Source: Exiguobacterium sp. 9-2 (GTDB taxonomy: Bacteria > Bacillota > Bacilli > Exiguobacteriales > Exiguobacteriaceae). From it: 64,000 nucleotides of DNA. The notes beneath the pieces were generated by a model that saw nothing but the letters and a program-made list of their open reading frames with translations, was not told the DNA's origin and made no database searches. Shown here piece after piece: positions 1 through 64,000 of the stretch. Each line of letters begins with the position of its first letter. Position 1 is the first letter of the stretch. The stretch covers positions 894,001 to 958,000 of the forward strand of contig NZ_CP142850.1 of NCBI RefSeq assembly GCF_036287235.1, given 5' to 3'. Position numbers and translations under genes: made by a program.

Positions 1-593
1 AGTATGCGTCAGACCGTGCACGCCGTATCTTAAAACCGATTTTAGAAGTCTTAGCTGGTGTTCCGACGATCGTTTTCGGATTCTTCGCGTTGACGTTCGT
101 CACACCACTACTCGTTAAATTAATTCCAGGCATTCAAATCTACAATGCGCTCAGTCCGGGGATCGTCGTCGGTATCATGATCATTCCAATGATCGCCTCG
201 ATTTCTGAGGATGCGATGAGCTCTGTTCCTAAAAAAATTCGTGACGGTGCGCTTGCTCTTGGTTCGACACGTCTTGAAGTCGCATTAAAAGTCGTTGTTC
301 CCGCTGCCTTGTCCGGAATCATTGCTTCAATCGTACTCGGAATGTCTCGAGCAATTGGTGAGACGATGATCGTGACGATCGCTGGTGGTTCGAATCCGAC
401 AGCTGCTGTTAATCCACTCGAGCCGGTCCAGACGATGACTGCGTATATCGTTCAGGTCGCTTTAGGCGATGCTGGATTTGGAACAGTTGAATATTACAGT
501 ATCTATGCGGTTGGTACGCTCTTGTTCGTCTTTACGTTATTGATGAACTTACTCGCGAACTGGATCACACGCCGCTTCAGAGAGGAGTATTAA
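1..593 (+). CDS. pstC: Phosphate ABC transporter permease PstC (5' end outside window)
   Basis: Inner-membrane permease of the high-affinity PstSCAB phosphate importer. The reading frame is already open at base 3 and runs to TAA at 591-593, so the N-terminal part lies outside the window. Visible are hydrophobic segments and the MetI-type cytoplasmic EAA-like loop ([21 protein letters not shown]), which contacts the PstB ATPase. The gene is followed after one base by pstA, giving tight translational coupling in a pst operon whose pstS is presumably just upstream. Identity is firm from the loop, the length and the pstA-pstB-phoU context. Confidence 0.93.
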
Positions 594-594
594 G

Positions 595-1503
595 ATGGCC
601 TTACCAGAAAAGCAACCTGTCACAAAAAAATTCATCGACCCGGTCGCAGTTAAGAAATCCATTAGCCAACGCCTCGTCGTCAACAATGTAACGAAAGTCA
701 TTTTCCTCGTCGGTCTGTTTTTCGGTCTCGTCGTCTTAGGTATTCTCCTATTCGGCGTCATCCGTGACGGTGCTTCGTGGTTATCACTTGAATTTCTACA
801 AAACGCACCATCTCGTCGTGCGGAACGTGCCGGAATCTATCCAGCGTTAATGGGATCGATCTTCTTGATGCTCCTGATCATCCCGATGATTTTCATCATT
901 GGTGTTGGAGCAGCAATTTATTTAGAAGAATATGCAAAAAAGAGTCGGATGACATCGTTCATCGAGGTCAATATCTCGAACCTCGCAGGTGTTCCGTCGA
1001 TCGTCTTTGGATTACTCGGATTAACGTTCTTCGTCCGTAATATGGGCTTCGGTTCGACGTTGATTGCTGGAGCTTTGACACTCGCATTGATGAGTCTTCC
1101 GGTCGTCATCGTTTCTTCTCAAGAAGCAATTCGCGCCGTGCCACAAGCGATGCGCCATGCATCACTCGCACTCGGTGCATCGAAATGGCAAACGACGTTC
1201 AAAGTCGTTCTTCCGGCATCACTTCCGGGAGTCATTACAGGAATCATCTTAGCTGTATCCCGAGCGATCGGTGAGACAGCACCGTTGATCATGGTCGGAG
1301 CTGCCATTTTCATCGCCCGTGCGCCAGAAGGGATCTTTTCAGAGTTCACGGCATTACCGATTCAAATCTATAACTGGACAAGTCGTCCACAAGCGGACTT
1401 CCAAGGTCTTGCAGCAGCAGGAATCATCATCTTGATGGTCATTCTCTTGACGATGAACTCGCTTGCGATCTGGATCCGGAACCGATTTTCTAAACGCTAT
1501 TAA
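595..1503 (+). CDS. pstA: Phosphate ABC transporter permease PstA
   Basis: Second membrane subunit of the phosphate importer, 302 aa. After a roughly 45-residue cytoplasmic N-terminus comes a first membrane helix (about residues 38-58), then further helices. The EAA loop is around residues 195-215 ([20 protein letters not shown]). It starts one base after the pstC stop; the SD-like AGAGGAG lies inside the end of pstC. It forms the channel with PstC and is energised by PstB. Length is usual for PstA and nothing is truncated. Confidence 0.95.
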
Positions 1504-1544
1504 TCGAACGAGATAGAAGGGATTTCTTTTAAGGAGGAAGACAG

Positions 1545-2375
1545 ATGATGGATACGAAGCTGAATACGAAATCAGTCGTCACAGAAGGGGCAGAGCGTAT
1601 GAACCAACCAGTAGTAGCACGCGAGAGCGTCTATAACGTTAAAAACTTAAATTTATGGTACGGTGACGATCACGCGCTTAAAGATGTCAATCTTGATATC
1701 AAAAAAAATGAAGTTACGGCAATTATTGGACCGTCAGGATGCGGTAAATCGACATTCATCAAAACATTGAACCGGATGGTCGAACTCGTTCCGATCGTGC
1801 GGACGAATGGTGTCATTGAGTATCACGGACGTAATATCTTTGAAAAAGAGTATGGTGTTGAAGAATTACGGACGTCTGTCGGAATGGTCTTTCAGCAACC
1901 GAATCCATTCCCAAAATCAATTTACGATAACATCGCATATGGTCCACGTGTCCATGGCGTTAAAAACAAAAAAATCCTTGATGAGATCGTGGAACGTAGT
2001 TTACGCCGAGCAGCGATTTGGGATGAAGTCAAAGATCGCTTAAATGAAAATGCCTATGGTCTTTCGGGTGGTCAACAACAACGTCTCTGTATCGCGCGTT
2101 GCCTCGCGATCGAGCCGGATGTCATTTTGATGGATGAGCCGACATCGGCACTGGACCCGATTTCTACATTAAAAGTAGAAGAACTCGTCCAAGAGTTGAA
2201 ATCGGACTACTCAATTATCATCGTCACGCACAACATGCAGCAAGCTGCACGTGTATCTGACAAAACAGCATTCTTCTTGAATGGTGAAGTCGTCGAGTTC
2301 GATCAAACAGACCGGATCTTTGGAAATCCGACCGACAAACGGACGGAAGATTACATTTCAGGACGATTCGGATAA
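1545..2375 (+). CDS. pstB: Phosphate ABC transporter ATP-binding protein PstB
   Basis: ATPase driving phosphate import, 276 aa. Walker A is GPSGCGKST (near residue 65), the ABC signature LSGGQQQRL, and Walker [13 protein letters not shown]; a Q-loop (VFQQPNPFP) and switch histidine (VTHNM) are present. About 25 extra residues precede the usual PstB start. I keep the first ATG because an excellent AAGGAGG lies 7-8 bases upstream; a later internal ATG cannot be excluded. It lies 41 bases after pstA and 18 before phoU. Confidence 0.96.
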
Positions 2376-2393
2376 GAAGGGGAGACGAGACGA

Positions 2394-3056
2394 ATGGCAG
2401 CGAACCGTACAATTTTTGGAGAAAACCTTGCAATACTCGATCAAAAAGTCTTTTTACTAGCACGAAAAACGATGCAACAAATCGCAACGACAGCAGAGGC
2501 GCTCGAAAAATATGATCAAGATATCGCACGTGGTGTCATTGCGAACGACAATGAACTCGATGATCTTGAACTCGAAATCAACGATGATGCGATCCTCTTA
2601 ATCGCGAAGCAACAACCAGTTGCGACGGATTTACGACGGATCATCACGGCGATGAAGATTTCATCGGATCTCGAGCGGATTGCGGATTATGCAGGAAATA
2701 TTTCAAAAGCAGTCCTTCGTGTCGAAACATTTCCATACGTCATCGATATCTCCTTGTTGAAGGAAGCGTTTGAGACATTACTCGATATGACGGAAACCGC
2801 AATCGTTGCATATCGTGATGGAGATGTCGAAAAAGCAAAAGCACTGTCTGATCTCGACAATGTCATCGATGAGACGACATACAAGGCGCTCCGTCAGTAT
2901 ATGCGTCATATGTCCTTGCAACCGATCGTTGTCGATGAAGTCATGCAATTCACGAACATTTGCCGATATATCGAGCGAATGGGTGACCACTTGACGAACG
3001 TCGGGGAACATCTGATCTATCTCGAAAAAGGAAAACATTATGATTTAAATGGGTGA
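2394..3056 (+). CDS. phoU: Phosphate transport system regulator PhoU
   Basis: Cytoplasmic all-helical PhoU protein, 220 aa, made of two repeated three-helix PhoU domains (about residues 15-105 and 115-210). The characteristic acidic motifs are visible (DLERIADYAGNISK in repeat one, ICRYIERMGDHLTNVGEH in repeat two). In the family these bind metal clusters and couple Pst transport to PhoR signalling. It is the last gene of the pst operon: 18 bases after pstB, and followed directly by a strong terminator. Confidence 0.95.
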   Translation: MAANRTIFGENLAILDQKVFLLARKTMQQIATTAEALEKYDQDIARGVIANDNELDDLELEINDDAILLIAKQQPVATDLRRIITAMKISSDLERIADYAGNISKAVLRVETFPYVIDISLLKEAFETLLDMTETAIVAYRDGDVEKAKALSDLDNVIDETTYKALRQYMRHMSLQPIVVDEVMQFTNICRYIERMGDHLTNVGEHLIYLEKGKHYDLNG

Positions 3057-3060
3057 ACTA

Positions 3061-3097
3061 AGTAGGCCGGAGGAATTTCCTCTGCCTACTTTTTTTG
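3061..3097 (+). terminator. Rho-independent terminator after phoU
   Basis: Inverted repeat AGTAGGC...GCCTACT with inner GAGG/CCTC pairing, followed by a run of T. It closes the pst-phoU operon. Confidence 0.9.
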
Positions 3098-3163
3098 TAA
3101 AGGGATTCGAAACACGTTTGTAGAATAGGAAAGAAGTGAATAATGACAGAGAGGTGATTGGGA

Positions 3164-3889
3164 ATGCTTGAGCAAATCATTAAAATGAAAGAACAAGGGC
3201 TGACAACAAAACAAATCGCAGCTCAATTGGATACGACTGAAGGAAAAATTAAATATGCTTGGACCAAATATCGTAAATCATTGACAGATCAACCAACTGT
3301 AGAAGCACCGAAAGTAAAATCAAAAACTGTCAAACAGACCAAAAAGTCGACTGCACCGGTATTAGATGTCGTACCGTCTGTGCAAGTGATGCCATCACTC
3401 GAACGTGATGCGTTTGGAATGGCGACGCATTATGAAGATGATATTCTCCATGCGATCGTTCAGTCACCGACTGCGTTATATGTCTACTGGGAATTGTCTG
3501 AACTGTCGAAACAGTTGTTAGAAACGCATTATCACACGACATTTGATTCGTTCCGTAAAGAGTTACGCATCATTGACGTCACACTCGTCGATTACGAACA
3601 AGGACAAGCGAATCGTACGTATCAGTTCGAACTGCCTGAGATGACGAATGCTTGGTTCGTTCGACCAGTTGCCCCGAATACTACATACATCATTGAATGG
3701 GGCATTCAAACGATTGATGGAGATTTCGTTCCAGTACTACGTTCGAAACCAGTCGAGACACCACGTGACGAACCAGTCACAGACGGACGCTTCGCCGAAG
3801 TCGTGCATCATTGGCAATACGGTGAGGTCGAACAGCCGGAATGGGTCGAGGTATTACGCCCGTATTCTTATTTCGATCGCGTCCGATAA
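3164..3889 (+). CDS. DUF4912 domain protein next to glucan branching enzyme
   Basis: Protein of 241 aa. The first about 45 residues look like a small helix-turn-helix/sigma-like segment (MKEQGLTTKQIAAQLDTTEGKIKYAWTKYRK), then a Lys/Thr-rich linker. Residues about 85-235 match the DUF4912 pattern, including the phrase ALYVYWELS. The ATG at 3164 is chosen because GAGGTG lies 7 bases upstream; the TTG at 3158 would be too close. Function is unknown. In Firmicutes such genes commonly sit beside GH57 and GT4 genes, as here, which suggests a role in alpha-glucan metabolism; that is inference. Confidence 0.8.
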   Translation: MLEQIIKMKEQGLTTKQIAAQLDTTEGKIKYAWTKYRKSLTDQPTVEAPKVKSKTVKQTKKSTAPVLDVVPSVQVMPSLERDAFGMATHYEDDILHAIVQSPTALYVYWELSELSKQLLETHYHTTFDSFRKELRIIDVTLVDYEQGQANRTYQFELPEMTNAWFVRPVAPNTTYIIEWGIQTIDGDFVPVLRSKPVETPRDEPVTDGRFAEVVHHWQYGEVEQPEWVEVLRPYSYFDRVR

Positions 3890-3920
3890 TGGAATTAGAG
3901 AGAGGAAAGGAAGAGAAGCT

Positions 3921-6104
3921 ATGCGAAAAGGATATTTTTCACTCGTCTTACATGCACACTTACCATATATCCGTCATGAAGAGGCGCATCGTCTCGAGGA
4001 ACGGTGGATGTATGAAGCGATTTCAGAAACCTACATTCCATTATTGTGGGAAGTCGACCGCTTATCACGTCCGCTCGGTTGGACAGTCAGTATTTCACCG
4101 CCGGTCATCGAGATGCTTGCCGATCCACTGATTCAAGACCGCTACATCGAGCATATCGAGGACACATTACGTTTGATTCGTCAGGAACTGGAGCGAGAGC
4201 TTGACCAAAAGGAACGAGATGCTCTTTTATTCTATCAAGACCGCTATCAAGATTTATTGAATACGTTCCTTCACTGGGAAAAAGATTTGAACCGGGCATT
4301 CCGCCATTACAAAGAGCAAGGCTATCTTGATTTGATCACCTGTACGGCGACACACGGGTTCAGTCCTCACATGTTGTCTGAACAAGCGGCGCGCTCTGAA
4401 ATTCAGACAGGCTTGAACTGTTTTGAACGCCATTACGGATTCCGTCCATCAGGTCTTTGGATGCCGGAATGTGCCTATACGCCAGGACTTGATCGAATTT
4501 TATATGAGGAAGGCATTCGCTATACGTTCGTCGATGAACATTCGATTTTAAACGCCGATCCAGCACCAAAACACGGAATTGGAGCACCCGTCTATTCTCC
4601 ACACGGTGTAGCACTCTTCCCGCGTGATCAAATCATTTCCGGAAAAATCTGGAGTTCTGTCATCGGATATCCGGGACATCCTGATTATCGTGAGTTTTAT
4701 CGGGATCTCGCGTATGATCGGGAATGGGATCAAATTGCTGAGTTCATGCATCCGGAAGGCTTACGTTATGATACCGGTTTGAAATTGCATCGTGTAACAG
4801 GTGAGACGGATCAAAAAGACTATTACGTACGTGACTGGGCATGGCAACGAACAAGTGAGCATGCAGCAGATTTTGCTCAAGCACTTGGTGAACATTTAGA
4901 TGCATATCAAGGACAAGACTTCCCGCCATTTCTCGTCACAGCACCATTTGATGCTGAATTGTTTGGTCACTGGTGGTTCGAAGGACCTGATTTCCTTGGT
5001 AAAGCGATGGAACGTCTAGAGGATCAGGCGATTGAGTCGATTTCACCAGCTATGTTCCTCGAACGTCACTTCCAAGACATCGATACGGCACATGTCGCGA
5101 TGGGAACGTGGGGACGAAAAGGCTATGCGGAAGTCTGGATCAACGAGCGCAACGACTGGATGATTCGCCATCTCCACCAGCTCGAAAAGAGACTAGCAGG
5201 AATCGTTGCGCGAAATCGTCATCAAGATGCATTGACTGTCAAGGCGAAACGCCAGCTCATTCGAGAATATCTACTTGCTGTCTCAAGTGACTGGCCGTTC
5301 ATTTTAGACGGACAGACGACAGCACAGTACGCTGCGAACCGGTTCCGTGAGCATATCTTACGTTTTGAAGAAACCGAACGTCGTCTCGATGCACAAGAAT
5401 TAACGATGGACTGGTTGGAAGGGCGTTATCAACAATATCCGTTCTTGCAAGATGAAGACATTGAACCAGATGTTTTCTTAACGGCTCATGACTATTATGT
5501 TGCGGTCAAACGCGATGCTACTTTGAACAAGGATGGTATTCTAATGTTCACTCGGGATTACGAACAATCTCACCGTCCAGTTCGTGATGTAGCTAGACGA
5601 CTAGCGGCAGCGGGAGAGAACGTCTACGTCGTAACGGAACATCCTGAAGCGTATCGATTCGAGGAGGGTGTGCATGTATACGGGGTACAAGTGACAGGTC
5701 TACCGATCGTTCAAACATACAATCAACTGGCTGCGTTAAATCTAGCCTTCTTGCGTCAGGCGCAAGCCTTGGCGAAGATCGTTGACTTCCAAGTCGTCCA
5801 TAACTTCAATATGGAAACAGCATCAGCTGCCCAGGCAATCGCCAAGATGAAAGAGTTGCCACTAGTCAGTAATGTTTATGATGTCGAGAGTGAGCGTTCT
5901 CCGGATCGTTCAGGTGGTCTGGTCGTTGCGTTAAAACGACTTGAAGGAGACGCATTGCGTCAATCGGCTGTCGTTTATCTAGAACGGGAAGAGTCACGCA
6001 ACGGGGTGGAACAGGAGTATCACGTTGAAAAGAAACCCCTTCGTTTTGAAGAGAACCTTGAAAAACCATATCAACACGTGACGAATCCGAAAAAGAACGG
6101 ATGA
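3921..6104 (+). CDS. GH57 1,4-alpha-glucan branching enzyme with C-terminal GT4 remnant
   Basis: Protein of 727 aa. Residues 1 to about 515 form a GH57/DUF1957 branching enzyme: N-terminal HAHLPYIRH, nucleophile Glu183 in GLWMPECAY, acid/base Asp344 in APFDAELFGHWWFEG. Such enzymes cleave alpha-1,4 and make alpha-1,6 glucan links. Residues about 537-695 resemble only the first (acceptor-side) Rossmann half of a GT4 glycosyltransferase (ILMFTRDY, NVYVVTEHPE, FQVVHNFN, PLVSNVYD). The glycine-rich loop is lost and the donor-binding half is missing. The start at 3921 follows AGAGGAAAGGAAG; the frame is open further upstream but lies inside the DUF4912 gene. Confidence 0.88.
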   Translation: MRKGYFSLVLHAHLPYIRHEEAHRLEERWMYEAISETYIPLLWEVDRLSRPLGWTVSISPPVIEMLADPLIQDRYIEHIEDTLRLIRQELERELDQKERDALLFYQDRYQDLLNTFLHWEKDLNRAFRHYKEQGYLDLITCTATHGFSPHMLSEQAARSEIQTGLNCFERHYGFRPSGLWMPECAYTPGLDRILYEEGIRYTFVDEHSILNADPAPKHGIGAPVYSPHGVALFPRDQIISGKIWSSVIGYPGHPDYREFYRDLAYDREWDQIAEFMHPEGLRYDTGLKLHRVTGETDQKDYYVRDWAWQRTSEHAADFAQALGEHLDAYQGQDFPPFLVTAPFDAELFGHWWFEGPDFLGKAMERLEDQAIESISPAMFLERHFQDIDTAHVAMGTWGRKGYAEVWINERNDWMIRHLHQLEKRLAGIVARNRHQDALTVKAKRQLIREYLLAVSSDWPFILDGQTTAQYAANRFREHILRFEETERRLDAQELTMDWLEGRYQQYPFLQDEDIEPDVFLTAHDYYVAVKRDATLNKDGILMFTRDYEQSHRPVRDVARRLAAAGENVYVVTEHPEAYRFEEGVHVYGVQVTGLPIVQTYNQLAALNLAFLRQAQALAKIVDFQVVHNFNMETASAAQAIAKMKELPLVSNVYDVESERSPDRSGGLVVALKRLEGDALRQSAVVYLEREESRNGVEQEYHVEKKPLRFEENLEKPYQHVTNPKKNG

Positions 6105-6208
6105 ACAGTTGCAATTCCTTTCCTTTCTTGGTACGATACTTGAGTATGCTTAACCTTATGTAAAGCAAAATCACTTGATACATCGAGAGCTAGATAGGAG
6201 GGAATTCC

Positions 6209-6358
6209 ATGCGCGTTAAAATCACATTAGCTTGCACTGAAACTGGTGACCGTACTTATATCACTAAAAAGAACAAGCGTAACAACCCAGAGCGTCTTGA
6301 GTTGAAGAAATACAACCCACGTCTCCGTAAACACACACTTCACCGTGAAGTGAAATAA
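6209..6358 (+). CDS. rpmG: 50S ribosomal protein L33 (zinc-less form)
   Basis: 49-residue L33, beginning [15 protein letters not shown] and ending in a basic tail. It lacks the paired CxxC motifs of the zinc-binding L33 paralog (only one Cys), so it is the C-minus type that replaces the zinc form when zinc is scarce. An AGGAGGGAATTCC ribosome-binding site precedes the ATG. In B. subtilis rpmGA likewise precedes yqgN. A terminator follows within 12 bases. Confidence 0.96.
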
Positions 6359-6369
6359 TTGAGATGGAA

Positions 6370-6397
6370 GCCGTCACTTCGTGTGATGGCTTTTTTT
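6370..6397 (+). terminator. Terminator after rpmG
   Basis: GCCGTCAC-TTCG-TGTGATGGC stem with a stable TTCG loop, then seven T. It separates rpmG from the cyclo-ligase gene 19 bases on, so read-through may feed the latter. Confidence 0.88.
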
Positions 6398-6415
6398 GTG
6401 GAAAGGAAGACAGTT

Positions 6416-6961
6416 ATGAACAAACAAGAAGTACGCCGTCTGATCAAAGAAAGATTAGATGTGATGGAGAACCGTGCTGAAAAGGAACGGTTAATACACG
6501 AACATGTTTTGTTATTGCCTGAATGGCAACAAGCGACTTGTGTCGCAATCACGTTAGCATTTCGAAATGAATGTGATACAAGCATATTGATTAAACAAGC
6601 GTGGCAAGAGGACAAGACGGTCTTGATACCGAAAGTAGTCGGAGAAGAGATGGTCTTTTATGAATACAGACCAGAAGATCAATTGCAGCATAATCAGATG
6701 GGAATCGCAGAACCAATGGATTCAGCTCGTCGCACTACACTTGATCAAGCGGGATTTTGTCTCGTTCCGGGACGCGCCTATCGACGAGATGGCTATCGCT
6801 TAGGGTGGGGAGGCGGTTATTATGATCGTGCACTCGTAACATACACAGGTTGTAAAGTATCCATCGCCTTTTCAGAACAGCTCTTTCCAGATTTTGAAGT
6901 GGAGGACTTCGATATCCCAGTTGATCTCATCGTCACGGACCAAGAGGTTATCCGATGTTAA
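6416..6961 (+). CDS. yqgN: 5-formyltetrahydrofolate cyclo-ligase
   Basis: Converts 5-formyl-THF plus ATP to 5,10-methenyl-THF, returning folinic acid to the one-carbon pool; cytosolic, 181 aa. The family signature RDGYRLGWGGGYYDR is near residues 120-135, and the N-terminal basic KQEVRRLIKERL is typical. The start is the ATG after GAAAGGAAG; an open frame upstream lies within the rpmG terminator. It overlaps the next gene by 7 bases. Folate-linked genes folD and gcvT lie further along the window. Confidence 0.93.
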   Translation: MNKQEVRRLIKERLDVMENRAEKERLIHEHVLLLPEWQQATCVAITLAFRNECDTSILIKQAWQEDKTVLIPKVVGEEMVFYEYRPEDQLQHNQMGIAEPMDSARRTTLDQAGFCLVPGRAYRRDGYRLGWGGGYYDRALVTYTGCKVSIAFSEQLFPDFEVEDFDIPVDLIVTDQEVIRC

Positions 6962-7734
6962 GTGTTACGATTTTATTTTGTCTCATTCTCGCCTGGACTG
7001 GACGATATTTTCGCTTGTTGACGACAAGCGGGGCTGTCTTGACAATGCTCGTCGGCAGTGGTGTCTCATTTGGATTCGGCTTGAAAGGTTTAGTGGTGCT
7101 CTTACTCTTCTTTGGCAGCTCGAGTCTTTTATCGAAAATTGGGCGTTCTAGAAAAAAATCCGTGGACGCGATCGTCGAAAAAGAGGGTGCACGTGACGGA
7201 TGGCAAGTACTTGCGAATGGAGGAGTAGCGTTCGTCGCTGCTATAGCCTACGCCATGACGATGAATTTTGCATATCTCTTGTTATTCCTATTCGTCATCG
7301 CGGCATCGAATGCCGATACATGGGCTTCGGAAATCGGTCCACTCTCAAGACGTGATCCATGGTCTTTGAAAACATTACGACGGGTACCAGCAGGAACGAG
7401 CGGAGCGATGTCGTTAATCGGAACGTTAGGAACAATTGCTGGAGCTGCGTTCATCGCTTTAGCAGCGCAGTGGATCTTCTCTCTTTCTTTGACAGAGGCC
7501 TTACTTGTGACAGGTATCGGTGTCCTTGGAAGTCTTCTCGATACACTATTTGGAGCAATGTGGCAACGCGTGTATGAATGTTCAGTTTGCGAGGAACGTA
7601 CGGAAAAACGAGAGCATCATGGACAACCGACAGCTTACGTATCGGGTATTTGGTTTCTTGGAAATGATGCGGTAAACGTCATGACGAGTGGTCTAGCGAG
7701 TGGAATCGGGTTTATCATCGTCCGATTCTGGTAA
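6955..7734 (+). CDS. DUF92 family membrane protein
   Basis: 259 aa, six or so hydrophobic segments, with the DUF92 hallmarks ASNADTWASEIG (about residues 118-129) and a following G-T-S-G box (PAGTSGAMS). The family includes plant phytyl-phosphate kinases and is thought to be a CTP- or nucleotide-dependent prenyl/lipid kinase, but bacterial members are uncharacterised. Translation is coupled to the preceding gene by a 7-base overlap. In B. subtilis a rhomboid gene (gluP) sits near this spot and is absent here. Confidence 0.85.
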   Translation: MLSVTILFCLILAWTGRYFRLLTTSGAVLTMLVGSGVSFGFGLKGLVVLLLFFGSSSLLSKIGRSRKKSVDAIVEKEGARDGWQVLANGGVAFVAAIAYAMTMNFAYLLLFLFVIAASNADTWASEIGPLSRRDPWSLKTLRRVPAGTSGAMSLIGTLGTIAGAAFIALAAQWIFSLSLTEALLVTGIGVLGSLLDTLFGAMWQRVYECSVCEERTEKREHHGQPTAYVSGIWFLGNDAVNVMTSGLASGIGFIIVRFW

Positions 7735-7793
7735 GTGCAAAGTATGACAGGGTAATTCCTTATGTTAGGATATCGATGACACAAAATGGACAA

Positions 7794-7840
7794 ATGTGAT
7801 TAATTTCACATATTACAAAGAATGTGAAAGATGTTACAAT
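7794..7840 (+). promoter_or_regulatory. ldh promoter with Rex/Crp-Fnr-like operator
   Basis: A near-perfect dyad ATGTGA-TTAATT-TCACAT spans 7794-7811, directly upstream of an extended -10 element TGT-TACAAT at 7832-7840. The dyad fits both the Rex consensus (TTGTGAA-N4-TTCACAA, redox repressor of ldh in Gram-positives) and the Crp/Fnr/ArcR consensus (TGTGA-N6-TCACA). A second imperfect dyad of the same type (TTGTGA...TTAACAA) lies at about 7845-7862. Redox or oxygen control of lactate dehydrogenase is inferred. Confidence 0.65.
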
Positions 7841-7897
7841 TTATTTGTGAGATAGTTAACAAACTCTTAGAACGAATGAAAGGGTGGACATAACGAG

Positions 7898-8854
7898 ATG
7901 GAATTACATGCGAAAGTAACACGGGTGGCGTTAATCGGAGCAGGTGCGGTCGGTTCAAGCTTTGCTTATCAGATGTCAACAGCCGGACTTTGTGAGGAAC
8001 TTGTCATCATTGACGTCAATAAAGCAAAAGCAGAAGGTGAAGCGATGGACTTGAACCACGGAACCCCGTTTAGTTCTTCACCGATGCGGATCTGGGCTGG
8101 AGATTATATGGACTGCCGAGAGGCTGAGGTCGTCGTCATCACGGCGGGAGCTCCTCAAAAACCAGGAGAGACGAGACTCGATCTCGTCGCAAAGAATGCA
8201 TTGATCATGAAAGAAATGATTCGTCAGATTATGGATTCTGGTTTTGATGGTCTCATCGTCGTGGCTTCCAATCCGGTTGATATCATGGCACATCTGGCTT
8301 GGAAATATTCCGGTCTTCCAAAATCACGCGTATTTGGATCAGGAACGGTGCTCGATACAGCACGTCTGCGTCAAATGCTTGGAGAATACTTTCACATCGA
8401 TTCTCGCAATGCCCATGCCTACATTCTTGGAGAACATGGAGATACGGAATTCGCTGCCTGGAGTAATAGCCGTATTTATGGAAAAACAATTGATGAACTA
8501 CTTGCTGAGGACGATCGTTACTCTCAAGCAGACCTTGATCAAATCTATATCAACGTTCGGGATGCTGCCTATCATATTATCGAACGTAAAGGAGCAACTT
8601 ATTATGCGATTGGACTTGGACTTGTTCGAATCGTGCGTGCCATCCTTGGGAACGAGAACTGTTTGTTGACGGTCGGGGCGTATGTAGATGGGCAGTACGG
8701 GATTTCCGGCATTCACATCGGAGTACCGGCGATCATCAATCGTCAAGGTGTGCGGGAAATCATTGAAGTCGCGTTGACAGAAGAAGAAATGAAGAAGTTT
8801 CATCATTCTGCTGATGTATTGCGTCAGACACTCGAACCTGTCTTGCAAGATTAA
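7898..8854 (+). CDS. ldh: L-lactate dehydrogenase
   Basis: NAD-dependent reduction of pyruvate to lactate, 318 aa, cytosolic. The Rossmann motif is [11 protein letters not shown] (residues about 14-24); the active-site loop [13 protein letters not shown] carries the catalytic Arg residues; and the signature GEHGDTEF contains the catalytic His. The Gln before KPGETR is the LDH-specific residue (Arg in malate dehydrogenase). Monocistronic: own promoter, and a terminator about 40 bases downstream. Confidence 0.96.
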
Positions 8855-8894
8855 CGGCGCAAAGCATGACGAAAACCTCATAAATAGAGAGCTT

Positions 8895-8945
8895 AAAAAC
8901 TCAAATGGTGATCCTGTATCTTAGTGTCCACCTTTGAGTTTTTGT
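8895..8945 (+). terminator. Terminator after ldh
   Basis: Long stem of AAAACTCAAA and GGTG paired with CACC and TTTGAGTTTT around an about 19-base loop, ending in T. The A-rich 5' arm would also allow use in the opposite direction. Confidence 0.8.
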
Positions 8946-9109
8946 TATGAGAAAAAAAGAGGCAAACATCACTACTGTATTTAAGTGAAATTAAAAGAGA
9001 AAAAAATCTAGGTTTTATTTTACTAGAAAAGGGTTAAGTAAGAGATAGAAGCGTTTTTCCGTTATTATTTGTACGTCATGAAACCCAAAAAAGGAGAGAA
9101 TCGACAGTC

Positions 9110-9619
9110 ATGTATACTTTTCGAAAATTAACTAAAGAGGATGCAGAACAATACTGGAATCTACGCCTTGAGGGATTAAAGAATCATCCAGATGCGTTCG
9201 GTCATTCGTTTGACGATGAACAGCAAACCCCGCTCCGCGAAGTACGAGAAGGTCTAGAAGGAGAACCCGACTCCGATGAGATTTGGCTCGGTATGTTCGA
9301 CGGCGATGTATTGTTTGGGTTTGGTCAGGTCAAGCCATATGAACTGTCACGTGAATCGCACAAAGCGATGATTTCCGGAGTATATGTTTCGCCTGCATAT
9401 CGTGGAGGGACCGGTCGTGCTCTAATGGAGGCCTTGATCGACGAGGCGAAGAAGTTACCAGACGTTGAGCAAGTCATTCTTGCCGTATTATCAGGAAATG
9501 AAGCAGCGCAAAGTCTTTACGAATCGCTCGGCTTTGAAGTATATGCCGAAGATCCAGACTCCGTAAAATTAGAAGATGGCACATACCGCGATGATATTTG
9601 GATGAAAAAATACGTCTAA
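9110..9619 (+). CDS. GNAT family N-acetyltransferase
   Basis: 169 aa single-domain GNAT protein starting MYTFRKLTKEDAEQYWNLRLE. The acetyl-CoA binding motif A is VYVSPAYRGGTGRALMEALIDEA (about residues 93-115; R-G-G-T-G-R in place of Q/RxxGxG/A). The C-terminal AAQSLYESLGFEVYAED is the usual motif B. Substrate is unknown. It has a good AAGGAGAG site, its own terminator and no operon partner, so context gives no clue. Confidence 0.88.
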   Translation: MYTFRKLTKEDAEQYWNLRLEGLKNHPDAFGHSFDDEQQTPLREVREGLEGEPDSDEIWLGMFDGDVLFGFGQVKPYELSRESHKAMISGVYVSPAYRGGTGRALMEALIDEAKKLPDVEQVILAVLSGNEAAQSLYESLGFEVYAEDPDSVKLEDGTYRDDIWMKKYV

Positions 9620-9639
9620 GTTCATTATATGGTGTGGAC

Positions 9640-9673
9640 AAAAAGCTGTAGCAAAAAAGTGCTACAGCTTTTT
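9640..9673 (+). terminator. Terminator after GNAT gene
   Basis: Perfect AAAAAGCTGTAGC/GCTACAGCTTTTT stem with an 8-base A-rich loop; symmetric enough to work both ways. Confidence 0.9.
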
Positions 9674-9779
9674 CGCGTAGTGGATGTAGGATATCAGTAC
9701 CGACAAAGAATGAATATTTGTTATCATGAAAACAAAGCGGATAGCACGTTGTAGTCCGATTGAAAGGGAGCGAATGAAC

Positions 9780-10817
9780 ATGAAAGAAGTCATACGTACG
9801 ATTGAAGAGCTGGTCTCGATTCCAAGTCCGACAGGTTCGACGAAAGAAGCGATTACATACGTAGAAAAGCGATTGATGGCAGAAGGCATCACGTATCGAA
9901 AACTCGAGAAAGGAGCCATCTTAGCGACTTTGCCTGGTGCTTCAACTCGCACGCGGTTACTGACGGCACACGTCGATACATTAGGGGCAATGGTAAAAGA
10001 GATTTTACCAACGGGACGACTCAGTTTATCACAATTAGGGGGCTATGCTTGGACAGCGATCGAAGGAGAGAACTGTCTCGTGCATAAGATGGACGGTCAA
10101 ACAATTTCCGGTACGATTGTTTTCCATCATTCGAGTGTCCATACGTCACGCGAGACGAACAAAACGGAACGGTCCGCTGATAATATTGAAGTCCGACTTG
10201 ATATTCGTTCGACGACAGCCGAAGAGACGCGCGTCGCGGGAATTGAAGTAGGAGACGTCGTGACGTTTGATCCGCGTTTCCTCTATACGGAAACTGGGTT
10301 TGTGAAATCGCGCCATCTCGATGATAAAGCATCGGTTGCTTTGTTGCTTGAATTGATTAAAGAATGGAAAACCATCGACCTGCCACACACGGTCCAGATC
10401 CTGATTTCAAATTACGAAGAGGTTGGGTTCGGTGGAAATGCTGGATTCACGGAAGAAGTCGCAGAATATATCGCGGTCGACATGGGTGCGTTAGGAGATG
10501 GTCAGCACTCTGACGAATTCACGGTCTCAATTTGTGCAAAAGATGGTTCCGGTCCGTATGACTTAGCGTTACGTCATCAGCTAACACGTCTAGCACAACG
10601 CAATAGTATCCCATATAAAGTTGATATTTATCCGTTCTATAGCTCGGACGCTTCGGCAGCAGTGCGTGCGGGACATGATGTTCGACACGGACTATTTGGT
10701 CCGGGGATTGAATCGAGCCATTCTTACGAACGAACACATGAGACGTCATTACAAGCGACCTATGATTTGCTACATGCGTATGTAAAGGAGCCGATGGTCG
10801 ATGAAGACACTGTATGA
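9780..10817 (+). CDS. M42 family metallopeptidase / aminopeptidase
   Basis: Cytosolic di-metal peptidase of the M42 (glutamyl aminopeptidase/FrvX) family, 345 aa. Visible metal-site residues: AHVDTLG (His, Asp), HLDDKAS (bridging Asp), NYEEVGFGG (catalytic Glu-Glu), AVDMGA (Asp), and a terminal SHSYERTHE (His). The ATG at 9780 is preferred because GGGAG lies 9 bases upstream; the ATG at 9774 would leave only 3. It overlaps yqgQ by 17 bases, so the two are coupled. Natural substrate unknown. Confidence 0.9.
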   Translation: MKEVIRTIEELVSIPSPTGSTKEAITYVEKRLMAEGITYRKLEKGAILATLPGASTRTRLLTAHVDTLGAMVKEILPTGRLSLSQLGGYAWTAIEGENCLVHKMDGQTISGTIVFHHSSVHTSRETNKTERSADNIEVRLDIRSTTAEETRVAGIEVGDVVTFDPRFLYTETGFVKSRHLDDKASVALLLELIKEWKTIDLPHTVQILISNYEEVGFGGNAGFTEEVAEYIAVDMGALGDGQHSDEFTVSICAKDGSGPYDLALRHQLTRLAQRNSIPYKVDIYPFYSSDASAAVRAGHDVRHGLFGPGIESSHSYERTHETSLQATYDLLHAYVKEPMVDEDTV

Positions 10818-11004
10818 TGTACAACAGTTACTTAAGACGTATGGAACATTCATCTATCTAGGAGATCGAGCATCAGATATTGCGATGATGATGCTCGAAC
10901 TTGATGAATTGCAAGAAGCAGGCGTTTTGGAGCAACGTCAGTATGATTCAGCAAAACTCATCTTACGACATGAATTAAAACGTTCACAATCCGATAATGT
11001 TTAA
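10801..11004 (+). CDS. yqgQ: YqgQ family protein (DUF910)
   Basis: 67-residue soluble helical protein (MKTLYDVQQLLKTYGTFIY..., YDSAKLILRHELKR) matching YqgQ of Bacillus, a small three-helix bundle proposed to bind single-stranded nucleic acid. It sits immediately upstream of glucokinase, as in B. subtilis. Here it starts inside the end of the M42 peptidase gene. Function is unproven. Confidence 0.9.
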   Translation: MKTLYDVQQLLKTYGTFIYLGDRASDIAMMMLELDELQEAGVLEQRQYDSAKLILRHELKRSQSDNV

Positions 11005-11006
11005 GG

Positions 11007-11047
11007 TTGCGCAACCCTTTGCGCAATACGAGTGTGTCCGTTAAAAT
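11007..11047 (+). promoter_or_regulatory. glcK promoter with two TTGCGCAA palindromes
   Basis: Two identical 8-base palindromes TTGCGCAA occur at 11007-11014 (within the larger GGTTGCGCAACC at 11005-11016) and 11019-11026, 12 bases apart. The second supplies a -35 (TTGCGC, 11019-11024), followed after 17 bases by TAAAAT (11042-11047). This looks like a promoter whose -35 is covered by a dimeric repressor site. The regulator is not identifiable from sequence. Confidence 0.55.
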
Positions 11048-11087
11048 GAACAAGTAGACATTATATGAGCATAGGGGAGACAGAGCA

Positions 11088-12038
11088 ATGAAATGGTTAC
11101 TCGGCATTGATATCGGTGGAACGACAGTGAAGATGGCAATTTTGGATTTGCAAGGCATCATCGTAGAAAAATGGGAAATTGAGACGGTGATCCTGAATGA
11201 TGGTGCACAAATTCCAGGAGATATTGCAAAATCATTTTTTGAGAAGTGTCAAGAAAGCAACAAACGACCAGAGGATTTTGTCGGAGCAGGTATTGGTGCG
11301 CCAGGATTCATCGACTTTAATACGGGTGTCGTTGAAAAGGCAGTCAACATCGGGTGGCATAATTTTGAACTCGTTGGTGAATTCGAACGGTTGACAGGTT
11401 TACCGGCAGTACTTGAAAATGATGCGAACGCAGCAGCGATCGGTGAGATGTGGAAAGGTGCCGGTAGTGGCGCAACAGAATTACTCGCGGTCACACTTGG
11501 TACGGGTGTCGGTGGTGGTCTGATCACGAACGGACAAATCGTTCACGGTACGGTCGGAATGGCAGGAGAAATCGGTCATATCACGATGTTGCCTGAAGGT
11601 GGCGTCATGTGTGGATGTGGACGTAAAGGATGCCTTGAGACGATTGCTTCAGCAACGGGTATCGCCCGTCTTGGTCTTGAGAAACGTAAAGGACAAGAAT
11701 CGCTACTGAATGACATTAAAGCAGTGACGGCGAAAGATGTATTTGAAGCGTATGAGAAAGGCGATCGTATCGCAACGGATGTTGTAGAGGAAGTGACGTT
11801 CCACCTCGGACTTGCGATTTCAAATCTAGCAAATAGTATCAATCCGGAAATCATCGTCATCGGTGGTGGTGTCTCGAAAGCAGGTGAAACACTGCTTGCA
11901 CCACTACGTCAGCAATTTGAACGGTTTGCGTTACCCCGTGTCTTTGGATCAACGACGTTCAAGATTGCTGAACTCGGAAACGATGCTGGAGTCATCGGGT
12001 GTGCATGGCTTGCTAAGCAAATGTTCTTGAAAAAATGA
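11088..12038 (+). CDS. glcK: ROK family glucokinase
   Basis: Phosphorylates glucose to glucose-6-phosphate, 316 aa, cytosolic. The N-terminal phosphate-binding DIGGTTVKMAI, catalytic ENDANAAA, the ROK signature around LGTGVGGG..G..G..GEIGH, and the zinc-binding CGCGRKGCLE are all present. Synteny with yqgQ-glcK of B. subtilis supports glucokinase over other ROK sugar kinases. It has its own likely promoter, so it can be expressed apart from the M42-yqgQ pair. Confidence 0.95.
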   Translation: MKWLLGIDIGGTTVKMAILDLQGIIVEKWEIETVILNDGAQIPGDIAKSFFEKCQESNKRPEDFVGAGIGAPGFIDFNTGVVEKAVNIGWHNFELVGEFERLTGLPAVLENDANAAAIGEMWKGAGSGATELLAVTLGTGVGGGLITNGQIVHGTVGMAGEIGHITMLPEGGVMCGCGRKGCLETIASATGIARLGLEKRKGQESLLNDIKAVTAKDVFEAYEKGDRIATDVVEEVTFHLGLAISNLANSINPEIIVIGGGVSKAGETLLAPLRQQFERFALPRVFGSTTFKIAELGNDAGVIGCAWLAKQMFLKK

Positions 12039-12056
12039 TAATATTCAATTTCAATG

Positions 12057-12085
12057 AAAGGTTCGCTCCGGCGAATCTTTTTTTT
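12057..12085 (+). terminator. Terminator after glcK
   Basis: AAAGGTTCGC-TCCG-GCGAATCTTT, ten pairs including one G-U, then a T run. Confidence 0.9.
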
Positions 12086-12137
12086 GTTTACAAACGTATA
12101 GTAATTGTGTGATTGTTAAGTATCTTCCGGATTCCGG

Positions 12138-12166
12138 TTGCATTTTTGTAAAACTAAGCGTAAAAT
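12138..12166 (+). promoter_or_regulatory. Possible ltaS promoter
   Basis: TTGCAT, 17 bases, TAAAAT about 90 bases before the ltaS start. The spacing is ideal but the -35 is weak. The remaining intergenic sequence (12086-12254) shows no other recognisable element. Confidence 0.4.
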
Positions 12167-12254
12167 TTTCACGTGATATGGGTATATGTACATTATGATG
12201 TAAGTTGTGTGAACTGAAAGCAGAAAGCACATGTAAATTAGGAGGCAGGTTTTT

Positions 12255-14180
12255 ATGCAGCAAGACGCAAACATCTGGTCGCGAATGCGCCTAAAGATGG
12301 GTCAAGGCGTTCGCAGTACTTATAAAGAGCATAAGCTTTTTTGGATTGCGACCTTATTGATTTGGTTAAAAACGTATTTAGCGTATACACTTTTCTTCAA
12401 CGTTCCCGTAACGAATTCCGCGCAAGCATTCATTCTACTAATTAATCCAATTAGTTCAGCGCTCTTCATGTTTGGATTTAGCTTCTTCTTCCGAGGAAAT
12501 GTCCAAAAATGGTTCATCTACGGTACACTGTTCGTCGCAACCATCATTTTATATGCGGACATCATTTTTTTCCGCTTCTTTAATGATTACTTGACGTTGC
12601 CAGTATTGTTCCAAACTTCGAATGCAGAGACGGTTTCCGCTTCACTCGCATCGCTTTTAAGTTGGGCTGATTTACTGATCGTCGGCGATTTGATCATCTT
12701 ACCATTTTTCTTACGGAAAATGGATATGTCCAAAAACGTCGCGTCACGTGGGCGCGCAATTCTTGCATTCGTCGCAGCAGTCGTCGTCTTCCTTGGAAAC
12801 TTGACGCTTGCTGAGACAGAACGTCCAGAATTATTGACACGTGCCTTTGACCGGGAATTACTCGTTAAGAACATCGGAACATTTAACTTCCATATGTATG
12901 ACGCACTCATCCAGTCGAAGACATCTGCGCAAAAAGCACTTGCGGATAGCTCTGAGTTATCAGAAGTCCAAAACTTCATCGATTCGAAGCATGCTGCAGC
13001 CAATCCGGCGATGTTCGGCAAGTATAAAGGTAAGAACGTCATCGTCATCTCGTTTGAGTCAGCTCAATCATTTGCCGTTGGTTTAAAAGCACCAAACGGT
13101 CAAGAAATTACACCGAACTTGAATAAATTGATCAAGGAATCCCATTCATGGGATAACTTCTATCACAACACAGGACAAGGGAAAACGTCAGATGCTGAGT
13201 TCATTCTTGAGAATTCGATCTATCCACTTGGTCGTGGATCTGCATTCTTTACGAACGGAGAGAACGAATTCCGTGCAACACCTGAGATGTTGAAAGAAGA
13301 TGGCTATTACTCAGCTGTTTTCCATGCGAATAACAAGTCATTCTGGAACCGGGACATCGTCTACAACAGTTTCGGCGTAGATCGTTTCTTCTCGGAGACG
13401 GATTATGATTTAGGGGATCCAGCAGATTTGACGGAGTGGGGCTTACTCGATGACAAGTTCTTTGAACAGTCACTTCCGATGTTAAAAGATTTACCACGTC
13501 CGTTTTATTCGAAATTCATTACGTTAACGAACCACTATCCATTTGAGATGCCAAAACCAGAAGATGAACTCGTACCACCGCTTGAAACGAGTTCTACGAC
13601 ACTGAACCACTACGTTCAGGCGCTAGCGTATCAAGATATGGCACTCGGTAAGTTCATCGAAGGTCTAAAAAAAGATGGTACGTGGGATGATACGATCTTC
13701 ATGGTATACGGTGACCATTACGGTATTTCAACAAACCATAATGCTGCAATGGCAGAACTCATGAACAAAGATGAGTTGACTCCGTATGATGTTGCGCAAC
13801 TGCAACGTGTACCGTTCGTCATTCATTTACCGGGTCAAACGAAAGGTGTCAAACACGAAAATGTTGCGAGTCAAATCGATATTAAACCAACATTGCTTCA
13901 CCTGTTAGGTCATGATTTCAAGAATGAGATCTTGTTCGGTACCGATCTCTTCTCAAAACAACATAAAGACTATGCGTTGTTCCGTGACGGTTCTGTCGTA
14001 ACAGATAAGACGGTCTACACGCAAGAAACATGTTATGACCGTAAGACAGGAGAAGAAGTGAAGGACGGGGAACAAGCGGAAATGTGTAAACAATCTACGA
14101 AACAATCTGAGAAAGAATTAGGACTCTCAGATAAAGTCATCTATGGCGACTTGCTACGTTTCCTTCAAACTTCAAAATAA
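12255..14180 (+). CDS. ltaS: Lipoteichoic acid synthase family (LtaS/YqgS)
   Basis: 641 aa polytopic enzyme that polymerises glycerol phosphate from phosphatidylglycerol onto the lipid anchor of lipoteichoic acid. Five hydrophobic segments lie in residues about 28-185, then an extracellular sulfatase-fold domain. Catalytic Thr311 is in GQGKTSDAEF; metal ligands include Glu268 (VISFES) and Asp/His of GDHYG. QKALA-DS near residue 230 is a plausible signal-peptidase release site between the two parts, as known for LtaS. The location between glcK and yqgW matches B. subtilis yqgS. Which paralog is the main LTA synthase cannot be told. Confidence 0.92.
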   Translation: MQQDANIWSRMRLKMGQGVRSTYKEHKLFWIATLLIWLKTYLAYTLFFNVPVTNSAQAFILLINPISSALFMFGFSFFFRGNVQKWFIYGTLFVATIILYADIIFFRFFNDYLTLPVLFQTSNAETVSASLASLLSWADLLIVGDLIILPFFLRKMDMSKNVASRGRAILAFVAAVVVFLGNLTLAETERPELLTRAFDRELLVKNIGTFNFHMYDALIQSKTSAQKALADSSELSEVQNFIDSKHAAANPAMFGKYKGKNVIVISFESAQSFAVGLKAPNGQEITPNLNKLIKESHSWDNFYHNTGQGKTSDAEFILENSIYPLGRGSAFFTNGENEFRATPEMLKEDGYYSAVFHANNKSFWNRDIVYNSFGVDRFFSETDYDLGDPADLTEWGLLDDKFFEQSLPMLKDLPRPFYSKFITLTNHYPFEMPKPEDELVPPLETSSTTLNHYVQALAYQDMALGKFIEGLKKDGTWDDTIFMVYGDHYGISTNHNAAMAELMNKDELTPYDVAQLQRVPFVIHLPGQTKGVKHENVASQIDIKPTLLHLLGHDFKNEILFGTDLFSKQHKDYALFRDGSVVTDKTVYTQETCYDRKTGEEVKDGEQAEMCKQSTKQSEKELGLSDKVIYGDLLRFLQTSK

Positions 14181-14194
14181 GTAAGATAATACTG

Positions 14195-14230
14195 AGAGTA
14201 GGTCTACGTTCTAGTAGGTCTACTCTTTTT
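14195..14230 (+). terminator. Terminator after ltaS
   Basis: AGAGTAG plus CTAC paired with GTAG plus CTACTCT (GT/GT internal mismatch), followed by T5. Confidence 0.85.
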
Positions 14231-14241
14231 ATAAAATAACA

Positions 14242-14274
14242 AAAAAGAGAGATGCTCGAGGCACCTCTCTTTTT
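14242..14274 (-). terminator. Terminator of the DUF2759 gene
   Basis: AAAAAGAGAG...CTCTCTTTTT stem with inner TGC/GCA pairing. It lies just past the stop of the minus-strand DUF2759 gene and is symmetric enough to back up the ltaS terminator. Confidence 0.8.
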
Positions 14275-14286
14275 AGCGTACTCTGA

Positions 14287-14487
14287 TTACGATGGAATAC
14301 CGCCGTAAATCAATGTCGCAATCCCAAACCAGCCGAATAAGACGACAGTTAGGGCTGCGAATACGAGTGGAAACATTTGGCGTTTCTTAAGTGAACGAAC
14401 GACGGCCCAAACACCGACGAGTGCGACGAAGAAGAAAAGCCAACCGATTGGTTGATCCAAATGCATGACGTACTCCCCCTTAAACAA
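14287..14487 (-). CDS. yqgW: DUF2759 family small membrane protein (YqgW-like)
   Basis: 66 aa with two membrane helices (about residues 14-32 and 38-60) joined by a basic loop (SLKKRQ). Matches the Bacillus YqgW/DUF2759 pattern and has the same place between yqgS-like ltaS and yqgX. The predicted first residues MFKGEYVM contain an internal Met8 that could be the true start (14466): its spacing from the purine-rich AAGGGGGAGTA is ideal, whereas the first ATG overlaps that site. Function unknown. Confidence 0.8.
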   Translation of the reverse strand: MFKGEYVMHLDQPIGWLFFFVALVGVWAVVRSLKKRQMFPLVFAALTVVLFGWFGIATLIYGGIPS

Positions 14488-14634
14488 TCACGTTATGAAT
14501 TTCACGAAGATTTCACTTAAATCTCACTTTTTAGTTTATCCGACTCTCGGGATAAAGTCGAGAGGGCGTTGCAGGAACTTTCGACAATTTCGTGTATAGT
14601 AGGGGAAGAGTCTATTGAAAAGGGGTTTTATAGA

Positions 14635-15252
14635 ATGGAAATCGTCATGATCACTTCCGGTATGGCATCTGAGAATGGCTACTTGTTATTTAAGGACAAG
14701 GAGTGTCTCGTCATTGATCCAGGAACAGAAGATATGCGTTTTTTCGATGAAATTGAAAGTCGAGGAGCAACCTTAAAAGGAATCCTTTTGACCCATGCTC
14801 ACTTTGACCACATTGGTGGTGTAGATATGTTACGACGCTTCACGAAAGCTCCTGTCTACGTTCATGCGGAAGAGGCAGGCTGGCTTGGTAATCCAGAATG
14901 GAATGGTTCGGCAAAATTCGGCATGCCGCCGATGCGCATGAAGCCAGCCGATCATCTGTTACAACCAGGACAATTGGCAATCGGTAACTTTTCAATGCAT
15001 GTACTTGAGACGCCAGGGCACTCACCAGGAAGTGTGACGTTCTATTTCAAGGGAGAACGAATCGCATTCGGTGGGGATCTCCTATTCCAACAAGGCGTCG
15101 GGCGAACGGATCTTTATGGTGGGAATCAAGACGTATTGATGCGTTCGCTCGATCGACTCATTGCGGAACTACCAGCAGACACGACAGTCTATCCGGGTCA
15201 CGGTCCAAATACGACGATCCGACAAGAGATGAAAACCAATCCGTTTCTATAA
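14635..15252 (+). CDS. yqgX: MBL-fold metallo-hydrolase (YqgX, glyoxalase II-like)
   Basis: 205 aa metallo-beta-lactamase-fold hydrolase. THAHFDHIGG (near residues 57-66) gives the metal-binding HxHxDH; LETPGHSPGS, FGGDLLFQ and YPGHGP supply the remaining His/Asp ligands, with both zinc sites complete. B. subtilis YqgX is a hydroxyacylglutathione hydrolase-like protein thought to act on S-lactoyl bacillithiol. The start at 14635 is set by AAAAGGGG 8 bases upstream; an in-frame extension to 14569 lacks such a site. Confidence 0.9.
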   Translation: MEIVMITSGMASENGYLLFKDKECLVIDPGTEDMRFFDEIESRGATLKGILLTHAHFDHIGGVDMLRRFTKAPVYVHAEEAGWLGNPEWNGSAKFGMPPMRMKPADHLLQPGQLAIGNFSMHVLETPGHSPGSVTFYFKGERIAFGGDLLFQQGVGRTDLYGGNQDVLMRSLDRLIAELPADTTVYPGHGPNTTIRQEMKTNPFL

Positions 15253-15254
15253 GC

Positions 15255-15292
15255 AAAAAAACTCGCCATCCAAGAGGATGACGAGTTTTTTT
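15255..15292. terminator. Shared bidirectional terminator, yqgX and yqgY
   Basis: AAAAAACTCG...CGAGTTTTTTT with CATCC/GGATG inner pairing, placed between two convergent genes with A and T runs on either side. Confidence 0.92.
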
Positions 15293-15294
15293 CA

Positions 15295-15558
15295 TTACAT
15301 CTGGAAGTTCGACCAGTACGTAAAGACGATGAAAAATACAGTTAAGTAAGCTCCAAAGATATAGACATACGTTTTTTCAGTTAAACGCAAGTAACCAAGC
15401 GCTGCAAAAAAGACAGTTTGTGCCAAGAAGACGAAGCCCATGACTAAAAATGAATCCGTATGCTCACTTGAGCTTGCATCGCCACCCAATGCGCCGATAA
15501 ATGCCATGACTGCGATGATACCAGTCCAGAAACCGAGTACGCGGTACATTCTCCCCAT
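15295..15558 (-). CDS. yqgY: DUF2626 family membrane protein (YqgY-like)
   Basis: 87 aa, three hydrophobic segments, beginning MGRMYRVLGFWTGIIAVMAFIG and closely resembling Bacillus YqgY (DUF2626). AGGGGG precedes the first ATG by 8 bases. It lies between yqgX and mgsR as in B. subtilis. No function is known. Confidence 0.85.
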   Translation of the reverse strand: MGRMYRVLGFWTGIIAVMAFIGALGGDASSSEHTDSFLVMGFVFLAQTVFFAALGYLRLTEKTYVYIFGAYLTVFFIVFTYWSNFQM

Positions 15559-15690
15559 TCCTATAACCCCCTAAATCCGACAGATAGTCAATATACGTAC
15601 TTATTTTACCAAGCAAACAATCATTCGTCTATCCTGTTCTAGTGATTGTTAAGGAATAACTGTGAACAAAAGATGAAGTTTCAAAAAAAG

Positions 15691-15742
15691 TTGTACAATA
15701 GTTGTACAAAAGGTGTACAAAGTCAAAATGTCGTGCTATAGT
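15691..15742 (+). promoter_or_regulatory. mgsR promoter with triple 11-bp repeat
   Basis: Three direct repeats, TTGTACAA at 15691 and 15702 and GTGTACAA at 15713, spaced exactly 11 bases (one helical turn). The third overlaps a -35 (TGTACA 15714-15719), followed after 17 bases by an extended -10, TGC-TATAGT (15734-15742). The same-face repetition suggests cooperative binding by a regulator that controls mgsR. Confidence 0.6.
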
Positions 15743-15781
15743 AACTGTAATGAAACCCACACTTTGAGAGGAGGAGCAAAA

Positions 15782-16168
15782 ATGGCGAATGAGTTAGTCT
15801 TTTTCACATATCCAAGTTGTACATCATGTCGTAAAACGAAATCATGGTTAAAAGAGGAACATGTTGATGTAGAGGAACGTCATCTGTTCAGAAATGCTCC
15901 AACAGTTGATGAACTCATGGAACTGTTAAAATTATCGACAGACGGGATTGAAAGTTTGCTCGCAACACGCAGTCAAGCCTTCAAAGATCTCGGCATTGAT
16001 ATTGAAGACATGAAACTCAGTGAGTTATTACGCCTCATGAGTGACAACCCGAAGTTGTTACGCCGTCCAATCATTACTGATGGAAAACAACTCGTTATCG
16101 GGTATGATAAACCGGGTCTTGAGACATTAGCGAAGCGTAAACATCGGACAATTGCACACGTATCATAA
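15782..16168 (+). CDS. mgsR: Spx/ArsC-family regulator MgsR
   Basis: 128 aa thioredoxin-fold regulator of the Spx/MgsR group, with redox CTSC near residues 13-16 and RRPIITDGKQLVIGYD in the C-terminal half. Family members bind the alpha subunit of RNA polymerase to change promoter choice under stress. It has both cysteines of CxxC and matches MgsR (YqgZ) in size and location after yqgY. Spx itself usually sits elsewhere, near mecA. The start follows GAGAGGAGGAGC. Confidence 0.87.
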   Translation: MANELVFFTYPSCTSCRKTKSWLKEEHVDVEERHLFRNAPTVDELMELLKLSTDGIESLLATRSQAFKDLGIDIEDMKLSELLRLMSDNPKLLRRPIITDGKQLVIGYDKPGLETLAKRKHRTIAHVS

Positions 16169-16198
16169 AGAAGCCGGTTTGGTCGGCTTCTTTTTTTT
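16168..16198 (+). terminator. Terminator after mgsR
   Basis: AAGAAGCCG/CGGCTTCTT stem beginning at the last base of the mgsR stop codon, followed by T8; strong. Confidence 0.93.
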
Positions 16199-16230
16199 GT
16201 GTATTGTTTGCTGTAGGGAGGTGAGTAGAA

Positions 16231-17073
16231 ATGAAGGAATGGACGACACAACTCATGGAACGATTCGAAGCACTCGGTGCAACAGATGTTCATTTCGTTC
16301 CGAACGAGACTCGCGTCCGAATCGTTTGTCGAACGAGCGATGGGCTGTGTGAACAAGATGACGTAGAACTGACACGTTACCGGACGCTTGTCAGCCATAT
16401 TCGCTATGAGGCGAACTTAAAGGAACAAAATGAACGAATTCCGCAAAGTGGCTTGTATCCACATGGGAAAAAGGGAATGCGTGTCTCGTTGTTACCGAGT
16501 CGACAAGGGGATGCGATGTCGTGGCGTTTTTATCGTTCGACAGTCTCTCGAGAAACGGCTTTACAAACGTTACATGATCAATTGGACTTCGCATGGTTAG
16601 CTGAACAACGACATGGGTGTATCGTCATTTCCGGATCGACAGGTGCAGGAAAGACGACGATGTTATATTCCTTGATGAGTGCAATGGAAGAAAAACGAAT
16701 CATCTCGATTGAAGATCCGGTGGAATGTACGGTACCAAACGTCTTACAACTGGAACTAAATGAAAAAGCAGGCTTCACTGCTACGCGATGTTTTGAGGAA
16801 ATACTGCGAGCGGATCCAGATTGGATTGCTTTTGGTGAGGTGCGGACAAGGGAGGCAGCACGTTTGACGATGAATGCTGCCCTTAGTGGTCACGTCGTGT
16901 TGTTTACGCTACACGCTGGAAGTATTGATGAAGCGCGATTACGATTGCGCAGTTTAGGTATCGAAGAGTCAGAGCTAGCTGTCTGTCAACGCATCATTCA
17001 TCTCGAGCGAAAAGGAGAGGATGTCCGCTGTACCGTCAGAAACTTACAAGCCGCGATCAAAGTCGGTTCTTAA
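16231..17073 (+). CDS. comGA: Competence pilus ATPase ComGA
   Basis: Traffic ATPase powering assembly of the competence pseudopilus, 280 aa. Walker A GSTGAGKT is at 135-142; Asp box IISIEDPVE, Walker B-like RADPDWIAFGEVR, and His box SGHVVLFTLHAGS are present. It is shorter than the B. subtilis protein (about 350 aa), mostly at the ends; the core is complete. First gene of comG, with a strong GGGAGGTGAG site. No ComK box was convincingly identified in the 60 bases upstream. Confidence 0.94.
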   Translation: MKEWTTQLMERFEALGATDVHFVPNETRVRIVCRTSDGLCEQDDVELTRYRTLVSHIRYEANLKEQNERIPQSGLYPHGKKGMRVSLLPSRQGDAMSWRFYRSTVSRETALQTLHDQLDFAWLAEQRHGCIVISGSTGAGKTTMLYSLMSAMEEKRIISIEDPVECTVPNVLQLELNEKAGFTATRCFEEILRADPDWIAFGEVRTREAARLTMNAALSGHVVLFTLHAGSIDEARLRLRSLGIEESELAVCQRIIHLERKGEDVRCTVRNLQAAIKVGS

Positions 17074-17087
17074 AACGATATCATCGC

Positions 17088-18029
17088 TTGTTATCAAAAG
17101 GAATTTCCGCGAAAGAGACGCTACTCATTTTAAAACGATTCGAGCGTCATCCGTTCTCGGAAGTGGTCGGAGAAATGGAGCAACGTCTTGAAAAAGGAGA
17201 CTCCTTTGCAGCATCCCTTGAACCGCTTGCGTTAACGAATACCTTAAAACGACTTCTTTTTGTTGGAGAAAGGACAGAGCGACCATTGCTTGTTCTTCGC
17301 CAAATCGTGAAACTGCTCGACCTCGAAACAGAAATGCGATCGAAGTTTTGGAAGATGATCCGATATCCGCTTGTTCTAGCGACCAGTCTATTCCTGCTGT
17401 TCTTCTTTTACGCCCTCTACGTATTTCCATCTCTCCTCGAGATGTCGGACCCGAAAACTCTCCCCTCATTTCTTCATCTTCTTCTTCACCCCTCTGCGAA
17501 ATATATGCTCGCAAGTATTCCCGTTATTTTGTTAACCTCCGGTTACCTCTTCTTTCGCTTCTTTCCATTAAACCGTATTTTACGACTGAAACCGTTACAG
17601 CGTTTGATTCGTCTCTACTACAGCTATTTATTCACGATCGAAGTAGGATCGTTTATCGATGCTGGCTTTTCGCTCGAAGAGACCTTTCGTCATCTAGAGC
17701 AAGGACAAGCGAATAAAAAAGGTCATTTGTACGCTCGTTTGCATGCTAAACAACAGGCGGGGGAACCACTTGCAGAAGCGCTTGGCGAAGATGAGATCAT
17801 CGAAGCCGAGACGATTGGAATAGTCCATTTAGCGCGAGAAAGTGGAGATCTTGGTCCGTTGTTGCTTGAACAAGCGACGCTCTTGCATGAGTCGATGGAA
17901 GAGGAGTTAGAGAAAAAGTTGTTATGGATCGAGCCGATTTTGTACGGGGGATTGACGATCATGACAGGAACGTTGTTTCTCATCTTATATTATCCGATTC
18001 AGCTAGCGATACAGCAGCTTCCATTTTAA
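17088..18029 (+). CDS. comGB: Competence pilus membrane protein ComGB
   Basis: Polytopic T2SF-domain protein that anchors the pseudopilus ATPase, 313 aa from the TTG used here. Three hydrophobic stretches (about 95-118, 145-163, 285-308), with cytoplasmic segments between. The true start is probably further up: the frame stays open into comGA, and the upstream residues (RFLKRYHRLLSKG) look like the usual ComGB N-terminus. A CTG at 17028 lies 7 bases after AGGAGAGG and would give 333 aa, overlapping comGA by 46 bases. Confidence 0.88.
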   Translation: MLSKGISAKETLLILKRFERHPFSEVVGEMEQRLEKGDSFAASLEPLALTNTLKRLLFVGERTERPLLVLRQIVKLLDLETEMRSKFWKMIRYPLVLATSLFLLFFFYALYVFPSLLEMSDPKTLPSFLHLLLHPSAKYMLASIPVILLTSGYLFFRFFPLNRILRLKPLQRLIRLYYSYLFTIEVGSFIDAGFSLEETFRHLEQGQANKKGHLYARLHAKQQAGEPLAEALGEDEIIEAETIGIVHLARESGDLGPLLLEQATLLHESMEEELEKKLLWIEPILYGGLTIMTGTLFLILYYPIQLAIQQLPF

Positions 18030-18046
18030 ACAGAGGAGACGATACG

Positions 18047-18358
18047 ATGAAACAATTCTTAAAACGACAGGACGGATTCACTTTACTGGAGATGGCAGCC
18101 GTCTTATTGATCATTTCGTTGTTACTGCTCGTTTTGATTCCAACGATGACAAGTGGAAAGGATCAGGCGAAAGGTGTAAGTTGTGAGGCGAACATTCGAG
18201 TCATTCGTTCGGAGGTCAATTTGTATTACGCCAAAGAGAAAAAGTACCCAGAATCGCTCCAGACGATCAATCGGGGAACCGCCGATAAACCGAATGCCCT
18301 CGTCTGTGATCAGGAGACGTATACGTATGATCCGAAGACTGGCGAACTTACGAAGTGA
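18047..18358 (+). CDS. comGC: Major competence pseudopilin ComGC
   Basis: 103 aa prepilin. Type III signal: basic MKQFLKRQDG, then cleavage before FTLLEMAAVLL with Glu5, followed by a 20-residue hydrophobic helix and a small C-terminal domain with two Cys (SCEAN, VCDQ) that could form the disulfide known in ComGC. The start follows AGAGGAGACGAT. The processed protein forms the DNA-uptake pilus with the minor pseudopilins encoded downstream. Confidence 0.94.
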   Translation: MKQFLKRQDGFTLLEMAAVLLIISLLLLVLIPTMTSGKDQAKGVSCEANIRVIRSEVNLYYAKEKKYPESLQTINRGTADKPNALVCDQETYTYDPKTGELTK

Positions 18359-18788
18359 ACAAGGATTTACCTTATTTGAGATGACGGCGGTACTGACAAT
18401 CATTGCTTGTTTACTTGTTTTGTTGTTGCCGGCACTATTTGAAAAACGACCGGACTGGATTCCGCTTGAACAAGAGGTTCGTCTAATGGAACAAGATATT
18501 CAGACGCTTCGGCTCATGCAGTACTCGAAACAAGATCAAGCATTGATGCAGTTTCGATTTCGAGGAGACGGGACAGGATACCTTGTACTTGCGGATGACC
18601 GGCTGTTATGGCAACGAACGTTCCAGAATGGGCATACATGTGCCGTTCCCCCGTCAAACCGCATCATCTACTTTAAGAGCTATCACTCGATTTATGCAGC
18701 GACGTGGTCTTGCCGTTCGGCAACAGCCGAGTATGAAATTAAATTCTTACTTGGGAACTATCAAATGGCAATCCGTAAAGTGAGGTGA
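18327..18788 (+). CDS. comGD: Minor pseudopilin ComGD
   Basis: 153 aa prepilin with signal RSEQG then FTLFEMTAVLTIIACLLVLLLPA. It starts inside comGC (32-base overlap), at the ATG giving a 13-residue basic leader. Two Cys in the C-terminal part (HTCAV, WSCRS). No strong SD is seen, consistent with translational coupling within comG. Confidence 0.9.
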   Translation: MIRRLANLRSEQGFTLFEMTAVLTIIACLLVLLLPALFEKRPDWIPLEQEVRLMEQDIQTLRLMQYSKQDQALMQFRFRGDGTGYLVLADDRLLWQRTFQNGHTCAVPPSNRIIYFKSYHSIYAATWSCRSATAEYEIKFLLGNYQMAIRKVR

Positions 18789-18793
18789 GAAGT

Positions 18794-19153
18794 ATGCAGG
18801 ACAAACGACAAGCGGGTTTCTCTTTGCTCGAAGTGATTCTCTCTATCGTTGCGATGGGTGTCTTCATGATGCTAGCGATCGATCCTTATCTCGATTTACG
18901 AACGAAACAAATCAAATGGGAACAAGAGACGAAACAGCTTGAGCAGATGGCGACGGATCAAGTTGAAAACCGAACAGTGTCCTATGTTCTGAAGCAAGGA
19001 GCGTGGTGCAATGAAACGACATGTCTTGCGAGCAGAATCCGGAATGACCCTCCTCGAACTATCGTTCGTCCTGTGGATCAGTCCGTTGCTCCTGTTGGCG
19101 ATTTTGACGCTGACACCACTCGTTCGCCCACCGGAAGTCAATCGAATGAATGA
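18794..19153 (+). CDS. comGE: Minor pseudopilin ComGE
   Basis: 119 aa, leader MQDKRQAG then FSLLEVILSIVAMGVFMMLAI. The ATG at 18794 follows GAGGTGAGA. The C-terminal about 45 residues overlap the start of comGF in another frame for 143 bases and are Pro/Arg/Asp-rich, unlike a pseudopilin domain. Total length nonetheless equals the family norm (about 115). Either this is genuine dual coding or the ancestral stop was lost. Confidence 0.82.
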   Translation: MQDKRQAGFSLLEVILSIVAMGVFMMLAIDPYLDLRTKQIKWEQETKQLEQMATDQVENRTVSYVLKQGAWCNETTCLASRIRNDPPRTIVRPVDQSVAPVGDFDADTTRSPTGSQSNE

Positions 19154-19439
19154 GGAACTGTTCTTTCATACCGTAGAACGGCTTATGTGGCGGAGTACGA
19201 TGTGTGAACGCGTTGGAGATGAGATTCGCGGAATGGACGTTAATCCGGGAGAGATGGCTGAGAAATGGCGTCTCGTCCGTGTGCAGGATCAACTACGCCT
19301 CAAGAAAGAACAAGGAGGTGAACTGACATACGCTCGCGATGTCAAACAATACACTGTGACAAGCACTGCCGAGATCCTCTCAATTCAGTTGAACGACAGC
19401 AAACGTTCCTTCCGATGCGTCAAGACGGATTCATCTTGA
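19011..19439 (+). CDS. comGF: Minor pseudopilin ComGF
   Basis: 142 aa, leader MKRHVLRAESG then MTLLELSFVLWISPLLLLAIL, with Glu5 present. The SD is AAGGAG about 11 bases before the ATG. The C-terminal domain is globular with two Cys (TMCERV, FRCVK). Overlaps comGE by 143 bases and comGG by 25. Confidence 0.88.
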   Translation: MKRHVLRAESGMTLLELSFVLWISPLLLLAILTLTPLVRPPEVNRMNEELFFHTVERLMWRSTMCERVGDEIRGMDVNPGEMAEKWRLVRVQDQLRLKKEQGGELTYARDVKQYTVTSTAEILSIQLNDSKRSFRCVKTDSS

Positions 19440-19708
19440 TTCAGACCTTACTGTTGCTTTTAGGCATGGGAGTCGTGCTCTTAATCGTTTGTCAGCAAAT
19501 TGACGAAGAAATGCGCCATCATCAGTTGGAACAAGAAGCACTACAACTCGAATCTCTCATCCGCGCGGCAAAAGCAGATTGTACGAAGGATGAGACCCTC
19601 CGCTATCCAATCGGGCAAGTCAGCTGTACAGTGACCGATAAAGGCTTTAAAATGGAAGCGAGATTAGATAATGGTCAAAGAATCGAGGCGGTCGTTACAC
19701 ATGAGTAA
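19415..19708 (+). CDS. comGG: ComGG-like competence protein
   Basis: 97 aa, MRQDGFILIQTLLLLLGMGVVLLIV then a helical, Gln/Glu-rich region. The pilin-like hydrophobic helix is present, but the residue at position 5 after the putative cleavage Gly is Gln, not Glu; ComGG proteins are known to be atypical here. It overlaps both neighbours (25 bases with comGF, 8 with aroK), with no clear SD. Identification rests mainly on position. Confidence 0.8.
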   Translation: MRQDGFILIQTLLLLLGMGVVLLIVCQQIDEEMRHHQLEQEALQLESLIRAAKADCTKDETLRYPIGQVSCTVTDKGFKMEARLDNGQRIEAVVTHE

Positions 19709-20186
19709 GGTTTATTTGATTGGCTTTATGGGAACTGGTAAATCAGCCGTCGGACATCGATTACGTGGACGATACACGGTCGACGAATTGGATGAACACT
19801 TCGAACAGAAACATGGACAAACGATTCCTTCTTTTTTTGCTGAGCATGGCGAAGCAGGGTTTCGTACACACGAGAGCGAATTGTTAAGGAACAGCAACGC
19901 GGAAGTAGTCGTCACGGGTGGTGGAATCGTCGAACGAGAAGAGAACCGACTGTTCATGAAAAAGGCAGGGACAGTCATTTGGATTGATACGCCTTTTGAT
20001 GTCATCTGGAAACGGATTGCTTCTGACTCGAATCGTCCACTCGTGACAGAACGGGAACAGGTGAAGCATTTATTCGATCGTCGCTATTCTTTGTATGCTG
20101 GAGTTGCCACTGTTCGCATTGAAGGAACGACATCAATCGAAGGGTTGGTTCATGCGATTGAAACTGTATTGGAGGAAAAGTCATGA
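19701..20186 (+). CDS. aroK: Shikimate kinase
   Basis: Phosphorylates shikimate in chorismate synthesis, 161 aa. Walker A GFMGTGKS (residues 8-15), shikimate-binding Asp/Glu cluster around residues 30-36, GEAGFRTHE, VVTGGGI and the lid NRPLV are present. The ATG at 19701 overlaps the comGG stop; the earlier in-frame start is inside comGG. Co-transcription with comG is implied by the overlap. It feeds chorismate to the trp genes at 54.6-60.9 kb. Confidence 0.93.
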   Translation: MSKVYLIGFMGTGKSAVGHRLRGRYTVDELDEHFEQKHGQTIPSFFAEHGEAGFRTHESELLRNSNAEVVVTGGGIVEREENRLFMKKAGTVIWIDTPFDVIWKRIASDSNRPLVTEREQVKHLFDRRYSLYAGVATVRIEGTTSIEGLVHAIETVLEEKS

Positions 20187-20497
20187 TTTGGATTACGTTA
20201 GGTATTATTTTATTGTCCATCGTAGGACTTGTGTTGTTCGGATTCATTCTTTACAAAAAGAAGCTATCTCAGGATATTCAACAATTAAAGCAATTGATGG
20301 AGCGCTTTACGATTCGTCAGAAAACCTTGCAGACGAACATCGATCATACAACGCACCGAATCGATCAAATCAAAGGGAACATCAACCGGATCACTGAAGA
20401 AGGAAATCGTGTGAAGCAGGGAACAAGCCAATTGGTGACAGAAGGGCGACGACTTCAAGAAGAAATCAAGCGAACTGCCGGAATCAATCAATTTTGA
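20183..20497 (+). CDS. Small membrane-anchored coiled-coil protein
   Basis: 104 aa. One N-terminal membrane helix (about residues 2-24), a basic stop-transfer KKK, then an about 75-residue Gln/Thr-rich helix with heptad-like spacing. Resembles DUF948-type proteins but I cannot assign a family securely. The start overlaps the aroK stop (ATGA), so it is the last gene of the comG-aroK transcript. Function unknown. Confidence 0.72.
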   Translation: MIWITLGIILLSIVGLVLFGFILYKKKLSQDIQQLKQLMERFTIRQKTLQTNIDHTTHRIDQIKGNINRITEEGNRVKQGTSQLVTEGRRLQEEIKRTAGINQF

Positions 20498-20530
20498 AAT
20501 GGCTTTCATGGGAAGAATATGAAACAATAG

Positions 20531-20562
20531 GAGAGAAGGGACAGGGTCCTTTCTCTCTTTTT
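20531..20562 (+). terminator. Terminator ending the comG-aroK transcript
   Basis: GAGAGAAGG/CCTTTCTCTC stem and T5. The 120 bases from here to gcvT are AT-rich and show no glycine-riboswitch core. Confidence 0.88.
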
Positions 20563-20681
20563 CATGTGTTCCTTTTTCCGAATAATACTAGATAATTATG
20601 ATTTAAATTGGTAAGATAAATTTGAAAATGGAACATTAATGAGAAGAGAGAGTGAAAACGTTCGTTAATAGGGGGATTTGT

Positions 20682-21764
20682 ATGAGTCAGACGACATTGA
20701 AAAGAACACCATTATTCGAAACGGTTTCGAAAACCGGTAAGATGGTGGATTTTGCGGGATTTGAAATGCCAGTTTTGTTTTCCTCGATTAAAGAAGAACA
20801 CGTTGCAGTAAGAGAGAATGTCGGTATGTTCGATGTCTCGCACATGGGTGAACTGTTCGTCAGCGGACCGGATGCTCTGACATTTTTACAAGCCACGTTA
20901 TCAAATGATATTTCAAAGATTGCGGTGGGGCAAGCGCAATATAACGTCTTATGCCAAGAAGACGGTGGAACAGTGGATGATTTACTCGTCTATCGTTTAT
21001 CAGAAACGGATTATCTTCTCGTTGTCAATGCTTCGAACATTGAAAAAGACGAACAACATTTACGTCACTATCTAACAGGGGACGTCACGCTTGAGAATCA
21101 ATCGGAACAATATGGTCAAATTGCTGTCCAAGGACCACAGGCGGAAGCAGTTCTTTCCGGCATGACACCACTTGTCTTATCAGAGATTGGGTTTTTTAAG
21201 TTCCAAAGGGGAACGGTTGCGGGAGTTGAAATGATCGTTTCACGCAGTGGGTATACAGGGGAAGATGGATTCGAGCTTTACATGGCAGCTAGTGACGCAT
21301 CTGCTGTCTGGCAAGCATTGCTTGAGCAAGGTGTCGTACCATGCGGTCTCGGGGCACGTGACACATTACGTTTTGAGGCATGTCTGCCACTTTACGGACA
21401 TGAATTATCAGCAACGATTTCACCCATCGAAGCGGAAATGGGCTTTGCGGTCAAACCACAAGTCAAACCGTTCGTCGGTTCGGAAGTCTTGTTACAACAG
21501 AAAGAACAAGGAGCACCGCGGCGCTTGATCGGTCTTGAACTACTTGATAAAGGGATTGCGCGTCAAGATGCACCGGTTTGGCATGACGGGGAAGTCGTTG
21601 GTGTGGTGACGACAGGTACGTTACCGCCGACAGTCGGAAAAGCGATTGCTTGGGCACTCGTTCCTGCAGAAGTAGCGGAACAAGAACAATTTGAAGTAGA
21701 AGTACGCGGAAAACGTTTAGCAGCGAAACGAACAGCGACACCGTTTTATCGTCGCACGAAATAA
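20682..21764 (+). CDS. gcvT: Glycine cleavage T protein (aminomethyltransferase)
   Basis: 360 aa T protein; transfers the aminomethyl carbon from the H-protein lipoyl arm to THF, releasing ammonia. MFDVSHMGEL, the folate-site NVLCQEDGGTVDDLLVYRL, SRSGYTGEDGFELY and GLGARDTLRFEACLPLYGHEL are diagnostic. The start follows GGGGGA; an in-frame extension to 20652 has no such site. First gene of gcvT-gcvPA-gcvPB; the H protein gene is elsewhere, as in Bacillus. Confidence 0.96.
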   Translation: MSQTTLKRTPLFETVSKTGKMVDFAGFEMPVLFSSIKEEHVAVRENVGMFDVSHMGELFVSGPDALTFLQATLSNDISKIAVGQAQYNVLCQEDGGTVDDLLVYRLSETDYLLVVNASNIEKDEQHLRHYLTGDVTLENQSEQYGQIAVQGPQAEAVLSGMTPLVLSEIGFFKFQRGTVAGVEMIVSRSGYTGEDGFELYMAASDASAVWQALLEQGVVPCGLGARDTLRFEACLPLYGHELSATISPIEAEMGFAVKPQVKPFVGSEVLLQQKEQGAPRRLIGLELLDKGIARQDAPVWHDGEVVGVVTTGTLPPTVGKAIAWALVPAEVAEQEQFEVEVRGKRLAAKRTATPFYRRTK

Positions 21765-21777
21765 GGGGGATATTTCT

Positions 21778-23124
21778 ATGGATTTTCGTTATTTACCAAT
21801 GACAGCAGAAGATGAGCAGGCGATGTTACAGACGATCGGTGCAGCATCGATCGAAGATTTACTTGCTGATATCCCGGCATCCGTCCGTGATAACGGTACA
21901 TTGGAAGAAGTCGGTGTGCCACTTCCGGAAACGGACTTGATTCGGACGCTATCGAAGCTTGCCGACCAAAACATGAATACGAAACAATATCCATCGTTCC
22001 TTGGCGCAGGCATCTATGATCATTATGCACCTGCTGTCGTCAACCATATGTTACTGCGCTCAGAGTTTTACACTGCCTATACACCATATCAGCCAGAGAT
22101 TTCGCAAGGTGAGCTGCAAGCGATTTTTGAATTCCAATCGATGATTTGTGAATTGACAGGGATGGACGTCGCGAACTCGTCGATGTATGACGGTATTACG
22201 GCGTTAGCGGAAGCGGCTATGCTTGCGTGTGCCCATACGAAGAAAAAGACGATCGTTCTTTCAGACGGCGTTCACCCGGAAGCGCACGATGTCGTTCGGA
22301 CGTATGCGAACGGTCCAGGACTAAACGTCGAGACGTTGGCGCTTGAGCAAGGTGTCACACGGATCGATCAACTCGATGCAATCGAAGACGTTGCCTGTGT
22401 CATCGTACAGTATCCGAACTTCTACGGTCGTGTCGAAGAACTACAAGCATTGGCCGATGCGACTCATGCTCGTGGTGCGCTGTTCATCGTCTCTGCGAAT
22501 CCACTGGCACTCGGTATCTTAGAAGCACCAGGTAAACTTGGCGCTGACATAACGATCGGAGACTGCCAACCGTTCGGAATTCCACAAAGTTTTGGTGGAC
22601 CGACGTGTGGTTATTTCACGACGACAAAAGCGTTGATGCGTAAGATTCCGGGACGTCTCGTTGGGCAGACCGTCGATGAGAATGGGAAACGCGGTTTCGT
22701 TCTGACGTTACAAGCACGTGAACAACACATTCGCCGTGACAAGGCGACATCTAACATCTGTTCGAACCAAGCGTTGAATGCACTCGCTGCTTCGATTGCG
22801 ATGAGTGCACTCGGAAAACGGGGAATCCGAGAACTCGCGACACGCAACTTGCAAACGGCACATGCCTTAAAACAAAAGCTGAAACAGGCTGGCTTTACGA
22901 TCGTTGACGATGGACCGAGCTTCAATGAATTCGTCGTTACGCTACCGATCGATGCAACACGTGCGAGTCAACAATTGCTCGATCACGGGATCATCGGCGG
23001 TTTGCCGTTAGGCGCTTATGACGCGGCACGTCAGAATGAAATGCTTGTTTGTGCAACGGAATTACGGACGAATGAAGAGTTGGATCAATTCGTGACAGCG
23101 TTAGGGGGACTCACACATGAATGA
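21778..23124 (+). CDS. gcvPA: Glycine dehydrogenase (decarboxylating) subunit 1
   Basis: 448 aa alpha subunit of the split P protein ([45 protein letters not shown]). With GcvPB it decarboxylates glycine on PLP and loads the methylamine onto lipoyl-H protein. It starts 13 bases after gcvT with AAGGGGGA and overlaps gcvPB by 8 bases. Confidence 0.96.
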
Positions 23125-24586
23125 GCAAACATTGATCTTTGAAATTTCTAAACCGGGTCGTATCGCCTATAGCTTACCGTTACCGACTGTCGATGAGGTG
23201 GCAGTAGAAGAATTGTTACCGACCTCGATGTTACGGAAGGAAGACGTGGCACTACCGGAAGTATCTGAACTGGATCTCGTCCGTCACTACACGGCACTTT
23301 CGAACCGTAACCATGGTGTGGATTCTGGATTCTATCCACTTGGTTCATGTACGATGAAATACAATCCGAAAATCAATGAAGATATGGCGCGCCTCCCTGG
23401 GTTTGCACACATTCACCCGCTTCAACCAGTCGAAAGTGTTCAAGGGGCACTCGGTTTGATGTATGATCTGCAAGAAAAACTCGCGGTCATCACAGGAATG
23501 GATGAAGTGACGCTCCAGCCGGCGGCGGGAGCACACGGTGAGTGGACAGGCTTGATGTTGATTAAGGCCTACCACCATGCACGTGGTGACTTTAAACGGA
23601 CGAAAGTCCTCGTACCGGACTCGGCACACGGAACGAACCCGGCATCGGCATCAGTCGCTGGATTTGATACCGTGACGGTCTTATCGGATGAACGTGGTCT
23701 CGTTGATCTAGCAGACTTAAAGAAAAAAGTCGGTGACGATACAGCGGCACTCATGTTGACGAATCCCAACACGCTCGGTTTGTTTGAGTCGGATATCGTC
23801 GAAATCGCACAAGCGGTTCACGAGGCGGGTGGAAAACTGTACTATGATGGTGCGAACTCGAATGCGATCATGGGCATTGCTCGTCCAGGGGACATGGGCT
23901 TTGATGTCGTCCACTTGAACTTGCATAAGACGTTCACAGGACCGCACGGTGGCGGCGGACCAGGATCGGGTCCAGTAGGGGTCAAACAAGATTTGATTCC
24001 GTATTTACCGAAACCAATCGTCCGCAAAGAAGAAGAGCGTTATGTCCTCGACTACGATCGCCCGGAAGCGATCGGTCGCGTCAAACCATTCTACGGTAAC
24101 TTCGGCATCAACGTTCGTGCCTATAGCTATATTCGGACGATGGGTGGGGCAGGTCTCGCTCGCGTCTCGAAAGAAGCGGTCTTGAATGCGAACTATATGT
24201 TGGCTCGTCTCAAAGGTGCGTATGACGCGCCATACGACGTCTATTGCAAGCACGAATTCGTCTTGTCGGGTAAACGTCAAAAAGCATTAGGTGTCCGGAC
24301 GCTTGATATCGCTAAACGTCTGCTTGACTTTGGATACCATCCACCAACGATCTACTTCCCGTTGAACGTCGAGGAGTGTATCATGATCGAACCGACGGAA
24401 ACGGAATCGAAAGAAACACTCGACGCCTTCTGTGATGCGATGCTCCAGATTGCAAAAGAGGTCGAAGAGACACCGGATGTCGTTTTGAACGCCCCACACA
24501 CGACGGTCGTCAAACGGATGGACGAGACACTTGCTGCTCGCAAGCCCGTCTTACGCTATGAACCAAAACAAGAAGTACATGTATAA
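23117..24586 (+). CDS. gcvPB: Glycine dehydrogenase (decarboxylating) subunit 2
   Basis: 489 aa beta subunit. The PLP Lys lies in [31 protein letters not shown] and [12 protein letters not shown] are conserved substrate/cofactor segments. Translation is coupled to gcvPA. It ends the gcv operon before a strong terminator. Confidence 0.96.
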
Positions 24587-24597
24587 GCAAGAACCAT

Positions 24598-24637
24598 AAA
24601 AAAAGGATCTCTCCTTCCGGAGGGATCCTTTTTTTGC
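24598..24637. terminator. Bidirectional terminator between gcvPB and yqhL
   Basis: AAAAAAAGGATC/GATCCTTTTTTT stem with inner CTCC/GGAG, lying between convergent genes. Confidence 0.93.
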
Positions 24638-24650
24638 GATGAACGAAGCA

Positions 24651-25031
24651 TCAGCTCCGTTTGATTTTTCCTGACCACTGCTTGAATCCGCCTTTTAATT
24701 GATACAGATTCGTATAGCCTGCTTTTTTCAAAACTTTTGCAGCTTGTGAAGAACGCATGCTACCTTGACAGTACAAGTAAATCGGCATATCTTTCCGTAA
24801 TTCCTTCGAGCGCATCTTCATTTGGCTGACCGGGATATTACGAGCACCAACGATGTGTCCACCTTTGAATTCCTGTGTCTCGCGGACATCGACGATTTGT
24901 GCTTTGCGATAGTTCGCACGGAATTCTTCCTGTGACAATTTCGTGATACCTTTGACCGGCATGAAACGCCAAGCGATGTAGGCGATCAGCGCGACCCATA
25001 GTACGATCGTAACGATAGTTCCAGTTTCCAT
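24651..25031 (-). CDS. yqhL: Membrane-anchored rhodanese (YqhL)
   Basis: 126 aa. One N-terminal membrane helix (METGTIVTIVLWVALIAYIA), then a rhodanese domain: VDVRETQEF, GHIVGARNIP, catalytic Cys in YCQGSMRS (C-x4-R loop), and a C-terminal LKGGFKQW. Sulfurtransferase activity is likely, the acceptor unknown. The start at METG is chosen because upstream in-frame residues are basic and non-conserved. In Bacillus YqhL also lies between gcvPB and lipM. Confidence 0.9.
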   Translation of the reverse strand: METGTIVTIVLWVALIAYIAWRFMPVKGITKLSQEEFRANYRKAQIVDVRETQEFKGGHIVGARNIPVSQMKMRSKELRKDMPIYLYCQGSMRSSQAAKVLKKAGYTNLYQLKGGFKQWSGKIKRS

Positions 25032-25111
25032 ATTCGACTTCCAACCCCTTCGTTCGTTTAACCTCTGTTTCATTATAGTCAACGAAATCGATTTCGGCAA
25101 TCGACTCGTGA

Positions 25112-25141
25112 TTGCGCGACCGAGAAAGGGTTTGATACACT
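25112..25141 (+). promoter_or_regulatory. Likely lipM promoter
   Basis: TTGCGC, 18 bases, then TACACT preceded by TGA (extended -10 TGA-TACACT). It lies 29-58 bases upstream of the lipM GTG. Confidence 0.5.
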
Positions 25142-25169
25142 AATACGGAAACGTTTTGGGGGTGCTGAA

Positions 25170-26000
25170 GTGAACAGAGAGTGGCAAGTATTGACGACGC
25201 CGGCAATGGAGCCGGCAATGAACATGGCAATCGATGAAGCATTAATTCAGTTCGTCGGGCGGGGGGAGATCGCACCGACGCTTCGTTTTTACTCATGGGA
25301 ACCACGTGGATTAAGTATTGGTCATTTCCAACGAGCAACCCGTGATATCGATCGAAAGCGGATCGCGGAGCTCGGCATTCCGATCGTGCGTCGGATGACA
25401 GGAGGGCGAGCTGTCTTGCATGCAGACGAGTTGACATACAGTATCGTCATCCCTGAAGATACGGAAGGGTTACCACGCACGGTCATCGAAAGTTACCGAA
25501 TGTTGACGGAAGGGATTCGCAAGGGATACCATCACCTCGGCATTCCAGTCGAATTTTCAGTTCCATTGACGGAAGAGGAAAAAGAAGAATTACGGAAGCC
25601 AAAATCGGCTGTCTGTTTTGATGCAGCATCGTATTATGAACTCGCTGTCGGTAAACGAAAAGTCGCCGGAAGTGCACAAGTCCGTCATCAAGGCGTCGTC
25701 TTACAGCATGGTTCTGTTCCACTCTCTGTTGATGAAGGCGAACTGTTTGATTGCTTCTTGTACGATGATGAGTCGACGCGCGAGCGGATGAAGGCTCGTT
25801 TTTCAGGAAAGGCTGTCGCTCTGAACGAGTTAGCAGGTCGCGCTGTAGCATTTGACGAAGTAAGAGGAGCGTTCACGAAAGGGTTTGAAGAAGCACTTGA
25901 TTTGTCGTTCGTTCCGTTGACATTCACTAGTGAGCAGTGGCAGGAGATTGAGCGTCTTGCCGAGAAATACCGTAGTGATGAGTGGAACTGGAAACGCTAA
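25170..26000 (+). CDS. lipM: Octanoyl-[GcvH]:protein/ACP octanoyltransferase LipM
   Basis: 276 aa lipoate-protein-ligase-fold enzyme that moves octanoate from ACP to GcvH in lipoate synthesis. RRMTGGRAVLHADELTYS is the family substrate loop; the catalytic Cys is in SAVCFDAASYYE, distinguishing LipM from LplA. Starts with GTG (MNREWQVL) after GGGGGTG. Functionally linked to gcvT-gcvPAB next door and to the lipoyl E2 encoded at 52.7 kb. Confidence 0.94.
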   Translation: MNREWQVLTTPAMEPAMNMAIDEALIQFVGRGEIAPTLRFYSWEPRGLSIGHFQRATRDIDRKRIAELGIPIVRRMTGGRAVLHADELTYSIVIPEDTEGLPRTVIESYRMLTEGIRKGYHHLGIPVEFSVPLTEEEKEELRKPKSAVCFDAASYYELAVGKRKVAGSAQVRHQGVVLQHGSVPLSVDEGELFDCFLYDDESTRERMKARFSGKAVALNELAGRAVAFDEVRGAFTKGFEEALDLSFVPLTFTSEQWQEIERLAEKYRSDEWNWKR

Positions 26001-26024
26001 TGAATGAAATGGGAAGGTGATGTC

Positions 26025-26447
26025 GTGCCAACTCCGAGTATGGAAGATTATTTGGAACAAATTTATAAGTTGATTGAAGATAAGGGATATGCCCGTGTAT
26101 CGGATATTGCGGAGTCATTAGGTGTACATCCTTCGTCTGTGACGAAGATGGTACAAAAGCTCGACCGCGAGACCTATCTCGTTTATGAAAAATATCGGGG
26201 GCTCATGTTGACGCCTAAAGGACGTAAGATTGGGAAGCGTCTTGTAGAACGACATGCATTGCTTGAAGATTTTCTTCGTCTTGTTGGTGTGGATGAGGAA
26301 TTGATTTACAAGGATGTCGAAGGAATCGAACACCATATTAGCATCGAAGCATTGGATAAAATCAATGGGATGATTCAGTTCTTTGCGGAACGTCCTGGTC
26401 TGAAAGAAGAGTTACATCGTTATCAACAAGCCCATCCAGAGGATTGA
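26025..26447 (+). CDS. mntR: Manganese-responsive repressor MntR
   Basis: 140 aa DtxR-family regulator. Winged helix in residues 1-70 ([22 protein letters not shown]), dimerisation domain after. Starting from the GTG preceded by GGGAAGGTG, all six manganese ligands of B. subtilis MntR fall at the same numbers: Asp8, Glu11, His77, Glu99, Glu102, His103. This supports that start over the ATG at 26004. It represses Mn uptake genes elsewhere. Confidence 0.95.
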
Positions 26448-26460
26448 GGCTTGTTTTTTT
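26427..26460 (+). terminator. Terminator overlapping the mntR 3' end
   Basis: CAAGCC/GGCTTG stem whose 5' arm is inside the last codons of mntR, followed by T7. Confidence 0.75.
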
Positions 26461-26540
26461 ATATAATTTCTTATTAGATACACTTAAACACGAACAATCC
26501 ATTATAATTTCATGGTAAAGTACGCATTATGAGGTAGATA

Positions 26541-26549
26541 TGCTATACT
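26541..26549 (+). promoter_or_regulatory. Extended -10 upstream of the phosphoribosyltransferase gene
   Basis: TGC-TATACT with no good -35; about 50 bases before the gene. Confidence 0.45.
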
Positions 26550-26595
26550 GATCCTGAAAATGGACGAAGGGGGTGACGGGTGTTCGCACCTTGTC

Positions 26596-27123
26596 ATGGA
26601 AATCACGATTAAAGAAAAGTTAGTGTCGGAATCACAACTGAAAGAAAAAGTTCGTGAGTTAGCACAGCAGATCGAAGCAGATGCGGCAGGACGTCAAATC
26701 GTTCTCGTCGTCGTATTGAAAGGATCGATGGTTTTTGCTGCGGATTTGATGCGCGAAATCAAAGGAAGCGTCCAAATTGATACGGTCGCGTGCTCTTCTT
26801 ATGGTACAAAGACCGTTTCTTCAGGTCGTGTTCAATTGAAGAAGGACCTCGATCTCGATGTTCAAGGAAAATATGTCGTCGTCATCGAAGATATCATTGA
26901 TACAGGACGGACGCTTCATTTCCTATGTGATCATATGAAATTGCATCAGCCAGGCGTCCTGAAGGTGTGTACGTTACTTGATAAACCGGCACGTCGTGAA
27001 GTAGAACTCGATGCGGACTATGTCGGGTTCGAGATTCCGGATTACTTTGTTGTCGGGTACGGGATTGATTGTGCTGAAGAATACCGCAATCTTCCTTACA
27101 TCGGTTGGGTCGAAACGGAGTGA
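26596..27123 (+). CDS. Hypoxanthine-type purine phosphoribosyltransferase
   Basis: 175 aa PRTase. VVLKGSMVFAADLM (pyrophosphate loop), SSYGTKT flexible loop, PRPP loop VVVIEDIIDTGRT and a C-terminal YGIDCAEEYRNLPYIG match hypoxanthine/guanine PRTases that salvage purines with PRPP. The usual hpt lies by tilS/ftsH in Bacillales, so this may be a second copy; that cannot be checked here. The start is uncertain: GGGGGTGA is 22 bases before this ATG, too far, and an ATG at 26560 precedes it. Confidence 0.85.
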   Translation: MEITIKEKLVSESQLKEKVRELAQQIEADAAGRQIVLVVVLKGSMVFAADLMREIKGSVQIDTVACSSYGTKTVSSGRVQLKKDLDLDVQGKYVVVIEDIIDTGRTLHFLCDHMKLHQPGVLKVCTLLDKPARREVELDADYVGFEIPDYFVVGYGIDCAEEYRNLPYIGWVETE

Positions 27124-27128
27124 AAAAT

Positions 27129-27160
27129 AAGGAGGTTCGTCATAGGCGACGAACCTCCTT
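27129..27160. terminator. Hairpin between convergent genes
   Basis: AAGGAGGTTCGTC/GACGAACCTCCTT, 13 pairs. There is no T run on the plus side; on the minus strand TTATTTTT follows. A strong hairpin but an atypical terminator. Confidence 0.65.
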
Positions 27161-27179
27161 AATTAATATGCTTTCAACA

Positions 27180-27581
27180 TTAAAAAGCACGTTTTTTCTT
27201 TTTGCCTTTTTTTCCTTCAATGACCGTCAGATGAGGCGCTTTCGAACGATCACGTAACGGTCTGACTTTATTCGATGCAGGTGCTTTCGAAGACTTGACT
27301 GGTTTTTTCTTGAAGTCTGTCCGGCGAACAGAATTCGAAGGACCATGCATTTTTTTGGATTGAGCGACCGATTTACGGTACTGTGCGTTCGTACCGTTTC
27401 CGACGCTTCGACTACGAGTCAGGAACTTAAAGAGTAAGAAGATGATCCCGGCAGTAATGCCGAAGAACAGCAATTGTGAAAACAGACTACTTGGATTATT
27501 GACGAGTTTATATCCAAAGCCGACAAAAGCGAACAGTAACACGACGAGTGCGAATGTAGAACCAATGCGTTGTCTGATCAT
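27180..27581 (-). CDS. yqhP: SA1362/YqhP family membrane protein
   Basis: 133 aa: two membrane helices (about residues 8-26 and 32-53), then a long, very basic Lys/Arg/Ser tail ending KGKKKKRAF. Pattern and position next to yqhQ match YqhP of Bacillus. Function unknown; the cationic tail could contact nucleic acid or anionic lipid. Confidence 0.82.
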   Translation of the reverse strand: MIRQRIGSTFALVVLLFAFVGFGYKLVNNPSSLFSQLLFFGITAGIIFLLFKFLTRSRSVGNGTNAQYRKSVAQSKKMHGPSNSVRRTDFKKKPVKSSKAPASNKVRPLRDRSKAPHLTVIEGKKGKKKKRAF

Positions 27582-27601
27582 AATATCACCCCTGTTATCG
27601 A

Positions 27602-28534
27602 TTAACCCAGTGCATTCTCATGTAGGTTATGTTCCTGTTTTTCTAAGGCTTCAAACGCATAAATCGCAACCTCAATTTGAGCATCATCCGGTTCTTTCGT
27701 CGTCAAGTACTGTAACCATAGACCAGGCAAGGCGATAACACGAAGTCCTTTGATATGTTGTGCTTTATTCGTTAGCTGTAAGACTTCAAATGAGAGACCG
27801 ATGACGACCGGTAATAAAGCAATCCGGCAGACGAGACGCAACCAAAGCGGATCTGTTGGGACGATCAAGTAGACGAAAAAACCGACGATGACGGTGAAAA
27901 TCAAGAAACTCGAGCCACACCGGTAATGGAGTCGACTGCTAACACGAACGTTTTCGACGGTGAGTGGACGTCCGGACTCGACACAGTTAATGACTTTATG
28001 CTCAGCGCCATGGTACTGAAAGAGTCGTTTTACGAGTGGAGTCAAAGAAATCACGTAGAGATAACTAAATAGTAACGTTAATTTAATCACTGCTTCGATG
28101 ATGTTTTGAACGACATGTCCCGATAAGAGCGGAAACACATCAAACAAAGACGCAAGGAAAGCAGGTAATAGCGTAAAGAGTAATTTCCCAAAGAAAAAGG
28201 AAAGAATTCCGACGACAGCCACTCCGAGCCATTTCGTCAATGGACTAGCCGTTGACTCTTCTGGTTCTTCTTCACCGGGTTTGACGCCGTAGCGATCACT
28301 TGCGAAATTCATGTGACTTGCGCCATTCGCTGAAGATTCCATTAATGCAAAGAGACCGCGCAGGAGTGGAATTCGTTTTCCTTTGGCGATTCGTGGTCGA
28401 ATCGGTTTTTGTTGTGCAAACGTCTCAATCGACGAATCATTTCGACGAATCGCAGAGACCGCATGGGTCGCATTTTGGAACATGACGCCCTCGACGATGG
28501 CTTGACCACCGACCGGCGGATTAGTCGTTTTCAT
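27602..28534 (-). CDS. yqhQ: DUF1385 membrane protein YqhQ
   Basis: 310 aa. N-terminal PPVGGQAIVEGVMF is the DUF1385 signature; RGLFALMESSANG, several membrane helices and YHGAEHKVINCVE follow. Homologues are called putative metal-dependent membrane enzymes, with no proven activity. Start at MKTTNPPVGG by family resemblance; a Met four codons earlier (28546) is also possible. It reads into yqhP after 20 bases, so the pair forms a minus-strand operon. Confidence 0.87.
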   Translation of the reverse strand: MKTTNPPVGGQAIVEGVMFQNATHAVSAIRRNDSSIETFAQQKPIRPRIAKGKRIPLLRGLFALMESSANGASHMNFASDRYGVKPGEEEPEESTASPLTKWLGVAVVGILSFFFGKLLFTLLPAFLASLFDVFPLLSGHVVQNIIEAVIKLTLLFSYLYVISLTPLVKRLFQYHGAEHKVINCVESGRPLTVENVRVSSRLHYRCGSSFLIFTVIVGFFVYLIVPTDPLWLRLVCRIALLPVVIGLSFEVLQLTNKAQHIKGLRVIALPGLWLQYLTTKEPDDAQIEVAIYAFEALEKQEHNLHENALG

Positions 28535-28655
28535 AATAGAACGCATCCTGTCTTCATTAAAATTAGGTGTATCGTCAGTGTACTTGATTTACGACAAAAA
28601 AACTATGTTCGACTCGTCAAAACGAGGTAATCTTTAGGAGTCGGAAATCGGGTTA

Positions 28656-28664
28656 TGATACAAT
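28656..28664 (+). promoter_or_regulatory. Extended -10 for aroQ
   Basis: TGA-TACAAT 26 bases upstream of the aroQ start; the -35 is poor. Confidence 0.45.
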
Positions 28665-28690
28665 GAAAAAGAATTCGAGGAGGTGTTTTT

Positions 28691-29119
28691 TTGCGTGTCT
28701 TGATTTTAAACGGACCAAACTTGAATTTACTCGGAACACGCGAACCGGATACATACGGAACGGCAACGTTAGCTGATTTAGAACACGAGCTTCGCGCTTA
28801 TTTTCCGAACATTCAGTTTCGGTTCGAGCAATCGAACCATGAAGGACGACTGATTGATGTTCTTCACGAGGAACGAGGGGCGGACGGCATCGTCTTCAAT
28901 GCGGCTGCCTACACGCATACGAGTATCGCGTTACGTGACGCGATTGCTGCAATCGAAGCACCCGTCATAGAGGTCCATCTATCGAATGTCCATTCACGTG
29001 AATCCTTCCGGCATCATTCGATGATCGCACCAGTCTGCAAGGGGGTCATCGCTGGACTTGGCATGACGGGATATCGTCTGGCAACAGAAGCACTCCAAGC
29101 TTTACAACAATCGGAATAA
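28691..29119 (+). CDS. aroQ: Type II 3-dehydroquinate dehydratase
   Basis: 142 aa dodecameric-type dehydroquinase of the shikimate pathway. [17 protein letters not shown] carries the catalytic Arg and Tyr; [16 protein letters not shown] and [11 protein letters not shown] (catalytic His) follow. Starts with TTG after GAGGAGGTG. Followed by the peptidase gene after 14 bases, as in B. subtilis yqhS-yqhT. Confidence 0.95.
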
Positions 29120-29133
29120 GGGGGAAATCAATC

Positions 29134-30198
29134 ATGAAACAACGGATCGAGGCGTTACAAGCAGCTTTAAAGGAACGGGACCTTCCAGGATTACTCGTCA
29201 CGAAAGCAGAGAACATTCGTTATATTTCCGGCTTCACAGGTTCAAGCGGTGCATGTCTCGTAACAGAAGAGCAAGCGTACTTCGTGACGGATTTCCGTTA
29301 CACGGAGCAAGCGGCAGACCAAGTCAAAGGAATGGAAATCGTCCAAATTGAACGTTCGATTCCAGAGACAATGGGTGAATTGATGGCAGGGGCACGGGTT
29401 CGCGCGGTCGGCGTCGAAAAAGATGCGATGACACTCGGTGCTTTTGAAGCGTATGATCAAGCTTCTTCGATCGAACTCGTTCCGACGACGGGAATCATCG
29501 AAAACCTACGCTTGATTAAGGATTCATCAGAGATTAAGATGATTAAGGAAGCGGTGGAGCTCGCAGATGCGACCTTCCAGCATATCTTGACGTACATTCA
29601 ACCAGGACGGACGGAACTTGAAGTATCAAATGAACTAGAATTCTTCATGCGTAAGCATGGAGCGACGTCTTCTTCTTTCGATACGATCGTTGCATCGGGC
29701 TATCGTTCTGCCTTGCCGCACGGTGTTGCCAGTTCGAAGGTCATTGCGACAGGCGAACTTGTCACGCTTGATTTTGGGGCGCTTCTGAACGGTTATGTTT
29801 CAGATATCACACGGACTGTAGCAGTCGGTCCGATCAATGCTGAATTGCAGAAAATCTACGATACAGTCTTACAAGCGCAACTAGCGGGTGTTGATGGTTT
29901 AAAACCAGGTATTACAGGGATCGAAGCGGACGCATTGACGCGTGATATCATCAAAGAAGCAGGATACGGCGAGTACTTCGGTCACTCGACGGGACACGGC
30001 ATTGGTCTAGAAGTACATGAAGGACCTGGTCTATCTTTCCGCTCTGAGACGAAACTTGAACCGGGCATGATCGTCACGGTCGAACCAGGTATCTACGTGC
30101 CGCAAGTCGGCGGATGCCGAATTGAAGATGACGTCTTGATCACGGAAACAGGTCGAGAAATTCTTTCGTCTTCACCAAAAGAACTGATCACTCTCTAA
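29134..30198 (+). CDS. yqhT: Xaa-Pro aminopeptidase-like M24 peptidase (YqhT)
   Basis: 354 aa. Creatinase-like N-domain (residues 1 to about 125) and a pita-bread M24B domain. Metal ligands: LDFGALLNGYVSDITRT (two Asp), GHSTGHGIGLEVHE (His), VEPGIY and RIEDDV (Glu). Removes residues before proline; cytosolic. Located between aroQ and efp as in Bacillus. Confidence 0.93.
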   Translation: MKQRIEALQAALKERDLPGLLVTKAENIRYISGFTGSSGACLVTEEQAYFVTDFRYTEQAADQVKGMEIVQIERSIPETMGELMAGARVRAVGVEKDAMTLGAFEAYDQASSIELVPTTGIIENLRLIKDSSEIKMIKEAVELADATFQHILTYIQPGRTELEVSNELEFFMRKHGATSSSFDTIVASGYRSALPHGVASSKVIATGELVTLDFGALLNGYVSDITRTVAVGPINAELQKIYDTVLQAQLAGVDGLKPGITGIEADALTRDIIKEAGYGEYFGHSTGHGIGLEVHEGPGLSFRSETKLEPGMIVTVEPGIYVPQVGGCRIEDDVLITETGREILSSSPKELITL

Positions 30199-30233
30199 TT
30201 CAGAGTGACGGGACATTTTAGGAGGAACCATTC

Positions 30234-30800
30234 ATGGTATCAGTAAACGATTTAAAAACAGGATTAACGATCAAAACTTCAGACGGTATGATTTGGCAAG
30301 TACTTGAATTCCAACATGTTAAACCAGGTAAAGGGGCAGCGTTCGTTCGGACGAAAATGCGTAATATCCGTAACGGGAACATCCAAGAGATGACATTCCG
30401 CGGCGGTGAGCGTGTCGAGCGTGCGCACATCGAGCGTAACAAGATGCAATACCTCTACCCAATGGGTGAGACATATGTCTTCATGGATACAGAATCTTAC
30501 GAGCAGTTGGAATTGACGACGGCACAAGTCGAAGCAGCTCTTCCATACTTGCTTGAAAACATGGAAGTTCAAATCGCTGTTTATAACGGCGAAATCCTCG
30601 GTCTTGAATTACCTAACACGGTCGTCATGACGATCGTTGAAGCGGAGCCGGGCGTTAAAGGCGATACAGCTTCGAACGTCAAGAAAAACGCGACAGTAGA
30701 GACGGGACACATCATTCAAGTGCCACTCTTCATCGAAGCGGGCGAAAAAGTAACGGTTGATACACGTACAGGTGATTTCACAGGTCGTTACAACGGATAA
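30234..30800 (+). CDS. efp: Translation elongation factor P
   Basis: 188 aa three-domain EF-P that relieves ribosome stalling at polyproline. The loop lysine is in [10 protein letters not shown] (Lys33, corresponding to the modified Lys32 of B. subtilis). C-terminal [10 protein letters not shown] is slightly altered from the common TGEYxxR. Good AGGAGG site. The spoIIIA operon that follows efp in sporulating Bacillus is absent. Confidence 0.96.
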
Positions 30801-30812
30801 GAACGAAACGAC

Positions 30813-30855
30813 AAGACGTCTTTCACCTTTTGTTAGGTCGAGAGGCGTCTTTTTT
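30813..30855 (+). terminator. Terminator after efp
   Basis: AAGACG-TCTTTC paired with GAGAGG-CGTCTT plus CC/GG near the loop, then T6. Confidence 0.88.
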
Positions 30856-30903
30856 CATCCAGCGTGACTTGCATCCGATGGTATGACCAGTTAATATAAG
30901 TAT

Positions 30904-30931
30904 TTGAGTAGGCATTAGCACCTGGTATAAT
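30904..30931 (+). promoter_or_regulatory. accBC promoter with FapR-like operator
   Basis: TTGAGT, 16 bases, TATAAT with upstream TGG (extended -10). The segment 30915-30931 (TTAGCACCTGGTATAAT) covers the -10 and matches about 13 of 17 positions of the FapR operator as I remember it (TTAGTACCTrrTACTAA). The promoter is well supported; the operator is a hypothesis. Confidence 0.65.
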
Positions 30932-30968
30932 AATTGTGAATACAGCATAGATGGGGGAAGAATGACAG

Positions 30969-31418
30969 ATGAAAATCGATCAGTTGAAACAAGTACTCGA
31001 AATGCTCGATCAGTCGAGTGTAAACGAACTCACACTTGAGACGGATACGTATAAATTGGAGTTAAAGAAACAAGGAGAGACGGTAACGGTCTCACACCAA
31101 GCACCCGCTGCACCGGTAGCAACACCTGCTCCTGTGAAACAAACAGCAGCACCTGTTGAAGAAGAAGCAGTCGCTGACGATACGATCACAATCAATGCGT
31201 TAATGGTCGGGACGTTCTATTCTCGTCCAAATCCGGATAAACCGGCATACGTCAAAGTCGGGGATCAGATCGAAGTCGGTCAAGTCGTTTGTGTCCTTGA
31301 AGCAATGAAACTCTTCAATAACTTAAACTCGGAAGTATCTGGAACGGTCGTCGAGATTCTTGTCGCCGATGGAGATCTCGTTGAATTTGGTCAACCACTC
31401 TTCCGGATCCGTCCGTAA
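30969..31418 (+). CDS. accB: Acetyl-CoA carboxylase biotin carboxyl carrier protein
   Basis: 149 aa BCCP. N-terminal helical part, Ala/Pro-rich linker (residues about 44-68), then the biotinyl domain with Lys114 in LEAMKLFNN. Biotin is carboxylated by AccC, and the carboxyl passed on to make malonyl-CoA for fatty acid synthesis. Paired with accC 15 bases downstream. Confidence 0.96.
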   Translation: MKIDQLKQVLEMLDQSSVNELTLETDTYKLELKKQGETVTVSHQAPAAPVATPAPVKQTAAPVEEEAVADDTITINALMVGTFYSRPNPDKPAYVKVGDQIEVGQVVCVLEAMKLFNNLNSEVSGTVVEILVADGDLVEFGQPLFRIRP

Positions 31419-31433
31419 GCGGGGGTGAACAGC

Positions 31434-32786
31434 ATGGAAAAATTATTGATTGCCAACCGTGGAGAAATTGCCGTCCGCATCATTCGAGCGGCAAAGGAAC
31501 TTGGAATACAAACCGTTGCTGTCTACTCGACGGCGGATAAGGAAGCGTTACACGTTCGCTTAGCAGATGAGGCATATTGCATCGGTGAAGCAAGTTCTGC
31601 TTCATCCTACTTAAACGTTACGAACATCCTTGCGATCGCAACAAATCGTCAAGTCACGATGATCCACCCGGGTTATGGTTTCTTAGCTGAGAACGTCGAT
31701 TTTGCCGAGATGTGTGAAGCGTGTGGGATTAAGTTCGTTGGTCCGACGTCGGATGCGATTCGTCAGATGGGGATCAAGGATGTCGCGAAAAAGACGATGA
31801 TCGAATGCGGAGTACCCGTCGTGCCTGGTTCAGATGGAACGGTCACAGACGAAGAAGCGGTCGCACTGGCGCAAGAAATCGGTTATCCGGTCATCATCAA
31901 AGCGACAGCAGGTGGCGGTGGTAAAGGGATTCGGGTCGCTCGTTCGGAAGAAGAGTTGATCAATGGTCTAAGTGAGACGCGCCGTGAAGCGAAACAAGCC
32001 TTCGGAAACGGAGACGTATACTTAGAGCGCTTCATCGAAGAATTCCGCCATGTCGAGGTACAGGTGCTTGCTGACCGTCATGGCAATGTCATTCACCTCG
32101 GGGAACGAGATTGTACCGTTCAACGCCGGATGCAGAAACTGATTGAGGAAGCACCATCTCCTGCGGTCAGTGAAGCAACACGGTTGAAGATGGGCGAGGC
32201 TGCTGTAAAAGCAGCAAAAGCGATTCAGTATACGGGAGCTGGAACGATCGAATTCATCTTCGTCGAAGAGACGGAAGAATTCTTCTTCATGGAGATGAAC
32301 ACGCGCATTCAAGTGGAACATCCAGTAACGGAGATGATCACAGGGTTCGATCTCGTTCAAGCACAACTCCAAGTCGCGCTCGATCATCCACTTGCCGTTA
32401 AACAAAAGGATATCAAGTTCCATGGTCATTCGATTGAGTGCCGGATCAATGCCGAAGATCCAGACCATGATTTCCGTCCGTCTGCTGGACGTGTCACACA
32501 ATATGTGACACCGGGCGGAATGGGCGTGCGCATCGATAGCGCGGTCTATCCAGGGTATATGATTCCACCATACTATGACTCGATGGTTGCAAAGTTGATC
32601 GTTCATGCAGAAACACGGGAAGAAGCATGCGCGAAAATGGAACGTGCGCTAGCTGAATTTTGGATCGAAGGTGTTAAAACGACGATCCCGTTCCACGAAC
32701 GGGTTCTCAGTCACCCGGTATTCCGTCGTGGTACATTTACGACGAAATTCGCAGAGCGTGAGTTAAAAGGTACGATCGTAAACTGA
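31434..32786 (+). CDS. accC: Biotin carboxylase subunit of acetyl-CoA carboxylase
   Basis: 450 aa ATP-grasp enzyme: [23 protein letters not shown] loop [26 protein letters not shown] active-site strand, and a C-terminal biotin carboxylase domain. The ATG at 31434 is preferred, 6 bases after GGGGGTG; a GTG at 31425 overlaps that site. Length is standard. Confidence 0.96.
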
Positions 32787-32791
32787 ATCAG

Positions 32792-32827
32792 GACGGGAGT
32801 TTGTGCGACGAACTCCCGTCTTTTTTT
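32792..32827 (+). terminator. Terminator after accC
   Basis: GACGGGAGTT/AACTCCCGTC stem, 9-base loop, T7. The Asp23-family yqhY found here in B. subtilis is missing. Confidence 0.93.
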
Positions 32828-32906
32828 GGCGTTCTCTATGTTTTTTAAAAGAGGAATGTGCTAAACTAACTGATTGAGAACGACAAAAAAAGGAGCACGC
32901 AAAATC

Positions 32907-33311
32907 ATGATGAAACGACACATGGCACGCGAACTCGCAGTCCAATCTTTGTTCCAAATGGAACTTTCGGATCTGACTGCACAAGAGGCCATTGAATTCG
33001 CGGTAGAAGGTAAGGAATACGATACATTCGTCGAGCAATTGGTGAACGGTGTCGAAACGAACAAAGAAACAATTGATCAGCATATTCGAGAAGCACTCGT
33101 CAACTGGTCGTTCGAGCGACTTGGAAACATCGAGCGGACGATTCTTCGCTTAGCCGTCTATGAATTGTTGTTCGAAACGAACATTCCGGTTCGAGTAACG
33201 ATTAACGAAGCCATCGAATTGACGAAGGCGTTCGCAGATGAAGAAGCAACGAAAATTGTGAACGGTGTTCTTGGTAAAGTGGCACAAGGCGTCGTCAAAG
33301 AAAATTCATAA
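32907..33311 (+). CDS. nusB: Transcription antitermination factor NusB
   Basis: 134 aa all-helical NusB (ARELAVQSLFQMEL, NWSFERLGNIERTILRLAVYELLF, NEAIELTKAFADEEATKIVNGVLGK). Binds boxA RNA with S10 for rRNA antitermination. Start chosen at the ATG pair following AAGGAG; the longer in-frame TTG start precedes that site. Followed by folD after 71 bases. Confidence 0.95.
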   Translation: MMKRHMARELAVQSLFQMELSDLTAQEAIEFAVEGKEYDTFVEQLVNGVETNKETIDQHIREALVNWSFERLGNIERTILRLAVYELLFETNIPVRVTINEAIELTKAFADEEATKIVNGVLGKVAQGVVKENS

Positions 33312-33382
33312 ACCGATTTAAAACCGAATAGAGACAAACAGACAGAAGAGTGAATCGAACTTTTTGGGGGAGTGGACAAATC

Positions 33383-34216
33383 ATGGCAGTAGTAATCGAT
33401 GGAAAACAGGTAGCCCATTCATATCGTATGAAGCTGAAAGAAGAAGTCGCACGTCTGAAAGAACAGCGGATTCAACCGCAATTGACTGTCATCTTGATTG
33501 GTGAAGATCCAGCTAGTCAATCTTATGTACGCGGAAAAGAGAAGGCAGCGAAGGAAATCGGAATGGATTCAGAGTTGATCCGACTTCCGGCAGAAACAAC
33601 GGAATCAGAACTCCTTCATTTGATTGAACGCCTGAACGTAGATGCGAGTGTCCACGGGATTCTCGTTCAATTGCCGTTGCCAGACCATATTGATGAGAGC
33701 AAGGTCATTTTTGCGATTTCTCCTGAAAAGGACGTCGATGGCTTCCATCCTGTCTCTGTCGGGAAGATGATGATTGGTGAACCGACATTTTTACCATGTA
33801 CACCAAATGGTATTCTCCATCTCGTAAAAGAGATGAATGTACCGATCGCGGGTCAGCACGTCGTTGTCGTCGGACGGAGTCAAATCGTCGGAAAACCCGT
33901 CGGTATGTTGTTCTTGAATGAATCGGCTACCGTTTCATACTGTCATTCAAAAACTGCAGACCTCGGTGCGATGACACGCCAAGCGGATATCTTGATCGTC
34001 GCAGTCGGTGTACCGAAGCTGATTACTGCAGATATGGTGAAACCGGATGCTGTCGTCATTGACGTCGGTGTCAACCGTGTCGATGGTAAACTCGTCGGTG
34101 ATGTTGATTTTGATACGGTACAAGACGTTGCATCGATGATTACACCTGTTCCGGGTGGCGTTGGTCCAATGACGATCACGATGTTACTGCATAACACGAT
34201 CGAGGCCGCGCAATGA
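33383..34216 (+). CDS. folD: Bifunctional methylene-THF dehydrogenase/cyclohydrolase FolD
   Basis: 277 aa. Interconverts 5,10-methylene-, methenyl- and 10-formyl-THF using NADP. SYVRGKEKAA holds the catalytic Lys; PEKDVDGFHP and the nucleotide-site VVGRSQIVGKPVGMLFL are diagnostic, and PGGVGPMTITMLLHNT closes it. Start after GGGGGAGTGG; a longer frame to 33350 lacks a site. Overlaps xseA by 4 bases. Confidence 0.96.
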   Translation: MAVVIDGKQVAHSYRMKLKEEVARLKEQRIQPQLTVILIGEDPASQSYVRGKEKAAKEIGMDSELIRLPAETTESELLHLIERLNVDASVHGILVQLPLPDHIDESKVIFAISPEKDVDGFHPVSVGKMMIGEPTFLPCTPNGILHLVKEMNVPIAGQHVVVVGRSQIVGKPVGMLFLNESATVSYCHSKTADLGAMTRQADILIVAVGVPKLITADMVKPDAVVIDVGVNRVDGKLVGDVDFDTVQDVASMITPVPGGVGPMTITMLLHNTIEAAQ

Positions 34217-35535
34217 GTGAACCTCTTCACGTTTCCGATTTAGTCCACTATGTCAAACGTGAACTAGAAGGTGACGCCCTTCTACAACAAGTCCAGGTGG
34301 TGGGAGAAGTGTCGAACTTTAAACGACACTCTTCCGGTCACCTTTATTTTACGTTGAAGGACGAACAGTCACGGATGAAAGCCGTCATGTTTGCTCGGGA
34401 TGCGAGTCGGGTCAAGACAGACATACGCGACGGCATGCGTGTCGTCGTCACGGCACGCTTATCTGTCTACGTCTCTTCTGGAGAAATGCAACTCTATGTC
34501 GAACGGATGACGGAAGATGGTGTGGGCGCGTTATACGAGGCGTTTTCTCGCCTGAAAATAGATCTTGAAGAACGTGGTTGGTTTGATCCTGCGATCAAAC
34601 AACCGTTGCCTGCTTTTCCGGATCGGATCGGGATCATCACATCGCCAAAAGGAGCGGCGCTTCATGACATTGCAACGACACTCCGGCGTCGTTATCCGCA
34701 AGCAGCCATCGTCTTCGCGCCGGTTCTTGTACAAGGAGCAGACGCGGCACCCCAAATCAGTCGTGCTATTCAACTGATGAACGAGCATGCTGCCTGTGAT
34801 GTGTTGATCATTGGTCGTGGTGGCGGTTCGATCGAAGAGTTGTGGGCATTCAATGAAATGTCTGTCGTGACAGCCGTGTTTGAATCACGTATCCCAATCG
34901 TCTCTGCTGTCGGACATGAGACTGATTTTACGATCAGTGATTTCGTCGCCGACGTTCGTGCTGCTACACCAACAGCGGCGGCAGAACTTGTCACTCCGGA
35001 AGCAGAGGCACTCGTCCGTCGTGTCCAGGATGTAGAGCGACGTTTGGAACGAACGTATACACAACTCCTTAAGAGTAAACAGGAGCAAGTGACACGTCTA
35101 GCCGCGAGTTACGGTCTTAAATCGCCACGTGTTTTACTCGGACTAAAGCAGGAACAACTGGACCGGACGGAAATGTTGCTCCAAAAAGAGATGCAGTATA
35201 TCGTGACTCAAAACCGACAGCAGGTGGAGCGTCTTCACGCACGTTTAATGCGAATACCAGTACGTGATCGATTCGTACAACAACGAGCAACGATTGAACA
35301 GTCGCGTCGTCGACTCGAAATCGTGCGTCGGCTTTTGCAATCGAAACAACAACAAGTGCGTCATGTGCTCGCGCGACTCGACTCCGTCAGTCCGACGCAT
35401 GTCCTGATGCGCGGCTATACGTATGTCGAACAGGATGGACAAATTGTTCGTTCCGCGAAGGCATTAACAGCGTCTTCGTTCGATATCCGATTCCATGATG
35501 GAACGATTCGTGCCAAACGAGAGGATGGGGAGTAA
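34213..35535 (+). CDS. xseA: Exodeoxyribonuclease VII large subunit
   Basis: 440 aa. N-terminal OB fold (VVGEVSNFKRHSSGHLYFTLKDE), central catalytic domain (IGIITSPKGAALHDI, IIGRGGGSIEELWAFNE, SAVGHETDFTISDFVAD, RAATPTAAAEL), and a long coiled-coil C-terminus. Degrades single-stranded DNA with XseB. ATGA overlap with folD; two bases before xseB. Confidence 0.95.
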   Translation: MSEPLHVSDLVHYVKRELEGDALLQQVQVVGEVSNFKRHSSGHLYFTLKDEQSRMKAVMFARDASRVKTDIRDGMRVVVTARLSVYVSSGEMQLYVERMTEDGVGALYEAFSRLKIDLEERGWFDPAIKQPLPAFPDRIGIITSPKGAALHDIATTLRRRYPQAAIVFAPVLVQGADAAPQISRAIQLMNEHAACDVLIIGRGGGSIEELWAFNEMSVVTAVFESRIPIVSAVGHETDFTISDFVADVRAATPTAAAELVTPEAEALVRRVQDVERRLERTYTQLLKSKQEQVTRLAASYGLKSPRVLLGLKQEQLDRTEMLLQKEMQYIVTQNRQQVERLHARLMRIPVRDRFVQQRATIEQSRRRLEIVRRLLQSKQQQVRHVLARLDSVSPTHVLMRGYTYVEQDGQIVRSAKALTASSFDIRFHDGTIRAKREDGE

Positions 35536-35537
35536 GG

Positions 35538-35759
35538 ATGGAGACGGAACAATCTTTTGAAGAAGCACTAGAACGACTAGAAGAGATCGTCACGTTACTC
35601 GAAGAGGGCGAAGCTCCGCTAGAACAAGCGATGGCTCTTTATGAAGAGGGCGTCAAATTGACAGCTCTTTGCCAAGGAAAGTTATCCGTTGCTGAGAAAA
35701 AACTCGATCAGATCCTGGAGCAAGATGGTACGCTGCGGGAAAAAGGAGGAGCACAATGA
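35538..35759 (+). CDS. xseB: Exodeoxyribonuclease VII small subunit
   Basis: 73 aa helical hairpin (FEEALERLEEIVTLLEEGEAPLEQAMALYEEGVKL), the standard small subunit that decorates XseA. Overlaps ispA by 4 bases. Confidence 0.95.
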   Translation: METEQSFEEALERLEEIVTLLEEGEAPLEQAMALYEEGVKLTALCQGKLSVAEKKLDQILEQDGTLREKGGAQ

Positions 35760-36625
35760 TTGCCTTGCATGAATGGAAGACACAAGTCGAAAACAAAATG
35801 GCAGAGTTCATGGAGCGACTCGATGCACCCGACCGTTTACGTGACTCAATGCGGTATTCACTTGATGCTGGTGGGAAACGGATTCGTCCGGCCTTGATTT
35901 ATGCAGTACTCGATGCCTTTTCAATCGACCGCTCAAAAGGAGATGCTACTGCTGCGGCACTTGAGATGATTCATACATATTCGCTGATTCATGATGACCT
36001 TCCAGCAATGGACGATGATGATCTCCGTAGAGGTCGTCCGACGAATCATATTGCTTTTGATGAAGCGACAGCGATTTTAGCAGGGGACGCATTGCTCACG
36101 AACGCATTCAGCTGCCTCCTTGAGACACCAGCTTCGCCAGAAGTGAAGCTTGCGCTCGTCGAACGATTAGCGGCGGCGGCAGGAGCTTCTGGTATGGTCG
36201 GCGGACAACTCGATGATATGCTCGGTGAGCGTGGTGGCATAAATGATGTAGCGAAGCTAGAATCGATTCATCGTCGAAAAACAGGAGCACTTCTCGTCTT
36301 TGCGGTCGAAGCAGGCGGGTTGCTCGCCGCAGTTAGTCCGACAGATCTTGAGCACCTGCATCAATATGGTCGCCATCTCGGCATTGCTTTTCAAATTCAA
36401 GATGACATCTTAGACGTGACAGGAGATGCTGAAAAAATCGGCAAGCCGGTTGGTAGCGATGAAGAAAATGAAAAAGCGACGTATCCGAAACTCCTCGGTC
36501 TTGAAGGTGCGAAACGTGCACTGACAGCTCAGGTAGAAGCAGCAGAACAGGCGATTGAAGCACTATCGGTCGAAGCGACGACACTTAAGGAACTGCTAGA
36601 CTTCGTGGTCAAGCGTGACCATTAA
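35756..36625 (+). CDS. ispA: Farnesyl/geranyl diphosphate synthase IspA
   Basis: 289 aa all-helical prenyltransferase making C15 (FPP) from IPP and DMAPP. First Asp-rich motif DDLPAMDDDDLRRGRPT; second FQIQDDILDVTGD; GGKRIRPAL near the N-terminus. It feeds undecaprenyl and menaquinone synthesis and sits just before dxs. Confidence 0.95.
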   Translation: MIALHEWKTQVENKMAEFMERLDAPDRLRDSMRYSLDAGGKRIRPALIYAVLDAFSIDRSKGDATAAALEMIHTYSLIHDDLPAMDDDDLRRGRPTNHIAFDEATAILAGDALLTNAFSCLLETPASPEVKLALVERLAAAAGASGMVGGQLDDMLGERGGINDVAKLESIHRRKTGALLVFAVEAGGLLAAVSPTDLEHLHQYGRHLGIAFQIQDDILDVTGDAEKIGKPVGSDEENEKATYPKLLGLEGAKRALTAQVEAAEQAIEALSVEATTLKELLDFVVKRDH

Positions 36626-36629
36626 GCAG

Positions 36630-36655
36630 GACGACGCATCGTGCGTCGTCTTTTT
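36630..36655 (+). terminator. Terminator after ispA
   Basis: GACGACGCA-TCG-TGCGTCGTC then T5. It separates the nusB-ispA transcript from dxs. Confidence 0.9.
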
Positions 36656-36743
36656 CTATGCTGACAATGGCGCTCGATAGATTGTTCTAGTACAATGTAG
36701 GGTACAAACCCTATAAGATTGTAAGGAAAAGAGGCGGTAAGGT

Positions 36744-38630
36744 ATGAAATTGACAGAAATACAGGATCCGTCATTTTTAAAGCGTATGTCGGTCTCCGAA
36801 CTCGAAGTTTTCGCAGGCGATATTCGACGCTTTTTGATTGAAGAATTAGCGACGACAGGTGGGCACTTGGCACCGAATCTTGGAGTCGTCGAGTTAACGC
36901 TTGCACTGCATCGTGAATTTGACAGTCCAAATGACAAGTTCGTCTGGGACGTCGGACACCAAGCCTATGTGCACAAGATTCTCACAGGACGCGCGAGCCA
37001 GTTTGATACGCTCCGTCAGCATAAAGGACTTTGTGGATTTCCGAAACGCAATGAAAGCGTGCATGACGTCTGGGAGACAGGGCATAGCTCGACGTCCTTG
37101 TCAGCAGCAATGGGGATTGCTGTTTCAAACGAATTGAGCGGTAAGGATGACCGCGCAGTCGCGATCATCGGTGACGGGGCGTTAACAGGCGGTATGGCCC
37201 TCGAAGCATTGAATCACATCGGAGCAGAGCAACAAAACGTCATCGTCATCTTAAATGATAACGAGATGTCGATTGCACCAAACGTCGGTGCGATGCATCA
37301 AATGCTAGGACGGATTCGTTCATCGCGAAAAGTACGTTTTGCGCAAGACGAGCTTGAAGCATTGATCAAAAAGATTCCGGTCATTGGCGGACGTTTGGAA
37401 AAAGGAAGCGAGAAATTGAAAGAAGCCGTCAAGGGAGCGCTCGTTCCTGGGATGTTCTTTGAAGAACTTGGTTTCAACTATTACGGTCCGGTCGATGGAC
37501 ACGATCTTAATGATTTGATCGAACAGCTCAATTACGTGAAAAAAGAAGAAGGACCTGTCCTGCTTCATGTCATCACAAAAAAAGGGAAAGGTTATCGTCC
37601 GGCAGAGTTTGACGGGGTCGGTACATGGCACGGTCTTGGACCATACAAGATGGAGTCCGGCGAAGTCATCAAAGGAAAATCAAAAGCACCAAGTTATTCC
37701 TTTACGGTAGCGGATACCTTGACGAAGATGGCACGCGACGATGAAAAGCTGACGTTGATCACACCAGCGATGAGTGTTGGCTCAAAACTCGATTGTTTTG
37801 AAAAAGAATTCCCAGAGCGGATGTTTGACGTTGGGATCGCGGAACAACATGCTGTCACGTTCGCAGCTGGTCAAGCGACGCAAGGCATGAAACCCGTTGT
37901 ATCAATCTACTCGACGTTCTTCCAGCGCGCATACGATCAACTCGTGCATGACGTGGCCCGTCAAAATCTGGACGTAACGTTTACGATTGACCGATCAGGT
38001 CTTGTTGGAGCAGATGGAGAGACACACCAAGGGGTCTTCGATATTGCTTTCATGCGCCACGTGCCGAATATTCGAATCGTCATGGCAAAGGATGAGAATG
38101 AACTACAGCACTTGCTCTATTCAGCTGTTAAATACGAAGGACCAATCGCCGTTCGTTTCCCGCGTGGCGAAGGACTTGGTGTACCAATGGATGAGACATT
38201 GCATGAAATTTCGCTCGATACGTGGGAAGTTGAACGTGAAGGAACAGATGTCGCCATCCTTGCATTCGGACCACAAGTGCAAGACGCGCTCAAAATCGCA
38301 GATCTCTTAGCAGGCGAATTATCAGTTCGTGTCATCAATGCCCGGACGATCAAACCGCTTGATGAGAAGATGCTGAACGCTCTTTACGCAGAGGGAATTC
38401 CACTTGTGACACTGGAAGAAGCCGTCCTAAAAGGTGGATTCGGATCAGCTGTCCTTGAGCATGCGAACGAGCAGGAAGCATTCCCACGCGTCAAACGCTT
38501 CGGTATTCCGGATTGGTATATCGAGCACGGCGGTGTGAATGAGTTGCTGGAAGAAATTGGACTATTACCTGGACAAATCGCAGAAGAAGTACGCGCTTTC
38601 GTCAATCAAGGAAAGAAACAGAGTGTGTGA
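36744..38630 (+). CDS. dxs: 1-deoxy-D-xylulose-5-phosphate synthase
   Basis: 628 aa thiamine-diphosphate enzyme; first step of the MEP isoprenoid route (pyruvate plus glyceraldehyde-3-phosphate). TPP site [26 protein letters not shown], transketolase domain ([14 protein letters not shown]) and C-terminal domain all present. Starts with GCGGTAAGGT just upstream, a modest site. Six bases before tlyA. Confidence 0.96.
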
Positions 38631-38636
38631 CGATTC

Positions 38637-39443
38637 ATGGAAAATGTAAAGAAAATCCGCCTCGACGTTCTTCTCGTCGAGCGCGGTTTGTTTGAAACGC
38701 GTGAAAAAGCGAAACGGTCGATCATGGCTGGACTCGTCTTTAGTGGCACGGAACGATTGGAGAAGGCCGGTGAAAAGGTCAAGTCCGATATCGATTTGCA
38801 CGTTAAAGGTCAGTTGATGCCTTATGTGGGGCGTGGTGGCTTTAAGATGGAAAAGGCACTTCAAGTATTCGATTTTGATGTCACGGGTAAAACAGGTCTC
38901 GATATCGGATCGTCGACAGGTGGTTTTACCGACTGCTCCTTACAAAATGGGGCAGCACATATGTATGCACTTGATGTCGGTTCCAATCAGCTGGACTGGA
39001 AGCTGCGCTCGGATGACCGCGTGACGGTGATGGAAAAAACGAACTTCCGGCATGCGACACCAGACATGTTCCCTGTCGCGCCGCAGTTTGCGACGATCGA
39101 TGTCTCGTTCATTTCATTACGTTTGATGCTTCCGCCATTGAAGATGATCCTCGTTGAAGGAGGAGACGTCATGGCGCTCGTCAAACCGCAATTCGAAGCA
39201 GGTCGTGAGGATATCGGTAAAAAAGGCATCGTGCGTGACGAGCGGATTCATGTCCGAGTTCTCGATGAGATGATCGAATTCTTCATTCAACAAGGGTTCT
39301 ATGTCAAGCAGCTCGACTATTCTCCGATTACCGGTGGAGAGGGCAACATTGAGTTCTTGTTGCATGCACGCCTTGGTCAACCAGGGCTTGATCCGTCCGT
39401 TCATGCGGCGGAGACGGTCAAGCTAGCGCATGCTAGTCTTTAA
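38637..39443 (+). CDS. tlyA: TlyA-family rRNA methyltransferase (YqxC)
   Basis: 268 aa: S4 RNA-binding domain (about residues 7-65, RLDVLLVERGLFETREKAKR) and FtsJ-type methyltransferase with SAM motif GLDIGSSTGGFTDC. TlyA proteins 2'-O-methylate rRNA cytidines; some were described as hemolysins. It follows dxs closely with a weak SD, so it is probably co-translated. Confidence 0.92.
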   Translation: MENVKKIRLDVLLVERGLFETREKAKRSIMAGLVFSGTERLEKAGEKVKSDIDLHVKGQLMPYVGRGGFKMEKALQVFDFDVTGKTGLDIGSSTGGFTDCSLQNGAAHMYALDVGSNQLDWKLRSDDRVTVMEKTNFRHATPDMFPVAPQFATIDVSFISLRLMLPPLKMILVEGGDVMALVKPQFEAGREDIGKKGIVRDERIHVRVLDEMIEFFIQQGFYVKQLDYSPITGGEGNIEFLLHARLGQPGLDPSVHAAETVKLAHASL

Positions 39444-39459
39444 ACGAACAGATGATAAC

Positions 39460-39490
39460 GAAGACGGATCCGGTTCATGGGTCCGTCTTC
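39460..39490 (+). terminator. Hairpin after tlyA, weak terminator
   Basis: GAAGACGGA/TCCGTCTTC stem, but followed by CTTGTTG instead of a T run. Confidence 0.5.
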
Positions 39491-39535
39491 CTTGTTGTGT
39501 GGCACGATGAAAACCGGATAATAAAATGGCAAACG

Positions 39536-39565
39536 TGGACTTTTGATGATTTATTGGATTACAAT
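39536..39565 (+). promoter_or_regulatory. Possible argR promoter
   Basis: TGGACT, 18 bases, TACAAT, about 33 bases before argR. No clear ARG box was seen. Confidence 0.45.
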
Positions 39566-39597
39566 AGTAACATCGAAGAATACTGTGAGGTGCAGGA

Positions 39598-40047
39598 ATG
39601 ACAAAGGGGCAACGGTTGATTAAGATTCGGGAGATCATCACCCAATCAGAAGTAGAAACCCAGGATGAATTGGTAGAGGAATTACGGAATGCAGGATATA
39701 AGGTGACACAGGCAACGGTATCACGAGATATCAAGGAACTCCATCTCGTGAAGGTCCCGTTGAATGATGGACGTTATAAATATAGCTTACCCGCCGACCA
39801 ACGCTTCAACCCACTCGGGAAATTGCGGCGTCTGCTCGGAGATAGCTTCATCTCGATTGATTCTGCTCAAAATCTGATTGTCATGCATGTCCTGCCGGGA
39901 AATGCGAATGCAGTCGCTGTCTTACTAGACCATTTGAGCTGGAGCGAACTGCTTGGAACGGTGTGTGGGGACGATACGATCCTATTGATTGCACGAAGTG
40001 AGGGACAAGCGAAAGAAGTGACGGAACGAATTTTAGAAATGCTGTAA
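39598..40047 (+). CDS. argR: Arginine repressor ArgR/AhrC
   Basis: 149 aa. N-terminal winged helix ([28 protein letters not shown]), C-terminal hexamerisation and arginine-binding domain with [14 protein letters not shown]. Controls arginine biosynthesis and catabolism. Synteny argR-recN is conserved in Bacillales. SD GTGAGGTGCAGGA. Confidence 0.95.
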
Positions 40048-40059
40048 GGAGTTGACAGG

Positions 40060-41766
40060 ATGCTAGCTGAATTATCGATCAAACAATTTGCGATCATTGA
40101 CGAGCTACAGATCGACTTTAAAAAAGGAATGACCGTCTTGACTGGGGAAACAGGTGCCGGTAAATCGATCGTTCTCGATGCGATCGGATTATTAATTGGT
40201 GGACGTGGATCCGCGGAATTCGTTCGATACGGGGAAGATCGGGCGGAACTAGAAGGATTGTTTCTGATTGAAGACGACCATCTCGTCTATGATCTTGCAG
40301 AAGAGTATGGCATCGATATCGAAGACGGATTGATCATCTTGCGACGTGATCTGTTCGCGACAGGAAAAAGTGTCTGTCGCGTCAACAATAAGCTGGTCAC
40401 ACTAACGATTTTACGTGAGTTCGGACGTGTCCTCGTCGATATGCACGGGCAACATGAACATCAGCATTTAATGGACAGTACGTACCATCAAGCGATTCTC
40501 GATGACTTCGCGCAAGAGGCGATCGCGCCACTCCTTCAAGCCTATCAGTCCGGTTATCAAACGTATGAAGAAAAACGGACGGCGCTACAATCGCTCGCAC
40601 AAAGCGAGCAAGAACTCGCCCAACGGATCGACTTGTTATCGTTTCAGACCGAAGAGATCGAGGGCGCAAAACTTCGAGCACATGAGGAAGATGAGTTACT
40701 CGTCGAGCGGAATCGTCTTGCGAACTTCGAGAAGTTATATGCGTCGTTGAAGACAGCCTATGACGCCTTACACGATGAGATGCGCGGCATCGATTCCGTT
40801 GGAGACGCGATGCGTGAACTACAACAAGCATCAAGCATCGACGAACAGTTTTCTCAGCAAAGTGACGCGATCGCAAGCGCCTTTTATGGACTAGAAGAAG
40901 TCGGTTATGCCATTCGAGATCAACTCGAAACACTTGAGTTCGATTCCAATCGACTCGATGAGATCGAACAACGTTTGTCCGTCTTCCAACAGCTGAAACG
41001 AAAATACGGGGCGACGATTGAGGAAGTCATTGCTTACGGTGAGAAAATTCGGATTGAACTCGATACGATGACAAATCGAGATGAACGAATTGAACGCTTA
41101 AAAATCGAAGTCGAACAGCTCGAAAGCGAATTGTTTGAAATTGGAGGTCGACTCTCACAACAGCGTCGCAAAGCGGCAGTTCAATTAAGTGAAGCGATTC
41201 ATTTGGAGTTGCGTGAGCTTTACATGGAGAAGGCGCGGTTTGAAATTCGTTTTCTTCAAGACGGAAAGACACCGATGCTACGCAAGAACGGGATCGACCA
41301 TGTGGAATTCTTCATCATGACGAATGCGGGAGAGCCATTCAAGTCGCTCGGAAAAGTTGCATCGGGCGGGGAATTATCTCGTATCATGCTTGGACTGAAG
41401 TCGATCTTCTCGCGCTCGGTCGGAGTCGCCTCAATCATATTCGATGAAGTCGATACGGGTGTCTCGGGTCGTGTTGCACAAGCGATGGCAGAAAAAATCT
41501 ATCGTTTGTCGGTAGACGGACAAGTGCTTTGTATTACGCACTTACCACAAGTCGCTTCGATGGCGGATCAACATCTCTATATTCGAAAGATTGAGGAGAC
41601 GGATCGTACGACGACCCAAGTCAACGTCTTGTCTCAAGCAGATCGAGGGAACGAACTTGGACGGATGATTTCCGGTGCCCATATGACGGATTTGACATTA
41701 CGGCATGCCGAGGAATTGATGGATCAGGCGAAGACGATGAAAGAATCGCTTAAAAATGGGGTGTAA
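40060..41766 (+). CDS. recN: DNA repair protein RecN
   Basis: 568 aa SMC-like ATPase for double-strand-break repair. Walker A GETGAGKS near residue 30, DMHGQHEHQHLMD, two long coiled coils around a central turn, then the ABC signature SGGELSRIMLGLK and Walker B IIFDEVDTGVSG. Twelve bases after argR; three before spo0A, with the spoIVB gene of sporeformers missing in between. Confidence 0.96.
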   Translation: MLAELSIKQFAIIDELQIDFKKGMTVLTGETGAGKSIVLDAIGLLIGGRGSAEFVRYGEDRAELEGLFLIEDDHLVYDLAEEYGIDIEDGLIILRRDLFATGKSVCRVNNKLVTLTILREFGRVLVDMHGQHEHQHLMDSTYHQAILDDFAQEAIAPLLQAYQSGYQTYEEKRTALQSLAQSEQELAQRIDLLSFQTEEIEGAKLRAHEEDELLVERNRLANFEKLYASLKTAYDALHDEMRGIDSVGDAMRELQQASSIDEQFSQQSDAIASAFYGLEEVGYAIRDQLETLEFDSNRLDEIEQRLSVFQQLKRKYGATIEEVIAYGEKIRIELDTMTNRDERIERLKIEVEQLESELFEIGGRLSQQRRKAAVQLSEAIHLELRELYMEKARFEIRFLQDGKTPMLRKNGIDHVEFFIMTNAGEPFKSLGKVASGGELSRIMLGLKSIFSRSVGVASIIFDEVDTGVSGRVAQAMAEKIYRLSVDGQVLCITHLPQVASMADQHLYIRKIEETDRTTTQVNVLSQADRGNELGRMISGAHMTDLTLRHAEELMDQAKTMKESLKNGV

Positions 41767-41769
41767 GGA

Positions 41770-42492
41770 TTGATTAAAGTCGGGATAGCAGATGATAATC
41801 GCGAAATGGTCGAACTGATTCGCCAGCATATCTCTGCGCAAGAAGACATGGAAGTCGTTTGCGTCGCCTACAATGGCGAGAGTTGTCTCGAACGCATGAA
41901 AGAACATGAGGTGGATGTATTGCTCCTCGACATCATCATGCCTCATTTAGATGGGCTTGGTGTGCTCGAAGAATTGATGAAGAAAAAGAAGAATCCTGCT
42001 GTCATCATGTTGAGTGCTTTCGGTAAGGACGAGGTCTCACAACAGGCGGTCACCCTTGGAGCATCATACTTCTTACTTAAACCGTTCAGCATGGATCAGC
42101 TCGTTCAAAAAATTCGTCTCGTGACGAATCAAGGACAAGCTCCGGCGATCGAAACGATTGATCTAAAAGTCGGCTCGACGCTTCGAGAAGTGGGGATCGC
42201 TCCGCATATCAAAGGGTTTACGTATTTAAAAGACGCTGTCTTAATGGTGCTTGAACGGGAAGATCTACTCGGATTGATCACAAAGGAACTCTATCCGACG
42301 ATTGCGAAAAAACATCAAACAACAGCTTCTCGCGTCGAACGAGCGATGCGTCATGCCATCAAGTCCGCCTGGAACGAAGGAATGCAGCAACACGAGTTGT
42401 TTAACGGTCGGATCGAACAAGAGAAGAGTCCAAAGAACTCTGAATTCATCTCGTATGTATCGAGTCATATGAATCAAGAACAATCCGGTTGA
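41770..42492 (+). CDS. spo0A: Response regulator Spo0A
   Basis: 240 aa. Receiver: Asp8-Asp9, phosphoacceptor Asp54 (LLLDIIMPHLDG), Ser82, Lys104. The C-terminal effector domain has the Spo0A-only sequence HIKGFTYLKDAV, ELYPTIAKKHQTTASRVERAMRHAIKSAW (recognition helix) and NSEFISYV. Start must be TTG at 41770, because the stop of recN is in the same frame two codons earlier; the receiver strand then begins MIKVGIADDN. AAGGA abuts the TTG, so the working SD may be the earlier GGGGTG. Master regulator in sporeformers; the role here is unclear. Confidence 0.93.
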   Translation: MIKVGIADDNREMVELIRQHISAQEDMEVVCVAYNGESCLERMKEHEVDVLLLDIIMPHLDGLGVLEELMKKKKNPAVIMLSAFGKDEVSQQAVTLGASYFLLKPFSMDQLVQKIRLVTNQGQAPAIETIDLKVGSTLREVGIAPHIKGFTYLKDAVLMVLEREDLLGLITKELYPTIAKKHQTTASRVERAMRHAIKSAWNEGMQQHELFNGRIEQEKSPKNSEFISYVSSHMNQEQSG

Positions 42493-42535
42493 AGCCATAT
42501 ACCATCTAATTCATAAAAGGCGCCAGACTGAAGAT

Positions 42536-42578
42536 AAAGTGCAGTTTTTCTCTTGACGAGAAAGATTGCACTTTTTTT
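42536..42578 (+). terminator. Terminator after spo0A
   Basis: AAAGTGCA and TTTCTC paired with GAGAAA and TGCACTTT, with T7. Confidence 0.9.
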
Positions 42579-42648
42579 GTCCATCTCGAATCGCTACGCT
42601 TCTTTCCTCTTTCTTTCTGGTAAAAGGCAGAATCTAAACGATAACGGT

Positions 42649-43233
42649 TTATATTTGATTCTTATTTCGTTCATAGCGAATGATTGACACTCCGTTATCA
42701 AACGTGTGTTGTTCCATGACGTTCCAAGTGAGGGGAACCATTCTTTGATCGGGAAAGAGACGCTTACCGGAACCGATGATGACAGGATAATGGATCAAGC
42801 GAAGCTCATCGATCAAATCCGCTTGATAAAGTGTATGAACGAGTTCACTACTGCCCCAGATATGAAACGGTGGGCCATCCTGTTGTTTCAAAAGCTTTAG
42901 TTCAGAAGTCGGATGCTTCAAACAAGTTGTCGGCTGCCAAAGGACAGGTAGTGCATGACGCGTAGCGACATACTTCATGGCATGATCGGCAATCGGCCAG
43001 ACATCTGAGTGGAGTGGCCAATAACTTGCCCATTGTTCGTAAGTCGCTCGACCGAGCAACAGAGAGCAGTCCTCATGCATCCATCCGCGAATGACTTGAC
43101 CGATCTCAGGATGTTGAAAAGGAACGGTCCAGCCACCATGTTCGAAATCGTTGTTTACATCCTCCTCCTTTCCACTCGGTGCTTGAACGACACCATCTAA
43201 AGATAGATGTTCGAATACGATGACTTTTCGCAT
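42649..43233 (-). CDS. Dihydrofolate reductase-like (RibD C-terminal) protein
   Basis: 194 aa. N-terminal MRKVIVFEHLSLDGVVQAP and GRATYEQWASYW, then a late YPVIIGSGKRLF, are typical of the YyaP/YwjB RibD_C family with a DHFR-like NADPH-binding fold. Substrate unknown; unlikely to be true DHFR. Start at MRKV, with AAGGAG 8-9 bases upstream. It is transcribed opposite to spo0A and away from the RNA gene. Confidence 0.85.
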   Translation of the reverse strand: MRKVIVFEHLSLDGVVQAPSGKEEDVNNDFEHGGWTVPFQHPEIGQVIRGWMHEDCSLLLGRATYEQWASYWPLHSDVWPIADHAMKYVATRHALPVLWQPTTCLKHPTSELKLLKQQDGPPFHIWGSSELVHTLYQADLIDELRLIHYPVIIGSGKRLFPDQRMVPLTWNVMEQHTFDNGVSIIRYERNKNQI

Positions 43234-43312
43234 ACAAGATCTCCTTTCGAATGCACTCTTTCTACAGCATACGGTAGAGGTCAAAAAAAATAAAAGCGTT
43301 TGCAAATAAATA

Positions 43313-43340
43313 TTGCATAAACTGAAATGTTTGTTATAAT
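43313..43340 (+). promoter_or_regulatory. Promoter of the large structured RNA
   Basis: TTGCAT, 16 bases, TATAAT preceded by TGT (extended -10 TGT-TATAAT). Among the best sigma-A promoters in the window, and no coding start follows on this strand. Confidence 0.8.
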
Positions 43341-43345
43341 AAAGG

Positions 43346-43903
43346 TACCAAATGATTTGGCAAGACGTCAGATGAACGTCGAGTCGGCGAGGACTCCGGA
43401 AATCCCGTTGATGAATATCATCTCAGAACGCCAACTGTAAATGGCTCAAGAATGCCGGACGACATTCTCTTGGTAGAAGTCGTACCAAGGTATCTTGTTC
43501 ATTCTAGATGGGAAATCTCGAATGAATGGGAGCTTCCATGATTTCGAAGCTAGGGAAAAGTGGAAGGTAACGGATCGTCTAAAATGAAAAGTACAGTTCG
43601 TGAAAAGGAGTGTTGTCTAGCAGTGATTGTTAGCAACCGAATGTTTGACTGCTTCAAGCGGATGACATTACGCTCCACCTAGGTCCCGAGTACAGTCAGA
43701 TGATGGAACTGAAATACCATTCTATCGTTAGCTCGATAGCCAGATCTGATTTCTTTCCACCTCTTCATTAAGAGGAACACCTAAGGTTTTGGAGTACACG
43801 AATAGTTCTAACTATGAGAGGAGTTCATCCGTAAGTGAAACCAATTTTATACGAGTAAAAGGTCCCGCGCTTGAAATGAGTTCAAGAGATGGGGACCTTT
43901 TTC
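43346..43903 (+). ncRNA. Large structured non-coding RNA, OLE RNA candidate
   Basis: About 555 nt with a promoter just before and a terminator at the end, and no convincing gene on this strand. Clear hairpins: CCAAA/TTTGG (43348-43360), GACGT/ACGTC (43364-43380), GAGTC/GACTC (43381-43396), TTGGTA/TACCAA (about 43470-43490), TTCATTC+AGAT/ATCT+GAATGAA (43498-43526), AGCTTC/GAAGCT (43531-43551), AGCAGT/ACTGCT (43619-43653). A three-way junction TCAGAT...ATCTGA (43696-43749) encloses ATGG/CCAT and CTATCG/CGATAG; then CCTCTT/AAGAGG and ATAGTT/AACTAT. OLE RNA is similarly large, occurs in Bacillales and lies near isoprenoid genes; the partner gene oapA is not seen. RNase P and tmRNA signatures are absent. 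Confidence 0.72.
43857..43903. terminator. Bidirectional terminator, structured RNA and DUF2627 gene
   Basis: AAAAGGTCCC/GGGACCTTTTT stem with an inner TTGAA/TTCAA hairpin. It ends the plus-strand RNA and the minus-strand gene. Confidence 0.9.
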
Positions 43904-43908
43904 TGTGT

Positions 43909-44163
43909 TTATTTTTTTTGATAGCGGTCGGAGACTTTTCCACGTTTTCGATCGCGATAAAAGACATATCCTGCGACAAATCCAATACCACCCATCGCAA
44001 GAATCAACCCAACGAGACCTTGCAATACATATACGTAAGCCGCATCGCCTAAGTATTTAAACGGCACTTGCGCAATTAGAAAGACACTGTCGCGCATGAG
44101 CTTAATACCAATCGCGCCGATGATGCCGGGGATTAATAATGAGAGCAAACCAATGATACGCAT
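43909..44163 (-). CDS. yqzF: DUF2627 family membrane protein (YqzF-like)
   Basis: 84 aa with two membrane helices (about residues 3-20 and 47-68) flanking GIKLMRDSVF, and a basic tail YRDRKRGK. Matches YqzF/DUF2627, which lies beside bkdR in Bacillus. GGAGTGG precedes the ATG. Function unknown. Confidence 0.85.
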   Translation of the reverse strand: MRIIGLLSLLIPGIIGAIGIKLMRDSVFLIAQVPFKYLGDAAYVYVLQGLVGLILAMGGIGFVAGYVFYRDRKRGKVSDRYQKK

Positions 44164-44223
44164 AGGACGCCACTCCTTTCCAAGCGTATTGTATCAAAAA
44201 ATCGATCGTTCTGCGAATCGGGT

Positions 44224-44252
44224 TTGCTTCCCTTTTTTATTCCGAGTAGGAT
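44224..44252 (+). promoter_or_regulatory. Possible bkdR promoter
   Basis: TTGCTT, 17 bases, TAGGAT, 33 bases before bkdR. Confidence 0.45.
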
Positions 44253-44285
44253 AGAAATGTAAGCAGTTTCAAAGGGGGAATTTAT

Positions 44286-45941
44286 ATGCATCATCTACTC
44301 GTCGTCGGAGCAGGTCAAGGGGGAACAGAGGTCTTGCACGCATTTCAACGTTCACCACTATTAACGGTCATCGGTCTTGTTGATCCAAACATGGAGGCGC
44401 CTGGGGTAGCGCTTGCACGGCGCGCGGACATTCGGATCGAAACGAACTGGTCAGCATTCGAAGGAGCAGACGTCGATTTCATCATTGACGCTACGGGAGA
44501 AAGTGGCGTACTCGAACAATTAATCCATGATTTTCCGGGAGCGGCGGTCTTACCGGGTGAATTCGTCAGAGTGTTACTTGAACGTCTGACTGAAAAAGAG
44601 AAAATGCTCGAAGCAATCATTCATTGTACGAGCGAAGCGATTTCCGTCGCCGATCAAGACGGACAGACGATGCTGATTAATCCGGCGTATACGCGAATGA
44701 CCGGTTTCACAGAACGAGATGTCGTCGGAAAACCGGCTAGCGCCGATATCGGGATGCAAGAATCCGTTCATTTGAAAGTCTTGAATACAGGCGAGAACGT
44801 GCGAGATGTTCGTATGAAGATCGGACAAGATCAACGCGATATCATCGTCAACGCAGCACCTGTCATCGTCGATGGACAAGTCCGCGGTTCCGTTGGGGTC
44901 ATTCGAGATATTTCGGAAATGAAGGCTCTAGCAAAAGAATTAAAGGCAGCGCGACAAAAAATCCGGACACTCGAAGCTAAATATACATTCGATGATATCA
45001 TCGCCGAGAGTGAAGCAATGCGCTTCGTCGTCGATCAAGCGAAGCTTGCGGCAACGATGCCAGTCAACGTCTTGATTCGCGGTGAATCCGGAACCGGTAA
45101 AGAACTGTTCGCACATGCGATCCATGCAGCGAGCGAACGCAAATATGAACAATTCGTCCGCGTCAACTGTGCGGCGATTGCACCGACGTTACTCGAAAGT
45201 GAACTATTCGGGTACGAGGAAGGCGCGTTCTCAGGAGCGCGGCGCGGCGGGAAACGGGGATATTTCGAAGAAGCACACGGAGGTTCGCTATTCTTAGATG
45301 AGATCGGCGAATTGCCACTCGACGTCCAAGCCAAACTGTTACGGGTGTTACAGGAAAATGAAGTCGTCCGTGTCGGTGGCACGAAGGCGATTCCGGTTGA
45401 TGTCCGCATCATCGCGGCGACGAATGCCAATCTCGAACAAAAAATCATCATGAATGAGTTCCGAGAAGATCTTTATTACCGGATTAATCGTTTACCGATT
45501 CACATACCGGCACTACGTGAGCGTCCGGATGATATCGCACCGTTAACCTTACACCTACTCCGCAAATTGAATCAAAGTTATGGACGATCGGTCGGACGGA
45601 TCTCGGATGATGTACTCGAAGCAATGAAGAAGCAACCGTGGAAAGGAAACGTCCGCGAGCTTGAAAATGTCATCGGTCGCGCATTGATTTTTACGGATAA
45701 AACAGAAACGGTCTTACGAAAAGGACATCTTCAACTTGTCGTGCCACAAACAACAAAAGTCACGACGAGACAGAAAAAGGAAATCAAACATTTATCCGAC
45801 GAGATGTCTCACGTCGAAGAACGATTGATCCGGGAAGCGCTTACTGCTTTTAATGGCAACAAAACAGAAGCCGCAAAACAACTTGGGATTTCTCTCCGGG
45901 CACTTTATTACAAAGTGGAACGATTTAACATTTATTCATGA
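44286..45941 (+). CDS. bkdR: Sigma-54-dependent activator BkdR
   Basis: 551 aa. Residues 1 to about 95: Rossmann-like domain (VVGAGQGGTEVL). About 105-215: PAS domain. About 235-460: AAA+ domain, Walker A GESGTGKE, sigma-54 contact loop written GAFSGA in place of the common GAFTGA, and Walker B GSLFLDEIGEL. C-terminal Fis-type helix-turn-helix (NKTEAAKQLGISLRALYYKVERF). Activates the bkd genes with SigL. The enhancer and -24/-12 promoter follow directly downstream. Confidence 0.94.
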   Translation: MHHLLVVGAGQGGTEVLHAFQRSPLLTVIGLVDPNMEAPGVALARRADIRIETNWSAFEGADVDFIIDATGESGVLEQLIHDFPGAAVLPGEFVRVLLERLTEKEKMLEAIIHCTSEAISVADQDGQTMLINPAYTRMTGFTERDVVGKPASADIGMQESVHLKVLNTGENVRDVRMKIGQDQRDIIVNAAPVIVDGQVRGSVGVIRDISEMKALAKELKAARQKIRTLEAKYTFDDIIAESEAMRFVVDQAKLAATMPVNVLIRGESGTGKELFAHAIHAASERKYEQFVRVNCAAIAPTLLESELFGYEEGAFSGARRGGKRGYFEEAHGGSLFLDEIGELPLDVQAKLLRVLQENEVVRVGGTKAIPVDVRIIAATNANLEQKIIMNEFREDLYYRINRLPIHIPALRERPDDIAPLTLHLLRKLNQSYGRSVGRISDDVLEAMKKQPWKGNVRELENVIGRALIFTDKTETVLRKGHLQLVVPQTTKVTTRQKKEIKHLSDEMSHVEERLIREALTAFNGNKTEAAKQLGISLRALYYKVERFNIYS

Positions 45942-45943
45942 AG

Positions 45944-45993
45944 CGCAAATTTTTGCGTGCAATATATTGCAAAAAATGCAAAAGCGTGCAAAA
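45944..45993 (+). promoter_or_regulatory. Putative BkdR enhancer (UAS)
   Basis: Cluster of TGCAA/TTGCA elements: GCAAATTTTTGC (45944-45955), the perfect 14-base palindrome TGCAATATATTGCA (45958-45971), then TGCAAAA and GTGCAAAA. It lies about 40-90 bases upstream of the -24 element, a normal place for a sigma-54 activator site. Confidence 0.65.
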
Positions 45994-46032
45994 TTAAAGA
46001 CGTTCTTGCTTATCCTACCGTCTCTTTTGAAT

Positions 46033-46048
46033 TGGCACGAAAATTGCT
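46033..46048 (+). promoter_or_regulatory. Sigma-54 (SigL) -24/-12 promoter of the bkd operon
   Basis: TGGCAC-GAAAA-TTGCT matches the consensus TGGCAC-N5-TTGCW exactly, with the GG and GC pairs 10 bases apart. It lies 39 bases upstream of the ptb GTG start. Confidence 0.92.
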
Positions 46049-46086
46049 ATTACTATTTATGTATGACAGGTAAAGGGGGGAATACA

Positions 46087-47007
46087 GTGAGATTCAGTGA
46101 AATGGTCGAGCAGGCAGCTCGACTCGAAGATTCCGTCGTTGCGATTGCAGCTGCGGATGACGAAGAAGTGATGGATGCTGTCGCATTAGCAATTGAAAAC
46201 GATTTAGCGCGTTTTCATTTGTTCGGGGATGCGACACGGATTCAGCAGATGATTCAAAAACGGACATTACGAGAGTCGCAGTTCGTGATCACCCACACCT
46301 CTACATCGCAAGAAGCGGCAGAGCGTGCCGCTCATGCCGTTCGCAAAGGGGATGCGAGTGTCTTGATGAAAGGTCTTGTTCCGACAGCGATGTTCATGAA
46401 AGCTGTCTTGAACAAAGAAACGGGTCTGCGTTCTGGAAATGTCCTGTCGCATGTCGCGTTGTTCGAAGTGCCAGGGCGTGAATCAGCGATCGGATTGACC
46501 GATGCAGCGATTCATATCCAACCGACACTCGAAGATAAGGTAAAAATTATCGAAAACGGTGTCTCCGCCTTACGAGCGCTTGGATACGGATTACCGAAAG
46601 TCGCAGTCTTAGCAGCCGTCGAAGTCGTCAATCCGACGATGCAGGCAACGATAGACGCTGCCCTACTGACGCAAATGAACCGACGTGGTCAAATCAAGGA
46701 TTGCCTTGTAGACGGACCACTTGCGCTCGACAATGCCGTGAATCTCGTCGCTGCCCAGCAAAAAGGCTTGGCGGGAGACGTAGCAGGGCAGGCGGATTTA
46801 CTCGTCGTTCCGCAAATCGAAGTTGGGAACGTTATCTACAAATCGCTCATGTATTTCGCACATGCCTCAGTGGCGGCGATTCTCGTCGGAGCGCGGGCTC
46901 CAGTTGTATTGACAAGCCGCGCCGATACAGCAGAAGCAAAAATGTACTCACTAGCCTTTGCGCTATTAAATGCTCAACAGACGAAAAAAGTAAAACAAAC
47001 AATCTGA
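46087..47007 (+). CDS. ptb: Phosphate butyryltransferase
   Basis: 306 aa PTA/PTB family acyltransferase ([46 protein letters not shown]). Exchanges butyryl- or branched acyl-CoA with acyl phosphate. Start is the GTG after AAAGGGGGGAATACA; the frame continues upstream into bkdR without a site. First gene of the SigL-controlled operon. Confidence 0.93.
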
Positions 47008-47020
47008 GGAGGAACTTAAA

Positions 47021-48145
47021 ATGGTCGAAACAAATGTAGAATCACGCTTCAGTATCTTTGAAACAATGGAGATGGAAGATTACGAACAAGTTGTTTTTTG
47101 CCACGATAAAGTATCTGGATTAAAAGCAATCATCGCGATTCATGACACGACACTCGGACCGGCACTCGGTGGACTTCGTATGTGGAATTATGCATCTGAT
47201 GAAGAGGCATTGATTGATGCGCTCCGTTTATCAAAAGGGATGACGTATAAGAATGCAGCCGCTGGTTTGAACCTTGGTGGTGGCAAAGCAGTCATCATCG
47301 GCGATGCGAAGACACAAAAATCAGAAGCACTCTTCCGGGCATTCGGACGTTACGTCCAGTCACTGAACGGTCGTTATATTACAGCAGAAGATGTCAATAC
47401 GACGGTTGCAGACATGGATTACATCCATATGGAGACGGACTTCGTCACTGGTGTCAGCCCAGCATTCGGATCAAGTGGTAACCCATCACCAGTTACGGCA
47501 TACGGTGTCTACCGTGGTATGAAAGCAGCGGCAAAAGAAGTGTACGGAACAGATTCACTTGGTGGAAAAACGATTGCGATCCAAGGTGTCGGTAACGTTG
47601 CCTTCAATCTATGCCGTCATTTGCATGAAGAAGGGGCGAAACTGATCGTCACGGACATCAACCAAGAAGCACTTCAACGTGCTGAAGAAGCATTCGGTGC
47701 CTTGATCGTCGCACCAGAAGACATTTATAGCGTCGAAGCGGACATCTTTGCGCCATGTGCCCTCGGTGCGACATTAAACGACGAGACGATTCCACAATTG
47801 AAAGTCAAAATCATCGCTGGTGCGGCAAATAACCAACTTAAAGAAGACCGTCACGGTGACATGCTCGAAGAACGCGATATCTTATACGTACCAGACTTCG
47901 TCATCAATGCGGGTGGTGTCATCAACGTTGCCGATGAACTCGACGGATACAACCGTGATCGTGCTATGAAAAAAGTTGAACTCGTCTACGACGCGGTCAC
48001 AAAAGTATTCGAGATCGCAAAACGCGATCATTTACCGACATATCGTGCTGCGGAGAAAATGGCAGAAGAGCGTATCGCAACGATGCGTAGTGCCCGCAGC
48101 CAATTCTTACGTCGTGATAAAAACATTCTAGGATCACGCGGCTGA
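47021..48145 (+). CDS. bcd: Leucine dehydrogenase
   Basis: 374 aa Glu/Leu/Phe/Val dehydrogenase. ALGGLRMW, catalytic Lys region [38 protein letters not shown]-like ligand segment, and Rossmann [11 protein letters not shown]. Deaminates Leu, Ile and Val to keto acids that feed the Bkd complex. AGGAGGAA precedes the ATG. Confidence 0.95.
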
Positions 48146-48161
48146 TCAGAGGAGGATATCC

Positions 48162-49265
48162 ATGAGCGAACGTATTTTGACGATCAATCCCGGTTCGACT
48201 TCGACGAAGATCGGTATCTTCGAAGGACCAAACCCGGTGTTCATGAAGACGTTACGCCATCCAGCGGAAGCGGTCAGAGGACCGCTTCCAGCGCAGCTGG
48301 AGATGCGTCGTCATGTAGTACTCGAAGTGTTAGCTGAAGAACAGATTGATTTGAAAGCGCTTACTGCAGTCGTTGGTCGTGGTGGGTTACTCCGACCGCT
48401 TGTCAGCGGTACGTATGCGGTCAACAGAGAAATGCGAGAAGACTTACTCAGCGGTATTTTTGGCGTTCATGCATCGAACCTCGGTGGACTCCTTGCGGAT
48501 GAGATTGCTCGGACACTCGACATCCCATCATTCATCGTTGATCCGGTCGTCGTTGACGAACTAGAACCGATTGCGCGTATTACAGGCTTACCTGAACTTG
48601 AACGAAAAAGTATTTTCCATGCCTTGAATCAGAAAGCTGTTGCGAAACGGTACGCGAAGGAAATCGGACGTCCATACGAGGAACTGCGCCTGATCATTGC
48701 ACACATGGGTGGCGGCATTACAGTCGGCGTACACCATGAAGGGCGTGTTATCGATGTCAACAATGGACTCGATGGAGAAGGACCGTTTTCGCCAGAACGA
48801 AGCGGATCGCTACCTGTTGGTCAACTAGTAGAACTATGTTATAGTACCAAGTATAAACTTGAAGAGATGAAGCGTCTGGTCGTTGGGTCAGGCGGACTTG
48901 TTGCGCACTTAGGTACGTTTGACGCGGTTGAGATCGAGCGCCGGATTGAAGAAGGCGATGAAAAAGCGGCATTGTTATATGAAGCGATGGCGTACCGGAT
49001 CGCGAAAGAAATCGCTGGTCAAAGTGCTGTCTTGTTCGGTCAGATCGACGCGATCATTCTAACAGGCGGACTTGCTTATAGTGATCGGTTGACGCGTATG
49101 ATCGAAGAACGCGTCGCCCACCTTGGTCAAGTCGTGCGTAGTCCTGGTGAAGATGAGTTGCAGGCGCTCGCAGAAGGAGTGTTGCGTGTCTTACGTGGGG
49201 AAGAGGAAGTTAAGGAATATGGAGGCGAACCAACATGGCTAGAGAATTCGACGTCGTTGTCCTAG
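48162..49265 (+). CDS. buk: Butyrate kinase
   Basis: 367 aa ASKHA-fold acetate/butyrate kinase family ([42 protein letters not shown]). With Ptb it converts branched acyl-CoA to free acid and ATP. Overlaps lpdV by 31 bases. Confidence 0.94.
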
Positions 49266-50656
49266 GTGGAGGACCCGGTGGATATGTCGCCGCGATCCGT
49301 GCAGCACAAGCCGGGAAGTCGGTAGCAATCGTAGAACAAGGAAAATTAGGCGGGACATGCTTACATCGTGGCTGCATCCCCTCTAAAGCCTTTTTGAAAT
49401 CAGCAGCAGTCTATCAGACGGTCAAACACGCTACTACATATGGCGTGGACGTACCGGAATCGTTTTTACGATTCGAACAGGTCAAACAACGCAAACAAGA
49501 GATCGTAGATGGATTAGAGGCAGGCATTCAGCACCTGATGAAAAAAGGAAAGATTGAAGTCTTTCATGGTCGGGGTTCGATTCTTGGACCAAGTATCTTT
49601 TCACCGATGCCCGGAACAATCAGTGTCGAGCCGGAAGAAGGCGAAGGCGAGTTGATTCTTCCACGCCAATTGATCGTTGCGACAGGATCACGTCCACGTC
49701 CACTGAACGGTCTTGCTTTTGATTCAGAGTATGTCCTCAGTTCGGATGATGCGCTCGATATGGCAGATTTGCCAAAATCAATCGTCATCATCGGCGGCGG
49801 CGTCATCGGTGTCGAATGGGCATCGATGTTGACGGATTTTGACGTCGCAGTAACGGTCGTTGAATTCAGCGACCGGATTTTACCGACAGAAGATGCGGCA
49901 GTCAGTCGTGAAGTCGCCCGCCAACTAAAAAAGCGGGGCGTCAAGATTCATACGGGCGCAGCTGCACAAAGTGATACGTTCCGTATGTCTGAAGACGGCG
50001 TATCGATCGCGATCGACCGTAACGGAGAACAGACGACGCTTGAAGCGGATAAGTTGCTCGTCGCCATCGGTCGGATGGCGAATGTCGAAGGTATCGGAAT
50101 CGAAAACACAAATATCGTCGTCGAAAATGGCTTCATCCAAGTGGATGACTATTTCCGGACGAAGGATCAACATATCTATGCAATCGGCGATGTCATCGGT
50201 CGCTTGCAACTCGCGCACGTCGCGTCAGCAGAAGGCGTCAAAGCAGTCGAGGCGATCGTAAACGGAACGACGACACCACTTGAATATGCGTTCGTACCAC
50301 GTTGTATCTACAGCGTACCGGAAGCGGCATCGGTCGGTTTAACGGAAGACGAAGCGAAACGTGCCGGAATGGACGTTAAGGTCGGGAGCTTCTCGTTCAA
50401 TGGGTTAGGAAAAGCGCGGATTGAAGGAGAAGCAGCAGGCTTCATCAAGCTCGTCTCGGATGCGAAGACAGATGATCTCGTCGGCGTTCACATCGTCGGA
50501 CCAAAAGCAACGGAACTGATTAGTGAAGGTGGGTTAGCGCTCGTACTCAATGCAACGGCATGGGAAGTTGGACAGCTCGTGCATCCGCACCCGGCCTTAT
50601 CAGAAGCATTTGGAGAAGCAGCACTTGCAGTCGACGGACTTGCGGTTCACGCCTAA
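49235..50656 (+). CDS. lpdV: Dihydrolipoyl dehydrogenase (E3) of the Bkd complex
   Basis: 473 aa FAD disulfide oxidoreductase: FAD site [18 protein letters not shown], redox [18 protein letters not shown] site [14 protein letters not shown], and C-terminal [15 protein letters not shown] with the active-site His. Reoxidises the lipoyl arm of BkdB. Starts inside buk with GGAGG upstream. Confidence 0.95.
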
Positions 50657-50669
50657 GGAGGAATTACGG

Positions 50670-51683
50670 ATGGAAAAGATAGAATTCAAAGAATTGGTAG
50701 AACTCGGATTAACGGAACAAGACGCGATTCACATGTTCGAAACGATGGTCCGTGCGCGGAAAATCGATGAACGGATGTGGAAGTTGAACCGAGCAGGTAA
50801 AATTCCCTTCCTCGTCTCGTGTCAAGGACAAGAAGCGGCTCAAGTCGGTGCAGCGTTCGCACTCGAAAAAGGAACAGATTACATTTTGCCGTATTACCGT
50901 GATTTAGGTGTCGTCTTGCACTTCGGTCAAACGTCACGCGATATCATGCTATCGGCATTCGCCAAAGCAGAAGATCCGAACTCAGGTGGTCGCCAAATGC
51001 CAGGACACTACGGTTCACGTGCCTTGAACATCGTGACAGGTTCAAGTCCGGTTACGACGCAAGTACCACATGCTGTTGGAATTGCACTGGCTGCGAAGAT
51101 GCGTAAGGAGCCACTCGTTGCTTACGTCTCGTTCGGTGAAGGTTCTTCAAACCAAGGTGATTTCCATGAAGGAGCAAACTTTGCCGGAATTCATAAGCTT
51201 CCTGTCATCTTGTTCTGTGAAAATAATAAATACGCGATTTCGACACCACTTTCGAAACAGCTGTCAGCTAAACACGTTGCTGACCGGGCGATTGGCTATG
51301 GTATGCCAGGATATACAGTGGACGGTATTGATCCACTTGCTGTCTTCAAAGTCGTCAAAGAAGCACGCGAACGTGGATTACGGGGAGAAGGTCCAACCTT
51401 AATCGAAGTTGAAGTCGAACGTCTCGTGCCACACTCATCCGATGATGACGATAAATCATACCGTTCTGCTGAAGAACTCGATGCCTTAAAAGCACGTGAC
51501 GGAATCAAACTCTTCCGTGCGCGTCTGATTGAAATGGGTGTCTTGACTGAAGAAACAGCGACTGAAATCGAACAAGCGATGGAGAAAGAAGTCGATGAAG
51601 CAACGGCGTATGCTGAAGCAGCGGCTTACGATGCGCCAGAAAATGCATTACGTTACGTGTACGACGAGGAGGAAACGAAATGA
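50670..51683 (+). CDS. bkdAA: Branched-chain 2-oxo acid dehydrogenase E1 alpha
   Basis: 337 aa thiamine-diphosphate subunit (FLVSCQGQEAAQVG, SFGEGSSNQGDFHEGANFA, ENNKYAIS). Decarboxylates branched keto acids together with BkdAB. Start after AAGGAGG; the longer frame extends inside lpdV. Overlaps bkdAB by 4 bases. Confidence 0.95.
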   Translation: MEKIEFKELVELGLTEQDAIHMFETMVRARKIDERMWKLNRAGKIPFLVSCQGQEAAQVGAAFALEKGTDYILPYYRDLGVVLHFGQTSRDIMLSAFAKAEDPNSGGRQMPGHYGSRALNIVTGSSPVTTQVPHAVGIALAAKMRKEPLVAYVSFGEGSSNQGDFHEGANFAGIHKLPVILFCENNKYAISTPLSKQLSAKHVADRAIGYGMPGYTVDGIDPLAVFKVVKEARERGLRGEGPTLIEVEVERLVPHSSDDDDKSYRSAEELDALKARDGIKLFRARLIEMGVLTEETATEIEQAMEKEVDEATAYAEAAAYDAPENALRYVYDEEETK

Positions 51684-52663
51684 CGACGTTAAGTTTAATC
51701 GAAGCGATCAATAGTGCAATCAAAGAAGAGATGGAGCGCGACGAGTCCGTCTTCATCCTCGGCGAAGATGTCGGTGTCCGTGGTGGTGTTTTCCGGGCGA
51801 CACAAGGGTTGCTTGAACAATTCGGAGAAGAACGTGTCATCGATGCACCGCTCGCTGAGAGTGCGATTGCTGGTGTCGGAATCGGAGCTGCGATGTACGG
51901 TATGCGTCCAATTGCTGAAATGCAATTCGCTGATTTCATCATGCCAGCGGTCAACCAAATCGTCAGTGAAGCAGCAAAGATTCGATACCGTTCGAACAAT
52001 GACTGGACGTGTCCGATCGTTATCCGCGCACCGTTCGGTGGTGGTATTCACGGGGCGCTCTATCATTCTCAATCGGTCGAGGCGATGTTCAACTCGACGC
52101 CAGGTCTGAAGATCGTCATCCCGTCTAATCCATACGATGCGAAAGGATTGCTAAAGGCAGCCATTCGTTCGAATGACCCGGTCTTGTTCTTCGAGCATAA
52201 ACGGGGCTATCGTCTATTGAAGGGAGATGTCCCTGAAGGCGATTATACGGTTGAAATCGGTAAAGCAGACGTCAAGCGTGAGGGCGAAGACGTGACGATT
52301 ATTACCTACGGACTGTGTGTCCATATGGCACTCGAGGCGGCAACACGTCTTGAAAAAGACGGAATCGATGTTCACATCCTTGACTTGCGGACTGTTTATC
52401 CAATCGACCGCGAAGCAGTCGTCGAAGCAGCGAAAAAGACGGGGAAAGTCTTGCTCGTCACGGAAGACAATAAAGAAGGTAGCGTCATGAGTGAAGTATC
52501 GGCGATCATTGCAGAAGAAGCCTTGTTCGATCTTGATGCACCAATCGAACGACTCTGTGGTCCAGACGTACCAGCGATGCCATACGCTCCGACGATGGAG
52601 AAGTTCTTCAACATCTCAAGTGAGAAAATTGAAGATAAAATCCGGACGTTACACGCATACTAA
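51680..52663 (+). CDS. bkdAB: Branched-chain 2-oxo acid dehydrogenase E1 beta
   Basis: 327 aa transketolase-like beta subunit (ILGEDVGVRGGVFRAT, ADFIMPAVNQIVSEAAK, HSQSVEAMFNSTPGLKIVIP). Forms an alpha2beta2 E1 with BkdAA. ATGA overlap with bkdAA; 14 bases before bkdB. Confidence 0.95.
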   Translation: MTTLSLIEAINSAIKEEMERDESVFILGEDVGVRGGVFRATQGLLEQFGEERVIDAPLAESAIAGVGIGAAMYGMRPIAEMQFADFIMPAVNQIVSEAAKIRYRSNNDWTCPIVIRAPFGGGIHGALYHSQSVEAMFNSTPGLKIVIPSNPYDAKGLLKAAIRSNDPVLFFEHKRGYRLLKGDVPEGDYTVEIGKADVKREGEDVTIITYGLCVHMALEAATRLEKDGIDVHILDLRTVYPIDREAVVEAAKKTGKVLLVTEDNKEGSVMSEVSAIIAEEALFDLDAPIERLCGPDVPAMPYAPTMEKFFNISSEKIEDKIRTLHAY

Positions 52664-52677
52664 GGGGGAACTGACCG

Positions 52678-53946
52678 ATGAAGACTGAAACACTTACGAT
52701 GCCACAACTCGGGGAAAGCGTTACTGAAGGAACGATTTCGATGTGGCTGGTCAAACCAGGTGACACTGTCAAAAAATATGATCCGATTGCAGAAGTCATT
52801 ACTGATAAAGTAACGGCAGAAGTCCCATCTTCGTTTGATGGTGTGATCGAAAAACTTCTTGCAGAAGAAGGCGATACGTTGCAAGTCGGTGACGCAATCG
52901 TCACGATGCAAGTCAACGGGGGATCAACGGAAGTTGCTGCGACTGAACAAGAAGTACCGGCTGTCGAAGAGACAACGACGGCTGATACTTCGATGAAAAA
53001 GCGCTATTCACCAGCAGTCTTGAAACTATCGGGTGAGCATGGCATCGATCTCGAACAAGTGACGGGTACAGGAGCCGGCGGGCGGATTACTCGGAAAGAT
53101 TTGTTGAAACTGATTGAGTCCGGTGCTATTCCTACACCACAAACAACTGAACCAAAACCGGAAGCGAAAACGGCTCCGGTAGCGCCTCCAACAGAAGCAC
53201 CATCCGCACCAAAACGTCCGGTCAGTGCACCACAAGCGACGGAAACGGGCGACATCGAGATTCCGACTGCCGGTGTGCGTCAAGCAATCGCTTCGAACAT
53301 GGTACGTGCGAAACACGAAGCGCCACATGCCTGGTTGATGATCGAAGTCGATGTCACGAACTTGGTCGAAGCACGTAATCGTCATAAAGATGCGTTCTTC
53401 AAACAAGAAGGGGTCAAATTGACGTTCTTACCATTCTTCATGAAGGCGACGGTCGAAGGATTGAAGAAACATCCGATCATGAACTCGACATGGGCGGGAG
53501 ATAAGATCATTCAAAAGAAAGCGATCAATCTATCACTTGCTGTTGCAACGCAGGACGCTCTGTTCGTACCAGTCGTCAAGAATGCGGATGAACTAAGCAT
53601 CAAGGGGATCGCACGCGCGATTGATGACTTCGGGAAACGGGCACAAGCCGGCACGTTGTCGTCTGCAGAGATGCAGGGCGGGACGTTTACGGTCAACAAT
53701 ACGGGCTCATTCGGTTCAATCCAATCAGCACCGATCCTTAACTTCCCGCAGGCGGCGATTCTATCCGTTGAATCAATCGTCAAACGTCCAGTTTGGGTGA
53801 ACGGCATGTTCGCAGCACGCGACATGGTCAACCTCTGTATGTCGATCGATCACCGGGTGCTCGACGGACTCGTCGCCGGACAGTTCCTACAAACTGTCAA
53901 ACAAGCGCTCGAATCCATCGATCCAAACCAACTTTCCTTATACTGA
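52678..53946 (+). CDS. bkdB: Branched-chain 2-oxo acid dehydrogenase E2 (lipoamide acyltransferase)
   Basis: 422 aa. Lipoyl domain 1-78 with lipoyl Lys44 (VITDKVTAE), subunit-binding domain about 105-142 (YSPAVLKLSGEHGIDL), a Pro/Ala-rich linker, and a catalytic domain with SIDHRVLDG near residue 395. Passes the branched acyl group to CoA, providing primers for iso/anteiso fatty acids. No clear terminator follows before the trp promoter. Confidence 0.95.
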   Translation: MKTETLTMPQLGESVTEGTISMWLVKPGDTVKKYDPIAEVITDKVTAEVPSSFDGVIEKLLAEEGDTLQVGDAIVTMQVNGGSTEVAATEQEVPAVEETTTADTSMKKRYSPAVLKLSGEHGIDLEQVTGTGAGGRITRKDLLKLIESGAIPTPQTTEPKPEAKTAPVAPPTEAPSAPKRPVSAPQATETGDIEIPTAGVRQAIASNMVRAKHEAPHAWLMIEVDVTNLVEARNRHKDAFFKQEGVKLTFLPFFMKATVEGLKKHPIMNSTWAGDKIIQKKAINLSLAVATQDALFVPVVKNADELSIKGIARAIDDFGKRAQAGTLSSAEMQGGTFTVNNTGSFGSIQSAPILNFPQAAILSVESIVKRPVWVNGMFAARDMVNLCMSIDHRVLDGLVAGQFLQTVKQALESIDPNQLSLY

Positions 53947-53956
53947 GATTTTCCAG

Positions 53957-53985
53957 TTGACAGGGAAGTAGAAGCATCGTAGTAT
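53957..53985 (+). promoter_or_regulatory. trp operon promoter
   Basis: TTGACA (perfect -35), 17 bases, TAGTAT. It lies about 50 bases before the first T-box leader and only 11 bases after the bkdB stop. Confidence 0.65.
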
Positions 53986-54008
53986 AAGAAACAATTCAAC
54001 ACACGATA

Positions 54009-54286
54009 GCAAAGACGAAGAGAAGTAACTTGTGAAACGATTTAAGAGAGCTGATGGGTGGTGTGAATCAGTATCGGGTAACAAGCGAATGGCCTTCCGA
54101 GCTTCAGACCGAATCCTTTAAGTGGGTAGTAGGCTCTGACGGGTTCCTCCCGTTATTGGGGTCGACGAATCAGGACAATGGTCCGGTTCGTTTCAAAGGG
54201 GACGATGTCAGCATCGTCAACGAAGGTGGTACCGCGGGTCTTCCCGTCCTTCATGTTCTACATGAATGGGCGAGAAGACCCTTTTC
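54009..54286 (+). promoter_or_regulatory. First tryptophan T-box riboswitch
   Basis: Stem I region with AGAAGTAA near the 5' end and the distal-loop segment GATGGGTGGTGTGAAT. The specifier TGG (Trp codon) is at 54090-54092 in GCGAATGGCC. The T-box AAGGTGGTACCGCG is at 54223-54236. Terminator GGGTCTT...AAGACCC then T4 (54237-54285). Uncharged tRNA-Trp would stabilise the antiterminator. Confidence 0.92.
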
Positions 54287-54310
54287 GTATACAATTGAAT
54301 CGAATAAATC

Positions 54311-54582
54311 GTAGAGTGAGTTAAGTAGCGAGGCAACATCGGCGTTTCAGAGAGCGGAAGAATGGTGCGACTTCCGTACGGCGAGGTTTCGTGAATGGTC
54401 TCATGAGAGCGTGGCTGAACGAAGAAGTAGGTCACGACGGATGCCCCCGTTATCGTAGGCTATGATGTCTCTTATTTAGACGCATCAGACAGAGTGGGAA
54501 CGGTCGAACCGTTCCAATCGAGAGGTGGCACCGCGAGATAATCGTCCTCCATGCAGCATATGCTGTGTGGAGGACTTTTTTT
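54311..54582 (+). promoter_or_regulatory. Second tandem tryptophan T-box riboswitch
   Basis: A separate complete leader: specifier TGG at 54396-54398 in GTGAATGGTC, T-box AGAGGTGGCACCGCGA at 54521-54536, and terminator GTCCTCCATG...GTGGAGGAC then T7 (54544-54582). Both leaders must be passed before trpE, giving two tRNA-Trp checkpoints. Confidence 0.93.
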
Positions 54583-54602
54583 ATTCCAGGAGGCGAACAG
54601 AG

Positions 54603-55997
54603 ATGGTTCAGACAGACACACTTATCATTGAACAACTTGAACTAAACGGCGACGAGATGACGCCGATCATGATTTTCCAACAACTGAGTGGAACACAGAA
54701 ATGTTTACTTGAAAGCTCCGCCCATACGGATCATGGACGGTATTCGATCATCGGTGTCGATCCGGTGGAAATGATCCGCGCAGAAGGACGAACCGTGACA
54801 CGGGAACAGTTGAAGACAGGTCGATTGACACAAGAAACAGGTGATCCAGTACGACTGATGCAACATTTGATCCTCCGGGAGGGCGTAGAAGAAGATCTTC
54901 CGTTTTTAGCAGGCGGGATCGGATATGTCGGTTACGATATGATGCGGGCGTATGAGACACTCGGAGCGATTCCGGAACGAACGCGCCAACTACCGGACGC
55001 GCTACTCGCCGTCTACGACCAAATCATCCTGTTTGATCATCTCGAACATCGTGTTCATTTAATTCAAACGTCACTTGGTGGCATCACCGATCGTGATGAA
55101 TTACGTCAACGTCTAGTAGATCGGAAAGCGCAACTCGAACAATCGCGAGAGCGAACAGACATCGAGCGTCCACTCCGGGATGTCGTTTATGAACCGTTGA
55201 TGGATCAAGAGACGTTTGAAGGACTCGTCGAACAAGCGAAGAGACATATTCGGCAAGGCGACGTCTTCCAACTGGTTCTTTCGCAACGACTCGATGCGAC
55301 GTTTACGGGTGACCCGTTCCAATTTTACCGAAAACTCCGTAAGGATAATCCGAGTCCCTATCTCTTTTATATCGACTTAGGCGAAGCAATCGTACTTGGG
55401 GCCTCCCCGGAAAGTTTGGTCCAAGTCAAAGGGAATCGAGTGACGACGAATCCGATTGCCGGCACACGTCGCCGGGGGAAGACGACAGAGGAAGATGAAC
55501 GGCTAGCAGAAGAGTTGCTTCACGATGAGAAGGAACGGGCCGAGCACCGGATGCTCGTCGATCTTGGACGCAACGACTTAGGACGGATTTGTCAGATTGG
55601 TACCGTCGAAGTGACACGCTTCATGCAAATCGAACGATTCAAGAACGTCATGCACCTCGTCTCCGTCGTTGAAGGGACGTTAGCAGACGGGAAGACTGGA
55701 GCAGACGCACTTGTCTCTTGTCTACCGGCTGGGACGGTCACAGGAGCTCCGAAAATTCGAGCGATGCAGTTGATTGACCAGTACGAACAGGTCAAACGAG
55801 AAGTATACGCTGGAGCTGTTGGCTATTTCGACATTCGGGGGAATATGGATTTTGCTCTCGCTATCCGGACGATGGTCATCAAGGATGGTGTCGCTTCTGT
55901 TCAAGCAGGGGCTGGTATCGTCTACGACTCGATTCCACGCCTTGAGTACCAGGAGACGTTACACAAAGCGAAATCACTACTGGAGGTTTGGAAATGA
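54603..55997 (+). CDS. trpE: Anthranilate synthase component I
   Basis: 464 aa chorismate-using subunit: FLAGGIGYVGYDMMR, GDVFQLVLSQR, ASPESLVQ, IAGTRRRGKT, HRMLVDLGRNDLGR, LPAGTVTGAPKIRAM. Makes anthranilate with TrpG. Start after CAGGAGGCGAACAG; the longer frame lies within the T-box. Overlaps trpG by 4 bases. Confidence 0.96.
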   Translation: MVQTDTLIIEQLELNGDEMTPIMIFQQLSGTQKCLLESSAHTDHGRYSIIGVDPVEMIRAEGRTVTREQLKTGRLTQETGDPVRLMQHLILREGVEEDLPFLAGGIGYVGYDMMRAYETLGAIPERTRQLPDALLAVYDQIILFDHLEHRVHLIQTSLGGITDRDELRQRLVDRKAQLEQSRERTDIERPLRDVVYEPLMDQETFEGLVEQAKRHIRQGDVFQLVLSQRLDATFTGDPFQFYRKLRKDNPSPYLFYIDLGEAIVLGASPESLVQVKGNRVTTNPIAGTRRRGKTTEEDERLAEELLHDEKERAEHRMLVDLGRNDLGRICQIGTVEVTRFMQIERFKNVMHLVSVVEGTLADGKTGADALVSCLPAGTVTGAPKIRAMQLIDQYEQVKREVYAGAVGYFDIRGNMDFALAIRTMVIKDGVASVQAGAGIVYDSIPRLEYQETLHKAKSLLEVWK

Positions 55998-56560
55998 TTG
56001 TCCTGATTGATAACTATGATTCCTTTACCTATAACCTATATCAATACGCATCGGTTTATACGGCCGTCCACGTCATTCGAAACGATGCGGTTAGCATCGA
56101 AGAGCTCCGCGAGATGAAACCGGACGGTATCATCCTCTCACCCGGTCCCGGTCGCCCGGCTGACGCTGGCATCTGCATCGATCTGATTAGTCAATTATCG
56201 GGGCAAGTACCGATTCTCGGTGTCTGCCTCGGACATCAGGCAATCGGCGAAGCATTCGGAGGACGCATCGTTGAAGCGCCGGTCATCATGCACGGGAAGA
56301 CATCAATGATTCGACAATCGGGACAACTCTTCGACGAAATGACAGAAATGTTAGAGGTCATGCGCTATCATTCGCTGATCGTCGCTCGAAACGACTTACC
56401 GACGGAACTCGTCATCACGGCAGAAACGGAGGACCGGACGATCATGGCGCTCGAGCACAAGACACATCCGACATTCGGCATCCAGTTTCATCCGGAATCC
56501 GTCGGAACGCCTCAAGGGCAGCAGATGATTAAACGATTCATTGAATTGACGAAGGAGTGA
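55994..56560 (+). CDS. trpG: Anthranilate synthase component II (glutamine amidotransferase)
   Basis: 188 aa class I amidotransferase: LIDNYDSFTYNL, nucleophile Cys in GVCLGHQAIG, and FQFHPESVGT (His, Glu). Supplies ammonia to TrpE. Encoded inside the trp operon here, whereas B. subtilis uses pabA elsewhere. It could also serve PabB; that is inference. Confidence 0.95.
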   Translation: MIVLIDNYDSFTYNLYQYASVYTAVHVIRNDAVSIEELREMKPDGIILSPGPGRPADAGICIDLISQLSGQVPILGVCLGHQAIGEAFGGRIVEAPVIMHGKTSMIRQSGQLFDEMTEMLEVMRYHSLIVARNDLPTELVITAETEDRTIMALEHKTHPTFGIQFHPESVGTPQGQQMIKRFIELTKE

Positions 56561-56566
56561 CGAACG

Positions 56567-57583
56567 ATGAAAGAGACATTATTGAAATTAGCAGAAGCCA
56601 AACATTTACGATATGAAGAGATGCAACAGGCAGCACGCGAACTGTTTGCCGAAGATGTTACTGATAGCGAAATTGCCGCTTTTCTCGTCGCATTGAAAGC
56701 AAAAGGGGAGACTGCAGAAGAATTAGCCGGTCTCGCTTCGATCATGCGCGAAGTCGCGCTCGACATTCCAGTCACCGGTGATTTCATGGATAATTGCGGT
56801 ACAGGAGGCGACGGCTCGCAATCGTTCAACATCAGTACGACAGCCGCTTTCGTTCTAGCCGGTGCCGGCATGAAAGTCGCGAAGCACGGGAACCGGAGTG
56901 TCTCAAGTAAGACGGGGAGCGCTGATGTACTTGAAGCACTCGGAGTGTCACTCGATGCAACACCGGAACACTTAGTAGAGCAACTCGAGACGAACGGAAT
57001 CGCCTTCTTGTTTGCACAACGGATGCATCCGCGCGTCAAGCAAATCATGAAGGTCCGACGTGATTTACGGATTCCGACGATCTTTAACTTGATTGGTCCG
57101 TTGACGAATCCGGTCCCGCTCAAGACACAACTATTAGGAATTTACCGGGAGGATATGCTCGAGACGATGGCGTTGACACTGCACCGTCTCGGACGAAAGC
57201 GGGCGATCGTCTTGCACGGTGCGAACGGAATGGATGAAGCGTCCCTTGCCGGAACGAACCAACTCGTCTTACTCGACGAAGGCGAACTGATCCGCTTCAG
57301 TCTTCATCCGGAAGAAGTCGGACTAAAGACCGCACCGCTTGAAGCGATCCGCGGTGGAAGTGCACAAGAGAATGCGGCGATTTTACTGCAAGTCCTGAGT
57401 GGAGAGAATGGTGCTTATCGCGACACCGTTCTACTCAACGCTGGGATCGCTCTCTTTGCAGCAAATCGGGTGAAGACGATCGAAGAAGGAATCGCCTTAG
57501 CAACAGATAGCATCGACTCAGGACGAGCGATGGAACGATTGAACCAATTACGACAAATGACACGGGAGGAAGCAATCGGATGA
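56567..57583 (+). CDS. trpD: Anthranilate phosphoribosyltransferase
   Basis: 338 aa. [14 protein letters not shown] binds [25 protein letters not shown] and [13 protein letters not shown] are conserved. Second step of tryptophan synthesis. Four-base overlap with trpC. Confidence 0.96.
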
Positions 57584-58347
57584 ATATCTTAGATCGCATC
57601 ATCGAAACAAAACGGACGGAAGTCCTGCAATTAAAATTAACTGGCGTCGAACAGATCAGTCATGAAGCATTGAAGCCGTCGATCAAGCAACGACTATCGG
57701 GAACAGATTTATCCGTCATCGCGGAAATCAAACGAGCATCTCCATCAAAAGGTGCAATCGCACTCGATGTCGACGTCGTCGCTCAGGCAAAACAATATGA
57801 AGCGAGTGGGGCGACTGTCATCTCTGTCTTGACGGATGAGACATATTTTAAAGGATCGATGACCGATTTAGCGGCAGTCGCTGCAGCAGTCAACATTCCT
57901 GTCCTCTGTAAGGATTTCATGATTGACCGGATTCAGATTGACCGGGCAAAATCACATGGCGCACAGTTGATTCTCTTGATCGTTGCGGCCCTCGAGCAGG
58001 AGACGCTTGCTGACTTGTATACGTATGCTTACGCAGAAGGACTTGAGGTCTTAGTCGAAGTCCATGACGAAGAGGAATTACGCCGGGCAGAGGCGATCGG
58101 TGCACAAATCATCGGCATCAATAACCGGAACTTGAAGAAGTTCGAAGTCGATTTACAAACATCGATCGGATTACTAGAACAGCAACAACCGGACGTTCGT
58201 TACATTAGTGAGAGTGGCATCAAGACGGTCGAGGAAGCACAGCGATTACATGCTGCCGGTGCAGACGGGATCCTCGTCGGTGAGACATTGATGCGAGCAG
58301 ACGATCCACAAATCTTCATCCGAGAAGTGAGTGGCGTTCGCGTATGA
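57580..58347 (+). CDS. trpC: Indole-3-glycerol phosphate synthase
   Basis: 255 aa TIM barrel: [56 protein letters not shown]. Fourth step of the pathway. Overlaps trpF by 4 bases. Confidence 0.96.
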
Positions 58348-58913
58348 CACGGATTAAGTTCTGTGGTCTCCGAGAAAGCGAACATGTCGAAGCGGCAGTT
58401 CGCTTAGCGGACTACATCGGCTTCGTCTTTGCTAAAAGTAAACGACAAGTCACGCTAGAAGAAGCAGCACGTCTTAGACGCGACATTCCGAGTACGGTCC
58501 AGGTCGTCGGGGTCTTCGTCTCCCCGACCTATCAACAGGTGATTGATGCGGTCGAACAGGTCGAACTGGATCTCGTTCAAATTCACGGGATCATCCCGGA
58601 TGGCAAGCTAAAGGTTCCCGTCATTCAAGCGATTCCCGTGACGGACATCACGGAAGTAGAGCAACAGACGGAGTATGTGCTCGTCGACGCACCGGTTGCT
58701 GGAAGTGGCGAGACATTCGACTGGTCACGAGACATTCAAGCTGAACGTCCACTGTTCATTGCCGGTGGCTTGACAGCTGAAAATGTAGGAGAAGCAATCA
58801 AACGATATCACCCGTTCGCTGTCGATGTCTCAAGTGGCATCGAAACGGATGGACAGAAAGATCCCATAAAAATGCAGGCATTCGCAGATGCCGTAAAGGA
58901 GAGAGAAGCATGA
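58344..58913 (+). CDS. trpF: Phosphoribosylanthranilate isomerase
   Basis: 189 aa TIM barrel, a little shorter than usual (about 200-210). RIKFCGLRE holds the catalytic Cys; [24 protein letters not shown] and VDVSSGIET (Asp) are present. Separate from trpC, as in other Bacillales. Overlaps trpB by 4 bases. Confidence 0.94.
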
Positions 58914-60106
58914 GTTACGCACAACCGGATACACTCGGACAATACGGTAAATACGGAGGACGCTACATCCCGGAAACATTGATGCAGGCGGTGATTGAAC
59001 TCGAAGAAGCTTATGCAATAGTAAAAGAGGATCCAACATTTCAAGCGCGGATGGATGAATTGCTAAAAGAATACGTCGGACGTGATACACCACTTTACTT
59101 TGCCGAACATTTGACGCAAACGATTGGTGGCGCAAAGATCTATTTGAAACGAGAAGACTTGAACCATACCGGTGCCCATAAAATCAACAATACGATCGGT
59201 CAAGCGTTACTGGCTGAACGGATGGGGAAACGAAAAATCGTTGCTGAGACAGGTGCAGGACAACACGGTGTCGCGACAGCGACGGTCTGTGCCTTGCTCG
59301 ATCTCGAATGTGTCATCTTCATGGGCGAAGAGGACGTCCGTCGTCAAGAGTTGAACGTCTTCCGGATGGAGTTACTTGGAGCAACTGTCATCCCGGTCAC
59401 ACAAGGGAGTCGAACACTCAAAGATGCCGTCAATGAAGCACTCCGTTACTGGGTCAAACATGTCGAAGACACGCACTACTTGATGGGTTCTGTTCTCGGA
59501 CCACACCCATTCCCGCAACTCGTTCGTGATTTCCAAGCGGTCATCGGAAAAGAGACGCGACGCCAAATCATCGAAAAAGAAGGACGTCTGCCGGAGGCGA
59601 TCGTCGCTTGTGTTGGCGGTGGTAGTAATGCGATCGGCATGTTCCATCCGTTCATCGATGATACAGATGTAAAATTATACGGAATCGAAGCGGCGGGCAG
59701 CGGAATCGACACAGAGAAACACGCAGCGACGATGACAAAAGGAGAGGTTGGTGTCTTGCACGGATCGATGATGTATCTCTTACAGGATGCACACGGTCAA
59801 GTACAAGAAGCGCACTCGATCTCAGCAGGACTTGACTATCCGGGCGTCGGACCCGAGCATAGTTTGCTCAAAGATATCGGTCGTGTTCAGTATGAAGCGG
59901 TGACCGACGAACAAGCACTCGAAGCACTACAGCTGTTGAGCCGCAAGGAGGGAATCATCCCGGCACTCGAGTCGGCACACGCGATTGCCTATGCGACTCA
60001 ACTCGCTGCAGAGATGGACAAGGAAGAGATTCTCGTTATCTGCTTATCAGGACGTGGCGACAAAGATGTCGTTACTGTCAGAAACGCACTAAAGGGGGAA
60101 GAATGA
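58910..60106 (+). CDS. trpB: Tryptophan synthase beta subunit
   Basis: 398 aa PLP enzyme; [15 protein letters not shown] carries the PLP Lys, [13 protein letters not shown] the catalytic Glu, and [12 protein letters not shown] the phosphate-binding loop. Condenses indole with serine. Classic TrpB1 form. ATGA overlap with trpA. Confidence 0.97.
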
Positions 60107-60888
60107 TGCGATTAGAAACAGCGATTCGTAACGTTACAAGTAAGGGCGAAAAAGCCTTCATCCCGTACGTCATGGGGGGAGATGGAGGGATTGATCGCCT
60201 TCCGGAAATCTTAGCGTTTCTCGCTGAATCCGGAGCGACAGCGATTGAAGTCGGCGTTCCGTTTTCGGATCCCGTTGCTGACGGTCCAGTCATTCAAGAA
60301 GCGGGACTCCGGGCGCTAGAAGCGAACGTCGGACTGAAGGATGTTCTTGAGGTGGTTCGCGTTGCCCGTCAGACCGTCGATGTTCCAATCGTCTTGATGA
60401 CGTACTTAAACCCGATTTTCCGTTATGGATTAACAGCGTTTTTAGCGACATGTCGCGAAGTCGGGGTTGACGGATTGATCATTCCTGATTTACCACTTGA
60501 ACAGAGTGAACAGTTCTTCGAACGAGAGGACAAGTCGGATATCGCGCTCGTTCAACTCGTCTCCTTGACGAGTCCAATGGAACGGATTCAAAAGATTGCC
60601 GATAAAAGCGAAGGGTTCCTTTATGCCGTTACGGTCAATGGGACGACTGGCGGACAGACGACGTTTGATACGGCGCTTGAAGAACATTTAGCAAATGTCG
60701 CAGCCCATAGCCCGGTACCGGTACTTGCCGGGTTCGGAATCAGTACACCGGAACACGTCAAACAGTTGAGTCGACCAGTCGCGGGTGTCATCGTCGGCAG
60801 TAAGATCGTCGACTTACTCCATCAAAACGATCGAGAAACGATTCAACAGTTGATGGCAGCACGGCTTGCGGCAACGCCGTCACATTAA
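60103..60888 (+). CDS. trpA: Tryptophan synthase alpha subunit
   Basis: 261 aa TIM barrel: [29 protein letters not shown] (catalytic Glu), [11 protein letters not shown] (catalytic Asp), VTVNGTTGG. Releases indole from indoleglycerol phosphate to TrpB. Two Met in tandem at the start; AAAGGGGGAAG precedes. Last gene of the operon. Confidence 0.96.
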
Positions 60889-60890
60889 TG

Positions 60891-60928
60891 AAAAAGAGCA
60901 GATGATCATACGATCATCCGCTCTTTTT
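60891..60928. terminator. Terminator between trpA and the minus-strand GNAT gene
   Basis: AAAAAGAGC..GATGATC/GATCATC..GCTCTTTTT, symmetric A and T runs, shared by convergent genes. Confidence 0.93.
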
Positions 60929-60938
60929 CGTATAGATG

Positions 60939-61409
60939 TCACTTTTGAACGAGTGACTTCTGCAAGTTCGTATACAGCGGTTCGAATCCGAGTTCTTCAT
61001 AAAACGTTGCGGCCCGGTCGTTGACGGTCCAGACATTCAAGCGAACAGCATCCACCTTTTGCTCGAGTGCGAGTTCTTCTGCCACCTGCATCAACTGGCG
61101 ACCGATTCCTGATGAACGATGGGAAAAGGTGACACCGACGTCAGTGATGTTCAAGATTCGGACAGGCGTAAACCGGTCGGGTGCCGGTGCCGTCCACTTG
61201 CCAAACAAGTAACCAATGAGTGTTTCTCCATCGAGCACTGTCAGACAGAGGTGTTGTTCTGCTTCTATCATCTGACTTAAAGACTCTAGCGTGTATGGTG
61301 TCGTTACATCTGGGTGAAAGTGAGGCGACAACCGCTTGTGATGCGCGAATGTCTCTGCCGTCAGTGTAAGCAGGGCAGGGAGGTCTGAAGTACAGCTAGT
61401 GCGGATCAT
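60939..61409 (-). CDS. GNAT family N-acetyltransferase
   Basis: 156 aa. VGVTFSHRSSGIGRQLMQVAEELA is acetyl-CoA motif A, and RAATFYEELGFEPLY motif B. Start at MIRTSCTS, 19 bases after the PBP stop; GGAG is 13 bases upstream, rather distant, so a TTG one codon earlier is also possible. Likely co-transcribed with the PBP gene. Substrate unknown. Confidence 0.86.
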   Translation of the reverse strand: MIRTSCTSDLPALLTLTAETFAHHKRLSPHFHPDVTTPYTLESLSQMIEAEQHLCLTVLDGETLIGYLFGKWTAPAPDRFTPVRILNITDVGVTFSHRSSGIGRQLMQVAEELALEQKVDAVRLNVWTVNDRAATFYEELGFEPLYTNLQKSLVQK

Positions 61410-61428
61410 CAAGAAGCGATCACTCCGA

Positions 61429-63402
61429 TCATCGATTTTGTTTGAGTACTTCGGCGACAAGTCCCGACACGTACGGACTGCCACGATCTTCTTTTTCGAC
61501 TGACTCGATCATGATGGCAACGAGAAGATCTTTTTTGTCGTTGTCGTATCCAACGAAGAAGCCATTCTCTTTGCCGTCGGTTTCGCCTGCCTTTTTCAAT
61601 TCTGCCGTACCTGTCTTACCGGCAACATCGACTTCTTTGATATCAGCCGGAAGCGTATAACCGTTATGAACGACATCATACAAATCATCGCGGATCATCT
61701 TCGCGTCGTCTGCGTCGAGTAAATCCTTCTTAAAGACTTGCTTCGTTTTTTCCTCTTGTAAGAGTGTCGGACGATAGATTGTTCCATCCGTCAGGAAAAT
61801 TTCATACATCGATGCTAAGTGTAGAATATTCGTCAACATCTGACCTTGTCCGTAAGACGTGTCCATCAGCTGTCCATCAGAAGAAATCGTGCCGTCGTTT
61901 GAGATCTGTGAGGCACGTAATGGATACGTGAACGGTAGCTTTTCACCGTATCCGAGCGCTTCAAGACCAGACGTAAATGCTTTCGTTCCGACTTGTTCGA
62001 GTGTCGAACGGGCGAAATAGATGTTGTCGGAATAGACGAGCGCATTATGCAGATTGACCGGGGCCGGTGTCTCATGAATGCGGGTGACGTTAAAACCATC
62101 GATCTTATTTTTCAGCCCATTGATTGTGTAGGCTTTTTCCGGGTCGAGCGTTTCGCTCTTTAATCCGACAGCAGCCGTCAATGGTTTTTGAGTCGAACCG
62201 GGTGCGAAGGCACTTGTGAATCGGTTCAATAATGGCTGGTCCGGGTCCTGCGTCAGTTCATCGAGTCGTGCTTGTGAGATTCCTGACATGAATTCAGAAG
62301 GGTCAAAGCCAGGAGAGCTGAGTAAGACACGGGTCTCGCCGGTCCGCGGATCAATCGCTGATGCTGTTCCGGGATCATCCTGCATCGTTTCATAAGTCTT
62401 TTTTTGAAGAGTGGCATCAATTGTCAACGCAATATCTTCGCCATCCGTCGGTTTCGTTTCGGCAACAGTAACGTTTGAGCCGTCTTTTTTCTGTAAAGTG
62501 ATTGTCGCACCGGCTTTACCACGTAAGCGCTCATCGAGTACTTGTTCAAGTCCACGTTTCCCGACTTGCTCGCCAGCTTGGATTTGATTTTTTGATTGTT
62601 TAATCTCGTCTGCTGTCGCTGAACCGATATATCCAATCAAATGAGAGGTTGCTTTACCAAGTGGATACGTTCGGACTTCCGTTTCTTGGACACTGATTCC
62701 AGGAATGTCACGCAATTTTTCAACCATTGCTTCGTCGGTCATCGTTTTGAGCGGAACGAACTGTCCATCTTTGACCCAACTTGCCTTTAAGGAATCTTCG
62801 ACTGAAGAGGTCGGGCGGTCGAGCAATTCGGCAACTTTCTCGATGTCTTTTAATTGTCCGGCTGTCGCGCCGACAGCAAATCCTTTTCCAGAGGTTGCGA
62901 GCGGTTTCTCATTCGAATCGAGTAAATCACCACGTTTGCCTTCAACGGTTTGAAGCTGGACTTTGTCATCCTTTTTAAAATCCTTTAGAACGAACGAAGA
63001 GTCCCAGTCAATGAACCAGTTTTCGGTCTTACCTTGTTTCTCAAATGTCAGTGGAACTTGTTTATCGTAGGCAACGGTTCCTGCAACCGTATCAAAGGAA
63101 ATCTGCACGGGAAGGGACGCTTTTTCGTCATCCGTTGCTTCTTCCGCTTTCTTTCGTTCGACGGATAACTTTTGAATATCAAGTGATTTCGACAATTGTT
63201 TCGTTCGCTCGATGAATTCTTTTTTACCGTATTCTTTTTTAGTAGCTGTACTCGCGTACGTATACATTTTATCGTAGTCTTGTTTCTCCCAAAGTTTGAT
63301 ATAGGCATCAAGACGTTCTTCAGGTGTCGGTTGATCTTGGCAACCGGCAAGCAGAGTCACTCCGAAAGATGCCGATAGAATCAAGGGAATGGTTCGTTTC
63401 AT
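61429..63402 (-). CDS. MecA_N-type penicillin-binding protein (class B transpeptidase lipoprotein, PbpC-like)
   Basis: 657 aa. Signal with lipobox LLAGC (Cys21), MecA_N/NTF2-like domain (about 25-140), PBP dimer region (about 150-310), transpeptidase domain: Ser403-x-x-Lys406 (STQK), SDN at 458-460, KTG at 596-598. Cross-links peptidoglycan outside the membrane. Domain order is that of B. subtilis PBP3/PbpC and S. aureus PBP2a. The MecA-like layout alone does not show beta-lactam resistance. Confidence 0.92.
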   Translation of the reverse strand: MKRTIPLILSASFGVTLLAGCQDQPTPEERLDAYIKLWEKQDYDKMYTYASTATKKEYGKKEFIERTKQLSKSLDIQKLSVERKKAEEATDDEKASLPVQISFDTVAGTVAYDKQVPLTFEKQGKTENWFIDWDSSFVLKDFKKDDKVQLQTVEGKRGDLLDSNEKPLATSGKGFAVGATAGQLKDIEKVAELLDRPTSSVEDSLKASWVKDGQFVPLKTMTDEAMVEKLRDIPGISVQETEVRTYPLGKATSHLIGYIGSATADEIKQSKNQIQAGEQVGKRGLEQVLDERLRGKAGATITLQKKDGSNVTVAETKPTDGEDIALTIDATLQKKTYETMQDDPGTASAIDPRTGETRVLLSSPGFDPSEFMSGISQARLDELTQDPDQPLLNRFTSAFAPGSTQKPLTAAVGLKSETLDPEKAYTINGLKNKIDGFNVTRIHETPAPVNLHNALVYSDNIYFARSTLEQVGTKAFTSGLEALGYGEKLPFTYPLRASQISNDGTISSDGQLMDTSYGQGQMLTNILHLASMYEIFLTDGTIYRPTLLQEEKTKQVFKKDLLDADDAKMIRDDLYDVVHNGYTLPADIKEVDVAGKTGTAELKKAGETDGKENGFFVGYDNDKKDLLVAIMIESVEKEDRGSPYVSGLVAEVLKQNR

Positions 63403-63474
63403 ATGATTCGCCTCCTATATGCATGAGAGCCATGAATATACCGTACCACTCCTGTCAGAAGATTTCATCTGAAA

Positions 63475-63508
63475 CAAAAAACCGGACTTCTCAAGATGAG
63501 AAGTCCGG
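63475..63508 (-). terminator. Terminator of the M23 peptidase gene
   Basis: CCGGACTTCTC/GAGAAGTCCGG, 11 perfect pairs; on the minus strand it is followed by TTTTTTG. Confidence 0.92.
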
Positions 63509-63518
63509 CGAATCTGAT

Positions 63519-64000
63519 TCAGTTGAAGTAATTGAGGGGATTAACGCTGTTTGCTGCAGACGTTCCACTGTAGACGTAAGAGCCGCGGTGCATTTCAAAA
63601 TGCAAGTGAGCACCAAAGGCATTTCCTGTCGCGCCGACTGTCCCGATTTTTGTTCCTTTAGCAATCGTTTGTCCAACAGAAACAGCACGGCTGTTCATAT
63701 GTGCGTAAACTGTCGTGTACTGGATGCCGTTAACCGTATGCGTCATCATGACATGATTACCGTATGCACCGTAGTAACGAGACGTGATGACCTTTCCAGC
63801 AGCTGAAGCATAGATGGGTGTACCCGTCGGAGCACCGATATCAATACCATTGTGGAACGTGTAACCATAAACACCGCTTGCCGCACCGTATCCTTGTGTG
63901 ATCGGACCGCTTGCTGGACGCGAGAAACCAGTCGTTGCTTTTGTTGAAGTCGTCGTACTGTACTTTTTAACATATGTAGAAGAAACGTAGCGTGATGCGC
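63519..64000 (-). CDS. M23 family peptidoglycan endopeptidase (5' end outside window)
   Basis: Partial: the C-terminal 160 residues on the minus strand, frame open to the window edge. LytM-type zinc peptidase domain with HNGIDIG (His, Asp), the metal-site YAHM (His) and HLHFEMHRG (catalytic and metal His). A Ser/Thr/Lys-rich linker precedes it (residues near the window edge), probably joining N-terminal domains not visible. Cleaves peptide cross-bridges of the cell wall outside the cell. Confidence 0.9.
   Translation of the reverse strand, partial: ASRYVSSTYVKKYSTTTSTKATTGFSRPASGPITQGYGAASGVYGYTFHNGIDIGAPTGTPIYASAAGKVITSRYYGAYGNHVMMTHTVNGIQYTTVYAHMNSRAVSVGQTIAKGTKIGTVGATGNAFGAHLHFEMHRGSYVYSGTSAANSVNPLNYFN

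Follow-up and report, generated by a model that had tools for sequence, protein, structure and literature searches.

Few non-coding RNAs with a conserved fold exceed 500 nt, and the majority of the known ones have no settled function. GOLLD and ROOL RNAs are often phage- or plasmid-borne, while RNAIII of staphylococci, close in size to the RNA described here, has its own promoter and terminator and many hairpins. No report of the present RNA was found in the literature on Exiguobacterium or on large RNAs among the matches listed, and other papers may exist; nor did the literature searched contain a paper joining Exiguobacterium with 'OLE RNA'. In the accessible part of a transcriptome study of E. 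antarcticum B7, ncRNA reads are mentioned only as filtered out (PMC4247613), and an excerpt of a report on OLE RNA describes this RNA and the OapA protein as almost completely mutually inclusive (PMC11332333).

The window analyzed here is the whole 64,000-nt stretch of Exiguobacterium sp. 9-2 DNA in which an earlier note had proposed a large, ornate non-coding RNA with its own promoter and terminator, perhaps an OLE RNA. Signals for such a gene are present (Table 1), and alignment energies fall below tree-preserving nulls. The gene is flanked, as had been described, by two minus-strand genes (RibD_C and DUF2627), and the proposed extended -10 promoter (TTGCAT-16-TGT-TATAAT) was located, with TATAAT recurring in the upstream stretches of 37/37 Exiguobacteriaceae genomes. 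A strong terminator, with its stem and T run, likewise closes the gene and lies where it could also act for the convergent DUF2627 gene. That a conserved structured RNA gene exists at this position is, in our judgment, nearly certain, and it is a new RNA family, outside every RNA family catalogued in Rfam.

Table 1. Positions of the RNA gene, its control signals, predicted helices and neighbouring genes in the window
Feature	Position	Strand	Remark
spo0A	41770..42492	+	upstream neighbour in 36/37
RibD_C-domain gene	42649-43305	-	between spo0A and RNA
cre-like element, one mismatch to consensus	43290..43304	+	just upstream of -35
RNA gene with promoter and terminator	43313-43904	+	Exiguobacterium sp. 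9-2, 64,000-nt window
Promoter: TTGCAT (43313-43318), 16-nt spacer, extended -10 TGT-TATAAT (43332-43340)	43313..43340	+	sequence
Large structured non-coding RNA, ~560 nt	43344..43904	+	5' end placed from promoter
P1 hairpin CCAAA/TTTGG	43348..43360	+	closing pair A-U in g1, G-C in g2
P2 hairpin, loop CAGATGA	43364..43380	+	two pairs with both sides changed from g1 to g2
P4 enclosing P5 (GCC/GGC, pair C-G or U-A)	43418..43454	+	predicted
P6 domain, long-range helix closing hairpins P7-P9	43458..43617	+	insert site in six relatives
P10 hairpin	43621..43651	+	predicted
P11 long-range helix CGGATGA/TCATCCG, closes 3' domain	43659..43831	+	predicted
P12 GCTCC/GGAGT and ACCTAGGT/ACCTAAGGT	43672..43795	+	predicted
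P14 three-way junction, TCAGAT/ATCTGA with TGG/CCA and CTATCG/CGATAG	43694..43751	+	
P15 hairpin CCTCTT-CATT-AAGAGG	43760..43775	+	one pair C-G in g1, U-A in g2
Intrinsic terminator, stem 43857-43866 with 43892-43901, then T run	43857..43904	+	sequence
DUF2627 gene (PF11118)	43909..44163	-	convergent neighbour in 37/37

A blastn search of 61 relatives with a 605-base query detected the RNA in 37/37 genomes of the Exiguobacteriaceae, comprising 18 from genus g1, counting the window's own genome, plus 19 from genus g2, and in 0/24 genomes of other families; between the two genera identity is ~60%. Covariance models of the 5' part (R1) and the 3' part (R2) matched, respectively, 27/27 and 22/22 of the Exiguobacteriaceae genomes drawn, as well as E. 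sibiricum 255-15, Exiguobacterium sp. RIT594 and E. flavidum HF60, i.e. all Exiguobacterium loci among ten loci given to the models. Among 272 genomes outside the family, R1 gave two weak matches, at E 0.005 and 0.009, and R2 three in 228 (E 0.005 to 0.084), about the level of chance for that number of genomes, and the two R1 matches were rejected as relatives, since what they share with the RNA is hairpin P2 only, or scattered positions. The best values at 44 DUF2627 loci of other genera were E 0.16 (R2) and 0.23 (R1). Because samples of the class were scanned with strict filters, a distant relative may be missed; the best reading is that the RNA is specific to the Exiguobacteriaceae, with no convincing relative outside the family found in the sampled genomes. 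Candidate second copies within family genomes (31 nt in one genome, partial R1 matches in that genome and one other) were discarded as short matches or as a promoter with an mRNA leader behind it, and the gene is a single syntenic chromosomal copy in the genomes examined.

The cre-like element near the promoter was recognized against what we take to be the cre consensus. Its core overlaps the -35 in 19/19 g2 genomes, in which the spacer to the -10 is freely variable, lies upstream of the -35 in 9/18 g1 genomes and is absent from 9/18, and the window shows no enrichment of one-mismatch matches to the same presumed consensus (47 vs 38.2 expected). Control of the RNA gene by CcpA is a guess.

The minimum free energy (MFE) of the single sequence has z = -3.36, with 1/100 dinucleotide shuffles as good, and for eight members folded minus their terminator, among them that of the window, z ranges from -1.64 to -3.68. 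Each genus was given its own consensus fold, on alignments built with anchors, and alignment energies were compared with tree-preserving simulations, either free or column-rate-preserving (60 per null for each genus, 40 per null for all 37). Energies of the g1 alignment (18 rows; z = -9.2 free, -6.7 column-rate-preserving) and the g2 alignment (19 rows; z = -9.6 and -5.5) were reached in 0/60 simulations, and that of all 37 rows (z = -11.8 and -2.5) in 0/40, the 37-row result being modest under the stricter null. An alignment of relatives had been proposed as a check for covariation, and within each genus it revealed more pairs changed on both sides than the null: 21/159 in g1 against a mean of 4.3 (max 10), and 13/153 in g2 against 3.6 (max 8). 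The fitted structures pair in 98.7% of cells in g1 (null mean 82.0%) and 99.3% in g2 (94.1%); 0/200 simulations reached any of these four values, all of which are favoured because each structure was fitted to the same alignment on which it was tested.

Between genera, cells changed on both sides numbered 40 vs 14.5 and 36 vs 11.8 in shuffles (0/500 each), with 0 to 10 in slid controls, and the pairs concerned occur in P1, P2, P5, P14 and P15. The number of such pairs (5 and 4) was not above shuffles (reached by 91/500 and 481/500), because much of the change is one event at the g1/g2 split. An R-scape-like all-against-all covariation test with a tree null yielded no pair below E 0.57; of its four best pairs, two (E 2.0 and 2.5) are canonical, neighbouring pairs of P9. 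In an unbiased helix scan no helix exceeded the null. Compensatory change in conserved pairs is seen alongside non-significant results in both of these tests. Taken together, comparison across the two genera shows a conserved position and predicted structure, with substitutions that keep the pairing and a putative promoter and terminator of the gene's own.

Of the three-way junction claimed previously, relatives support the outer stem TCAGAT/ATCTGA (43696-43701 paired to 43744-43749), three pairs of which carry a change on each side from one genus to the other, as well as the CTATCG/CGATAG arm, whereas the ATGG/CCAT arm is not kept in several relatives; in its place TGG (43704-43706) with CCA (43740-43742) is kept in 54/54 g1 cells. 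P4 is strong in g2 and weak in g1 (probability about 0.2), P11, at a probability of about 0.6 in g1, reaches as much as 0.98 in g2, and the place of P12 is paired in g2 by different sequence (GACATGA/TCATGTC and CCGAT/ATTGG). The P2 loop is complementary to TCATCT near 43418 in 37/37, a possible pseudoknot. The RNA gene of six g1 genomes contains an inserted tandem repeat, CAAGCAAGAC or CAGCAAGAC, which matches 7 to 17 times in each and sits after P9 and before the 3' strand of P6, and a short stretch resembling this repeat is also present in another relative.

The conserved fold, the tolerance of inserts, the single copy and the presence of the gene's own promoter and terminator point to a structural RNA that acts in trans, most likely within a protein particle. 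Our preferred reading, which we consider rather probable, is a free-standing, non-coding structured RNA of ~560 nt that is specific to the Exiguobacteriaceae and acts in trans as the core of a ribonucleoprotein particle; that it is transcribed alone and trans-acting is what we infer from these features. Three domains would make up its putative architecture: one of hairpins at the 5' end, an insert-tolerant one in the middle with P6 as the closing helix, and one at the 3' end in which P11 encloses the three-way junction. The invariant single-stranded or junction segments CAGATGA, TTCTTTC, CTTCATTAAGA and GA(G/A)AGGAG would be presented to one or more proteins. The RNA would, by analogy, form the core of the particle, the amount of which might follow the nutrient state, perhaps via the cre-like promoter element. 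That the domain architecture outlives ~40% sequence change and repeat inserts in six genomes fits a folded particle better than a linear antisense RNA.

The main rival to such a particle is an RNAIII-like regulator that acts by base pairing, the hairpin loops of which would pair with target mRNA leaders, blocking or freeing translation. A size close to that of RNAIII, the gene's own promoter and terminator, and the presence in 37/37 genomes of short invariant segments, some of them G/A- or C/U-rich, all suit this explanation, but several of the invariant segments themselves lie inside predicted helices and a conserved peptide was not found, and we regard it as possible though doubtful.

A further reading arises from ambiguity of the long-range pairing. 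Minimum-energy folds of g1 and g2 agree in many hairpins and in the arms of the 3' domain (matches within two columns), and the g1 minimum-energy fold gives other partners to the strands of P1, P2, P6 and P11, helices that stand at ~0.6 in the g1 partition function and higher in g2. Two GAUGA-type strands (the P2 loop and 43661) and two UCAUC-type strands (43418 and 43825) are present in 37/37, and these may exchange partners; the differing folds may reflect prediction noise or a real switch. Since such alternative pairings are possible, the RNA may toggle between folds, and the locus could represent a new large, ornate RNA class private to the Exiguobacteriaceae, a switchable particle or RNA-only assembly that toggles via GAUGA/UCAUC pairing and perhaps serves a non-sporulating programme of the retained Spo0A. 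We think this unlikely.

Much less likely still is a dual-function or coding transcript, in which a short protein would start from GTG or TTG at 43623 and the remainder would be its leader. A start codon at this position (GTG here), with AAGGAG 12 nt upstream, is indeed common to 37/37 genomes, and the frame is open for 16-20 codons. The resulting peptides of 16-20 aa, e.g. VIVSNRMFDCFKRMTLRST and LNSLWQAFDFTMDGST, are however unrelated between genera and change freely within g1, the spacing between AAGGAG and the start is long, and the region is also hairpin P10. On these grounds a small protein at 43623 was rejected, and the original statement that no believable gene exists on the RNA strand agrees with the lack of a conserved peptide in this shared frame across the 37 genomes.

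Of similarly low probability is an explanation in which the locus is no independent RNA, only a long 3' UTR belonging to spo0A, or an antisense element that controls the DUF2627 gene. Its appeal lies in the surroundings, with spo0A on the same strand upstream in 36/37 genomes (directly so, at a gap of 86-229 nt, in 28/37) and the convergent DUF2627 gene 7-87 nt downstream in 37/37, followed by bkdR. Against it, the gene's own promoter is kept in 37/37, the opposite-strand RibD_C gene intervenes in 8/37, and in one relative spo0A is not within ~1.5 kb of the RNA; the terminator moreover ends before the DUF2627 stop, so that there is little overlap with that gene. Several other observations were made in this neighbourhood. 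The RibD_C gene insertion occurs only in the 8/37 genomes, and its real ATG start is probably downstream of the listed TTG start. In the relative with no spo0A within that distance, two frames at positions 1-1420 upstream of the RNA, counted in its orientation, take the place that spo0A has in the others and, read by eye, resemble IS transposase. The DUF2627 protein is 100% identical to records from E. indicum HHS 31 and Exiguobacterium sp. Leaf196. In the accessible portion of a report on E. sibiricum, spo0A (Exig_0912) is present, spoIIA and spoIIG are missing and non-sporulation is inferred (PMC2615787); Spo0A is thus retained in a reportedly non-sporulating genus, and its gene adjoins the RNA gene in most relatives.

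The OLE match suggested by the earlier note did not hold. The OLE model (RF01071) gave nothing in the region (801 bases) at E up to 10, nor in the genome. Because 14 standard control genomes were without a match, a scan of 250 Bacilli served as the positive control for the model; 63/250 matched and 62/250 exceeded the cut-off, at 470-578 bits, and none of these 62 belonged to the Exiguobacteriaceae, though at least 20 members of the family were in the draw. Reciprocally, models of the present RNA found nothing at eight OLE loci beyond one 11-nt match (E 1.7). The idea that oapA might lie elsewhere in the genome fared no better: the best match to an OapA query from an OLE locus (E 0.045, 22% identity) falls on a frame of 571 codons for a CNNM protein, one of four encoded in the genome when MpfA is counted together with the other CNNM proteins. 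At four OLE loci the order, read by eye, is ispA, OLE, oapA, dxs, whereas here ispA and dxs (identities read from translations) are adjacent, with a 118-nt gap and no RNA between them. The RNA does share with OLE a length of about 600 nt and dense secondary structure; OLE identity was rejected on the absence of a model match and of OapA and on a gene position not among ispA, oapA and dxs. An OLE RNA that has diverged very far, or a substitute for OLE, with OapA lost or swapped for another membrane protein, is strongly disfavoured and the least probable of all the explanations, in spite of the similar length, the Bacilli host, the ispA-dxs neighbourhood and four CNNM proteins (OapA being distantly related to the CNNM domain), in view of the blank model in region and genome, the negative reciprocal searches, the missing OapA and the closely spaced ispA-dxs pair.

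A different RNA class, the last alternative of the earlier note, is the one supported; the RNA matches neither OLE nor another Rfam family. At the gathering cut-off of Rfam 15 nothing was found in the region, and the window has only two T-boxes elsewhere, leaders that lie in tandem at 54003-54254 and 54303-54552. The region gave five weak matches, far below the cut-off, at E up to 10, and four relatives searched at E up to 1 gave one match to a miRNA model, outside the RNA. Running the RNase P, tmRNA and other large-RNA models, as had been advised, matched no family to the region, and RNase P (RF00011), tmRNA (RF00023) and 6S RNA (RF00013) were found elsewhere in the genome, at 322, 181 and 78 bits. 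Phage or plasmid origin was likewise rejected: the g1 sequence, the only query used, had no match among 50,697 records of phages and 72,556 of plasmids.

The absence of OLE in a lineage of Bacilli does not imply the absence of large structured RNAs. In a cultivable, non-sporulating and stress-hardy genus, where each examined genome has it as one syntenic copy, the RNA offers a genetically approachable system. With RNase P, tmRNA and 6S RNA, which are separate genes elsewhere in the genome, it has in common the character of long structured housekeeping RNAs. GOLLD and ROOL are, like it, large multi-domain non-coding RNAs of unknown function, whereas the RNA here is chromosomal and syntenic and has no Rfam, phage or plasmid match. 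RNAIII resembles it in length class, own promoter and terminator, and many hairpins, but the present RNA lies at a different locus and has neither an Rfam match nor a conserved peptide. From OLE RNA (RF01071) it differs in lacking sequence or model similarity and OapA, in its spo0A-DUF2627 rather than ispA-oapA-dxs locus and in its confinement to one family, while both are ornate chromosomal RNAs of about 600 nt, in single copy in Bacilli, and perhaps alike as the core of a particle.
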